From NCBI GenBank assembly GCA_002709295.1, contig PAQL01000007.1:20927-66380 (forward strand): DNA of 45,454 bases, in the 5' to 3' direction. Under the pieces are notes generated by a model that worked only from the letters and a program-made list of their open reading frames with translations, was not told the origin of the DNA and ran no database searches. Origin of the DNA: Phycisphaerae bacterium. Lineage in GTDB: Bacteria; Planctomycetota; Phycisphaerae; Phycisphaerales; SM1A02. Made by a program: the position numbers and the translations under genes. Of this stretch, positions 1 to 45,454 are shown piece after piece (position 1 is the first letter of the stretch; each line of letters begins with the position of its first letter).

Positions 1-404
1 ACCTCGACTTCGCACGGCGTGCCGCCGGTCGCACCCTTCACGATGTGGGCATGTCCCTCGTAGTGGTCGACCTTGTTCTTCTTGAGGAGGAAGCCGACCC
101 CGTTGTTCAGGGTTCCGGTGATCTTCCGACTGCGACCGATGACCTTGTCCCAGTCGACCTTGACGGCCTTGGGATCGATCTCGATCCCCCACTCCGCACC
201 GTGCGTGATGGCTTCGGTGTAGAGCTCGGCGTTGTGAAGCAGCGCCTTGGTGGGAATGCATCCCCAGTTGAGGCAGACACCGCCGAGCTTGCCGCGTTCG
301 ATGCAGGCGGTCTTGAGTCCGAGCTGGGCGGCCCGGATCGCCGCGACGTAGCCGCCGGGCCCGGAACCGATCACGATGAGGTCGTAGTGCTTGCTGTCTG
401 CCAT
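1..404 (-). CDS. lpdA: Dihydrolipoamide dehydrogenase, N-terminal part (cut by window edge)
   Basis: The first 134 codons of the flavoprotein E3 subunit, which reoxidises dihydrolipoamide in 2-oxo-acid dehydrogenase complexes and in the glycine cleavage system. It starts at ATG 404 and runs off the left edge. Visible are the FAD-binding glycine motif GSGPGGYVAAIRAAQLG (residues 13-29) and the redox-active disulfide motif GGVCLNWGC (Cys44 and Cys49), followed by IPTKALL. These are diagnostic of the lipoamide dehydrogenase branch of class I disulfide reductases. The start is well placed, because the FAD Rossmann strand begins at residue 8. A candidate -10 (TACACT, 501-496) and a 19-base palindrome (449-467) lie upstream. 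The glycine decarboxylase encoded at 33398-36319 could use this E3, but they are not linked here. Confidence 0.95.
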   Translation of the reverse strand, partial: MADSKHYDLIVIGSGPGGYVAAIRAAQLGLKTACIERGKLGGVCLNWGCIPTKALLHNAELYTEAITHGAEWGIEIDPKAVKVDWDKVIGRSRKITGTLNNGVGFLLKKNKVDHYEGHAHIVKGATGGTPCEVE

Positions 405-448
405 GACGGAAAACCGGCTCCGGTCGCTGGGGTCTTTCCGAGGGTCCA

Positions 449-467
449 CGTCACCGCCGCGGTGACG
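449..467. promoter_or_regulatory. 19-base perfect palindrome upstream of lpdA
   Basis: CGTCACCGC-C-GCGGTGACG is a 9-base perfect inverted repeat around one central base. It lies 45 bases upstream of the lpdA start. If the TACACT hexamer at 501-496 (minus strand) is the -10, the palindrome falls in the leader, downstream of the transcription start, where a repressor operator or a leader hairpin would sit. The very short centre favours a dimeric-regulator operator over a terminator, and no T-run follows. The function is inferred. Confidence 0.45.
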
Positions 468-619
468 CCGGATTCCTCCTTTTCGAGGGCCGGAAAGTGT
501 ACCGGACCAGCCCCCGGGGCCCCATGGTGAGTCGTTCAGGCTCTCCGGGCGTCAAACACGCGTTCCCGGACCATTCCCCCGGAAGTGGACCCCTCGGACG
601 GTCGATGACATGAAGGTCC

Positions 620-2467
620 ATGACGAACTCCGGCCCCATCCACCACGATCGGTTCCGATCGATCGATCCCGGCTCCCAGGGTCTCCTCTGGCTGCTCGGG
701 GGCGGCGTGCTCGGAGCGATCGGCATCGTCGGTGAATCGATGATCGCGGCCGCGATCGGTCTGGTGGTGACCCTGGGCGCCGGAATCCTCCACGTCCGCG
801 CCTCCAGAGCCGCCCTGCGAAGCGATCACCGGGTCGCGTCGCTCGCCGGAGCCGAAGTCGGGGCGTGGGCCTGGCGTCTCGATGACGGGACCACCTGGCT
901 GGATGAAGGGTTCCGACGAATCGTCGGCATCGACGGACATGGTCCCTTCGGTCGTTTCGAGGACTTCGTCAGGCGGGTGCATCCGGACGACCTCGCATCG
1001 CTGAATCCACTGATCGATGAAGGCACGATGGGCCGGGGATCCCTAGACGTGATCCTGAGAATCCACGGTGACGACGACCAGTGGCGATCGATCCGACTGG
1101 TGGGAGGAGTGATCAACGATCCGGAGAACAACCCCGCCATCCGGGGGATCGCGATGAGTCGTGGAGAGATCTCCGGCGAGCACCGCATCGAACGCTCCAA
1201 CGAGGAGCTCGTCCGGGTTCTCACCGAACTCGCAAGGGCCAACAGCGAACTCGATGCCACCCGACAGGACCTTGAACATCGGAACCATGAACTCGATTCC
1301 GCACGCATCGCGGCGATCGACGCCATTCGTTCCAAGAGCGAGTTCCTCGCGAACATGAGCCATGAGATCCGCACTCCGCTGGGGGCCATCATCGGCAGTG
1401 CGGAGATCCTCGCCTACGAACGCGAGGGGCTCGATTCGCCCTCGACCGAACCGGGTCGCCGCCGGGAGTTCGTGGAGACCATCCACCGCAACGCGGAGCA
1501 TCTGCTTGCGCTGGTCAGCGACGTACTCGATCTCTCGAAGATCGAGGCGACCCGCATGGAGATCGCCCGCGTCCCGACCGACGTCTCCAAGGTGGCTCAC
1601 GACGTGGTGGCGATGCTGGGCGGTCCAGTGGCCCGACGGACCCTCGACATGAAGGTGGAATGCGATCCCGACGTGCCCCCGCTCCTCTCGGTCGATCCGG
1701 TCCGCTATCGCCAGGTGCTGCTCAACCTCGTGGGTAATGCGATCAAGTTCACCAACGAGGGTTCGATCGACATCTCGATCTCATGGAACGATCGATCGAA
1801 TCGCCTCCGAACCACGGTCACCGACACCGGCATCGGGATGGAGGCCTCGGTTCTCGATCGGATCTTCGATCCGTTCCGCCAGGCCGACGGATCGACCACC
1901 CGCCGATTCGGCGGCACGGGACTCGGCCTGGCGATCTCACGGGAACTCTGCCTCCTGATGGACGGCGACCTCACCGCCCGCAGCGAGTCGGGCATCGGAT
2001 CGACCTTCGAGGTGGAGTTCACCGCCGAGCCGGCCGTCCAGGACATCAGGGCGATCGAACGACCCGCGGTTCCCGAAGGCCTCCGAGTCCTCCTTGCCGA
2101 GGACGGCCCCGACAACCAACGCCTGATCAGCCACCTTCTGGGAGGCATGGGAGCCACCGTGGAGACCGTGGAAAACGGACAGGAGGCCGTCGATCGGATC
2201 CTCGGGGAGGGAATGCCCGTGGATCTGGTCCTCATGGACATGCAGATGCCGCTGATGGACGGCTGGGAGGCGACCCGGCGGCTCCGGAATGCAGGATCCG
2301 AGATCCCGGTGCTCGCCCTGACCGCCAACGCGATGCCCGGGGACCGACAAGCCTGCCTGAAGGCGGGCTGTGACGAATATCTCGCCAAACCGGTCCGCCG
2401 AGACGCCCTGGCTGGCGCCATCGCCGAAATCCTGTCCAGACGGCCGTCCATCCGCCGGGCGGGCTGA
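620..2467 (+). CDS. Hybrid sensor histidine kinase with C-terminal receiver domain
   Basis: A 615-residue membrane-anchored hybrid kinase. Two hydrophobic stretches (about residues 20-38 and 41-58) are followed by a PAS-like domain (about 75-185, with the typical RRVHPDDL) and a predicted coiled coil (190-238). Then come the HisKA dimerisation domain with phospho-acceptor His248 in NMSHEIRTPLG, and a HATPase domain with the N box (LLNLVGNAIKFTNEG), G1 (DTGIGM) and G2 (GGTGLGLAIS). The receiver domain at the C-terminus has its phospho-acceptor Asp in LVLMDMQMPLMDG and a conserved Lys in LAKPV. No output domain and no separate response regulator are adjacent, so the signal probably passes to an unlinked partner. 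The ligand is unknown. The start at ATG 620 has only a weak AAGG ribosome site, so a slightly different start is possible. Confidence 0.93.
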   Translation: MTNSGPIHHDRFRSIDPGSQGLLWLLGGGVLGAIGIVGESMIAAAIGLVVTLGAGILHVRASRAALRSDHRVASLAGAEVGAWAWRLDDGTTWLDEGFRRIVGIDGHGPFGRFEDFVRRVHPDDLASLNPLIDEGTMGRGSLDVILRIHGDDDQWRSIRLVGGVINDPENNPAIRGIAMSRGEISGEHRIERSNEELVRVLTELARANSELDATRQDLEHRNHELDSARIAAIDAIRSKSEFLANMSHEIRTPLGAIIGSAEILAYEREGLDSPSTEPGRRREFVETIHRNAEHLLALVSDVLDLSKIEATRMEIARVPTDVSKVAHDVVAMLGGPVARRTLDMKVECDPDVPPLLSVDPVRYRQVLLNLVGNAIKFTNEGSIDISISWNDRSNRLRTTVTDTGIGMEASVLDRIFDPFRQADGSTTRRFGGTGLGLAISRELCLLMDGDLTARSESGIGSTFEVEFTAEPAVQDIRAIERPAVPEGLRVLLAEDGPDNQRLISHLLGGMGATVETVENGQEAVDRILGEGMPVDLVLMDMQMPLMDGWEATRRLRNAGSEIPVLALTANAMPGDRQACLKAGCDEYLAKPVRRDALAGAIAEILSRRPSIRRAG

Positions 2468-2477
2468 AAACCCGTCA

Positions 2478-2507
2478 TTGACGGTTCGGAGCCGAAACCC
2501 GTAGCAT
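2478..2507 (+). promoter_or_regulatory. Sigma70-type promoter for the metallophosphoesterase operon
   Basis: A -35 TTGACG (2478-2483) and a -10 TAGCAT (2502-2507) are separated by 18 bases. This is the best complete sigma70-like promoter in the window. It predicts transcription from about 2514, giving a leader of about 54 bases before the GTG start at 2568, which has a GGAG ribosome site 5 bases upstream. Confidence 0.65.
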
Positions 2508-2567
2508 CCGGGATCCGCCCCGTGGAATCACTCCCGATTCCCATGGGAACGATCGCCTGGAGTCAAC

Positions 2568-3473
2568 GTGCGTACGGCCATCATCAGCGACATCCACGGC
2601 AACCTCGAGGCCCTGAAGACGGTGCTCGCGGACATCGACCGCCGCGGGGTCGACGAGATCGTCTGCCTAGGCGACATCCTCGGATACGGCCCGGATCCCC
2701 TTCAGTGCGTCGATCTGGTCGCCGAACGCTGCGCGTGGAGCCTGCTCGGGAACCACGACTACGCGGTCCTCTACGAGCCCACCAACTTCAACAAGGCGGC
2801 GAAGGAGGCGGCTTACTGGACCCGCACCCAGCTCGACGAGGCGGCGGAACAGGACCCGGATTCGGGAAACCGGAGGCTGGACTTCCTCAATCGAATCAGA
2901 CCCCGGGTCCGCTACCGGGACCTCTACATCTGCGTGCATGGTTCGGTTCGCAAGCCGATCAACGAGTACCTGTTCGAGACCGACGTGACCAACGACCGAG
3001 TGAAGATCCAGGACGTGTTCCGTCGCATCGACGATGAAGTGCCGATCGGAGACACGAAGGTCTGCGGTCGCTGCCTCGTGGGACACACCCATGTTCCGGG
3101 GATCTTCAACTGGAACGACGAGGACGGCGCCGATTTCACTCATGCCTCGAGTCTCTTCGGCGGCTCGAACTCCGACGATCCCCTCGACCTGGACGACCGC
3201 GGGGCCTCCGAGGGCGATTCCGAAAAGGATCCCTTTCTCGTGGGGCGACATCGGTTTGCGCCGGACGAGAAGGCGATCGCCAATCCGGGAAGCGTCGGCC
3301 AGCCCCGCGACTTCGACGAACGGGCCAGCTATGCGATCCTCGACACCTCCCAGCCGGAACACTGGATCGACTTCTTCCGACTTCCGTACGACATCGACAA
3401 GGTGGCCGAGAAGATCTACGCCATCTCCGAACTCGACGACTGGCTCGGCGATCGACTCACCGAAGGTCGCTGA
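2568..3473 (+). CDS. Calcineurin-like metallophosphoesterase (YfcE/MJ0936-like)
   Basis: A 301-residue soluble two-metal phosphoesterase. All five metal-binding blocks are visible: DIHGN (Asp8, His10), GDILGYGPDP (Asp36), GNHD (Asn62-His63), VCVH-type His in ICVHGSV (about 121-127) and GHTHVP (His173, His175), ending with NPGSVGQPRD. The order and the C-terminal GSVGQPRD block match the family of small YfcE-like phosphodiesterases, and the substrate cannot be told from sequence. An acidic insertion after the GHTH block (about residues 182-225) is longer than in typical members. The GTG start is preceded by CTGGAG at good spacing. YidC follows 18 bases after the stop, so co-transcription is likely. 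Confidence 0.9.
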   Translation: MRTAIISDIHGNLEALKTVLADIDRRGVDEIVCLGDILGYGPDPLQCVDLVAERCAWSLLGNHDYAVLYEPTNFNKAAKEAAYWTRTQLDEAAEQDPDSGNRRLDFLNRIRPRVRYRDLYICVHGSVRKPINEYLFETDVTNDRVKIQDVFRRIDDEVPIGDTKVCGRCLVGHTHVPGIFNWNDEDGADFTHASSLFGGSNSDDPLDLDDRGASEGDSEKDPFLVGRHRFAPDEKAIANPGSVGQPRDFDERASYAILDTSQPEHWIDFFRLPYDIDKVAEKIYAISELDDWLGDRLTEGR

Positions 3474-3491
3474 CCACACCCCAGAGCCCCG

Positions 3492-5864
3492 ATGACTCCT
3501 GAGAATCGCCGACGAATCGTGTCCGCGGTCATCCTCCTGCTTGCAGTGGGACTGGTCGCCCTCGCCATGCTCCGCCCTCGGGCCGAGGACGCACCCTTCG
3601 AGGATGCGCCCACGCCGGGGACGACCCCCACGAAATCCCTTGCCGACACCCCTGCGGAGTCGCCGGAGGTCGCACCCCCCGCACCGATCGAGGAACCGAT
3701 CCCGGACGGATCGGCCGAAGAGTCGGAGAAGGAACCGCCGCCTCCCCCATCGGCCGTCACGCCGGCCGACGATTCGCCCGCCGAAGTCGTGAAGAAGGAG
3801 ACGGAGGAACAGCCGGAGACCGCCGTCGATGCGGAAGCGACCCCCGCCGCCTCGGGCACCCTCGTCGCCCGGGCGCCCGGCGGAGCCAGCTTCACCCCGA
3901 AGTCCCTGGGTGGACTCGATCCGACCAGACATCGCTTCCTGATCTCCTTCAGCGGATCATCAGCAGGCATCGACGAGATCGTCTTCAGTGAGTTCTGGAC
4001 CGAAGCCTCCTTCGCTCGCGCCGCCACCCGCCATCAAAGGACCGATGGCGAGTCGCCGATGCCGCCCGAGGACGAGCGGTACCGACTGAGAGCCACTCCG
4101 TACGGAGACATCGCGATCCCCCTCCTCGCCGCCCGGGCGATCGAGATCGACGGGATGAGGATCAGTCTGTTCGGTCCGGTCTGGACGCAGAGCGAGCCGG
4201 GCCACTTCCACACCGAGATCGTCGACGAGGAGGGCCGGGCGAGGTTCCGCGTCGAACGCCGATTCACCCTCCCCCCCAACGGCTACGACCTCACCCTCGA
4301 GCAGAGAGTGACGAATCTCGGTGCCGAGGCCGCCGAGGTCCGCTGGATCCAGTACGGACCCGGCGACCTGGACCGGGACCGGGGTTCGTTCATCGAGGTG
4401 AGGCGATTCCACTTCGGCTACCTGCTGCCGGTGGATCGGGACCCCAACCAGGCGAACGTCACCTCGAACGGGCAGCTCTACGAACGATCCGCGGTCCTCG
4501 ACCGGATCGACGAGCTGTACGCACTCCCCGCATCGAGCCGCACCTCCTCGATGCTGAATCTGTGGCCCAACGACGAGAGCATGGAGCAGTCGCTCGCCCT
4601 CTCATGGTTCGGAACCACGAACCGGTACTTCACCATCTGCGTCCATGCGGTCTTCGACCCGCCGGATCACCCGAGCCGACTGGCGACGGGCAGCATCGAG
4701 TCGATTCGACCGACCGCGCTCACCAGCCTTCCGCAGGATCAACAGGACATCGTCACCGAACTCCACGGACCGGTGAAGACGGTCGAACCCGGCGTCGAGG
4801 CGAACTGGGACATGGGGCTCTACGCAGGACCCCTCGAGCGCAGCGTTCTGATGACCGGTGAGCCCTACGTCGGGCTCAACATGAAGGACCTCATCGTCTA
4901 TCTGATGAGCGGATGCTGCTCCTTCTGCACCTTCTCCTGGCTGGCGGACGGGCTCGTGGTGTTCCTCGGGTTCCTCCACGGCATCGTCTTCGACTGGGCG
5001 ATCGCCATCGTCCTGCTCGTCTGCATCGTGCGACTGATCCTTCATCCGGTGATGAAGAAGGGCCAGATCCAGATGCAACGGGTCGGCAAGCTGATGACGG
5101 CGCTGAAGCCCGAACTGGACGCCCTCCAGAAGAAGTACAAGGACGACCCGGCGAAGATGCAGGCCGAACAGCGACGGCTCTTCATGGAACGCGGGGTCAA
5201 CCCCCTCGGGTGCGTGGGCGGGCTCCTCCCGACCTTCCTCCAGATGCCGATCTGGATCGCCCTGTATGCGATGCTGTTCTTCGCATTCGAACTCCGGCAG
5301 GAACCGGCCTTCTTCGGAATCTTCCAGCTGCTGCCCGACGTGATGATCGGATCCTCGATCTGGTTCGGCCAGTTCCTCGGCGACCTGAGTCGACCGGATC
5401 ACTTCATCGAATTCGGTGAACCGGTGAACGTCTTCGGCATCACGAAACTGACCGGCTTCAATCTGCTGCCGATCCTGATGGGTGCGATCTTCTTCATCCA
5501 GCAGAAGTACATGAGTCCTCCTCCGAGTCCGAACACGACCCCGGAGCAGCTCCAGCAGCAGAAGATCATGAAGGTCATGATGGTCATCCTCTTCCCCGTC
5601 ATGCTCTTCCAGGCCCCCAGCGGGCTCACCCTCTACATCCTGACCTCGAGCACCATCGGCATCTTCGAGAGCAAGCGGATCCGGAAGCAGGTCGATGCGA
5701 TGGACCTCACCGCCCCTCCCGCCGGAAAGTCGGGTGGCGAGAAGCGGAAGGGCAAGCGGGACCAGCTCGCCCGGATGTACGCCGAGAAGCTTGAAGAGGC
5801 CAAGAAGAAGCAGGCCGCCAAGCGAAAGGGCTCCCAGAAGTCCTTCAAGAAGCGGGACGGATGA
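3492..5864 (+). CDS. yidC: Membrane protein insertase YidC
   Basis: A 790-residue YidC/Oxa1-family insertase, longer than most proteobacterial YidC (about 550). The N-terminal membrane anchor (about 9-28) is followed by a low-complexity Pro/Glu-rich linker (about 30-115), then the periplasmic beta-sandwich domain (about 120-445), then the conserved multi-span insertase core (about 460-730). The groove arginine lies in CIVRLILHP, followed by the cytoplasmic helical hairpin MKKGQIQMQRVGKLMTALKP and MERGVNPLGCVGGLLPTFLQMPIWIALY. The C-terminus is strongly basic (Lys-rich), as expected for ribosome contact. The last bases overlap the mnmE start as ATGA, so the two are translationally coupled. The long acidic linker is the unusual part. 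Confidence 0.95.
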   Translation: MTPENRRRIVSAVILLLAVGLVALAMLRPRAEDAPFEDAPTPGTTPTKSLADTPAESPEVAPPAPIEEPIPDGSAEESEKEPPPPPSAVTPADDSPAEVVKKETEEQPETAVDAEATPAASGTLVARAPGGASFTPKSLGGLDPTRHRFLISFSGSSAGIDEIVFSEFWTEASFARAATRHQRTDGESPMPPEDERYRLRATPYGDIAIPLLAARAIEIDGMRISLFGPVWTQSEPGHFHTEIVDEEGRARFRVERRFTLPPNGYDLTLEQRVTNLGAEAAEVRWIQYGPGDLDRDRGSFIEVRRFHFGYLLPVDRDPNQANVTSNGQLYERSAVLDRIDELYALPASSRTSSMLNLWPNDESMEQSLALSWFGTTNRYFTICVHAVFDPPDHPSRLATGSIESIRPTALTSLPQDQQDIVTELHGPVKTVEPGVEANWDMGLYAGPLERSVLMTGEPYVGLNMKDLIVYLMSGCCSFCTFSWLADGLVVFLGFLHGIVFDWAIAIVLLVCIVRLILHPVMKKGQIQMQRVGKLMTALKPELDALQKKYKDDPAKMQAEQRRLFMERGVNPLGCVGGLLPTFLQMPIWIALYAMLFFAFELRQEPAFFGIFQLLPDVMIGSSIWFGQFLGDLSRPDHFIEFGEPVNVFGITKLTGFNLLPILMGAIFFIQQKYMSPPPSPNTTPEQLQQQKIMKVMMVILFPVMLFQAPSGLTLYILTSSTIGIFESKRIRKQVDAMDLTAPPAGKSGGEKRKGKRDQLARMYAEKLEEAKKKQAAKRKGSQKSFKKRDG

Positions 5865-7282
5865 CGACGAGGACGGACGGCGAGCCGATCCGGCACGACG
5901 ACACCCCCATCGTCGCGACATCGACCGCATCCGGAACCGGAGCCCGAACCGTGATCCGCTCATCCGGACGCGGTGTGGTGGCCGGACTGGCGGATCGGAT
6001 CCGAGGTGAAGCGGCGTGCCTTCCGGCCGAGGGGCGACGTGGTTGCGGCCGGGGCACCTGGTGCCTGAGCGAAGGCCTCGAACTTCCGGTCATCGTCTTC
6101 GTGGCGATCGCCCCCGCGTCCTTCACCGGCGAGGACGTCGTGGAGATCGAGGTCCCCGGCAATCCCGACCTCGCGAGACTCGTCGCCGACGAGGTACGCG
6201 AACATCTCGAGACCGGACTCGGCGCCGCGAGATTCGCGGGACCCGGCGAGTTCTCGGCGCGGGCCTTTCTGAACGGGCGGATCTCGATCGCGGAAGCGAC
6301 CTCGATCGCCGCAGGCATCGCCGCGGACCGCGACATCGACCTCGAGTCGGTCGAGCGGATACGACGGACCCAAGGCGGACGGACCCTCGCCTCCCTGTCC
6401 CATCGACTCCTGGCGGTGGTGGCTCGTCTGGAGGCCGCGATCGACTTCACCGACGAGGAGGATGTGATCGGCTGCACGGTCGACGAGCTCCGGACGGCTC
6501 TGGATCCGATCCGGACGGAACTCCGGGCCCTTGTCGAAGCTGCCGAGGTCGTGACGGAATCTGCCTCGCGCACTCCACGCGTCACCCTGGTGGGACGGCC
6601 GAACGCGGGCAAGTCGTCGCTCTTCAACGCCCTGCTCGGGATGGAACGGGTGGTGGTCTCACCGACCGCAGGCACGACCCGGGACGTGATCGAGGCGGAG
6701 ATCGCCCTGAAGCCTCTCGATGACCTGATCGATCACGCCGTCCCGGTGCGGCTCATGGACACCGCCGGCATCGGATCGGCGGAAGACCCGGCCACCGACA
6801 TCGACGAGGCGGCAACCGCCGCCAGCCGGAACGCGATCGTGGAAGCCGATCTCATCCTCGCGTGTCGGACCGCGCAGGATCCTCCGCGCGGACCCGGAGA
6901 GGGCACGCCGGTGATCGATGTCATCACGAAGATCGACCTCGAAGCGCCGGCCATGCCGGATCCCGGAAGCGTGGCGACATCCTCATTGACCGGCGTGGGA
7001 CTTGAGGAGCTCCGCTCCCGGGTGATGGCATGGGCATCCCAGCGGCATCATGGGAGCGATGCCGTGGTGGGCTGGCGGACCCTTGCGGAGACGGCGCTCG
7101 GCCGGACCGAGGAGGCACTCGATCTTCTGGAGGACCAGTCGAGATATCGAGCCCCACTTCATCCGGAGACCACTGCCGCAGCCTGTCGCTCCGCCGCCGA
7201 GGCCGTGGGGCGAATGGAAGGCGAGTTCGACCCGGACGCGGTGCTTGATCTGGTCTTCGGCCGGTTCTGCATCGGCAAGTGA
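5861..7282 (+). CDS. mnmE: tRNA uridine-5-carboxymethylaminomethyl modification GTPase MnmE
   Basis: A 473-residue GTPase that, with MnmG, installs the cmnm5 group on wobble uridine 34 of several tRNAs. An N-terminal folate-binding TrmE domain (about 15-130) is followed by a helical domain interrupted by the G domain. G1 is GRPNAGKS (245-252), the K-loop/G2 region is SPTAGTTRD (267-275), G3 is DTAG (300-303) and G4 is TKID. The protein ends with the family-specific FCIGK, carrying the catalytic Cys470. The N-terminal segment (ATSTASGTGARTVIRSSG) is a loose version of the usual PPGRGGI-VRISG. It overlaps yidC by 4 bases, an arrangement known from many bacteria (yidC-jag-mnmE), here without jag between them. 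Confidence 0.95.
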   Translation: MTTRTDGEPIRHDDTPIVATSTASGTGARTVIRSSGRGVVAGLADRIRGEAACLPAEGRRGCGRGTWCLSEGLELPVIVFVAIAPASFTGEDVVEIEVPGNPDLARLVADEVREHLETGLGAARFAGPGEFSARAFLNGRISIAEATSIAAGIAADRDIDLESVERIRRTQGGRTLASLSHRLLAVVARLEAAIDFTDEEDVIGCTVDELRTALDPIRTELRALVEAAEVVTESASRTPRVTLVGRPNAGKSSLFNALLGMERVVVSPTAGTTRDVIEAEIALKPLDDLIDHAVPVRLMDTAGIGSAEDPATDIDEAATAASRNAIVEADLILACRTAQDPPRGPGEGTPVIDVITKIDLEAPAMPDPGSVATSSLTGVGLEELRSRVMAWASQRHHGSDAVVGWRTLAETALGRTEEALDLLEDQSRYRAPLHPETTAAACRSAAEAVGRMEGEFDPDAVLDLVFGRFCIGK

Positions 7283-7319
7283 CGGATCGTCGCCTGCCGA
7301 GTCGGATCACTCCGTCTCG

Positions 7320-7331
7320 TAGCATGCGGGC
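7320..7331 (+). promoter_or_regulatory. -10 element 6 bases before the thioesterase ATG (leaderless-type)
   Basis: TAGCAT at 7320-7325 is followed by 6 bases and the ATG at 7332. Transcription starting about 7 bases after a -10 would begin at the A of the start codon, giving a leaderless mRNA. No good -35 and no ribosome site are visible. Confidence 0.5.
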
Positions 7332-7796
7332 ATGACCAGAAGACAGAACTCGAAGTCCATGCGTGCCCATCCCGCGGATTTCAGCGTCGAGGACGCCCTC
7401 CGTCACAAGGAGATCCCGATCCGCCCCCGATACGCGGAATGCGATCCGATGGGGGTCGTTCATCACTCCGTCTATCCCGTCTGGTTCGAGATGGGGCGGA
7501 CCGAGATGCTTCGCGGGGATGGCGGTTCCTACCGGGACCTCGAGAGCGCCGGCATCTTCCTCGTGGTGGCGGATCTGGCGATCCGCTTCCGCAGTCCGGC
7601 GCGATACGACGACGACCTGCTTCTGAGGACCCATCTGCTGGAGGGAGGAAGAGCCCGGATCCGCCACGGCTACGAGTTGCTCGGGTCCGACGATTCGATC
7701 CTGGCGACCGCCACCACCACGATCGCCTGCGTCGATGCCGCTGGAAACCTGAAGCCGATCCCGGATGCGGTGTCCACGATGGGGGTCTCGGACTGA
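7332..7796 (+). CDS. Acyl-CoA thioesterase, YbgC/FadM-like hot-dog fold
   Basis: A 154-residue single hot-dog-domain protein of the 4-hydroxybenzoyl-CoA thioesterase family. The catalytic block RYAECDPMGVVHHSVYPVWFE holds the nucleophilic/base Asp38, followed by the long central helix and the typical LAIRFRSPARYDD strand. Members hydrolyse short- to medium-chain acyl-CoA. Some act with the Tol-Pal system, but no tol genes are nearby, so the physiological substrate is unknown. The ATG at 7332 fits the adjacent -10 as a leaderless start. An internal ATG at 7359 is possible, since the first 20 residues are not part of the fold. Confidence 0.88.
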   Translation: MTRRQNSKSMRAHPADFSVEDALRHKEIPIRPRYAECDPMGVVHHSVYPVWFEMGRTEMLRGDGGSYRDLESAGIFLVVADLAIRFRSPARYDDDLLLRTHLLEGGRARIRHGYELLGSDDSILATATTTIACVDAAGNLKPIPDAVSTMGVSD

Positions 7797-7836
7797 GGGT
7801 CCCCCGGAACCGGATGCATCCACGGGCAGGAAAAGA

Positions 7837-7869
7837 ACCGTGGCCGGCTTCGAGGAAGCCGGCCACGGT
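7837..7869 (-). terminator. Strong hairpin terminator of the PEP-CTERM gene
   Basis: A perfect 14-base inverted repeat, ACCGTGGCCGGCTT and its complement, encloses a 5-base loop. Read on the minus strand it is followed by TTCTTTT, a usable T-run, and it lies about 70 bases after the stop codon of the minus-strand gene at 7940. It also separates that gene from the convergent thioesterase. Confidence 0.85.
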
Positions 7870-7939
7870 GACTGTCGAGAGACTGGGATTCTTCGTCACG
7901 ACCACGATGGGTCATCGCTTGGATCCGAGAACGTAGAGA

Positions 7940-8698
7940 TCAGCGTCGGCGACGACGCATGCCGGCAAGACCGAGCCCGGCAAGACCTGCGATCGCAGGC
8001 GAGGGAACCACGATCAGCATGTCCTGGTTGTCCGCGTTCGAAAGACCCAGCAGCTTGGAGTAGGCCATGTAGCCACCGTCTCCAAGGCTGTTGATCATCT
8101 CGTCGGCGATCGCCAGGACGTTGGTGCTGTAGTAGTCGGTGAACGCCATCGCACCGAGGATGATCGACATCTCGCTGTTGGCGGTCATGGCATCGGTGTC
8201 GGAGCTGAAGTTCTCGTGAGAGATCTCCCAGACCACGAGCTGGAAGGCGGCGGCGCGATCGCTGGCGTCGCTCCAGCTGCCCTCGTAGTCACCGATGGTG
8301 CCGATGCTGTCGTAGTGACGAGCAAAGAGATCCTGCATGAGGGTCTGCTTCGCGAAGGTCATGTTGCCCGGAGGGTTGTGCTCCGGCACGGCGTCGATGT
8401 CGACGACGTCGTAGACGATCGGATCGTCGACGAAACCTTCGTTCATCTCGACACAGAAGCAGTAGATCTCTCCACCGCCCTGGACCGCGAAGGTGTTGAC
8501 ACCGGCGAGGCCGAAGTAGTCGGCGCCGTTGGAGACGGCGTCCCAGGTGCGGGTGGTGTCGTAGCTGAATCGAATGGCGCGACCGGGGGCCGTCCCGATG
8601 CGACTGACGGTGATGCTGTCACCGGGCTCGAAGCCGGCGGAGGCAGACGTACCAATGGATGCTGCGGCCAAAAGGCCAATGCTGAGGAGGGACTTCAT
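7940..8698 (-). CDS. PEP-CTERM-type secreted protein with possible thioester domain
   Basis: A 252-residue exported protein. The signal peptide is residues 1-21 (cleavage after ASA). The C-terminus is a sorting signal of the PEP-CTERM kind in its planctomycete form: VPSP (231-234), a short hydrophobic stretch and MRRRRR at the very end. Such tails are processed by an exosortase, and none is encoded in this window. The middle has FCVE (Cys82) and, 70 residues later, FQLVVWEI (Gln153). This resembles the Cys and Gln pair of bacterial surface thioester domains (TQXA type), in which the two side chains form an internal thioester able to bind host or matrix amines. The thioester reading is inference. 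The ribosome site is GGGAG 9 bases upstream of the ATG. Confidence 0.82.
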   Translation of the reverse strand: MKSLLSIGLLAAASIGTSASAGFEPGDSITVSRIGTAPGRAIRFSYDTTRTWDAVSNGADYFGLAGVNTFAVQGGGEIYCFCVEMNEGFVDDPIVYDVVDIDAVPEHNPPGNMTFAKQTLMQDLFARHYDSIGTIGDYEGSWSDASDRAAAFQLVVWEISHENFSSDTDAMTANSEMSIILGAMAFTDYYSTNVLAIADEMINSLGDGGYMAYSKLLGLSNADNQDMLIVVPSPAIAGLAGLGLAGMRRRRR

Positions 8699-8792
8699 CT
8701 CTCTCGGTGCTCCCAGTTGTTAGGACCCCCCGGTTCTCTAGGCCGGGGCGCGGTCTCTCTCTTCGTTTGGATCGACAAACAGTGCCGATACC

Positions 8793-8814
8793 TCCCTAGG
8801 TCTCTCTCTAGGGA
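8793..8814. repeat. Inverted repeat in the PEP-CTERM gene leader
   Basis: TCCCTAG and CTAGGGA separated by GTCTCTCT. The repeat lies directly downstream of the candidate minus-strand -10 (TATAGG, 8820-8815), where an operator would block transcription. GGTCTCTCTC occurs twice in this leader (around 8753 and 8799). Confidence 0.4.
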
Positions 8815-8961
8815 CCTATAGCATGGCGATTGCAGCCTTCATCGCAAGCCGAAACTACCGGTTTTTCCGGCTCATTCGAGAACCCGGGGAGTTCCGGGAA
8901 ATTGCTCCGTCACGATCCGCCACCCTGGTTTCCATTCTGTGTGATTCCGATCTGAAATCAC

Positions 8962-8989
8962 GGTTTCAGCCCCTTCGGAGGATGAAACC
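8962..8989 (-). terminator. Possible weak terminator after the DciA-like gene
   Basis: A 7-base stem GGTTTCA/TGAAACC with a 14-base loop, about 45 bases after the minus-strand stop codon at 9032. It has no clear T-run, so the assignment is weak. Confidence 0.3.
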
Positions 8990-9031
8990 CGAGCCGGATC
9001 AGGATGGGTCCTATAATTCGAGGGGCGATTT

Positions 9032-9478
9032 TCAGTCAGCCGAACCCGCCACATCAATGCGAACTCTTCGCAGGGGCTGGCCGAACCGCATGCGAAGTCG
9101 GGCGAGCAGACCGGCACGGAGGGCCTGTTCAAGCTCGTATTTCACGGCCGAGTCGGGAACTTCCACCCTGGCCACCCCGCCTCGAATCGAACGAATGGCG
9201 CTGTCGACTCTGAGCGACTCCGGGATTTCAGCCTCCCAGGCCTCGACAAAGGAGCCGGTCCCGTTTCGATGGCGGCTGGCATCGCGACGAATCGACGACA
9301 CCAGCCCATCGATGCCACGAGGCTCCACCCGGCGAACCCGGTACCCCCGCAACCGGTCGAGGCCGGCCGCCGCGACCGCGACATCCGAGCCCGTCTCCCC
9401 GATGTCCATGGCATCAGGACCCGCTCCCGAGGGCGAGGATGGCTGCAGCACCGCGGATCTGGATTCTCGGGACTTCAT
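9032..9478 (-). CDS. DUF721/DciA-like protein
   Basis: A 148-residue protein whose C-terminal 70 residues have the DUF721 pattern: a GGVARVEVPDSAVKYELEQ strand-helix, a LRAGLLARLRMRFG helix, then PLRRVRIDVAG. In many bacteria lacking DnaC or DnaI, the DUF721 protein DciA helps load the replicative helicase DnaB, and such genes are often near dnaA or recF. Neither is nearby here. The N-terminal half contains a basic RVRRVEPRG segment. I chose ATG 9478 because a GGCGGAG ribosome site precedes it. The longer open frame back to 9838 would overlap the divergent ABC gene. The identification is by pattern only. Confidence 0.6.
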   Translation of the reverse strand: MKSRESRSAVLQPSSPSGAGPDAMDIGETGSDVAVAAAGLDRLRGYRVRRVEPRGIDGLVSSIRRDASRHRNGTGSFVEAWEAEIPESLRVDSAIRSIRGGVARVEVPDSAVKYELEQALRAGLLARLRMRFGQPLRRVRIDVAGSAD

Positions 9479-9589
9479 CGGCTTGCGATCTCCGCCGAGC
9501 AGGCTACCGGATGTCTCCGCATCGGACGAATGCCACCAAGCCGTCCACGATTGATCGACGGCCGATGCACGACGGATGCCGCACACCTG

Positions 9590-9602
9590 TACGCTCTCCC
9601 CC
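9590..9602 (+). promoter_or_regulatory. -10 element 7 bases before the ABC ATPase ATG (leaderless-type)
   Basis: TACGCT at 9590-9595, 7 bases, then ATG at 9603. No ribosome site is present between them, which fits a leaderless mRNA. Confidence 0.4.
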
Positions 9603-10670
9603 ATGAGCGATGTCCGCGTCGAGAAGATCGTCAAGCGATTCGGGACCACCACCGCGGTGGACGGGATCGATCTCTGCATGCCGGCCGGGAAACTCTTCTT
9701 CCTGCTCGGACCTTCGGGGTGCGGGAAGACCACCCTGCTCCGCATGATCGCCGGGTTCGAGACCCCGACCGCGGGCACCATCCTCTTCGGTGACCGTGAC
9801 GTGACGTCCCTGCCGCCCGAGAAGAGGGACGCCGGCATGGTCTTCCAGGGGTACGCCCTCTGGCCTCATCTCTCGGTATTCGAGAACGTCGCATTCGGGC
9901 TCAGGGTCCGCAAGACTGCCGATGCCGAGCTTCAGAACCGGGTCGGCGAAGCGCTCGAACTGGTTCGGATGGAGGGGCTCGGGGATCGAAAGCCCACCCA
10001 GCTCTCGGGTGGTCAGCAGCAGCGGGTCGCCCTCGCCCGCGCTCTCGCCTTTCGGCCCGGCGTACTGCTCCTGGACGAACCGCTCTCCAATCTCGATGCG
10101 AGACTTCGTCTCGAGATGCGGACCGAGATCCGACGCATCGTCGACGAGGCCGACATCACGACCATCTACGTGACGCACGATCAGGAGGAGGCCCTTTCAC
10201 TCGCCGATGGTCTCGCCGTCCTCCGGGATGGTCGGGTCGAACAGGTCGGCAGCCCCCGCGAGCTCTACGATCGCCCGGCATCCCGCTTCACGGCGAGCTT
10301 CCTGGGAGACACGAACTTCCTCGCCGGAACCCTGGACGCCACCGGCTCCGGTGACGGATCGATCCAGACCGACGCCGGCCGGCTCGCCCTGAAGACCACC
10401 AACGGCGCCGGCAGTGGCAACGCGACGGTCAGCCTTCGACCGGAGGCGATCCGGATCCTCCAGGAGGGGGATCCGAACCCGGACGGCTGGAACGAGTTCT
10501 CCGGCTCGCTCAAGGGGTCGATCTTCCTCGGGCAGGGCTCGGAACACCGTATCGAGGTCGGGAATGCCGAAGTTCGGGTCCTCGAACTCCATCCTCGGAC
10601 CACCCGAAATCCCGGATCCACGGTCCGAATGGCCATCGACCCCGACGATGTGGTGCTCGTCGAGGACTGA
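9603..10670 (+). CDS. Importer-type ABC ATPase with TOBE domain (PotA/UgpC/FbpC-like), orphan
   Basis: A 355-residue ATP-binding subunit of the CUT1/spermidine/iron importer group. Walker A is GPSGCGKT (36-43), with a Q-loop in MVFQGYALWPHLSV, signature LSGGQQQR (134-141), Walker B LLLDEP (155-160) and switch His192. A C-terminal regulatory TOBE-like domain (about 240-355) includes the conserved VSLRPEAIRI. Such subunits normally sit with two permeases and a binding protein. None is adjacent here, so it may serve several unlinked transporters, as MsiK does in Streptomyces. I chose ATG 9603 over 9576 because the ABC fold starts at residue 4 and a -10 sits just upstream. Confidence 0.9.
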   Translation: MSDVRVEKIVKRFGTTTAVDGIDLCMPAGKLFFLLGPSGCGKTTLLRMIAGFETPTAGTILFGDRDVTSLPPEKRDAGMVFQGYALWPHLSVFENVAFGLRVRKTADAELQNRVGEALELVRMEGLGDRKPTQLSGGQQQRVALARALAFRPGVLLLDEPLSNLDARLRLEMRTEIRRIVDEADITTIYVTHDQEEALSLADGLAVLRDGRVEQVGSPRELYDRPASRFTASFLGDTNFLAGTLDATGSGDGSIQTDAGRLALKTTNGAGSGNATVSLRPEAIRILQEGDPNPDGWNEFSGSLKGSIFLGQGSEHRIEVGNAEVRVLELHPRTTRNPGSTVRMAIDPDDVVLVED

Positions 10671-10786
10671 AATCGCCCCAAAGACTCCCGAATCGAGCGA
10701 ATCCAGACGGCATGCCCTCCGAACCCGGAGGGTCGAGTCGCCATTTCCACCTTCACGGCGACCTCATTTTCCTGGAGATGCCTCGA

Positions 10787-12157
10787 ATGTCTGGACCTCG
10801 CCTGCCGCTCGCCGCCCCCGCCCTCCTTGCCGGGGCCGTCGCCTTTGGTGCCATCGCCGCCAATCTGCCGACGTCACCCACCGTCGCGGTCGCCGTCGAT
10901 GACGAGGCCTCGATCCCCGAACTGGCGGTCTCCAGCGGCCGACTCGACACCCTGGTCGCCGCGGTGAAGTTCGCCGGTCTGGCCGACGCCCTCTCGGGAG
11001 ACGGCCCCTTCACGGTCTTCGCACCGACCGACGAGGCGTTCGGACGCATCGACGATGACACCCTTGCGAGCCTTCTCACCGAACGAGGCCGGCCGACGCT
11101 CCAGAGGATCCTCAAGCACCACGTGGTGGCCGGCGAGTTCAAGGCCGCCGACCTCGTGGGCCGCGATTCCATCGAGACCCTCGCCGGCACCACCCTCGAA
11201 CTGGATGCGATCCGTGGCCGCCTGCTGGTCGCCGACTCGGTCGTCGAGACCGCGAACGTCAACGCCCGAAACGGCGTCGTGCACCTCATCGACCGGGTGA
11301 TGCTGCCGCCTCGGGAGATCTCCCCCCTCGAGGTCCTGCTCGAGAACACCGTGAATCGTGGAGCCCCGATCTTCAACGACGGTGATCCCGGTGCCTGTGC
11401 GGCCATCTACGCCACCGCACTCGATGCGGTCGCCCTCGGTTCCGGTTTCGGACTTGGCGATCGAATGAAGAACCGGGTGGCATCCAAGCTCGCCGAGATC
11501 GAGGGAACCATCCCGGCCGACGACGGTCGTGCGAGAGCCTGGGCCTACCGCGCGATCATCGACGAGCTCTTCACCTCCCTCCAGAACGGAACCCTGATGG
11601 ACGAATCCTCCGCCACCGCCACGGCGGATGCCCGGGACTCGATCATGCAGAGCGGGAGGACCATCTTCGACTTCGAGGACCGCTCCCAGTTCCAGGGCTG
11701 GCGCACCGTGCTCGACGGCGTCATGGGCGGCCGTTCGACGGGACGGATCCAGGACGGCAACGGCACGCTGGTGTTCGACGGAGCGACCTCGCTCGAGAAC
11801 AACGGTGGTTTCTCGTCCATCCGCTGCGACGTTCCCGACGGAACCTTCGACGGAGCCGACGCGATCCGACTGGTGGTCAAGGGTGACGGCCGCGACTACA
11901 AGCTCAGCGTGAAGAGCACCCGGGGCCGCGGCGCGGGCGGGTACTGGGTCTCCTTCCCGACCACCCGGGACGAATGGACCGAGGTCGTGGTCCCGATCTC
12001 GACGCTCGAGCGTCAGTTCATGGGCCAGCGACTGCAGGGACGGGTCAAGGCCGAGGACATCCGCGGCGTGGAGTTCTACATCTACGACAAGAAGGCCGGT
12101 CCCTTCCGACTCGAGGTCGACTCGATCTCCGCGGTCAGCACCGGCACCGAGGCCTGA
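10787..12157 (+). CDS. Exported FAS1 (fasciclin) - CIA30 fusion protein
   Basis: About 456 residues. A signal-anchor-like stretch (residues 4-28) is followed by a FAS1 adhesion-type domain (about 45-185: FTVFAPTDEAF, LKHHVVAGEF, NGVVHLIDRVMLPP). A helical linker (about 190-290) leads to a CIA30-type beta-jelly-roll domain (about 295-450), beginning IFDFEDRSQFQGWRTV and containing LDGVMGG and RLVVKGDGRDYKL. CIA30 was first known as a complex I assembly factor and is widespread in bacteria as a carbohydrate-binding-like fold of unclear role. The start at 10787 has GGAG 9 bases upstream. ATG 10778 is possible but sits directly on that site. Function in the cell envelope is inferred. Confidence 0.8.
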   Translation: MSGPRLPLAAPALLAGAVAFGAIAANLPTSPTVAVAVDDEASIPELAVSSGRLDTLVAAVKFAGLADALSGDGPFTVFAPTDEAFGRIDDDTLASLLTERGRPTLQRILKHHVVAGEFKAADLVGRDSIETLAGTTLELDAIRGRLLVADSVVETANVNARNGVVHLIDRVMLPPREISPLEVLLENTVNRGAPIFNDGDPGACAAIYATALDAVALGSGFGLGDRMKNRVASKLAEIEGTIPADDGRARAWAYRAIIDELFTSLQNGTLMDESSATATADARDSIMQSGRTIFDFEDRSQFQGWRTVLDGVMGGRSTGRIQDGNGTLVFDGATSLENNGGFSSIRCDVPDGTFDGADAIRLVVKGDGRDYKLSVKSTRGRGAGGYWVSFPTTRDEWTEVVVPISTLERQFMGQRLQGRVKAEDIRGVEFYIYDKKAGPFRLEVDSISAVSTGTEA

Positions 12158-12218
12158 TCATTCCGACCGTCCCCGGACGGACATTCGAGCCAGCTCCAGG
12201 CTCGAACAGGACCGATCG

Positions 12219-12249
12219 AAACGCTCCCCGAGATCCTCGGGGAGCGTTT
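12219..12249. terminator. Bidirectional hairpin terminator
   Basis: A perfect 14-base stem (AAACGCTCCCCGAG and its complement) with a 3-base loop. It is flanked by A-rich sequence on the left and TTTT on the right, so it can work for both convergent genes: the FAS1-CIA30 gene ending at 12157 and the lyase gene ending at 12259. Confidence 0.9.
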
Positions 12250-12258
12250 TCGTCTCGC

Positions 12259-13206
12259 TCATCGATCGGAATCCTCATCCCGAAGACCCTCGATCGCGAG
12301 CGGTCCGATCTCGTCAAGGACCTCCAGAAGCGCATCGGGCTCGAGTCTCGATTCCGGTGATCGAGGCGGACCCACCGGCACCCCGACCCGATCGAGCAGC
12401 GCCTTGCCCGTTCTCAACACACCGTGTCGAAGCAGCGGCACCACCAGACGGGCGACCCTTCGCTGCGCCTCCCGGGCCGCCTCGAGATCTCCCCGCGCGA
12501 AGGCGGCGAAGACCGATTGCGCCGGTTCCGGGGCGTAGCCGTAGGTGCTTCCGATCGCCGCCCGACCCCCGAGCGCGAGCCCCGCCAGAAGATGCTCGTC
12601 GCTTCCGAAGAAGATCGAAAGCCCTTCGGACGCGGCGACGTCGAGTACCAGTTGGAGCTGAAGCAGATCTCCGCTGGTGAACTTCATGCCGGCGAAGGTC
12701 GGCACCCTCTTCAGTGCGGTCTCGACGATCCGCCCCGCAGGGAAGGACACGCCGCCGAGGGCGGGGATCTCGTAGATCAGATACGGCGTGGCCCCACCCG
12801 CCTCCGCGATGCGGGCGTGGAAGTCCACCAGATCCTCGACCGACCCGGCTCGTCCGAAGGTGGGGTTCATCGCCGAGATCGCGGCGACGCCGAGCTCCGA
12901 TGCATGCCGAGCCAGCTCGACCGCGTCCGGGAGGGCGTTGGACCCGACGTGGGCGATGATCGGCAGATCCCCCCCCGCCGCCTCGATCCAGGCCTCCAGA
13001 ACACGGCATCGCTCCGCGATCGACAACGAAAGGGACTCTCCGGTCGAACCGCAGACGTAGGCGGCCGGTGCCCCCCGGCGGCGGAGATGGTCCAGATAGA
13101 CCGGGATCACCTCGAGTCGAAGGGATTCACCAGCGGCGTCCAGCGGGGTGTGGACCGCAGGCACCGGACCCCGAATCATGCCGATGTCCTGCCGGGTGGA
13201 GCTCAT
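12259..13206 (-). CDS. nanA: N-acetylneuraminate lyase / dihydrodipicolinate synthase family aldolase
   Basis: A 315-residue class I (Schiff base) aldolase. The carboxylate-binding block GSTGE (53-57), the catalytic Tyr145 in YLIYEIPAL and the Schiff-base Lys175 in AGMKFTSGD are all present. YEIPA and KFTSGD resemble N-acetylneuraminate lyases more than DapA. The divergent neighbour is a NanM-like Kelch domain fused to a sodium symporter, which supports sialic acid or a related nonulosonate or 2-keto acid as substrate. A 2-keto-3-deoxy-sugar-acid aldolase is the main alternative. ATG 13206 lies 6 bases after TAGGCT, a leaderless-type start. Confidence 0.82.
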   Translation of the reverse strand: MSSTRQDIGMIRGPVPAVHTPLDAAGESLRLEVIPVYLDHLRRRGAPAAYVCGSTGESLSLSIAERCRVLEAWIEAAGGDLPIIAHVGSNALPDAVELARHASELGVAAISAMNPTFGRAGSVEDLVDFHARIAEAGGATPYLIYEIPALGGVSFPAGRIVETALKRVPTFAGMKFTSGDLLQLQLVLDVAASEGLSIFFGSDEHLLAGLALGGRAAIGSTYGYAPEPAQSVFAAFARGDLEAAREAQRRVARLVVPLLRHGVLRTGKALLDRVGVPVGPPRSPESRLEPDALLEVLDEIGPLAIEGLRDEDSDR

Positions 13207-13257
13207 GCGCGGAGCCTATCCCAAGGCCGGGCTCCGTCGCCGCTAGCATGTCGGTCG
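13207..13257. promoter_or_regulatory. Compact divergent promoters between lyase and symporter genes
   Basis: On the minus strand TAGGCT (13218-13213) is followed by 6 bases and the lyase ATG. On the plus strand TAGCAT (13244-13249) is followed by 8 bases and the symporter ATG. Only 25 bases separate the two -10 elements, so the two RNA polymerases would use overlapping upstream DNA and probably exclude each other or share one regulator site. Neither has a clear -35. Confidence 0.5.
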
Positions 13258-15906
13258 ATGATCAACCCATCGAAGATCGGTCGCGTGTTCGCATCCTTCA
13301 CCGCCGTTGCGCTCCTCCTCGACCCTATCCTCTCGAGCGCCCTCGCCACCCAGGACGAACCTGGTGACGACGCCGACCTGAAATCGGCCGAAGCGGTCCT
13401 TGATTTCGATCTTGACGCCCTCCCTCCACTCCCCGGAGGAGAGGGACTGGCGGGAGCGGTCGCCGGCCTCGACGGCCGCCGGATCATCGTCGCCGGAGGC
13501 GCCAACTTCCCCGATCCTCCCCGATGGGAGACCGAGAAGACCTGGCACGACGACATCCACGTCCTCGATCTCGCCCGCCCCGAAGCGGGATGGACGACCT
13601 TCGACGACGCCCTTGGGGGTCCGGTCGCCTACGGCGTCTCGGTGAGTCATCCGAGCCTCGGCGTCGTGTCGATCGGTGGTGACACCGGTGAAGGCATCAT
13701 CGCGGACGTCTTCGCGCTGCGAACCGACGATGCCGGCGCCGCCCCATCCAGAACGAGGCTTCCATCACTTCCGGTGCCGCTGGCCTACGCCGCGGGCACC
13801 ATCCTTGGTGAGGACATCTACGTCTTCGGCGGGCGTTCCGATTCGAAGGGGCCCGCCTCCGCCGCGGGATGGCGACTTCGCATCGGTGCGGACGGCACGA
13901 TCGGGGAGTGGACGTCGATCCGGGACCTTCCCGGTCCGGCACGGATCCTCCCGGTCGCCGGCGGACTCCGCGGCGGTCTCTACTGCTTCTCCGGCGTGGC
14001 CCTAGAACCCGACGGATCCGACGGACATCGTCGAGTCGTCCCGTATCTGCGGGACGCCTGGCGCTACGACCCCTCGACCGACGACTGGACGCCGCTTGCC
14101 GAGGCGCCCCGACCCACCGCGGCAGCCCCCAGCCCGGCGATCCAGGTCGGCTGGGACATGATGGCGATCATCGGGGGAGACGACGGTGCGCTGATCGATC
14201 GGATCGATGCGCTCCAGGACGCGCACCCCGGCTTCCAGACCGGAGTCCTCGTCTACCACCCCATCACCGATCGCTGGACGGAACGCGGCGACCATCCGGT
14301 GGAGCCCGAGGTCGGAAAGTCACCGCCGGTGACCGCCGCCACCATCGCGATCTCCGGAACCGACACCGCGTTCGACGGCAGGAGCCTGATCGCGAGCGGC
14401 GAGATCAGACCCCGCACCCGGACGCCGCATCTCGCCGTGGTCGAAAGTCTCGTCGTGCCCGCGACCCTCGGTGCCCTCGACTGGTCGGCGATCGCGCTCT
14501 ACGGAGTCGTCCTGGTCTGGATGGGATTCTTCTTCTCTCGAAGAGAGAAATCGACCGACGAATACTTCCTTGCCGGGAGGCGGATCCCCTGGTGGGCCAG
14601 CGGCATCTCGATCTTCGCGACCTCGCTCAGCGCGATCACCTTCATGGCGATCCCCGCGAAGACCTGGGACACCGACTGGACGTACTTCCTCCAGAACCTG
14701 CTGATCATCGTGGTGGCTCCGGTCGCGGCGATGCTGCTGGTGCCGGCGTTCCGACGACTCGACGTGACCACCGCGTACGAATACCTGGAACATCGATTCC
14801 ACGCTTCTTTGAGGCTCGCAGCCAGCGCCCTCTACATGCTCTTCCAGGTCGGGCGGGTCGCGGTGGTCACGCTGCTTCCGGCCCTGGCCCTGGCCGCGGT
14901 GACCGGTCTCGACGTCACGACGTGCATCGTGGTCATGGGGATCCTCTGCATCCTCTACACGGTGCTCGGAGGCATCGAGGCGGTGATCTGGTCCGACGTG
15001 CTCCAGTCTGCGGTCCTCTTCGGAGGCGCGGGGTGGGCTCTGGCGATCATGCTCTTCGGAACCGAGGGCGGCCTCTCCGGGCTCGTCTCGGAGGCATCCG
15101 CCGCGGGCAAGCTTCGAACCGTGGACGTCTCCTTCGACCTCACGCGTTCATCACTGCTGGTGATCATTCTGGGCGGCATCTTCTCGAACATCATTCCCTA
15201 CGCGAGCGACCAGTCGGTCGTCCAGCGCTACCTCGCGGTGAAGGACGTCCATGAAGCCAAGCGAGCGGTCTGGGCCGGGGCCCTGCTTGCTCTTCCCGCC
15301 TCGCTTCTGTTCTTCGGCCTGGGAACCGCGCTCTGGGGGTTCTATCGCTCCAATCCGGAGCTCCTGCGGCCCACCGGCCAGCTCGACCAGATCCTGCCGC
15401 TGTTCATCGTCGACATGCTCCCCGCCGGCGTCGCGGGCTTCGTCCTCGCCGGACTGTTCGCCGCCGCGATGAGCAGCCTCGACTCCAGCATGAACTCGGT
15501 CGCCACCGCCTTCACCACGGACTGGTATCGGAGATTCCGTCCCCGGGCCGACGACCGGTCACGGCTCGTCGTCGCCCGGATCGCCACCTTCACGATCGGC
15601 GTCCTGGGCACCGGGGCGGCGATCGTGATGGCGAGCCTGAACAACTCGAGTCTTCTCGATCTCTGGTTCGAGGTGCTCGGACTCTTCGGATCCGGCATCG
15701 CAGGAGTCTTCCTGCTTGGAGCCCTGACCCGGAGAACCGGACCGGTCGCCGGCTGGTGCGGTCTCGTCGCCAGCGCCAGCGCGGTCTGGTCGGTCGGGAT
15801 GTTCACCGAGATCAGCGGTCTGACCTTCGCCGCGGTCGGCATCATCACCTGCATCCTGACCGGACTGCTGGTGGGCCTCGTGGACCGTCGACCCGCCACC
15901 ACCTGA
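13258..15906 (+). CDS. Kelch (NanM-like mutarotase) - sodium:solute symporter fusion
   Basis: An 882-residue fusion. A signal peptide (about 1-31) leads to a Kelch propeller (about 50-390) with VAGGANFPD, PVAYGVSV and SGEIRPRTRT, blocks typical of the NanM/YjhT N-acetylneuraminate mutarotase family. A sodium:solute symporter of the SSS family follows (about 400-880) with YFLAGRRIPWWASGISIFATSLSAITFM, the core signature, and a sodium-site-like SSLDSSMNS. The layout puts the propeller outside the membrane, where it could convert the alpha anomer before uptake. With the divergent lyase this makes a plausible sialic acid uptake and cleavage pair. The start at 13258 fits the signal peptide and the adjacent -10. 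The open frame extends upstream to 12424 but overlaps the lyase gene. Confidence 0.88.
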   Translation: MINPSKIGRVFASFTAVALLLDPILSSALATQDEPGDDADLKSAEAVLDFDLDALPPLPGGEGLAGAVAGLDGRRIIVAGGANFPDPPRWETEKTWHDDIHVLDLARPEAGWTTFDDALGGPVAYGVSVSHPSLGVVSIGGDTGEGIIADVFALRTDDAGAAPSRTRLPSLPVPLAYAAGTILGEDIYVFGGRSDSKGPASAAGWRLRIGADGTIGEWTSIRDLPGPARILPVAGGLRGGLYCFSGVALEPDGSDGHRRVVPYLRDAWRYDPSTDDWTPLAEAPRPTAAAPSPAIQVGWDMMAIIGGDDGALIDRIDALQDAHPGFQTGVLVYHPITDRWTERGDHPVEPEVGKSPPVTAATIAISGTDTAFDGRSLIASGEIRPRTRTPHLAVVESLVVPATLGALDWSAIALYGVVLVWMGFFFSRREKSTDEYFLAGRRIPWWASGISIFATSLSAITFMAIPAKTWDTDWTYFLQNLLIIVVAPVAAMLLVPAFRRLDVTTAYEYLEHRFHASLRLAASALYMLFQVGRVAVVTLLPALALAAVTGLDVTTCIVVMGILCILYTVLGGIEAVIWSDVLQSAVLFGGAGWALAIMLFGTEGGLSGLVSEASAAGKLRTVDVSFDLTRSSLLVIILGGIFSNIIPYASDQSVVQRYLAVKDVHEAKRAVWAGALLALPASLLFFGLGTALWGFYRSNPELLRPTGQLDQILPLFIVDMLPAGVAGFVLAGLFAAAMSSLDSSMNSVATAFTTDWYRRFRPRADDRSRLVVARIATFTIGVLGTGAAIVMASLNNSSLLDLWFEVLGLFGSGIAGVFLLGALTRRTGPVAGWCGLVASASAVWSVGMFTEISGLTFAAVGIITCILTGLLVGLVDRRPATT

Positions 15907-15951
15907 TCGCCGATCACGGATGCAGGGACGATCGGCGTCCTCCCGACGAAC

Positions 15952-15980
15952 GACCCCCGAGGCAGCGTGCCCCGGGGGTC
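15952..15980 (+). terminator. Hairpin after the Kelch-symporter gene
   Basis: The outer stem GACCCCCG/CGGGGGTC (8 bases) stacks, after one mismatch, on an inner GGCA/TGCC stem with a 3-base loop. It lies 46 bases after the stop codon. It is very stable but has no T-run after it. Confidence 0.5.
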
Positions 15981-16083
15981 GATCCGAGAGGAGGAGAATG
16001 TCGCGTCCATCCGGTCGGGGGGTTCCGCGGTCCACCGCGCCCGGGTTGGGTGTTCGTTCGGGCGTCGGACCTCGAAGCCGTCC

Positions 16084-16106
16084 TGATCGTCGTTGCACGA
16101 CGATCA
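16084..16106. repeat. Perfect 10-base inverted repeat
   Basis: TGATCGTCGT-TGC-ACGACGATCA. It lies between the symporter gene and the MATE-like gene, about 90 bases upstream of the candidate -10 TACGAT. It could be a second terminator or an operator for the MATE-like gene. Confidence 0.4.
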
Positions 16107-16266
16107 CCACCAGGTAGGCATCACCAGTCCGCCTGTGACGGCGATGATCCGGATTCGGAGGAAAACCCACCTCGCAGCATCCGGGATGCGGACCTACGAT
16201 GGGTCTCCCTCGCGGACGACACCCCGGCCGGCGAGCTCCGTCTCGCACGCCTCCCAGACCTCACTC

Positions 16267-17583
16267 GTGACCTCCCGCTCCGCACTCTCCTTCCGAACGA
16301 TCCTCTCGACCTGGTGGCCGGTGGCCGCCAGCTGGATCCTCATGGGCGTCGAGATGCCGCTCATCGCGGCGGTGCTCGGTCGCCTTCCGGACTCCGAGGT
16401 CCAGCTCGCCGCCTACGGCTTCGTCTTCGCGATCAGCCTGCTGATCGAGAGCCCGGTGATCATGCTGCTGGCTGCCAGCACGAGATTGAGCGACTCTCCG
16501 GCGAACTATCGATTCCTCCGCCGATTCAGCCGGGTCCTCGGATACGGCCTCACCGCGATCCACGGACTGATCGCGTTCACCCCCCTCTTCGACATGGTGG
16601 TCATCCCGATCATCGCTCCGCCCGCCGAGGTCGTCGAACCGTCGCGTCTCGCCTTCCAGCTCATGCTGCCCTTCACCGCCGCGGTCGCGGAGCGACGCTT
16701 CCACCAGGGGCTGCTCATCCGCTTCGGACGACAGCGACAGGTCGGGGTGGGGACCATCGTCCGACTCGTCGCGACCGTCATCCCCCTCGCGATCGCCCTG
16801 AAGCTCGATTCCGCGCGGGGTGCGGCGTTCGCCTCCATCGCGGTGTCGTCCGGCGTGATCTGCGAGGCGATCTTCGCCCGGATCGGCGCCTGGTTCGTCG
16901 AGACCGGACCGCTGCGTCAGGCGATCTCCGACCGGGTGCTCGATCTTCGATCGACGATCCGCTTCTTCACCCCGCTCGCGCTCACCTCCATCATCTCGCT
17001 GGCTTCCTACTCCATCGCCAATGCGGGCATGAACCAGATGCCGCTGGCCCTCGCCTCGCTGGCCCTCTGGCCGGCGGTGAGCGGCCTGAACTTCTTCTCC
17101 CGGTCGAGCGGGGTGGCGTTCAACGAAGTGGCGGTCCGACACGCCGGTGATCCCGGAGGTCGGTCGGCCCTTCTGCGATTCGCTCTGGTGATGGGCGCAC
17201 TCTTCAGTCTTCTCGTCGGCCTGATCGCCTTCACCCCGCTGGGCCATGCTTGGTACGTGCTGCTGGAGGGCTCCGATCCCGGAAGCATGCGTCTGGCCAC
17301 CTTCGCGACGATCGCGATGATCCCGATGCCCCTGCTCAGCTTCCTCGCCAGCCACTGGCAGGGCCTGCTCGTGGATGCCCATCGCACCCGACCGATCAGC
17401 GAAGGGGTGGCGATCGGCCTGGGCGGGATCATCGTCACGCTCGGCATCTTCATCCAGTTCCCGGTTCTCGGCGGGATCGTCGCCGCGACCCTGTCGATGA
17501 CGGTCGGAGCGACCGTCCAGGCGGGATGGCTGTGGTGGTCGTGGACGAGGGTCGAACGGGAAAGCCGGAACGAACGGGACTGA
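16267..17583 (+). CDS. MATE/MOP-superfamily-like polytopic membrane protein
   Basis: About 438 residues with roughly 11-12 hydrophobic spans, beginning with TWWPVAASWILMGVEMPL. The even, duplicated pattern of spans and the opening W-W-P-hydrophobic helix recall the MOP flippase superfamily (MATE transporters and the ANKH-like group). I could not place it in a specific family. The C-terminus is short and charged. The start is uncertain: GTG 16267 sits just before the first span but lacks a ribosome site, while ATG 16186 and ATG 16093 would add disordered, low-quality sequence. It ends 18 bases before the convergent permease gene. Confidence 0.65.
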   Translation: MTSRSALSFRTILSTWWPVAASWILMGVEMPLIAAVLGRLPDSEVQLAAYGFVFAISLLIESPVIMLLAASTRLSDSPANYRFLRRFSRVLGYGLTAIHGLIAFTPLFDMVVIPIIAPPAEVVEPSRLAFQLMLPFTAAVAERRFHQGLLIRFGRQRQVGVGTIVRLVATVIPLAIALKLDSARGAAFASIAVSSGVICEAIFARIGAWFVETGPLRQAISDRVLDLRSTIRFFTPLALTSIISLASYSIANAGMNQMPLALASLALWPAVSGLNFFSRSSGVAFNEVAVRHAGDPGGRSALLRFALVMGALFSLLVGLIAFTPLGHAWYVLLEGSDPGSMRLATFATIAMIPMPLLSFLASHWQGLLVDAHRTRPISEGVAIGLGGIIVTLGIFIQFPVLGGIVAATLSMTVGATVQAGWLWWSWTRVERESRNERD

Positions 17584-17601
17584 GCATCCGCGGCCGGGGC
17601 G

Positions 17602-18597
17602 TCAGGTTCCTCGGTGACGAATTCCGTCGATCGTGACCGCCGCCACGATGATGCCGCCGATGATGATGTCCTGGATCGAGTTGTCGATCCCGGCGAGATT
17701 GCATCCCGCATCCAGCGAGCTCAGCATGAAGGCCCCGATCATCGTGCCGAGGATCCCGCCCTCCCCGCCGGAGAGGCTGGCGCCGCCGATCACCACCGCG
17801 GCGATGATCTGAAGCTCGAGTCCGACCGCGGTGGTCGGGTCACCGACTCCCAGTCGTCCCAGAAGCACCGCACCCGCGAGGCCCGCCGCCAGACCGCAGA
17901 GGGCGTAGACCATGATCTTCGTCCGGGTGACCCGCACCCCGCAGAGCCTTGCGGTCGGCTCGCTCGATCCGATCGCCACCACGTGGACTCCGAAGGGCGT
18001 CTTCCGAAGCACGAGACCCGCGAGGATCGCGACCCCGAGGAACGCCCACACCGCCGGAGCCACCAGAAGCCAGGTGGCATCGGGCGTCTTGTCGACGAAA
18101 CCCTCCAGCCAGCCGATGGAATCGGGTGGCGGTGCGATGCGCTGGTTGTCCGCAAGCAGCTTCGCGAGACCCCGGGCGATTCCGAGCATGCCCAGCGTGA
18201 CGATGAACGGTGGAATGCGAAGACCGGTGATGAGTCCGCCGTTGACCACGCCACAGGCGATTCCGGTCGCGGCGGCCGCGAGGATCGCCACCGTCGGTCC
18301 CTGCCCCGCATCGAGCATCATCGCCGCGACCACGCCGGCCAGAGCGATGACCGAACCGATCGAGAGATCGATCCCGCCAGCGATGATCACGAAGCACATC
18401 CCGATCGCTCCTATCCCCACCACCACGGTCTGGATCGCGATCGTCTGACCGTTGCGGACCGAGAGGAACGCCTCCGGTTCGATCGCCGTGAACACGCCGA
18501 TCACCACGAGCAGTCCGAGGAACGGAGCGGCCAGCCGACCGATCCGGACGATCCACGACTCCCCCGCTTCGGTGGTCTTCATCGCCACGTCGCTCAT
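17602..18597 (-). CDS. Sugar ABC transporter permease, RbsC type
   Basis: A 331-residue inner-membrane permease of the CUT2/branched family (BPD_transp_2 fold) with about 8-10 spans. The hallmark CFVIIAGGIDLSIGS, the IPPFIVTLGMLGIARG segment and the VIGGASLSGGEGG loop that contacts the ATPase are all present. It is the last gene of a minus-strand operon and overlaps the upstream ATPase gene by 4 bases. It forms the channel for the sugar delivered by the binding protein encoded at 20153-21148. There is no sign of truncation. Confidence 0.93.
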   Translation of the reverse strand: MSDVAMKTTEAGESWIVRIGRLAAPFLGLLVVIGVFTAIEPEAFLSVRNGQTIAIQTVVVGIGAIGMCFVIIAGGIDLSIGSVIALAGVVAAMMLDAGQGPTVAILAAAATGIACGVVNGGLITGLRIPPFIVTLGMLGIARGLAKLLADNQRIAPPPDSIGWLEGFVDKTPDATWLLVAPAVWAFLGVAILAGLVLRKTPFGVHVVAIGSSEPTARLCGVRVTRTKIMVYALCGLAAGLAGAVLLGRLGVGDPTTAVGLELQIIAAVVIGGASLSGGEGGILGTMIGAFMLSSLDAGCNLAGIDNSIQDIIIGGIIVAAVTIDGIRHRGT

Positions 18598-20156
18598 GCC
18601 GCACTCTCCTCGTTTCGTTCCCGGCCCATGACCGCTTCGGACATCAGGTCCGACTCGGTCAGGCCCGCGGCGGGTCTCGCCGGTCCGAGTCTTCCGCGAT
18701 GCATCACCGCGATCCGGTCGCAGAGTCCCATCAATTCGGGCAGATGACCGCTCGCGACCACGATCGCCCTGCCTTCACGGGCCAGCCGGTCGAGCAGTTC
18801 GTACACCTGGACCTTGCTGCCGATGTCGATGCCCCGGGTGGGCTCGTCGAGAAGCAGGATGTCCGAATCGAGGTGCAGCAGACGAGCGATCGCGATCTTC
18901 TGCTGATTGCCCCCCGAGAGGGTGCCCACCCGCCGGTCGAACGCTCCCGAACGGACCGAGAGACGCTCCGTCCACTTCCGGGTGATGTCCCGCATCAGCC
19001 GCCCGGACAGGACGCCCCGGCGACAGGCCGGAGCGAGACGGGGAAGAAGCAGATTCTCCCCCACGTTCATCCGCAGGGCCAGTCCCTCCCCCTTCCGGTC
19101 CTCGCTCAGAAGACCGATGCCCCGTTGCAGCCGGTCGCGCGGCGATGCCGTGCGGGGCAGGACCCTTCCTCGAAGCTCCACCGAGCCGGATCGGACCGGG
19201 TCGAGTCCGGCGATCGAACGAAGCAGTTCACTGCGTCCCGACCCCACGAGTCCGGCGAGCCCGACGATCTCGCCCTTCCTCAGATCGAGGTCGGCATGCA
19301 GGGGCAGCCGGTGCCCGGCCAGGCCCCGGACTCGAAGCACCATCTCGCCGAAGTCCTCACGACGTTCGGGAAACACCGCGTCGAGCGATCGGCCGATCAT
19401 CCGTTCGACCAGCCCCGCCTCGTCGATCGAGTCCATGAGGCCCGTGTCGACTGTTCTTCCGTCCCGAAGGACCGTCCAGCGATCGGCCACCGCGAGGATC
19501 TCCTCGAGATGATGACTGATGAAGACGACGGAGATACCCTCGTCGCGAAGACGCCTCACGACCTGCAGCAGACGTTCGGTGTCGCGTCTCCCGAGCGAAC
19601 TGGTGGGCTCGTCCATCACGATGACCCTCGCCTCGAAGGCGATCGCCCGTGCGATCTCCACCAGCTGTCGGGTCGCGGGAGTGAGGGTCGACACCAACCG
19701 ATTCGGGTCGAGGTGACCGTGACCCAGGCGCTCGAGTGCCGAGGAGGCCAGTCGGGCCGCCTCACCCCGCCGGGAGGGACCGAACCGACCGAGCATCCCG
19801 GTGCCGGGCTCGCTGCCCAGCACCACGTTCTCGGCGATGGTGAGATGAGGGGCGAGCGCGAGTTCCTGATGAACCACCGCCACCCCGGCGCGACGAGCCT
19901 CCACCGGACCGGCGGGACGCCACTCCCGACCATCGAAGCGCATCGAACCGGCGTCGGGTCGCTCGACCCCGGAGAGCACCTTCATGAGCGTGCTCTTCCC
20001 CGCACCGTTCTCCCCGACCAGGGCATGGACCTCGCCCGGTGCCACCTCGAGACGGACTCCATCGAGCGCGACCACCCCTCCGAAGCGCTTGTGCACGTCG
20101 TCCATCAGGAGTCGAGGGCCTTGGGAAGACTCGGTCACGTGGTTCCGTGGTGTCAC
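18594..20156 (-). CDS. Sugar ABC transporter ATP-binding protein, RbsA type (two ABC domains)
   Basis: A 520-residue tandem ATPase. In the first domain Walker A is GENGAGKST and Walker B is VIVMDEPTSSLG, while the signature is the loose LTPATRQLVEIA. In the second domain Walker A is the degenerate GLVGSGRSELL usual for RbsA/MglA, with an intact signature LSGGNQQK and Walker B LLLDEPTRGIDIG. This asymmetry is normal for CUT2 transporters. The start overlaps the binding-protein stop by 4 bases and its own end overlaps the permease start by 4 bases, giving tight translational coupling across the operon. Confidence 0.94.
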   Translation of the reverse strand: MTPRNHVTESSQGPRLLMDDVHKRFGGVVALDGVRLEVAPGEVHALVGENGAGKSTLMKVLSGVERPDAGSMRFDGREWRPAGPVEARRAGVAVVHQELALAPHLTIAENVVLGSEPGTGMLGRFGPSRRGEAARLASSALERLGHGHLDPNRLVSTLTPATRQLVEIARAIAFEARVIVMDEPTSSLGRRDTERLLQVVRRLRDEGISVVFISHHLEEILAVADRWTVLRDGRTVDTGLMDSIDEAGLVERMIGRSLDAVFPERREDFGEMVLRVRGLAGHRLPLHADLDLRKGEIVGLAGLVGSGRSELLRSIAGLDPVRSGSVELRGRVLPRTASPRDRLQRGIGLLSEDRKGEGLALRMNVGENLLLPRLAPACRRGVLSGRLMRDITRKWTERLSVRSGAFDRRVGTLSGGNQQKIAIARLLHLDSDILLLDEPTRGIDIGSKVQVYELLDRLAREGRAIVVASGHLPELMGLCDRIAVMHRGRLGPARPAAGLTESDLMSEAVMGRERNEESAA

Positions 20157-21148
20157 TCGAGGTATTCGTCGATCGGAGGATCGAGCAGCCGCTTCGACTC
20201 GGGGGTGTCCATGTTCTCCCTGGTGATCACCCCACAGCCGGTGTCGATCCGCGGCTTCACTTCCTCCAAGGGGCTCCAGGTCGCCGCCACCGCATGGACG
20301 CCTGCCCAGCCCATCGAGAACGGATCCTGCACCACCAGAGCGTCGACCTTGCCTTCGCCGAGGCCCGTGACCAGCGATTCGCTGGCGTCGAAGCCGACGA
20401 TCCGCGTGTCGGACTTCCTGCCGGCTTCATTGATCGTGCGCATGAAGGCCACGGTGACCGGTTCACACGGCGCGAAGGCCCCATCGAACTCCTGAAACCG
20501 GTCCAGAAGATTCTCCGCCGCCTTGACGCAACCCTCGAGGGTCGCCCCGCCGTAGAGGTTGTCGGTGATGATCTCGATCTCGGGGTGTTCCTTCCGGATG
20601 GTGTCCAGGAAACCCTCTTCACGGTTGGTGGTGCTCGCGGATCCCTCGACGTAGCGGAGGACGGCGACCCTCCCCTTCCCACGGAGGATCCTGGCCATCT
20701 CGTTCGCGGCCAGCACCCCGCCCTGGTAGTTGTCGGTGGCGGCGAAGGTGACGGCCCCGTCCCATTTGACGCCGGAGTCGATGATCGCCACGGTGATGTT
20801 CGCATCCGCGGCTTCCTGGAGGGGTCGCACCAGCGCGGTGTCATCGAGGGGGGCGATCACGATCCCGTCGACGCCACGGGTCGTGAACTGTTCGACCACC
20901 TTGATCTGCTCGCTGCGATCGTCCTCGACCGCGGGCCCCTTCCAGATGATCTCCACGTCGCGTTCCCGGCCGGCCTTCACCGCTCCGGCATGAACCGCCT
21001 TCCAGAACTCATGGCTCGTTCCCTTGGGGATGACGGCGATCTGCGGACGCGGGGGACGATCCGCGCCGGGACCACCACATCCGGCCAGGGCGATCGCGGC
21101 CATGAGCCCGAGAATGAGCGGACGAATGCCGGTTCGCTGGCCTGGCAT
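20153..21148 (-). CDS. Sugar-binding lipoprotein of the ABC transporter, RbsB type
   Basis: A 331-residue periplasmic binding protein of the LacI/RbsB fold. The lipoprotein signal peptide ends in LAGC (Cys24). The mature part starts IAVIPKGTSHEFWKAVHAGA, the typical first strand and helix of this family. It has VDGIVIAPLDD, VAIIDSGV and ATDNYQGG in the usual order. First gene of the three-gene transporter operon, with GGAG 6 bases upstream of the ATG. The sugar is not readable from sequence, but the divergent catabolic genes suggest a sugar acid or a precursor of one. Confidence 0.92.
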   Translation of the reverse strand: MPGQRTGIRPLILGLMAAIALAGCGGPGADRPPRPQIAVIPKGTSHEFWKAVHAGAVKAGRERDVEIIWKGPAVEDDRSEQIKVVEQFTTRGVDGIVIAPLDDTALVRPLQEAADANITVAIIDSGVKWDGAVTFAATDNYQGGVLAANEMARILRGKGRVAVLRYVEGSASTTNREEGFLDTIRKEHPEIEIITDNLYGGATLEGCVKAAENLLDRFQEFDGAFAPCEPVTVAFMRTINEAGRKSDTRIVGFDASESLVTGLGEGKVDALVVQDPFSMGWAGVHAVAATWSPLEEVKPRIDTGCGVITRENMDTPESKRLLDPPIDEYLE

Positions 21149-21201
21149 GTGAATCTCCGATGGGTGGTTGCTGGATGACTCCGGCGATTCCGCGTCATCC
21201 C

Positions 21202-21232
21202 TTGAATGAGAGGGCAGGCGCGAGGGTACTCT
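21202..21232 (+). promoter_or_regulatory. Promoter of the sugar-acid catabolic operon
   Basis: TTGAAT (21202-21207), a 19-base spacer, TACTCT (21227-21232). Transcription would begin about 21239, roughly 70 bases before the preferred ATG at 21310. It lies in the 89-base divergent region shared with the transporter operon. Confidence 0.45.
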
Positions 21233-21309
21233 GATCGATGCATCGATCGCAACGGCCGGACACCGACCCGGCGGTCGATGCCGGACCTTCCTCGATGGAA
21301 AGGGCTTCC

Positions 21310-22302
21310 ATGGCCTCGATTCTCGTCACCGGCGCCAACGGCTGCATCGGCGCATCGGTCGTCAAGCAGCTTCTCGATCGTGGTGATCGGGTGACCGCTT
21401 TCGATCGATCGACCGAGAGCCATCGCCTCGAGGCGGTCGTCGAATCCGATCAGCTTGCACAGGTCGAGTTCATCAACGGCGATGTCGCGGACCTCGACGG
21501 GGTCCGACAGGCGGTCCGGTCCCACGGAACCGATGGCGTCATCCATCTTGCGGGCATGCAGGTCCCGTCCTGCAAGGCCGATCCCATCCAGGGGGCGACG
21601 GTCAACGTGCTCGGGACCCTGGCCATCCTCGAGGCCGCGGCCGACATCGGATGCCGGGTGGTCTACGCCTCCAGCGCCGCGGTCTTCGGACCCGACGACG
21701 AACCGACGCGACCGCATGTCGAATCCGAGGCGGGCGATGCCCGCACCCACTACGGCATCTTCAAGCTCGCCAACGAGGGGAATGCCCGGATCCATCATCA
21801 GGATCACGGCGTCTCCAGCGTCGGACTTCGACCGCTCACCGTCTACGGAACGGGCCGCGACTTCGGGATGACCAGCGGCCCCACCACCGCCATGAAGGCG
21901 GCCCTGCTCGGCCATCCCTTCAAGATCGGATTCACCGGACCGACGGACTTCCAGCTGGTCGACGACGTCGCGGAGATCTTCGTCCGATGCCTCGAGGCGC
22001 CCGAAGGCGCCCATGTCTTCAACGTCCACGGCGAGACCGCTACCGTCGAGGACATGATCCGGAATCTGGAGGACGTGCTTTCGGAAGAGGGGCTCTCCGA
22101 TCGGATCGGCCTGGTCACCTGCGACGGTCCGAATCTCCCGATTCCCGGGGCCCTCGATGATTCCGCGCTCGCCGCGGCGATCGGAGACCCCCCGCGCACC
22201 CCTCTTCGGGAAGGACTCGCCCGATCGTTCCGCACCTTCGCCCGTCTCCACGCCGAAGGCCGGCTGGATCTTCGTGATCTTCCCCTCGAGGCCCGGTCTT
22301 GA
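21310..22302 (+). CDS. NAD-dependent epimerase/dehydratase family (extended SDR), possibly a sugar-acid dehydrogenase
   Basis: About 330 residues. The Rossmann motif is TGANGCIG, followed by the acidic end of the second strand (TAFD), GDVADLDGV, HLAGMQVP, the catalytic Ser in YASSAAVFG and the YGIFK (YxxxK) pair. Extended SDR enzymes of this type include UDP-sugar epimerases and also uronate and erythronate dehydrogenases. Linkage to an altronate-dehydratase-family enzyme favours a sugar or sugar-acid oxidation. I prefer ATG 21310, with GGAAAGG upstream and the fold starting at once. ATG 21238, which lies 5 bases after the -10, would add 24 residues. Confidence 0.85.
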   Translation: MASILVTGANGCIGASVVKQLLDRGDRVTAFDRSTESHRLEAVVESDQLAQVEFINGDVADLDGVRQAVRSHGTDGVIHLAGMQVPSCKADPIQGATVNVLGTLAILEAAADIGCRVVYASSAAVFGPDDEPTRPHVESEAGDARTHYGIFKLANEGNARIHHQDHGVSSVGLRPLTVYGTGRDFGMTSGPTTAMKAALLGHPFKIGFTGPTDFQLVDDVAEIFVRCLEAPEGAHVFNVHGETATVEDMIRNLEDVLSEEGLSDRIGLVTCDGPNLPIPGALDDSALAAAIGDPPRTPLREGLARSFRTFARLHAEGRLDLRDLPLEARS

Positions 22303-23852
22303 ACCCCGTGAGACTCTCCGAGGTCGCGGTCCGCGTCGCCGAGGAGGACAACTGCGCAGTCGTGAAGTTCGGCGTCGACGCGGGATGCGTCGTCGTGATC
22401 GGGGACGAGGAGATCACCGTGGTGGCCGACATCGTTCCGGGCCATCGTTTCGCCACGCGTCCGATTCCGGCCGGCGATCACGTCCTTCAGTACGGACAGC
22501 CGATCGGAACCAGTCTCGGACTCGACCCCGGCGACCCGATCACCGCCGACACGATGTCCGACGACATCCCGGTGATCCGCGAGATCCCCGACGACCTCCG
22601 GAACCCCGAACCCGTCTACCTTCCCGACGACGGGATCGGTACCTTTCCCGGATTCCTTCGTCCCGACGGCCGGACCGGCACCCGGAACTTCCTGCTGGTG
22701 CTCCCGACCTCGATGTGCTCCAGCCACGAAGCGAGTCAGATCGCGACCATCGCGGAGTTCCAGCACTGGTCGCGGGAACGCTTTCCCAACGTCGACGGGG
22801 TGGTCGCGATTCCGCATTCCAAGGGATGCGGCTGCTCCGACGGATCGAACCTCGACATCACGATGCGGACCCTCGCCCATTACGCCGACCACCCCAACGT
22901 GGGCGGCGTCCTCATGCTCGAACTGGGCTGCGAGAAGACGAATCAGACCATGGTCGACCGCTGGCTCGGCGAGCACGGAGGATTCTCCTGGGACAAGCCG
23001 GTCGAACGGATCGGAGTCCAGTCCGAGGGGGGCACGGAGGCCACCATCCTCCGCGGGCTCTCCCTGGTTCAGGAGATGCTGCCCAGAGTCGACCTCGCCC
23101 GGCGCAGCGACCGACCCGTCTCCGAGATCGTGCTGGGTCTCAAGTGCGGTGGAAGCGACGGCTTCAGCGGACTGAGTGCGAATCCCGCCCTCGGCGTCGC
23201 GACCGACATGCTCATCGATCGACGGGGCACCGCGATCATCACCGAGGTCCCCGAGTTCTGCGGCGCCGAACACGTGTTCGCCTGGCGAGGCAGGGATGCC
23301 GCGACCGCTCGAGCGGTCTACGAGACCGTCGACTGGTACAAGGAGCATGCCGCGGTCTTCGGCACCCGTCTCGATGACAACCCCAGTCCCGGAAACAAGG
23401 CGGGTGGGCTCCTCAACATCGCGATCAAGAGTCTCGGGGCCCTCGCCAAGGCGGGAACCCGACGGGTCGAGGGATGCTGCGGGTACGCGGAACGGACCGG
23501 TTCCAACGGACTCTGGCTGATGCAGGGTCCGGGATACGACCAGGAGGCCACCCCGGGAATCGTCGCCAGCGGCTGCAACGTGGTCGTCTTCACGACCGGT
23601 CGCGGCACGACCATCGGAAACGCGATCTGTCCGGTGATCAAGCTCTCCAGCAACACTCCCACCTGGGAACGGATGCGACACGACATCGACCTCGATGCCG
23701 GAACGGTCATCAGCGGTTCGGAGACGATCGAGGAGTGCGGACGCCGGGTGTTCGACCACGTGGTCGCGGTCGCGGGGGGCGAACCCGCCCTCGCCGAACG
23801 CACCAGGCACCGCGAGTTCCAGATCTGGTCGGAATGCTCGGTCTCGCTCTGA
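22299..23852 (+). CDS. Altronate dehydratase family protein (UxaA type, SAF plus catalytic domain)
   Basis: 517 residues. The N-terminal SAF domain (about 1-95) is followed by the long UxaA domain. Conserved blocks are RPDGRTGTRNFLLVLPTS, PHSKGCGC (about 170-177), LELGCEKTNQ, KCGGSDGFSG, ITEVPEFCGAEH and the C-terminal TTGRGTTIGN and PVIKLSSN. Family members dehydrate altronate, galactarate or related aldonates to 2-keto-3-deoxy acids with an iron-dependent site. The exact substrate is unknown. The proposed start is TTG 22299, overlapping the preceding stop as TTGA. GTG 22308 is equally possible and would remove three residues. Confidence 0.9.
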   Translation: MNPVRLSEVAVRVAEEDNCAVVKFGVDAGCVVVIGDEEITVVADIVPGHRFATRPIPAGDHVLQYGQPIGTSLGLDPGDPITADTMSDDIPVIREIPDDLRNPEPVYLPDDGIGTFPGFLRPDGRTGTRNFLLVLPTSMCSSHEASQIATIAEFQHWSRERFPNVDGVVAIPHSKGCGCSDGSNLDITMRTLAHYADHPNVGGVLMLELGCEKTNQTMVDRWLGEHGGFSWDKPVERIGVQSEGGTEATILRGLSLVQEMLPRVDLARRSDRPVSEIVLGLKCGGSDGFSGLSANPALGVATDMLIDRRGTAIITEVPEFCGAEHVFAWRGRDAATARAVYETVDWYKEHAAVFGTRLDDNPSPGNKAGGLLNIAIKSLGALAKAGTRRVEGCCGYAERTGSNGLWLMQGPGYDQEATPGIVASGCNVVVFTTGRGTTIGNAICPVIKLSSNTPTWERMRHDIDLDAGTVISGSETIEECGRRVFDHVVAVAGGEPALAERTRHREFQIWSECSVSL

Positions 23853-23877
23853 AGTCCGCAGCGGAGTCACCACGTCG

Positions 23878-25041
23878 ATGAAGGCCGCCCTGCTGATCGA
23901 ACCGAAGCGCCTCGAGATCCGCGACGTTCCGACTCCGGAGATCGGCGATCGGGACGTCCTGGTCGCGATCGATGCGGTCGGGGTGTGCGGCTCCGATGTC
24001 CACATCTACGCCGGCCACATCAACTGGAACATCGATGCCTCGGGGCGGGAGATTCCCCTCGAGTCGTCCCCGCAGATCCTCGGCCACGAGATCGTCGGCC
24101 GGATCACCGATGTCGGATCGAAGGTCCACGACGTCGTGGTGGGCGATCGGGTGGTGGTCGATCAGGGGATCAACTGTTCGAGCCGGGGCAGGGACCGCGC
24201 CGACTGGTGCGAATACTGCACCACCGGATTCAGCCACCACTGCGCCGACTACGTGGAACACGGGATCACCGGACTTCCCGGCGGCTTCGCCGACAGCATC
24301 CTCGTCCCCGCCGTCAACGTGATTCCGATCCGCGGCGACATCTCGTCGGAGAAGGCGGCGATGACCGAGCCGCTGGGATGCGTGCTGCATTCCCTGCGTC
24401 TGGTCGACACCTACGGGGGAAGACACTCGTTCACGACCGACGAACCGTCTCGCAGGGTGCGCACCGTCGCCCTGGCGGGTCTAGGACCCGGCGGCCAGTT
24501 GTTCGGGCAGGCGCTTCGGGGAATCCTCGGCTTCGAAGGCCCGATCGTGGCCAGCGATCCGGATGCCGGCAAGCGGAGACGAGCCCGGGAGGACTTCGGA
24601 GCGATCGTGGTGGATCCGGAGGATCCGAGCGCGATGATCGATGCGGTCCGCGAGGCTTCGGCGGGCCGAGGATGCGAGATGCTCATCGATGCCTGCGGAT
24701 CGCCGACCGCCTGGCGGGGTTTCGCCACCATGCTGCGCAAGCAGGGAACCGCGATCCTCTACGGGTTCGGGCGGGAGCGAGGCTCGGAGGGAACCCTCGA
24801 TGCGATCCAGTGGCGGGGAGCGCACCTCATCGCTTCTAGTGGTGCCAGCGGTCCCCTCGACGAGGAGGGAAGACCCGCCTTGTATCGAGAGGCGCTGGAT
24901 CATCTCGAACGGGACACCATCCGGGTAGACGACCTGGTGACCCACCGCTACGACCGACTTGAGGATCTGGACCGCGCCCTCGGCATCGATCCGGGATCAA
25001 GCGACCACCTCAAGGGTGTGCTCATCCGCGACGTCCGATGA
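23878..25041 (+). CDS. Zinc-dependent medium-chain alcohol/polyol dehydrogenase
   Basis: 387 residues of the MDR family. The catalytic zinc ligands are Cys37 (GVCGSDVH) and His70-Glu71 (GHEIVG). The structural-zinc lobe (about 99-126, NCSSRGRDRADWCEYC...HHC) has a widened first spacing compared with the classical four-cysteine lobe, as in some sugar and polyol dehydrogenases. The nucleotide motif is GLGPGGQLFGQ. Likely substrates are sugar alcohols or aldonates in the same pathway as the two upstream genes. The open frame extends upstream to 23695 within the previous gene, but ATG 23878 gives the standard family start. The 3' end overlaps the convergent acyltransferase gene by 20 bases. Confidence 0.9.
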   Translation: MKAALLIEPKRLEIRDVPTPEIGDRDVLVAIDAVGVCGSDVHIYAGHINWNIDASGREIPLESSPQILGHEIVGRITDVGSKVHDVVVGDRVVVDQGINCSSRGRDRADWCEYCTTGFSHHCADYVEHGITGLPGGFADSILVPAVNVIPIRGDISSEKAAMTEPLGCVLHSLRLVDTYGGRHSFTTDEPSRRVRTVALAGLGPGGQLFGQALRGILGFEGPIVASDPDAGKRRRAREDFGAIVVDPEDPSAMIDAVREASAGRGCEMLIDACGSPTAWRGFATMLRKQGTAILYGFGRERGSEGTLDAIQWRGAHLIASSGASGPLDEEGRPALYREALDHLERDTIRVDDLVTHRYDRLEDLDRALGIDPGSSDHLKGVLIRDVR

Positions 25042-25690
25042 GTCTCCAGCGCGACGTGGACGATCCGGAGGGCGAGCGGCCCGCCCCATCGGAGACGGGC
25101 AGGACGATCTCGAGCATCCTGCGGCCGCCGTTCGACACGACCTGGAGCGGGGATTCCCGGTAGCCCAGACGGGTCCGGAGACGGTCATCGCCGTTCGACT
25201 CCAGACAGTGGTCCCGTTGGAATCCCCGCCGAGCGAGACTGGTGACCAGCGAGGCCATGAATCGAACGGTGAGGTGCGCTCCTCTTTCCGGATCGACCAG
25301 GAGGCGACTCGAGAACGAGGCCTCCTCCCCGCCCGGTCGCGGTTCGCGGCATGAATCTTCGATCACCAGGCCGCGTCGAGCACATGCCGCATGGAACTCC
25401 TCGAGCCGGATCGCGGCATGCACGGTGTTCCCCTCGCCGTATGCCGCGAGGTGATCGGACCCGACGTCGAGCTCCTCGAGGAGACGACCGTCGCACGCGG
25501 TGAATCCCATCTTCCGTCCCATCCGACGCCCCAGAACTCGATGCCGGAATCGGTAGACGGCATCCCGATCGACCGGGCCGTTCGCGAGACGGATGTCGAG
25601 CCGACCGACGGCTCCCGCGCCAAGGAGCGGCATGGGCTCCTTCCAGCAATCGGTCTCGCGTTCAGGGATCTCGGTAGCGGAACCGGACAT
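25022..25690 (-). CDS. GNAT-fold acyltransferase, FeeM / autoinducer-synthase-like
   Basis: 222 residues. The segment VYRFRHRVLGRRMGRKM, then DEL-type acidic residues and HLAAYGEGNTVHAAIRLEE, resembles the N-acyl amino acid synthase (FeeM) and acyl-homoserine lactone synthase group. A similar family is annotated as the PEP-CTERM/exosortase-associated acyltransferase. A later block (SFSSRLLVDPERGAHLTVRFMASL) fits the cofactor-binding half of the fold. The start at ATG 25690 is supported by a strong GGAGGAG ribosome site 6 bases upstream. ATGs further upstream (25726, 25768) lack one. The C-terminal 20 residues are Ser/Arg-rich and overlap the convergent dehydrogenase gene. Acyl donor and acceptor are unknown. 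Confidence 0.6.
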   Translation of the reverse strand: MSGSATEIPERETDCWKEPMPLLGAGAVGRLDIRLANGPVDRDAVYRFRHRVLGRRMGRKMGFTACDGRLLEELDVGSDHLAAYGEGNTVHAAIRLEEFHAACARRGLVIEDSCREPRPGGEEASFSSRLLVDPERGAHLTVRFMASLVTSLARRGFQRDHCLESNGDDRLRTRLGYRESPLQVVSNGGRRMLEIVLPVSDGAGRSPSGSSTSRWRLIGRRG

Positions 25691-25805
25691 GCCAGTCTCC
25701 TCCGGGAATGGAGTCCTTCGAGACATGGCGGGATCCACATCCTTCCATGCCGCCCCTCCATGCATCAATCCGGAACCGGCCCGCGGATCTATCAGCCGTG
25801 CCGGG

Positions 25806-25830
25806 GAAAAGTCCGAAGTCGGGAGTTTTC
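25806..25830 (-). terminator. Possible hairpin after the phosphatase-like operon
   Basis: GAAAAGTCC and GGAGTTTTC flank a 7-base loop, 8 of 9 positions pairing. It lies about 110 bases after the stop of the minus-strand gene at 25939 and upstream of the acyltransferase start. No T-run follows the stem on the minus strand, so a role as operator or leader hairpin for the acyltransferase is equally possible. Confidence 0.3.
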
Positions 25831-25938
25831 TTCAATTCAAGCGGGTGCATTGTTCGTGACAGATCCGGTCGACCGGTTCCGGCCGTCCAGCTGCACGCCG
25901 TGCTGCTCGAGCACCTCCGAGCGAAGACGATCCCCCGA

Positions 25939-27615
25939 TCAGTCCGCGGGACCGATCCGGTCGAGCAAGGCGGACGCCCGGTGATCCTCCGGATGACGTT
26001 CCAGCCAGTTCGTCAGAAGACGTCGCGCCATGGGCCGGGATCCCGATTCGGCAAGCGCCGCCGCTCGGAGCATCAGCACGTCGGATCGTGCTCCTCCATC
26101 CGCGGCACCCGCTCCCTGAACTCCCATGTCCCTGAGAACCAGGGCGGCCCGCCCGGCGTCTCCGGGCTCTTTTCTCTTCATGGCGAGTCGGGCGAACATC
26201 AGTCGATCCTGAGTAATGGCCCGGCCACTCATGATGAGAACCCAGAACATCTTCATCGCCTCCTCATCACGACCCTCGCGGGCGGCGGCTCGGGCCCAGA
26301 TGCCGCATTCCAGATGCGATCGGACTGAATCCGCGGGGTGACGGTCGAGGATCTCCTGTCGTTCCGCAGGATCGGTGTTCCACACCGAGATCAGCCGTCC
26401 CAGGTCCGCCTGCAGCGTTCCGGGATGCTCCTTGGCGAGCATCCCGATCTGCGCCTTCGCCTCCTCCTGGCGCCCCGCCAGGGTCAGCATCAGCGCGAGC
26501 CTGAGACTCGATCCGGGGCTGTCGGCGATCTCGTGAAGCGTCCGGACGTCCTCGATGGCGTTCGCGACCCCGGACTCGAACATCGCGAGATTGGCGGTGG
26601 AGACGAGATGACGCAGCAGCACCGTCCGTTCATTGTCGGTCGCCTCGTCATCCCGGATCCTCCGGGCGACGGAGGACCAGTCCGGAGGGTGGAGTTCCCC
26701 CCCGTCGAGGGCCCATGAGTGGCTCGCCTGCGCCTCTCCATCTCCCGCGCTGCTGAAGAGGCTGGAGCCAAGGACGTCCGCCGCGGAGGGTTCACCCAGC
26801 AGATCCAGGACGGTCGGCACGAACGCGACCGATCGGACGTAACGCTTGGCGACATCCGTCGCCCGCGGACCGAGGAGCACGCAGCATCCCAGTCGCTGTC
26901 CCATGACGGCGGCGATCACGTGATCGGCACCCGAAGCTCTTGCCATGTCGTCAAGGAAGGTGACGACCTCCATGCCGGCGGTCCTCTGTGCGGCGTCGAG
27001 CCCGCCCTCGTCCTCGGCGGACGACTCCTCGACCTCCTCCATCAGATCCTCGGAGGATTCGATCCGGTCGTCGTCACCCTCATCGGAGTGATCCGTCGAA
27101 TCATCCTCATCCCTCACGAATGAAGCTGCGGTGATCACGCAACGGACGTCGGGTCGCGCCGTCACCGATCCGAGCACGTAGCCAAGGCAGGCCTGCTCGA
27201 GAGTGATCCCCTCCTCACCAGCACGCTTGACGACCGCGAGCCGAGGCACCTCGGTCACCTTCTCGTCATCGAGTGCCGGCTTGAACGGCAGGTTCACCAC
27301 CAGGGAGTCGATGCCTCTGGAGGCAAGGCGGTTCCACACGAAGGGCGCCCCGCTCATTCGAGAGGTTCGATACTGCAGAGGAGTGGAATCGTCGTCCTTC
27401 GCGGCGTCGATGCGAGGCGCGGTGATCGTGTGGATCTGGTGGCGACTCGCGGAGACACCGGTGACCAGGGTCGCCAGAGTGGGGACCACCCCGGCGATGT
27501 GCGGACGACGAAGCGATATGACGCTGGCATCATCGCGATCGGCGAGCAGCGGACCGATGCCCTTCATGGCATCCCGGCCGACCCGGATGATGACGTAGGC
27601 GATTCTGTTGCTCAA
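25939..27615 (-). CDS. Degenerate alkaline-phosphatase-superfamily protein with helical-repeat C-terminus
   Basis: 558 residues. The N-terminus (IIRVGRDAMKGIGPLL... VPTLATLVTGVSASRHQIH) aligns by eye with the start of the neighbouring phosphodiesterase fusion (VIGWDAADWRAIRPLL... MLWSSIATGKRPYKHGIH). The Ser/Thr nucleophile position looks replaced, and the SDHG metal motif corresponds to LLGPRATD here. The acidic middle (about 165-205) is low complexity. The last 200 residues are helical and TPR-like. It therefore looks like a pseudo-enzyme, perhaps a structural partner of the upstream product. The start is TTG 27615, with GGAAGC just upstream. It begins 41 bases after the fusion gene ends and is probably in the same operon. 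Confidence 0.65.
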   Translation of the reverse strand: MSNRIAYVIIRVGRDAMKGIGPLLADRDDASVISLRRPHIAGVVPTLATLVTGVSASRHQIHTITAPRIDAAKDDDSTPLQYRTSRMSGAPFVWNRLASRGIDSLVVNLPFKPALDDEKVTEVPRLAVVKRAGEEGITLEQACLGYVLGSVTARPDVRCVITAASFVRDEDDSTDHSDEGDDDRIESSEDLMEEVEESSAEDEGGLDAAQRTAGMEVVTFLDDMARASGADHVIAAVMGQRLGCCVLLGPRATDVAKRYVRSVAFVPTVLDLLGEPSAADVLGSSLFSSAGDGEAQASHSWALDGGELHPPDWSSVARRIRDDEATDNERTVLLRHLVSTANLAMFESGVANAIEDVRTLHEIADSPGSSLRLALMLTLAGRQEEAKAQIGMLAKEHPGTLQADLGRLISVWNTDPAERQEILDRHPADSVRSHLECGIWARAAAREGRDEEAMKMFWVLIMSGRAITQDRLMFARLAMKRKEPGDAGRAALVLRDMGVQGAGAADGGARSDVLMLRAAALAESGSRPMARRLLTNWLERHPEDHRASALLDRIGPAD

Positions 27616-27656
27616 GCTTCCGATTCCCGTCCGATTTCCAGCCTAGAACAGTCGAT

Positions 27657-30600
27657 TCAGCTCTTGCTCTGCTGACGCCGAAGGGATGCATCAACCGCCT
27701 CGTGCATCCCCTTGACATCGAGATCGTCCCCGATGAAGTCCGCGATTCGACGGGCCTCCCCCTCGGGATCCGAGATCACCGCATCGTAGTCGACGAACAG
27801 CACGTCGATGTCCTCGCGGCGCGCCAGCAACCGCTCGACCATCGCGAGCTGGGCATCGAGGGTCTGCATCATCCGACTTCGAGCGAGCCGACCACCCTCA
27901 CGACCCAGACGCTCCAGCATGACCTCCTGGCTCTTCACGATGTCGCGGAGATCACGATCCATGAAGACGATTCGATACCGCTCGCCGCTCGGAAGATGGG
28001 CTAGCAGCTGGGCGACCAGCTTGAAGACCCCGCCGCGGACTTCCGGAACCCAGCTCTGATCCGTGGCGATCCTCGTCGCCTTCTCATGCTCCAGATAGCC
28101 CCGCGGGTTGTCCGAGTCGGCCTCCCGCTTGTCGTCGGTGAACGGCTCGAGCCCACCCCCGACCAGCATCTGCATCATCATCGAGGTGCCTGATCTGGGG
28201 AGTCCGCTCACGATCGTGACGGGGTCGTGGTCCGAGGCCTTGGCATCGGCTGCAGCCTCGGCCGGAGCCCCGGTCCCGTCGAAGAGACCGGATCGCCGCT
28301 CGGCACGGCCCGCGGCGATGGCGCTCCAGACGGTGTCGATGTCGTCGGCGTCGACGGCTCGTTCCAGCTGCTTTCCCTCCTCAATGCCGGCGAGGAATTC
28401 GCGGTGGGCCCGGATCTCGTCCTTCTCTCCCATCTGTTCGAGAAGTTCGATGATGCCGTTCCTGGCCTCGACGAACGATGGAGCCTGCTGAATGGCGACC
28501 CCGTAGGCGATTCTGGCGCTCGCGAGGTCGTTCGACTCGTGAAGACCGCGAGCCAGCAGATAGTGGACCCGGGGATTCTGAAAACGAAGCTCGGTCGCCG
28601 TCAGCGCCTGCTCGATCAGCTCGTCCCATTCACCGTCGGACAACGCGACCTCGGCAAGGCCCTGTCGTGCTCCGACATTCTCGTCGTCGTGTTCAAGGGC
28701 CCGGTTGAAGCAGATCCTCGCCGACTCGACATCATCGACATCGAGCATCGAGAAACCGATCTGATTGTGGAGATCCGGATTCCTGCGGTCCGCGACCTCC
28801 TCCATGATGCGCTTGAGCTGCTGCGCCGCCCTCGTGTGATTGCCCATCGCGATCTGATTCTTGAGCATCATCCACTCGATCGTGGATCGCATCGGCTGCA
28901 GGAGCGACATCACCTTCCGAATCCGGAAGGAGAGCTTCCTGGGCATCTCCTCGGCCGGCTTCTCCTTCTCCTGTTCCTCCCCCTCGCCCTCACGGGGCGA
29001 CGCTTCTTCGGCATCCCCGCCACCCGATACCTCGATGTCCAGCTCCGCCACCTGTGCGGCATCCTCCGATTCGTTCCGCTTCACTCTCGGGAGATCGACG
29101 CCGTACTGCTCGGCTTCGGGGCGGAGGGCCTCGAGTTCGTTCAACGCCCACTCCGAACCCGATCGGACGTTGGCCACGAACTGTTCGATCGCGACGGCCA
29201 CCTCCACATGACGATCCATGCCGTTGAGGCAGGCGATGTGATTCAGACCGAATCGATGTTCGTGGGGCCACTCCTCCCAGATCGACTGGAGAAGCTCCGC
29301 CGCCTCGGGAAGACGACCTCCGTCCATGTAGGCCTGAGCGAGGTTGTAGTGAAGTTCGCGAATCGTCTCGCGCACCGCGACGTTCGAGTCCTCGTCCGGC
29401 TCGTCGATGTAACCGAGTTCGACCAGCTGCTTCATGGCCTCGGCGCTCTGGACGCTGTCCAGATGCGAATCGGGGGGGTGCATTCCGTGGGGATGCGGCC
29501 CATCGATCTCGTCCCAGGAGGGGATCGACTGGATGCTCGGGGTGTCCTCGAAGATCGTCACCAGCGGCTTGCCGTCCATGTCCTCGCCGGTGGGCAGCCC
29601 GAAGCAGGCCAGGACGGTGGGCGTCAGGTCGAGCACGCTCGCACCCTGCACGGTCTCACCGGCACGGATGCCGGGGCCGCGGGCCACGAAGATTCCGTAG
29701 GGACGATGCTCGATCGCGGGCCCCGCGGGCTCCGCCGGGATGTGTTCGGGTCTCAGATGATCGGGGTGGAAACCATGATCCGAAAGGAGCATCACGGTGG
29801 TCTCCGGACCCGCGAGCTGGAGCATCGCACCGAGCATCATGTCGTGGAACCGGTATCCGCCCTCCACGACCCCCTTGTAGATCTCGAAGTCCTCCTCCTT
29901 GATCCATTCCTGACGAGGAGGGTGGTACTTCATGAAGCCGTGACCGAAGTGATCGATCCCGTCGTAGTAGACGGCCATGAAGTCCCAGGGCTCCAGCTGC
30001 ATCAGGGCCGTCGCCGCACCATGAACGCTCACGGTGTCCGCGAGGGTCTTCGCGAACCCGCTGAGCCGCTGGTCCTTCTTCTGGTCGATCTCCATGAACC
30101 TCGGAATGAACGGTCCCACATGTTCGGGGTCCAGCTCCATCGGATGGAACCGGAACTCCTGAAGATTGTCGGCGAGACGGGGAGGGTGGACGGTCCCGGG
30201 AGCCATGGTCCACTGATCGTCCTTCCAGCCGTGCGCCCCGGGCCGTGGCCTGCCGATCTCGGGATCGAGGTCGGCATTCTTGATCTGACGGGCGGTCTGG
30301 TACCAGTTGCTCACCATGACGCCGTCGATCGGCTCGGCCGGATGAGAAGGCCACCAGGCGACCACGTTGCACTTCTTGCCGGTCTGGTTGAGCATGTTCC
30401 AGACCGCCTTGGACTTCCTGCTGACGTTGGTGATCGGACGAACCGACTTGCCGTCGGGGGTCGGCTCGCTGAAGCCGTGGATCCCGTGCTTGTAGGGTCG
30501 CTTCCCCGTGGCGATCGAAGACCAGAGCATCGGACTGAGCACCGGGTTGAGGGTCGAGATGTTTCCATGAACGCCCTCATCCATCATCTTCTGGAGGTTC

Positions 30601-30707
30601 GGCATCTTGCCCTCCTCAAGAAGAGGTCGGATCGCCCTCCAGTCGGCGGCATCCCAGCCGATGACGAGGACCTTCGAATCGTTCGGTTCTGGAAGCATGG
30701 CGGTCAT
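27657..30707 (-). CDS. Phosphodiesterase (AlkP superfamily) - TPR - sulfotransferase fusion
   Basis: 1016 residues in three parts. Residues 13-415 form a type I phosphodiesterase/nucleotide pyrophosphatase domain: metal Asp in GWDAADW, nucleophile region LSPMLWSSIATG, YDGIDHFGHG and SDHG, with a HRPYGIF His. Residues about 435-815 hold TPR-like helical repeats broken by an acidic linker (about 560-590). Residues 830-1016 form a sulfotransferase with the PAPS 5'-phosphosulfate loop SGLPRSGTSMMMQML and a 3'-phosphate-binding RDLRDIVKSQE. No signal peptide is visible, so it is probably cytoplasmic. The combination suggests transfer and removal of sulfate or phosphate on the same glycan or lipid, which is inference. 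GGAACGGAA precedes the ATG. Confidence 0.85.
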   Translation of the reverse strand: MTAMLPEPNDSKVLVIGWDAADWRAIRPLLEEGKMPNLQKMMDEGVHGNISTLNPVLSPMLWSSIATGKRPYKHGIHGFSEPTPDGKSVRPITNVSRKSKAVWNMLNQTGKKCNVVAWWPSHPAEPIDGVMVSNWYQTARQIKNADLDPEIGRPRPGAHGWKDDQWTMAPGTVHPPRLADNLQEFRFHPMELDPEHVGPFIPRFMEIDQKKDQRLSGFAKTLADTVSVHGAATALMQLEPWDFMAVYYDGIDHFGHGFMKYHPPRQEWIKEEDFEIYKGVVEGGYRFHDMMLGAMLQLAGPETTVMLLSDHGFHPDHLRPEHIPAEPAGPAIEHRPYGIFVARGPGIRAGETVQGASVLDLTPTVLACFGLPTGEDMDGKPLVTIFEDTPSIQSIPSWDEIDGPHPHGMHPPDSHLDSVQSAEAMKQLVELGYIDEPDEDSNVAVRETIRELHYNLAQAYMDGGRLPEAAELLQSIWEEWPHEHRFGLNHIACLNGMDRHVEVAVAIEQFVANVRSGSEWALNELEALRPEAEQYGVDLPRVKRNESEDAAQVAELDIEVSGGGDAEEASPREGEGEEQEKEKPAEEMPRKLSFRIRKVMSLLQPMRSTIEWMMLKNQIAMGNHTRAAQQLKRIMEEVADRRNPDLHNQIGFSMLDVDDVESARICFNRALEHDDENVGARQGLAEVALSDGEWDELIEQALTATELRFQNPRVHYLLARGLHESNDLASARIAYGVAIQQAPSFVEARNGIIELLEQMGEKDEIRAHREFLAGIEEGKQLERAVDADDIDTVWSAIAAGRAERRSGLFDGTGAPAEAAADAKASDHDPVTIVSGLPRSGTSMMMQMLVGGGLEPFTDDKREADSDNPRGYLEHEKATRIATDQSWVPEVRGGVFKLVAQLLAHLPSGERYRIVFMDRDLRDIVKSQEVMLERLGREGGRLARSRMMQTLDAQLAMVERLLARREDIDVLFVDYDAVISDPEGEARRIADFIGDDLDVKGMHEAVDASLRRQQSKS

Positions 30708-30789
30708 CTTGATTCCGTTCCGGTTGAGACTTCACGCGTGGATGGCGGCGTCATCCATTCATCGCCATTATTCCCTTTCAGGGACACGA

Positions 30790-30802
30790 TTTGACCGTCA
30801 AA
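30790..30802. promoter_or_regulatory. Palindrome TTTGAC-C-GTCAAA in the divergent region
   Basis: A perfect 6-base inverted repeat about one central base, 83 bases upstream of the fusion gene (minus) and 190 bases upstream of the FAA hydrolase gene (plus). On the minus strand it contains TTGACG, a -35-like hexamer, so a regulator bound here would compete with RNA polymerase. The rest of this 285-base gap holds no gene. Confidence 0.35.
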
Positions 30803-30980
30803 GAGGCTCCGAAGGGGCGATGCCATAGAGATCCATGAACCTGGACGAGCATGGCATGGAGGTGAGGTCCGGTAGCTGGCGGAAAACGACCCTCGAAGCG
30901 CAAATCAATGCATGTCCAGAGAGCCGGTCGCTTCCCTTCCTCGACCCCACGGGGGTTCGAATCGAGGCGCATCACCCCGG

Positions 30981-30992
30981 TAAGCTCCGGAC
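30981..30992 (+). promoter_or_regulatory. -10 element 6 bases before the FAA hydrolase ATG (leaderless-type)
   Basis: TAAGCT (30981-30986), 6 bases, ATG at 30993. No ribosome site fits between. Confidence 0.45.
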
Positions 30993-31859
30993 ATGAAGAT
31001 CGTTCAATTTCGTCTCGGCGACTCCCCGACCGTTCGAATCGGACTGCTCGAAGGCGATTCGATCCGCGACGCGACCGAACTCCTTCCGGAACCCGATGCA
31101 TCGGCCGTGGACCTCGGGCTTTCCGATCGGCTCGCGATCGACGGACCCTTCCTGTCGCGATTGCGGGATGAAGGCGATCGATGCCCGGAGACCGCCCTCG
31201 AGGAGGCGGCGCTGCTCGCCCCGGTCCCCCTACCCGGCAAGGTGATCTGCATCGGGCTCAACTACGCCGATCATGCCGAGGAGAGCGGCATGGAGCCTCC
31301 CGAGAGTCCCCTCGTCTTCTCGAAGTTCTCGAGCAACGTGGTGGGACCGGGCGCCACCGTGCCGGTGCCCTCCGGCGAACCCGGAACCGACTACGAGGCG
31401 GAACTCGCGGTGGTGATCGGCCGACGTGCATGGCGGATCGACCGTTCCGATGCGATGGAACACGTTCTGGGCTACACCTGCGCGAATGATCTTTCGGCGA
31501 GGTCCTTCCAATTCGCCGACGGGCAGTGGCAGCGAGGAAAGAGCTGCGAGGGATTCTGTCCCCTGGGTCCCTACATCGCGACGAGGGACGAGGTCGAGGA
31601 TCCTCACGATCTCGGGATCCGTCTCCGTCTCAACGGCACCACGGTCCAGGAGTCATGGACCAGCCAGTTGATCTTCGACGTGCCGACGCTGGTGGAGCAC
31701 CTTGCGGGATTCGTCTCACTCGAACCCGGAGACGTGATCCTCACCGGCACGCCTCCCGGGGTCGGTTTCGCCCGAAAGCCTCCCATCCGGCTCGCTCCCG
31801 GCGATCACATGACGGTGGAGATCGACAAGCTGGGATCCCTCAGGACCATGATGGGCTGA
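30993..31859 (+). CDS. Fumarylacetoacetate hydrolase family protein
   Basis: 288 residues. The FAH fold carries the metal ligands Glu135 and Glu137 (DYEAELAVVIG) and Asp166 (ANDLSARSFQ). It has the GLNYADHAEES active-site block, PLVFSKFSSNVVGPG, and the closing ILTGTPPGVGFARKPP. The family covers fumarylpyruvate and acylpyruvate hydrolases, oxaloacetate decarboxylases and 2,4-diketo-3-deoxy-aldonate hydrolases. The last activity would complement the sugar-acid operon at 21310-25041, but the two are 6 kb apart on different transcripts, so this is only a possibility. It is alone in its transcription unit and converges on the PDZ lipoprotein gene 40 bases downstream. Confidence 0.9.
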   Translation: MKIVQFRLGDSPTVRIGLLEGDSIRDATELLPEPDASAVDLGLSDRLAIDGPFLSRLRDEGDRCPETALEEAALLAPVPLPGKVICIGLNYADHAEESGMEPPESPLVFSKFSSNVVGPGATVPVPSGEPGTDYEAELAVVIGRRAWRIDRSDAMEHVLGYTCANDLSARSFQFADGQWQRGKSCEGFCPLGPYIATRDEVEDPHDLGIRLRLNGTTVQESWTSQLIFDVPTLVEHLAGFVSLEPGDVILTGTPPGVGFARKPPIRLAPGDHMTVEIDKLGSLRTMMG

Positions 31860-31899
31860 GAAGAACGGATGGATGGAGGAACCCGGCTCCGAATCGGCC

Positions 31900-32361
31900 T
31901 CAGTTCTCCATCGCTCGATTGCTCGCCTTCATCGTGATGTCCAGCTCGATCTCCTCGCCATCCCTCAGAACCACCATCTGAACCACGTCGCCGGGCCGGT
32001 GCTCTCGAAGGCGGACCACCATGTCCATCACGTCGATCAGATCCTCGCCGCCCCACGCGACGATGATGTCGCCCTCCATGATGCCGCCTTCGGCGGCACT
32101 GGTTCCCTCGCTGACTCCGTTGACCCGGACCCCGAAGTCGTCTCCACCCATGCCCGGACGAATGCCGAGACGAACCGGGGCGTAGCCACGGTCACTGGGA
32201 TCGTTCGCCTCGACGACCCCGGATGGATTTTCCGAGGACGGGCTCGAGGCCGCGGGACCCTCGGACGGGTCGGCGGCCACGGGATCCGGGGACGAGCAGC
32301 CGAGGAGCAGAACTCCAAGGACGACCGGGGAGAGCATGTGCTTGGAGAAATGGCGGACCAT
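31900..32361 (-). CDS. PDZ-domain lipoprotein
   Basis: 153 residues. The lipoprotein signal peptide ends in LLGC (Cys22). A low-complexity Pro/Ser/Glu linker (about 24-55) follows, then a single PDZ domain (about 60-150) with LGIRPG, a GGIMEGDIIVAWGGEDLID core and VVLRDGEEIELDITM. No protease domain is attached, so it is likely a periplasmic adaptor or peptide-binding protein on the membrane. The start is the first ATG. It lies 63 bases downstream of the membrane-protein gene and probably shares its transcript. The partner is unknown. Confidence 0.85.
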   Translation of the reverse strand: MVRHFSKHMLSPVVLGVLLLGCSSPDPVAADPSEGPAASSPSSENPSGVVEANDPSDRGYAPVRLGIRPGMGGDDFGVRVNGVSEGTSAAEGGIMEGDIIVAWGGEDLIDVMDMVVRLREHRPGDVVQMVVLRDGEEIELDITMKASNRAMEN

Positions 32362-32424
32362 GGTGTCTTCCTTGGGTTGATCGTTGATGCGGGGGATCCG
32401 AATGGTAGGGCAAAGGCCGACGGG

Positions 32425-33312
32425 TCAGGGCAGGATCGGAAGGTAGACACCGCCTAAGGCCGCATAGGTCACGACTTGTCTGGAACCCGGAACCTCCAGA
32501 TCGAAGACCCCTCCCGGACGACGGCGGTATCTCGGATGCGGCTCGTCTCCGGTCGGCCTGATCAGTCGCGTGGCCTCGATGGAATCCGGAAGCACGCCGT
32601 CGACGGCGCGGACCGAATCAACGATCGCTTGCGCCGCCGGCAACGTCTTCCGAAGCGCCTCGGTCTCGCGATCATCGAACCCCGCGCCGTTCGGATCCAG
32701 CACCCGGTCGAAGGCCCTCACCTCACGGCCGTCGAAGCCGAACATGAAGATCGCCCCTCGGTCTCGATCCACCTCGTCGACCCCGTCCTCCGAGTTCGGA
32801 TCCGCCGGGGCGCCGATCCAGCAACGAAGGAACACTCCCGCGAGAGCGGAAAGCGGCTCCACCACCAGGGGAGTGGGCGGCAGCCCGTAGCTCCGTGAGC
32901 CGGGGGGGATCCTCTCCATGATCATCATCAGCTCCTGCTCGGATGGGGATTCGGGCCGCTCCGGATCCACGGCCCGGGAGGCCAGATCCGCGATCCGAAA
33001 TCCGAGTTGATGCCCGGCCGGCCAGTGGTGGGTCTGGAGCGGAACCTGCCTCCGCATGACCTCCAGAGCCCCCACGAGGCCCCCCATCCAGCCTGCGAGC
33101 ACCAGAGTCGAGACGATGGTCCCGCCGAGGGCCCATGCCCGGGGCCGCTGGCGGAGTGCGGCCAACCCGAGGACCAGACCCGGGATCGCGGTCAGACCGA
33201 AGGACGGAATCCCCAGCAGCCCGAGCAGGAGGGCCGCCCGATCCCGCCCCGCCGGATTCGGATCCGGCGAAGAAGGTTGGCAGGAATGGATCTCGTTGGT
33301 CTGCGAAGCCAT
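32425..33312 (-). CDS. Membrane protein of unknown function (DUF4190-like N-terminus)
   Basis: 295 residues. Two membrane spans near the N-terminus (about 27-55 and 62-85) surround [17 protein letters not shown], in the style of small DUF4190-type membrane anchors. The remaining 200 residues are predicted to be soluble and contain no motif I know. It has SDxPDP-like Pro-rich ends and repeated Asp-Arg pairs. ATG 33312 lies 8 bases after the minus-strand -10 TATAGG (33326-33321), a leaderless-type start. The function is unknown. It appears to be co-transcribed with the PDZ lipoprotein. Confidence 0.7.
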
Positions 33313-33320
33313 GTGGCATT

Positions 33321-33328
33321 CCTATACT
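33321..33328. promoter_or_regulatory. Overlapping divergent -10 elements (CCTATACT)
   Basis: On the plus strand TATACT (33323-33328) serves glycine decarboxylase, with transcription expected near 33335 and a leader of about 63 bases. On the minus strand TATAGG (33326-33321) lies 8 bases before the membrane-protein ATG. The two share the central TATA, so one sequence can open in either direction but not in both at once. Confidence 0.5.
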
Positions 33329-33397
33329 CGACGGATCCCATCGATGCCGATTCGAACCCGCCACGATCTCCAAGGAAACAAGGAAATCACGATCCCC

Positions 33398-36319
33398 ATG
33401 ACCGAGATCTCCACCGCCAAGCCCGCCGCCGCGACCTCCCCCCTTCGACCCACCGATGACTTCCCGCGAAGGCATCTCGGACCGGACGAGGCCGAGACCG
33501 CATCGATGCTCGAATCGCTCGGTCTCCCCTCGCTCGAGGCGCTGGTGAACGAGGCGATCCCCGCCTCCATTCGCACCGGCATGAAGTTCGAACTTCATGA
33601 CGACGTGGTCTTCAAGGATTCCCGATCGACCCCGGGAGAGCGCAAGGCGCTCTCGCTGATCCGGGAGCTCGCCGATCGGAACGAGGTCTGGCGAAGCTAC
33701 ATCGGCATGGGATATCACGGAACGATCACACCCTCGGTGATCCAGCGAACCGTGCTCGAGAACCCCTGCTGGTACACCCAGTACACGCCGTACCAGGCGG
33801 AGATCTCGCAGGGTCGGCTGGAGGCGCTCCTCAACTATCAGACGATGGTCGCGGATCTGACCGCCATGCCGATCGCCAATGCATCGCTTCTCGACGAGGC
33901 GACCGCGGCCGGAGAGGCGATGTCGATGTGCGCCGCACAGACCAACCGTCGTTCCTTCTTCGTCGCCGACGACTGCCATCCGCAGACCATCGCGGTCGTC
34001 GAGACCCGGGCCAAGGGACTCGGAGTCGAGATCGTCGTGGGCGACCCTTCCTCGATCGAACTCGAGGAACGTGAATTCGCCGGCGTCCTGGTCCAGTATC
34101 CGGCCACCGACGGTCGGATCCGCGACTTCGGCGAGCTGGCGGAGAAGGTGCATGAAGCCGGCGGCATGATGGTGGTCGCCGCGGATCCCATCTCGCTCAC
34201 ACTGCTCCGTCCTCCGGGCGAGTGGGACGCGGACATCGCCATCGGTTCCACCCAGCGATTCGGCGTCCCGATGGGATTCGGCGGGCCGCACGCCGCCTAC
34301 ATGGCGGTGCAGGAGAAGCTCGTTCGACGCATGCCGGGCAGGCTCATCGGTGTGAGCCGGGACGCGAACGGCGATCCGGCGCTGCGCATGGCCATCCAGA
34401 CCCGTGAACAGCACATCCGACGCGACCGAGCCACGAGCAACATCTGCACGGCCCAGGTCCTTCTCGCGATCATGGCCGGCTTCTACGGCGTCTATCACGG
34501 TCCCGAAGGTCTTCGAAACATCGCCGGCCGCATCCGCGCCCTCGCCGTGACCCTCGCCGAAGGCCTCCGCCGCGGCGGGCACGTGGTGCACGAAGGCCCC
34601 TTCTTCGACACGGTGCGGGTCCGACCGTCCGGCGGAGCCGATGTCGTCAAGGCTCGCCTGGCCGAGAAGAGGATCAACGTCCGTGACTTCGGAGACGGAA
34701 GCCTCGGCATCTCGGTGGACCAGACGGTCAACGTGGAGGACCTCGAGGATCTGTGGTCCTGCTTCGGGGTCGACAACAACAGCGAGGCAGTGCTTGCGGA
34801 GACCGAGACCGACTTCCCGGAGAAGTTCCGGCGCACGACCGACTTCATGCAGCACCCGGTGTTCCACCGACATCGGACCGAGACCACCCTGCTGCGCTAC
34901 ATCACCGATCTCCAGTCGAAGGATCTCTCGCTCGCCCACTCGATGATCCCCCTGGGATCCTGCACGATGAAGCTCAATGCGGCGAGCGAGATGGCTCCGG
35001 TCACCTGGCCCGAGTTCGGCAACCTTCACCCGTTCGCTCCGAAGGAGCAGACCGATGGATACGAGGCGCTGTTCCGAAGCCTGGAGTCCTGGCTGTCCTC
35101 GGTCACGGGCTTCCCGGGCATCAGTCTGCAGCCGAATGCCGGAAGCCAGGGCGAATACGCCGGACTCATGGTGATGAAGGCGTACCACGAGCATCGTGGC
35201 GAGATGAATCGCGACGCATGCATCATTCCCGTCTCCGCTCACGGCACCAATCCCGCCAGCGCGGTCGTCGCCGGCATGAGGGTCGTGCCGGTGAAGTGCC
35301 TCGAGGACGGCGACATCGATCTCGCGGACCTGAAGTCCCAGATCGAGGCCCACCGCGACCGGCTTGCGGGCATCATGATCACCTACCCGTCGACGCACGG
35401 CGTCTTCGAGGAGGATGTCCGCGAGATCTGCGACCTCGTCCACGAGGCCGGCGGACTCGTGTACATGGATGGTGCGAACATGAACGCCATGGTCGGCGTG
35501 GTCCGACCCGCGGACATCGGCGCCGACGTCTGCCATCTGAATCTGCACAAGACCTTCTGCATCCCGCATGGCGGGGGCGGACCGGGGATGGGTCCGATCG
35601 GCGTGACGGAGGCGTTGCGTCCGTTCCTTCCCGGACACCCCGTCATCCGGCCGATCGATGCGGGAGAACACGCGATGGGGCCGGTGTCCGCGGCACCGTA
35701 CGGTTCGCCGAGCATCCTGCCCATCTCGTGGATGTACATCGCGATGATGGGAGCCGAGGGTCTGGTGAAGGCCACCGAGATCTCGATCCTGAACGCCAAC
35801 TACATGGCATCCCGCCTTGCCGGACACTTCGACATCCTGTTCACGAACGCCAACGGCAGATGCGCCCACGAGTTCATCATCGACTGCAGGCCCTTCGACA
35901 AGTCGGCGGGCATCAAGATCGACGACGTGGCCAAGCGTCTCATGGACTTCGGCTTCCACGCTCCGACCATGAGCTGGCCGGTGCCCGGCACCCTGATGAT
36001 CGAGCCCACGGAGAGCGAGACGCAGGATGAACTCGACCGCTTCTGCGACGCCCTGATCGCGATCCGGGACGAGATCCGGGCGATCGAGGAAGGTCGATCG
36101 GATCGCGAGGACAATCCACTCAAGCATGCACCGCACTCGATCACCGCGGTGACCGGCAACGAATGGAACCGGTCCTATTCGCGGGAGCAGGCCGCATGGC
36201 CCGTGAGCTGGCTCCGGGAACGCAAGTTCTGGCCCTCGGTCGGACGGATCGACAATCCCTTCGGCGACCGCAATCTCGTGTGTTCCTGCGTCGGCATGGA
36301 GGACCATGTCGAGAATTGA
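33398..36319 (+). CDS. gcvP: Glycine dehydrogenase (decarboxylating), P protein, single-chain form
   Basis: 973 residues, the fused homodimeric form (E. coli GcvP is 957), covering both the P1-like and P2-like halves. It decarboxylates glycine with pyridoxal phosphate and passes the aminomethyl group to GcvH. The PLP lysine is Lys718 in [20 protein letters not shown]. Other family blocks are [26 protein letters not shown] and [14 protein letters not shown]. The start at ATG 33398 follows AAGGAAACAAGGAA, a ribosome-site-rich leader, and RRHLG in the N-terminus is typical. gcvT and gcvH are not nearby. The leader is too short for a tandem glycine riboswitch. Confidence 0.96.
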
Positions 36320-36353
36320 TCGGAACCCGATCAGGGTCCACCGGATCGGCTGA

Positions 36354-37805
36354 TCAGGTGATTCCGATCCAGCCCGAGAGCAGGGATGCCGTTCCGAGGA
36401 ACATGAGGAAGCTGATCGAGTCGGTCACCATGGTGAGGAAGATCGTGCTCGCGGTGGCGGGGTCCGCACCGAACCGGCGCATCAGCATGGGAAGAGCAGT
36501 TCCCGTGAAGGTTCCGATGGTGAGCGAGAAGGTCATGGCGATCGCGATGACGACCCCGATCCTCCAGACGTCGGTTCCATTCACCATCGACACCAGGCCG
36601 AGCACGATCGCGACCAGGGTACCGGCCAGGAGACCGTTGATCGCGCCGACCATCGATTCGCGGATCATGAGTGCGGTGGCGACCCTGGGCCGCACCTGAT
36701 CGAGCACGATCCCTCGAAGGGTGACCGCAAGCGACTGCTGTCCGGCGTTGCCGGACTGGTTGGCGATCACCGGCATCAGAACGGCGAGAACCGCGATCTC
36801 CGCGATGAGGTTCTCGAAGTTCAGGACCACGATCGCGGCGACGGAGCTGGTGACCAGGTTCACCAGCAGCCACGGGATGCGACTCCTCAGCTTGTCCGGA
36901 ACCGAGGAGTAGACCATCTCCTCACCACCCGCACCCACCATCTTCTGGGCATCCTCGGTGCCCTCCGCGCGGATCGATTCAAGCACGTCGTCGACCGTGA
37001 TCACACCGAGAAGGGTCTGGTCCCGATCCACCACGGGGAGTGCGCTGTAGTTGTACTTCTCGAACTCCAGCGAGACCTCCTCCCGGTCGAGATCGGGTGG
37101 TATCGCCTGAACGTGACGGTCGCAGATGTCGCCGATCCGCTGGTCGGCCTGCGAGGTCACCAGACGACGGAAATCGAGAATGCCGGCCAGCCGGTTCGAT
37201 TCGTCGACGACGTAGACGTTCTGGGTCTCCGCGTCGGGATCCGCGTCTCGAATCACCGAGACCGCCTCCCGGACGGTCAGCGACTCGCCGACTTCGAGCA
37301 CCGCGGGATTCATGAGGCCGCCCGCGGTCTCCGGATCGAATTCGATCAGCTTCTCGAGGATCGCGCGGGCACGGACCGGCATCTCGGAGAGCAGTGTCGA
37401 CGTGACTGCATCCGGCACGAACTGAAGCAGGTCCGCCGCGTCGTCGGCGGGCATCGCCGCAAGGAGCCGCGCGGCATAGCCCGCGTCCTCCTCGGCGAGG
37501 TCCTCGAGGACCGAGACCGCCAGCGGTGCCACCATGTGGGAGAGTGCGTCCGCGGCGTTGTCGAGCTCCATCTTCTCGAGGATGTCCGCGGCTTCGGACT
37601 CGTCGAGGGTCTCGAGGGTGTCGGCGGCATCCGCCGCCTGCTGAGCCCCGACCGCGGATGCAAGAATCGAGACGTCGAGTGAATGCTCGAGGAGCCGGGC
37701 GACCAGGTCGTCCTGGGGACTCGACTCGACCGGATTGTCGATGATCGTCTCCGATCGCGGATCGTCGTCACCGGGTCTATCAGTTCCATGGTCGGTCACG
37801 GACAT
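36354..37805 (-). CDS. mgtE: Magnesium transporter MgtE
   Basis: 483 residues. An N-terminal superhelical MgtE_N domain (about 30-170) precedes two CBS domains (about 170-300) and five membrane spans (about 315-483). Conserved transport-domain blocks are VLMPVIANQSGNAGQQSLA, FTGTALPMLM and FLTMVTDSISFLMFLGTA, the last containing the pore aspartate. The protein gates on cytoplasmic Mg2+ through the N and CBS domains. The start is open: ATG 37805 has GGAG touching it, whereas GTG 37799 would sit 6 bases from the same site. The gene converges on gcvP with 34 bases between stops. Confidence 0.95.
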   Translation of the reverse strand: MSVTDHGTDRPGDDDPRSETIIDNPVESSPQDDLVARLLEHSLDVSILASAVGAQQAADAADTLETLDESEAADILEKMELDNAADALSHMVAPLAVSVLEDLAEEDAGYAARLLAAMPADDAADLLQFVPDAVTSTLLSEMPVRARAILEKLIEFDPETAGGLMNPAVLEVGESLTVREAVSVIRDADPDAETQNVYVVDESNRLAGILDFRRLVTSQADQRIGDICDRHVQAIPPDLDREEVSLEFEKYNYSALPVVDRDQTLLGVITVDDVLESIRAEGTEDAQKMVGAGGEEMVYSSVPDKLRSRIPWLLVNLVTSSVAAIVVLNFENLIAEIAVLAVLMPVIANQSGNAGQQSLAVTLRGIVLDQVRPRVATALMIRESMVGAINGLLAGTLVAIVLGLVSMVNGTDVWRIGVVIAIAMTFSLTIGTFTGTALPMLMRRFGADPATASTIFLTMVTDSISFLMFLGTASLLSGWIGIT

Positions 37806-37895
37806 CTCCGATCCGGCCCGTCGGCCCGGCAGGTCCCCGGGAGAGGGTCGCCGGCATCATCGCGGATTCGCGCCATGCATGTCGCCCATCCCGGT

Positions 37896-37907
37896 CACAA
37901 TGGGTTC
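37896..37907 (+). promoter_or_regulatory. -10-like element 6 bases before the RNA methyltransferase ATG
   Basis: CACAAT (37896-37901), 6 bases, ATG at 37908. The spacing matches the other leaderless-type starts, although the hexamer itself is weaker. Confidence 0.35.
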
Positions 37908-38738
37908 ATGCCGATCGACACGACCACCGATCCAGACGACCCGAGGCTGGAGGACTTCCGCGACATCCGCGATCGAGACTCTCGCGGGCCCGACGGACGG
38001 CCAGGCATCTTCATCGGGGAGCAGACCCTGGTCGTCGAGAAGATGCTCTCGCGACCCGAACTGGTGCGACGAATCCTCGTGGCCGATTCCAAGCGGCCGT
38101 GGCTCGAGAGAGTCCTCGCCGATTCCGGTGGACCCGAGGTCCAGTGTCTCGTCGCTCCGATGTCGGTGCTCGAGAAGGTGGCGGGGTTCCCTATCCACCG
38201 AGGCGTGATCGCGAGCGGGAATCGCGGCCCGCTCGACGGACGGACCATCGAGGAGATCGTCCCCCCACTGGGTCGGCCTGCGACCCTTCTGGTGCTGGAA
38301 TCGATCAGGAACATCGACAACATCGGCATGCTCTTCAGGGTCGCGGCCGCGTTCGGTGTCGATGGAGTCATCCTCTCCTCCGACTGTCACGATCCTCTCT
38401 ACCGGAAGAGCCTTCGAGTCTCGATCGGTCATGCCCTCGCAATCCCGTTCGCCCGGTGTTCGGATGCCGCTCGGGACCTGAAGCGACTCGTCGACGATCA
38501 TGACATCCAGCTGATCGGGGCCAGCGTCGGCGAGGGGGCCATGGCGCCCGAGATGCTCGAGAACCGGTCCCGGATCGGCCTGGTGATGGGCAGTGAATTC
38601 GACGGGATCTCGGATGCCACGGCGGCGATCTGCGACGGGCTGGTCCGAATCCGGATGGCGGCGGGCGTCGACTCCCTGAACGTGTCGGTGGCGGCGGCGG
38701 TGCTCCTCGACCGGTTCTCGAGCGCTCCAAGGTCCTGA
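37908..38738 (+). CDS. SpoU/TrmH-family RNA 2'-O-methyltransferase
   Basis: 276 residues. An N-terminal substrate-binding domain (about 1-110) is followed by the knotted SPOUT methyltransferase domain. Motif 1 is RNIDNIGMLFRVAAAFGVDGV, motif 2 is LVMGSEFDGIS and motif 3 is AAGVDSLNVSVAAAVLL, the block that forms the knot and the S-adenosylmethionine pocket. The target (tRNA or 23S rRNA position) cannot be told. ATG 37908 is chosen because the open frame upstream is unlike protein and a -10-like element sits 6 bases before it. Divergent from mgtE with 102 bases between starts. Confidence 0.92.
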   Translation: MPIDTTTDPDDPRLEDFRDIRDRDSRGPDGRPGIFIGEQTLVVEKMLSRPELVRRILVADSKRPWLERVLADSGGPEVQCLVAPMSVLEKVAGFPIHRGVIASGNRGPLDGRTIEEIVPPLGRPATLLVLESIRNIDNIGMLFRVAAAFGVDGVILSSDCHDPLYRKSLRVSIGHALAIPFARCSDAARDLKRLVDDHDIQLIGASVGEGAMAPEMLENRSRIGLVMGSEFDGISDATAAICDGLVRIRMAAGVDSLNVSVAAAVLLDRFSSAPRS

Positions 38739-38919
38739 TACCCCGGCCATTCACTCCGGAACGGATCCGGGAGGCGCGAACCCGCCCCCGAGTCGGACGT
38801 AATGAGATCCGGGTCGATGCCGATCGGTTCGGACCATCGATCCGAAACCAGGGAGTTCAATCCCCAGCCTGTCGCTCCGTCCGAACGGTGCGAGAGGTGT
38901 CACACGTCCGGAGCACCCC

Positions 38920-40440
38920 ATGATCAATCATCCGATGAATCCGTTCTCGAGATCCTCGAACCATTCACCCAGACGACTTGCCGCGGTCGCCGCCATGGCC
39001 GGCCTCGCTCTCGTCCCCACGGTGATCGCCGGAGAGATCGTGAACGTTCGGAGCCGGACCGCGAAGGTCGCCGCGACCGCGGGATCGCAGGGGGCGCGGA
39101 TGTTGTCCAACGCCTTTCGGACGGTCGCGGAACGGGTGCGACCGAGCGTGGTGCAGATCGTCGCGATCGACGAATCACCCTACGCGACCGGCGAAGCTCC
39201 CGGGCTGGACATGGATCGCCTGCCCGAACGTTTTCGAGACATGATGCCGAATCGCCCTGCGCCCGAGTCCCGGGGGCCGCGCATGGGCCAGGGGACCGGT
39301 GTGATCGCGACCAGCGACGGCATGATCATCACCAACAATCACGTCGTGCAGGGAGCGGATCGCGTGAAGGTCGTGCTTCATGACGGCACCGAACTTCCGG
39401 GAACGATCGTGGGCACCGACCCCGAGACCGACATCGCCGTCCTGAAGGTCGAACGGGATGATCTCGTCCCCGCCACCTTCGCGGACTCCGATGAAGCCCG
39501 GGTCGGAGACTGGGTGGTCGCGCTGGGAAGCCCCTACGGCCTCACCCAGACGGTGACCGCGGGCATCATCAGCGCGAAGGGGCGGGAGACCGTGGGACTC
39601 GCCCGTTTCGAGAACTACATCCAGACCGATGCCGCCATCAACCCGGGCAACTCCGGTGGACCGCTCGTCGACCTCGATGGACAGGTCGTCGGCATCAACA
39701 CCGCGATCTCGAGTCGGGGAGGCGGCAACGACGGCATCGGTTTCGCCATCCCGAGCCGGATGGTCGAACGAATCGCCAATGATCTCGCCGGTGACGGAAC
39801 CGTCGAGAGAGGGTGGCTCGGCGTGAACATCCAGCCCCTCGAGGATCCGGAACTGGCCGCCTCCTTCGGCACGAAGGCCCGTCATGGCGTCCTGGTCTCC
39901 GGCGTGCTCGAGGGCACCCCCGCCTTCGAGGCGGGACTGGAGCCCGGCGACATCATCACCGCGATCGAGGGCCGTTCGACCGACACCCCGGCGACCCTGG
40001 CTCGGACCGTGGCGAACCATGCTCCCGCGGACGAGATCAGACTCGAACTCATCCGTGACGGCGAGACCATGGAGAAGACCGTGGTGCTCGGCACCCGACC
40101 CGGCGATCCCATGGCCATGGGCGATCCCGGACCGTCGGACGAGGCGACCACCCCTCCACGACTGGGCCTCGAGCTCGCACCTCTCGACGAGGATCTTCGG
40201 GAACAGGCGAACCTCCGGACCGACCGTGGCGTCTTCGTCGGTGGAGTCGAGGCGGATGGACCGGCTGCGGAAGCCGGCATCGAACCGGGGGACGCGATCC
40301 TCCGTCTCAATGGAACCAGCGTGGAAGATCTGGAGGGATTCCGGACGGTGCTGAAGGAGATTCCGGAGGACCAGCCCGTTCGAATGCTGATCGAAAGATC
40401 GGGGACCACGAGATTCGTCCTGATCAAGGTCCGAGATTGA
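38920..40440 (+). CDS. degP: Periplasmic serine protease of the HtrA/DegP family
   Basis: 506 residues. The signal peptide is about 1-38 (cleavage near VIAG). The trypsin-like domain has the catalytic triad His141 (TNNHVV), Asp171 (ETDIAVL) and Ser245 (NPGNSGGPL). Two PDZ domains follow (about 295-390 and 415-505), the second beginning near GLELAPLDEDLREQANL. This is the three-domain layout of DegP/DegQ proteases that degrade or refold misfolded envelope proteins. The first Met (38920) has GGAG about 9 bases upstream; ATG 38935 is also possible. It stands alone, ending before a strong hairpin. Confidence 0.93.
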   Translation: MINHPMNPFSRSSNHSPRRLAAVAAMAGLALVPTVIAGEIVNVRSRTAKVAATAGSQGARMLSNAFRTVAERVRPSVVQIVAIDESPYATGEAPGLDMDRLPERFRDMMPNRPAPESRGPRMGQGTGVIATSDGMIITNNHVVQGADRVKVVLHDGTELPGTIVGTDPETDIAVLKVERDDLVPATFADSDEARVGDWVVALGSPYGLTQTVTAGIISAKGRETVGLARFENYIQTDAAINPGNSGGPLVDLDGQVVGINTAISSRGGGNDGIGFAIPSRMVERIANDLAGDGTVERGWLGVNIQPLEDPELAASFGTKARHGVLVSGVLEGTPAFEAGLEPGDIITAIEGRSTDTPATLARTVANHAPADEIRLELIRDGETMEKTVVLGTRPGDPMAMGDPGPSDEATTPPRLGLELAPLDEDLREQANLRTDRGVFVGGVEADGPAAEAGIEPGDAILRLNGTSVEDLEGFRTVLKEIPEDQPVRMLIERSGTTRFVLIKVRD

Positions 40441-40501
40441 TCGGAAACTGAAACAAGGTCATCCCACGATCCGACCGTTCGTGCCTTGGAGGCGCGGACA
40501 A

Positions 40502-40535
40502 GGGACCACGACGGGCGCCCCTCCGTCGTGGTCCC
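40502..40535 (+). terminator. Hairpin after the HtrA protease gene
   Basis: A perfect 13-base stem, GGGACCACGACGG and complement, with an 8-base loop, 61 bases after the stop codon. Very stable but without a T-run. It isolates the protease gene from the downstream ebo-type cluster. Confidence 0.6.
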
Positions 40536-40589
40536 GCCTTGCGCCCGGAAAGCGATCAGGACGAGATCGAATGCGTGTCTGGAGTCGCT

Positions 40590-40627
40590 TATGATGGGTC
40601 GTTCCGGAAGACATGACGCCACCATGA
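40590..40627 (+). promoter_or_regulatory. Promoter and 4-codon mini-ORF ahead of eboD
   Basis: TATGAT (40590-40595) is a plausible -10. Just after it, GGAAG (40607-40609 region) precedes ATG 40612, which opens a 4-codon frame (Met-Thr-Pro-Pro) whose TGA overlaps the eboD ATG at 40624 as ATGA. This could couple initiation, but may be chance. Confidence 0.35.
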
Positions 40628-41766
40628 CCCCCCCGCCTCCATCCAACGATCTTCACGATGCGTTCTCCGCCGACTTCGAGCACGAACTGCGGTTCACTCG
40701 ATCGGTCCTCGATCCATCGAATCCCCTTCTCCGGGATCTGGTCGGCTGGAGTGACCGGGGACCTCGTCCGGGGCTGATCGCGGTGGTCGATTCCGGACTC
40801 CACGCTGCGAACCCCGGACTGCCCGAGGCGATCGAACGGCGCTTCGACGATCCCGGGCTTCCGGAACTCCGCGAAACGATCATCGTGCCCGGAGGCGAGA
40901 CCGCCAAGAACGATCCCGCGGTCGTCGAGACGGTGCTTTCCGCGATCGACACCCATCGAATCGATCGAAGATCCCTGGTCGCGGTCTTCGGAGGCGGTGC
41001 GGTGATCGATGCCGTCGGCTTCGCGGCCTCCACCGCCCACCGGGGCGTGCGACTCGTCCGCTTCGCCTCGACCGTCCTCGCCCAGCTGGACGCCGCGATC
41101 GGGGTCAAGAACGGGATCAACCGGTTCGGGAAGAAGAACTTCATCGGGTGCTTCGACGTCCCGGTCGCGGTGGTCTGCGACGAGGTGATGCTCGAGACCC
41201 TCTCGGACCGCGACTGGCGCAGCGGGTTCAGCGAGGCGGTCAAGATCGCCTGTCTGAAGGATGCCGACTATCTCGATCTGATCGAGAACAACGCCGATCG
41301 GATCCGGGAGCGCGACCCCGACGCATCTCGCCCGGTGATTCGACGCTGTGCGGAGCTCCATCTTCACCACATCACGAGGGGCGGGGATCCCTTCGAACGT
41401 GCCGAAGCCCGACCGCTGGACTTCGGCCACTGGTCGGCCCACAGGCTCGAATCGATCACCGACTTCGCCGTCACCCACGGCGAGGCGGTCTCGATCGGGA
41501 TCGCCCTGGACACCATGTACTCCCATCTGGTGGATCGGATCGAACGCGCAGAGGCCGATCGAGTGATCGACGTCCTGAAACGTCTCGGACTGCCGGTGCA
41601 TCACGAGGCTCTCCATGGCGAGGCGATCCTCGCCGGGATCGAGGAGTTCCGAGAACACCTCGGCGGCCGACTCACGATCACCCTGCTGGACGGCATCGGA
41701 AGGCCCGTGGACGTGCACGAGATCGATCCCGAAGTGGTGACTCGGGCCGCGGACCTTCTTTCATAG
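40624..41766 (+). CDS. eboD: EboD-like 3-dehydroquinate synthase homologue
   Basis: 380 residues of the sugar-phosphate cyclase fold, which in AroB uses NAD+ and zinc. PGGETAK (89-95), the NAD-binding GGG (123-125) with Asp129, and the metal ligands Glu204 (GFSEAVK), His269 (FGHWSAH) and His285 (THGEAVS) are in place. The substrate loop reads AIGVKNGINRFGKKNF, where AroB usually has SVGGKTGVN. This G-V-K-N form is what I recall for ebo-cluster proteins, so the product is probably not dehydroquinate. It is the first gene of the ebo-type cluster, ending 59 bases before the next gene. Confidence 0.88.
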   Translation: MTPPPPSNDLHDAFSADFEHELRFTRSVLDPSNPLLRDLVGWSDRGPRPGLIAVVDSGLHAANPGLPEAIERRFDDPGLPELRETIIVPGGETAKNDPAVVETVLSAIDTHRIDRRSLVAVFGGGAVIDAVGFAASTAHRGVRLVRFASTVLAQLDAAIGVKNGINRFGKKNFIGCFDVPVAVVCDEVMLETLSDRDWRSGFSEAVKIACLKDADYLDLIENNADRIRERDPDASRPVIRRCAELHLHHITRGGDPFERAEARPLDFGHWSAHRLESITDFAVTHGEAVSIGIALDTMYSHLVDRIERAEADRVIDVLKRLGLPVHHEALHGEAILAGIEEFREHLGGRLTITLLDGIGRPVDVHEIDPEVVTRAADLLS

Positions 41767-41813
41767 AGATCGTTCCTCTTCATATCGGCATCTGATCCGA
41801 CGGCTCGCTGCCG

Positions 41814-41825
41814 TAGAATGCGGCC
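41814..41825 (+). promoter_or_regulatory. -10 element 6 bases before the small eboA-position gene (leaderless-type)
   Basis: TAGAAT (41814-41819), 6 bases, ATG at 41826. It lies between eboD and the tightly overlapping downstream genes, so the rest of the cluster may have its own start of transcription. Confidence 0.5.
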
Positions 41826-42152
41826 ATGAGCATCGAACCACCGTCCCTTCCGCTCTCACGATCAGAAGTCGTCGATCGCTACTTCCTCGAGCACCGCGCG
41901 AAGGTCCTCGACATCGCCGCCTTTCTCGATCGCGTCGATCGGGCGAAGGGCGGGACCGAGGAGGACGACTTCCGGGTGCGCAGCCTGCGGGCCTCGATCT
42001 CGCTCCTGCTCGATGGAGATGGCGACCGGACGAAGAGGATTCTCGATCTCCTGAGCGATCCCAGTGATCAACCCATCGACAAGGCGCCGATGAAGGGTGC
42101 GACCGGAGCGTGGGATGGTTTCGAGGGTGACGCTGAAGGGAGCACCGGCTGA
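41826..42152 (+). CDS. 108-residue protein in the eboA position, unknown function
   Basis: A small soluble, mostly helical protein: [23 protein letters not shown], then [18 protein letters not shown], then [13 protein letters not shown] and [17 protein letters not shown]. There is no signal peptide, membrane span or known catalytic motif. It sits where EboA would be expected in the cluster, but it is less than half the length I recall for EboA proteins and I cannot align it with confidence. It may be an unrelated or reduced counterpart. Its stop overlaps the eboB start by one base (TGATG), which ties it functionally to the cluster. Confidence 0.75.
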
Positions 42153-42967
42153 TGTACATCGATCCCCATGTCCACATGGTCAGCCGGACCACCGACGACT
42201 ATGAACGAATGGCGATCGCGGGCTGCGTCGCGATCACCGAACCCGCCTTCTGGGCCGGGTACGACCGATCCAGCCCGAAGGGCTTCCACGACTACTTCAG
42301 CGTTCTCACCGACACCGAGCCGAAGCGGGCCGCCCAGTACGGCATCGCCCACCACACCTGGCTCTGCATCAACCCGAAGGAGGCCGAGGATCCGGTCTTC
42401 GCCCGCGAGGTGATCGACATCATCCCGGACTTCCTGGAACGGGAGAACGTGCTGGGGATCGGGGAGATCGGTCTCAACAAGAACAGCCGCAACGAGCTCG
42501 AGATCCTCGAGGCCCACCTGCAGCTGGCCGCCGACCACGATCAGATGGTGCTCGTCCACACCCCCCACCTCGAGGACAAGCGGAAGGGCACCCGGCTGAT
42601 CATGGACGCGATCCGCAATCACGGCGTGATCGATCCGAACCGCGTGCTGATCGATCACGTGGAGGAGCACACGGTCCGCGACGTCCTCGATCGCGGCTTC
42701 TGGGCGGGCATGACGCTCTACCCCGACACCAAGTGCACGCCACAGCGGGCCGCCGACATCTTCGAGATGCACGGAACCGATCGGCTCTGGATCAACTCCG
42801 CCGGCGACTGGGGGCCCAGCGATCCGCTCGCGGTCCCCAAGTGTCGTGACGAGATGCGTCGCCGCGGCCACCTCGAAGCGACGATCCGGAAGGTCTCCTT
42901 CGACAATCCCAAGGAGTTCCTCTCGCAGACCGGTCGCTTCCGCACCGATGTCCAGCCGACGCGATGA
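42152..42967 (+). CDS. eboB: EboB-like TatD-family metal-dependent hydrolase
   Basis: 271 residues of the amidohydrolase TIM-barrel superfamily. The metal ligands are in DPHVH (His6, His8), GEIGLN (Glu105), HTPH (His136), LIDHVEEHT (His169) and AGDWG (Asp219), so the site is intact. TatD proteins are nucleases, while EboB proteins form a separate branch of unknown substrate. Start and stop overlap both neighbours (1 and 4 bases), showing translational coupling. The insertions around 40-60 ([14 protein letters not shown]) are not in ordinary TatD and suggest a specific substrate pocket. Confidence 0.87.
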
Positions 42968-44187
42968 GCACCCTCCTTCCGACCTACTGCACCAATGTCC
43001 ATGCCGGGCGTGACCTGGCGGAGACCGAAGCGAACATCGATCGCTTCTCGACGCGGATCCGGGACCTCGTCGCGGCCACGGACGATGATGCCTCGGAGAT
43101 CGGGCTCGGCCTCTGGCTCTCCGCGGAGAGCGCGCGGCAACTTCGCGAGTCCGAAGGTGCCCGAGCGTTTCGGGACCGGCTTCAGGATCGCGGACTCCGG
43201 ATCGTCACCCTGAACGGGTTCCCCCACGGCGACTTCCATGCGGAGGTCGTCAAGCACCGGGTCTACGAACCTCACTGGGCGGATCCGAGGCGACTGGCCT
43301 ACACCGTCGATCTCGCTCATCTGCTGGTCGATCTGCTCCCCGACGGCACGACCGACGCCTCGATCTCGACCCTGCCCATCGGCTGGCGTTCCGACTTCAC
43401 CAACGAGGGATGCGGATGCTCGGTCGGTCTCGCGGCCTCGCAGCTGGTCGAGGCCGCGAAGGTCCTGCGTTCCATCGAGGACCGGACCGGGATCCGGATC
43501 CACCTCGATCTCGAACCGGAACCGGGCTGCGTGCTCGACACCAGTCGCGACGTGGTCGACCTGTTCGAGCAGGCGTTCCGACCCTCCGACGACGTCGATC
43601 ACCGTCGCCACCTCGGCGTGAACCATGACATCTGTCACTCGGCGGTGATGTTCGAGGCCCAGACCGCGGCTCTTCGAACCTATCGGGAGCACGGGGTCTC
43701 GCTGGGCAAGATCCAGGTGTCCAGTGCCGTCGAGGTCGACTTCGATGCCGCGGAGGACGACGCCCACCGGGCGGCGATGCTCGAGGCGTACCGCGGCTTC
43801 GTCGAGCCCCGATACCTCCACCAGACCTCGATCCGCACCGGCATGGAACCTCACTTCGACGTGCAGACGTTCGAGGACCTGCCGATCGCCCTCGAGAATC
43901 GTGCCGAACACCAGGTCCCCTCCGGCACCTGGCGGACGCACTTCCACGTACCCATCTTCATGGCCGAAGGCGATCGCTGGGGGACCACCCGGGCGGAGAT
44001 CGAACGCTGTCTCGCTTCGCTTCCCTCCGACGAACCGTGGCCCACCCTCGAAGTGGAGACCTACGCGTGGGAGGTTCTTCCCGGATGCCTCCACGACGGG
44101 GACGAAGGACTGGCCGCCGGCATCGCCGAGGAACTGCGATGGCTTCGGAATCTCGTTCGGGATCTCGAGAAGGAGGACCAGGCATGA
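42964..44187 (+). CDS. eboE: EboE-like sugar-isomerase-fold (xylose isomerase-like TIM barrel) protein
   Basis: 407 residues. It opens with TYCTNVHAG, the strand-one signature I associate with EboE, and continues with [21 protein letters not shown]. Candidate metal ligands are in [25 protein letters not shown] and [13 protein letters not shown], followed by HFHVPIF and the C-terminal [12 protein letters not shown]. The layout matches the AP endonuclease 2/xylose isomerase superfamily. The product is unknown. It overlaps eboB and eboC by 4 bases each. No signal peptide is seen, so it acts in the cytoplasm. Confidence 0.87.
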
Positions 44188-45311
44188 GAGCCTGGCTCGA
44201 ACTGCTCCGGATCTCGAACCTCCCGACCGTCTGGACCAACGTGCTCGCCGGTGGAGTCATCGCCGACACCGCGGCGGTCGGAGCGAGATCGTGGGGATTC
44301 CCTGCCGGAACGATGATCGTCGTCCTGATCTCCGGCAGCTGCCTCTATCTCGCGGGGATGGTTCTGAACGACGTCTTCGACCTGAAGATCGACCGGCAGG
44401 AACGACCGAACCGCCCCATTCCCTCGGGAAGGATCTCCAGGCGATCGGCCGCCATGCTCGGGACGATCCTCCTCGTGGTCGGCGCCTCCCTCGCCTGGAC
44501 GATCTCCATCGAGACCGGAATCACCGCCCTGGTGATCGCAGGACTGGTCGTCCTGTACGAGCGGATCCACGCCACGACCTCCTGGAGCGTTCTGGTCATG
44601 GCCGCGTGTCGCGCGGGGCTCTACGTCATGGCGGGATTCGCCGTCGTCGCATCGTCCGTGGCCGACGGTGCGACACCCGACCCGGAAACCGCACGAAATG
44701 CGGTGGGCTTCAGCGTCCTCATCGCCATCCCCGCCTTCGTCCACGTCGCCTGCTTCAGCCTGATCGCCCGGTTCGAAGTGCCCGATGTCCGGGAGACGTG
44801 TCCGGAATGCGAGCAGATCGTGCTCTCCGACCACGCGGTCTGTCCGGAGTGCGCGGCGGCGTGCGGGCCCGAACAGCGGACCGAACGCGCCTCATCCCGG
44901 CTGCAGCGGTTGCGTTCCTGGTGTGGAAGCGGAACCCTGGTCCTGCTCCTTCCGTTCCTCGGGTGCTGCGGCCTCTTCGGGCTCGTCTCGATTTCCGATG
45001 GAGCCCCCTACGCCTTCGGCATGTCGGAGCACCGGGCGTTCCTCCTGGTCGGGGCCAATCTCGTCTCGATTCTCATCCTTGGCGCGTATCTCGTCCGCTC
45101 GAAGCGAGGACTGGCGGAGAAACCCCATGAGGTCGGCCGCTTCGTTCTGAGATCGATCGCAGTCCTCTCTCTCTACGACGCCGCCATCTGCGGCCTCGTC
45201 GCGCTGGAAGGCTTCGACCAGAAGGACGACGGCCTGCTCACGGCGACCATCATCTGCATCACCTGTTTCCTCATCGTCCGCTGGTCGCATCGCCGCATCC
45301 CCGGAACCTGA
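44184..45311 (+). CDS. eboC: EboC-like UbiA-family membrane protein with inserted zinc ribbon
   Basis: 375 residues and about 8-9 membrane spans. The first aspartate-rich motif of UbiA prenyltransferases is intact: Asn62-Asp63, Asp66 and Asp70 in LNDVFDLKIDRQ, followed by ERPNRPIPSG. The second motif, in the loop after about span 6, is absent or changed. In that region there is instead a Cys-x2-Cys...Cys-x2-Cys pattern (Cys206, Cys209, Cys220, Cys223), which looks like a zinc ribbon, followed by a basic segment. It starts in a 4-base overlap with eboE. In the cluster it probably attaches a lipid tail or anchors the product at the membrane. Confidence 0.87.
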   Translation: MRAWLELLRISNLPTVWTNVLAGGVIADTAAVGARSWGFPAGTMIVVLISGSCLYLAGMVLNDVFDLKIDRQERPNRPIPSGRISRRSAAMLGTILLVVGASLAWTISIETGITALVIAGLVVLYERIHATTSWSVLVMAACRAGLYVMAGFAVVASSVADGATPDPETARNAVGFSVLIAIPAFVHVACFSLIARFEVPDVRETCPECEQIVLSDHAVCPECAAACGPEQRTERASSRLQRLRSWCGSGTLVLLLPFLGCCGLFGLVSISDGAPYAFGMSEHRAFLLVGANLVSILILGAYLVRSKRGLAEKPHEVGRFVLRSIAVLSLYDAAICGLVALEGFDQKDDGLLTATIICITCFLIVRWSHRRIPGT

Positions 45312-45378
45312 ATGCACCAGCGCGGCGGGATCACCTTGAAGATCGCAATCGAATCCTCACCGGCAATCGTTCCACCGC

Positions 45379-45391
45379 TACGATCCACGTC
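45379..45391 (+). promoter_or_regulatory. -10 element 7 bases before the eboF-like ATG (leaderless-type)
   Basis: TACGAT (45379-45384), 7 bases, ATG at 45392. It lies in the 80-base gap after eboC, so the eboF-like gene may have its own promoter. Confidence 0.4.
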
Positions 45392-45454
45392 ATGCCTCGT
45401 CGCATCGCCATCATCGACCTTGTCGGCCTGTCCCCGGCCCTGATCGGAAAGCAC
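45392..45454 (+). CDS. eboF: EboF-like alkaline-phosphatase-superfamily protein, first 21 codons
   Basis: Only the N-terminus is in the window: MPRRIAIIDLVGLSPALIGK. It matches the opening strand of the ebo-cluster nucleotide pyrophosphatase/phosphodiesterase-like proteins (hydrophobic-Asp-x-Val-Gly-Leu-Ser), in which the first Asp (Asp9) is a metal ligand. Gene order supports it, since eboF is the one member not otherwise present apart from a clear eboA. The identification rests on 21 residues plus context. Confidence 0.6.
   Translation, partial: MPRRIAIIDLVGLSPALIGKH

Follow-up and report, generated by a model that had tools for sequence, protein, structure and literature searches.

In our study, a stretch of 45,454 nucleotides from a Phycisphaerae bacterium (hereafter the window) was found to encode a fusion of a phosphodiesterase (PDE), a TPR scaffold and a PAPS sulfotransferase (ST), whose relatives are accompanied by two further elements. 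One is a short motif, GSLGLLALGxxGLxAWRxKR, and the other is an unannotated domain common to the exported proteins that occur with the fusion; the labels CORE and HYGW, respectively, are coined here. We tentatively interpret the fusion as a bifunctional enzyme of the cytosol which modifies exported proteins and is brought to these clients by CORE, a reading that may be right, with an acceptor and a chemistry that we infer.

The three-domain architecture had been proposed by an earlier, sequence-only reading and was borne out by the intact reading frame (Table 1) and by the Pfam models PF01663 (Phosphodiest, residues 13-315, 1.8e-28), TPR_19 (2.1e-14), Sulfotransfer_3 (residues 895-993, 1.8e-10) and Sulfotransfer_1 (3.7e-6), all of which score above gathering. 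Other TPR models match as well, the TPR matches lying at about residues 451 to 740. No NCBIfam model exceeded its cut-off on the protein, and no signal peptide was recognised by eye. Structure prediction, which had been suggested as a check, delivered an AlphaFold2 model with a pLDDT of 91.5 and a pTM of 0.86 (71-sequence alignment). It shows the NPP/PafA fold, with Z scores of 27.1-27.2 against ENPP1, ENPP3 and PafA (rmsd 2.8-3.8 over 280-329 residues). The structure-comparison matches listed all fall on the PDE domain, with no sulfotransferase among them and residues beyond 743 barely covered. For the ST part, a sequence profile matches SULT chains (best 2.2e-6).

Table 1. Positions in the window of the fusion gene, its domains, its conserved sites and the adjacent gene
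Feature	Residues	Position	Strand	Basis
PDE-TPR-sulfotransferase fusion	1016 aa	27657..30707	minus	single uninterrupted ORF, ATG start
NPP/alkaline-phosphatase-superfamily phosphodiesterase domain	~9-390	29538..30683	minus	Pfam PF01663; model vs ENPP1, ENPP3, PafA Z ~27
TPR / helical-repeat scaffold	~441-786	28350..29387	minus	Pfam TPR families; helices in model
PAPS sulfotransferase domain	~828-1016	27660..28226	minus	Pfam PF13469/PF00685; profile vs aryl sulfotransferase chain 2.2e-6
GWDAADW, including D19	17-23	30639..30659	minus	D19 in 69/71 aligned, 2 gaps
S58	58	30534..30536	minus	71/71 aligned
D252 and H256, within DHFGH	252-256	29940..29954	minus	71/71 aligned
D310-H311, within SDHG 309-312	310-311	29775..29780	minus	71/71 aligned
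5'-phosphosulfate-binding loop SGLPRSGTS	834-842	28182..28208	minus	P837, R838, G840, T841, S842 71/71
3'-phosphate-binding strand RDLRDIVKS	918-926	27930..27956	minus	R918, S926 71/71
Degenerate PDE-like + TPR gene	558 aa	25939..27615	minus	hhalign 96% to PDE residues 61-138

The active-site residues of both end domains, already noticed in the sequence, proved to be conserved in an alignment of 71 fusion proteins: S58, D252, H256, D310, H311, H334, P837, R838, G840, T841, S842, E873, K896, R918 and S926 are invariant, and D19 is interrupted only by two gaps. We take D19, by the NPP motif, and D252, H256, D310 and H311 to be metal ligands, and S58 presumably occupies the position of the NPP/AP nucleophile. 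The PDE domain thus combines, in model and sequence, the fold of the AP superfamily with a Thr/Ser nucleophile and Asp/His ligands, and its activity is predicted. The ST domain contains the 5'-PSB loop and the 3'-PB Arg...Ser pair, by which PAPS-dependent transfer is predicted.

Relatives were collected by an alignment-based profile search of genome contigs, and genes were called by a purpose-written script trained by GC. The fusion is a single ORF in 79 of the best 80 of 519 relatives' loci, distributed over about eight phyla as judged from record titles, a ranking which is biased toward fusions because only these 80 were retained. The sole exception (L160) has two separate genes. An architecture search for the same fusion had been recommended, with the domains occurring only as separate genes in relatives named as the refuting outcome; this did not hold. 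A misassembly or frameshift is ruled out by the intact ORF, by these single-ORF relatives and by a second full-length copy elsewhere in the window's genome (43% identity), and an oddity of one genome is ruled out by the 519 relatives. A defence system was likewise rejected, PADLOC giving one marginal match (PycC, 7.4e-4, residues 683-825). Among 34 loci of the window's order, including the window itself, ten genes are fusions; control region L070 was left out of the comparison since it overlaps a focal locus. A PDE-TPR gene adjoins an ST gene in five of these loci (L038, L045-L048), and an ST gene adjoins divergent PDE genes in two (L049, L050). The window's genome also encodes a protein (G000:C9, L063:9028-10443) with a related ST part (35% identity to the fusion over residues 815-999) but no PDE match.

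Beside the fusion lies a gene for a protein of 558 residues in which the catalytic D/H residues are not recognisable by eye. Its gene cluster adjoins the fusion in the window and in L032-L035 and is present in five of the best 80 loci. By its sequence, this neighbour may be a pseudoenzyme kept beside this subclade of fusions.

In the Phycisphaerales-type set, HYGW was detected in 12 of 69 immediate neighbours of the fusion outside the training loci, vs none of 223 genes at a distance of at least four genes and none of 312 control genes. Within three genes of the fusion it occurs at 14 of 34 Phycisphaerales-type and 20 of 24 Bacteroidia loci; the corresponding 45 of the best 80 loci is a training figure, since the model was built on those loci. 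Two model sequences come from L135, a Flavobacteriales MAG, and further rows from genomes that were themselves compared, G093, G266 and G246 in Bacteroidia and G008 in the window's family. In Bacteroidia, 22 of 23 fusion-bearing genomes contain HYGW (19 of 20 without the three contributors) vs five of 20 fusion-lacking ones, the latter being those listed of 224. In the window's family the result is 7/7 vs 5/11 at the original cut-off of 0.001, three of those five being weak, and 7/7 vs 2/11 at the stricter E<1e-8, which was set in hindsight; the 11 fusion-lacking genomes were hand-chosen from 35 without a fusion match, and the fusion-bearing G057 was left out. Since the genomes compared are related, the Fisher values calculated are indicative only. 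Per genome there are up to 27 HYGW matches vs one or two enzyme genes. No HYGW gene lies within the window, and all 11 matches of its genome are located outside.

The tails of these partners point to known sorting routes. A PEP-CTERM tail exceeds the PF07589 cut-off of 20.7 bits in the HYGW partners of L115 (31.0) and L131 (22.5) and the TIGR02595 cut-off of 16 bits in those of L040 (26.2) and L047 (16.3); in the partners of L121 (PF07589) and of L035, L036 and L037 (TIGR02595) the signal stays below the curated cut-off. Bacteroidia partners bear, as judged by eye, T9SS-like tails. All 61 genomes examined from the window's order have exosortase, which therefore has no discriminating value there.

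CORE changes its place among lineages. In Bacteroidia it forms a protein of 47-88 residues encoded directly upstream of the fusion at 20 of 24 loci and the N-terminus of the fusion itself at three, a count which omits the partial locus L190 of G196. The 27 Bacteroidia loci correspond to 25 genes, L193 and L194 being further stretches of the L187 and L188 genes. CORE was detected in 21 of 23 fusion-bearing Bacteroidia genomes, with G196 included as lacking it and two lacking it in total, vs none of the 20 fusion-lacking genomes. Model rows were drawn from 12 of these 23; among the other 11, nine also have CORE. Outside Bacteroidia, 16 genomes were picked for their fusion loci, most with an adjacent exported partner, while CORE likeness played no part and none gave model rows. 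Here CORE matches were obtained in 12 (best E 1.7e-5 to 0.036), and none at E<=0.1 in four. In all 12 the best match is at most 2.3 kb from the fusion gene, and in 11 it is, judged by position, the tail of the exported partner; the ten of these 12 for which PEP-CTERM matches were counted, by a purpose-written regular expression, have 14-80 each. Taking all CORE matches together, 18 of 37 lie within 2.3 kb of the fusion and 19 away from it.

The CORE model gave 43 partner tails a median score of 12.7 bits vs -0.55 for generic PEP-CTERM tails (30 tails, maximum 12.9), which were taken from 12 of the genomes after setting aside three HYGW partner proteins. Of the sequences in the tail model, two from L135 are no PEP-CTERM tails and are distinct from the L135 small protein. 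This likeness may be partly convergence, because both elements are short, hydrophobic and contain arginine. In the CORE small proteins the motif lies in the interior, and inspection by eye reveals no signal peptide; L142 and L164 remain below the PEP-CTERM cut-off of 20.7 (12.7 and 11.8 bits), and four others are unmatched. Among the best 80 loci, eight are CORE loci, seven with small cytosolic proteins and one (L137) with an exported PEP-CTERM protein. Neither HYGW within three genes nor a CORE protein was found at 31 of these 80 loci (22 if the count is restricted to the 63 whose upstream sequence spans 1000 nt or more); a divergent exported neighbour is present at three of the 31 (L123, L152, L154). 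At E<=0.01, no CORE match was obtained in the window's genome or in four of five close relatives.

From these associations a possible course of events can be outlined. The enzyme accompanies CORE, as the genome statistics indicate, and CORE would act as a docking or activating peptide which recruits the enzyme to the inner membrane, where it meets its client. In Bacteroidia it would do so from the small upstream protein or the enzyme's own N-terminus, and in many exosortase-bearing bacteria from the PEP-CTERM tail of an exported partner whose gene is close by, this tail being the nearest CORE match there. For the window's copy this step is carried over from relatives, because its genome lacks a CORE match. 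The HYGW proteins, associated with the fusion, would be the clients. Before or during export, the C-terminal domain would move sulfate from PAPS onto the client, the candidate acceptor being the tyrosine of a [WY]AY[ED]-like motif in HYGW proteins (AY in 16 of 19 aligned). As the weakest step, the NPP-type domain might remove or swap a phosphodiester carried by the client or by the client's anchor; the sequence and the model leave the role of this domain unconstrained. Taken as a whole, it is possible, if doubtful, that we are dealing with an undescribed system: a phosphodiesterase-sulfotransferase steered by a CORE that relocates among the client's sorting tail, a small protein and the enzyme, putting sulfate on a large family exported via exosortase or T9SS and editing its phosphodiester. 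Some PEP-CTERM tails would thus be recruitment as well as sorting signals.

The joining of the two end domains had earlier suggested transfer chemistry on a polymer or lipid that is remodelled in place. The domain architecture behind this idea stands; the substrate finds no direct support. What accompanies the family is a set of exported proteins, together with a short motif of peptide length. The nearest alternative is that the enzyme modifies, in the cytosol, the lipid or glycan anchor of exosortase or T9SS cargo, with the HYGW proteins as cargo linked to it later, which we regard as rather unlikely. Phosphodiesters of lipids and of nucleotides are substrates of enzymes with the NPP fold, to which the model assigns the PDE domain; moreover, four of the best 80 loci share a gene that looks sulfatase-like by eye. 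A lipid or glycan acceptor is conceivable also because the partners use exosortase and T9SS, systems for which the joining of cargo to an anchor has been proposed or demonstrated (PMC7468200, in the part cited). However, the association concerns one protein domain family and not PEP-CTERM proteins at large, and no glycosyltransferase or lipid-synthesis gene was seen by eye among the 23 neighbour clusters shown for the best 80 loci.

CORE could instead be a regulatory or membrane-tethering subunit that selects no client, its PEP-CTERM likeness reflecting a common need for a membrane-seeking helix and arginines. We consider this explanation unlikely. CORE's copy number tracks the enzyme, it can be fused to it, and its motif is basic and of moderate hydrophobicity, but partner tails resemble CORE more closely than generic PEP-CTERM tails do, and the best genome-wide CORE matches adjoin the fusion. 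Improbable in our view is a small sulfated metabolite as the product of the ST domain, with the PDE domain recycling PAP/PAPS or hydrolysing a nucleotide by-product and the neighbours being incidental. The SULT-type similarity and the nucleotide-pyrophosphatase-like fold would fit, but the near one-to-one occurrence of CORE and fusion, the fusion of CORE in cis and the adjacency of HYGW in several phyla would be left unexplained.

To our knowledge, little is known about bacterial protein sulfation. If the preferred reading of a CORE-guided enzyme for exported clients is true, the questions of protein sulfation and of the PEP-CTERM anchor become testable through a conserved enzyme that has two active sites, a family of clients and a docking peptide able to change its place, and a PEP-CTERM-like tail is read by something besides exosortase. 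The compound conjugated to PEP-CTERM proteins is called unidentified in the portion of PMC7468200 referred to here. By title and the start of the abstract, no description of the combination was found in the open-licence PMC papers searched.

Each known system resembles a part of the present one. RaxST of Xanthomonas, a bacterial PAPS sulfotransferase, likewise has a small protein, its 60-residue substrate RaxX, encoded next to it (PMC6637879, as excerpted); unlike RaxST, the fusion also contains phosphodiesterase and TPR parts. There is no invariant tyrosine in the 25-residue CORE motif among 29 sequences (position 14 is Tyr in nine), and CORE therefore resembles a docking or activating peptide and not an acceptor as in RaxX. 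The NPP phosphodiesterases and PafA share the fold and the conserved metal and nucleophile positions, but the fusion is without a signal peptide recognised by eye and joined to TPR and sulfotransferase parts. With the PEP-CTERM/exosortase system (Haft et al. 2006, PMC1569441; cited in PMC7468200), the fusion has in common that several partners carry PEP-CTERM tails above cut-off and that many clients face one enzyme; unlike that system, fusion and CORE also occur in genomes without an exosortase match (five of seven tested), and the Bacteroidia partners carry T9SS-like tails instead.

The gene at the centre of this analysis encodes, in one uninterrupted reading frame of 1016 aa, an NPP-type phosphodiesterase (PDE), a TPR part and a PAPS sulfotransferase (ST). 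The sequence-only reading had put these three domains into a single protein and named misassembly or a frameshift as the concern; the fusion is real, since the frame is intact and 79 of the best 80 of at least 519 relatives are likewise single-ORF fusions (883-1044 aa). These relatives are encoded among the 588 matched stretches listed from the named genome collection. Pfam reports PF01663 (1.8e-28), TPR models and Sulfotransfer_3/Sulfotransfer_1 above cut-off, and an NCBIfam scan of the fusion gave no model above cut-off. Sequence relatives of solved structure are phosphonoacetate hydrolase and NPP for the PDE part, designed TPRs and OGT for the TPR part, and SULT enzymes and the protein-tyrosine sulfotransferase P-loop for the ST part. 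The AlphaFold2 model, built on 71 aligned fusions, has a mean pLDDT of 91.5 and a pTM of 0.86, and its N-terminal domain resembles ENPP1, ENPP3 and PafA (Z about 27).

In the same 71 fusions S58, D252, H256, D310, H311 and H334 are invariant on the PDE side, as are R838, G840, T841, S842, R861, E873, K896, R918 and S926 on the ST side; D19 is present in 69, with gaps in the other two. The roles of single residues are those which we presume from the families. The invariance of both sets speaks for enzymatic activity at both ends of the protein.

Among the window genome and 60 relatives, 26 of 61 genomes have matches at E<=1e-10, and the window genome holds a second copy with 43% identity across residues 10-1016. 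Ten of 34 loci read carry PDE+ST fusion genes (the window, L004, L032-L037, L039 and L044), five have an ST gene adjoining a PDE-TPR gene, and in two the neighbours of the ST gene are divergent PDE genes; the rest contain either domain alone or a distant pair. A split case was also seen at L216 (G291): a PDE-TPR protein of 825 aa shows, by eye, no P-loop in its C-terminal part, and its gene is overlapped by a separate ST gene just upstream. Record titles assign the bearers at the best 80 loci to Planctomycetota, Verrucomicrobiota, Nitrospirae, Proteobacteria, Deltaproteobacteria, Acidobacteriota, Bacteroidota and, once, Armatimonadota, labels that may be wrong because many bearers are MAGs. 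The Bacteroidia scan covered 247 genomes, with matches at E<=1e-60 in 23. The gene order of the L049 and L050 segments (see table) is identical in both genomes, and this set is perhaps a sister system.

Exported proteins accompany these genes. In Phycisphaerales-type loci, 17 of 69 immediate neighbours of PDE/ST genes are PEP-CTERM-like by our own regular expression, against 4 of 312 genes from 19 control regions in the same genomes (Fisher 1.4e-10). The globular part of the partner, unannotated and named HYGW after one strand, was made into a profile with 80 named loci as training set. Beyond that set it matched 12/69, 4/62 and 3/58 Phycisphaerales-type genes at distances 1, 2 and 3, and none of 223 genes farther away or of the 312 controls. 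Of the 24 Bacteroidia loci, 20 have HYGW no more than three genes from the fusion, and the partner tails there look T9SS-like by eye. Per genome it occurs in 22/23 fusion-bearing versus 5/20 fusion-lacking Bacteroidia (Fisher 2.3e-6), and in 19/20 bearers after removal of three that supplied model rows. For the window's family the counts are 7/7 versus 2/11 at E<1e-8, a cut picked after the table was seen, and 7/7 versus 5/11 at 0.001. One genome (G104) has 27 HYGW matches and one fusion gene. At L105, L106 and L112 the HYGW partners end in tails that by eye are not PEP-CTERM but presumably of IPTL type, and their called genes include no small CORE protein (see below). HYGW signal-peptide regions (e.g. 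L201, L204, L208, L043) share by eye a motif of about K.Y[ST]..AG...A.A.I.YTD, perhaps a further recognition element.

The second companion is a short motif, GSLGLLALGxxGLxAWRxKR, here called CORE. Seven of the 80 loci have, as the neighbour upstream of the fusion, a gene for a protein of 60-93 aa that contains P.EGSLGLLALGxxGLxAWRxKR and shows no evident signal peptide; exosortase matches are absent from five of these seven genomes and partial and weak in two, and strong in five of six comparison genomes. A profile of 43 exported-partner tails, run against 277 upstream ORFs, found six of the seven small proteins (five at 13.8-23.7 bits, L151 at 6.8). Of the distant ORFs, 8061 in number, eleven reached at least 25 bits; seven of these belong to the same cluster of exported proteins, and below the eleven the highest score was 11.6. 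At 20 Bacteroidia loci, 19 of them new (L168 repeats L161), its choice was every time the ORF immediately preceding the fusion, in 17 cases above 7.7 bits, the best score among 2218 other ORFs. With wider flanks, CORE stands directly upstream in 20 of 24 Bacteroidia loci, 14 overlapping the called fusion start, and is the fusion's own N-terminus in three.

Across whole Bacteroidia genomes CORE was found in 21/23 with and 0/20 without the fusion, twice in the two-fusion genomes G300 and G303; model rows came from 12 of the 23, and 9 of the other 11 match. Sixteen fusion genomes outside Bacteroidia supplied no rows: twelve match at E<=0.1, and G328, G329, G073 and G069 do not. The best match lies within 2.3 kb of the fusion gene in all twelve (18 of all 37 matches do), and in the eleven compared by spacing (all but G071) coincides with an exported-partner tail; ten of the twelve, counted for PEP-CTERM, hold 14-80 matches apiece. 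In G030 the sole CORE match is the tail of a HYGW protein adjoining a PDE-TPR gene.

In the window itself the fusion's neighbour is a degenerate 558-aa PDE-TPR protein retained in its subclade. No HYGW gene was found within the window, and the HYGW part for this copy rests on the 11 matches that the genome has outside it. Directly downstream of the sister copy (C29, L037) is a divergent exported neighbour (HYGW model match 6.8e-6). CORE at E<=0.01 was not found in the window genome or in G001, G002, G008 and G035, and its part here is carried over from relatives. Other neighbours are tabulated. The L037 flavoprotein has weak matches, each below cut-off, to LodB, GoxB and QhpG, which we take to be peptide-modifying flavin enzymes; the L107 GNAT-like protein has no Pfam match and the 248-aa protein no NCBIfam match above cut-off.

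Positions of the fusion, its recurrent neighbours and related gene sets
Feature	Position	Strand	Remark
PDE-TPR-ST fusion	window 27657-30707	minus	
248-aa protein	window 25022-25768	minus	adjoins degenerate PDE-TPR gene; acyltransferase-like by eye
Flavoprotein, 495-517 aa	L037:8262-9749, L039:5944-7479, L154:6514-8067, L167:8748-10280		near fusion, four loci
163-192-aa protein	L107:3549-4055, L108:2189-2767, L115:6396-6887, others		GNAT-like by eye; near fusion and exported partner, 6/80 loci
Sulfatase-like gene, cluster 13	L148, L158:14787-16025, L167:388-3099, one more		by eye; 4/80 loci
ST-domain protein (471 aa), 480-aa gene, PEP-CTERM-like protein	G000:C9, L063:6809-10443		together, elsewhere in window genome
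Separate ST gene, two divergent AP-superfamily genes, 61-63-aa protein and membrane-protein-like gene	L049:8633-14422, L050:2254-8266		

Since its copy number tracks the enzyme and it is sometimes fused to it, CORE appears to behave as a subunit or docking peptide, and HYGW proteins, many to one fusion, would behave as clients. A PEP-CTERM tail that contains CORE could bring the enzyme to its client at the membrane; for clients with T9SS tails, CORE would be provided either in trans or by the enzyme itself. Because PAPS is found in the cytosol, sulfate transfer would take place before or during client export. Within HYGW, the tyrosine of the motif [WY]AY[ED] is a candidate acceptor; the AY of this motif is present in 16 of 19 aligned rows (counted by eye). 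A search of open-licence PMC papers, judged by title and opening of the abstract, found no description of the combination. The system is best placed with peptide-guided, sorting-linked protein modification, and may well form a separate kind.
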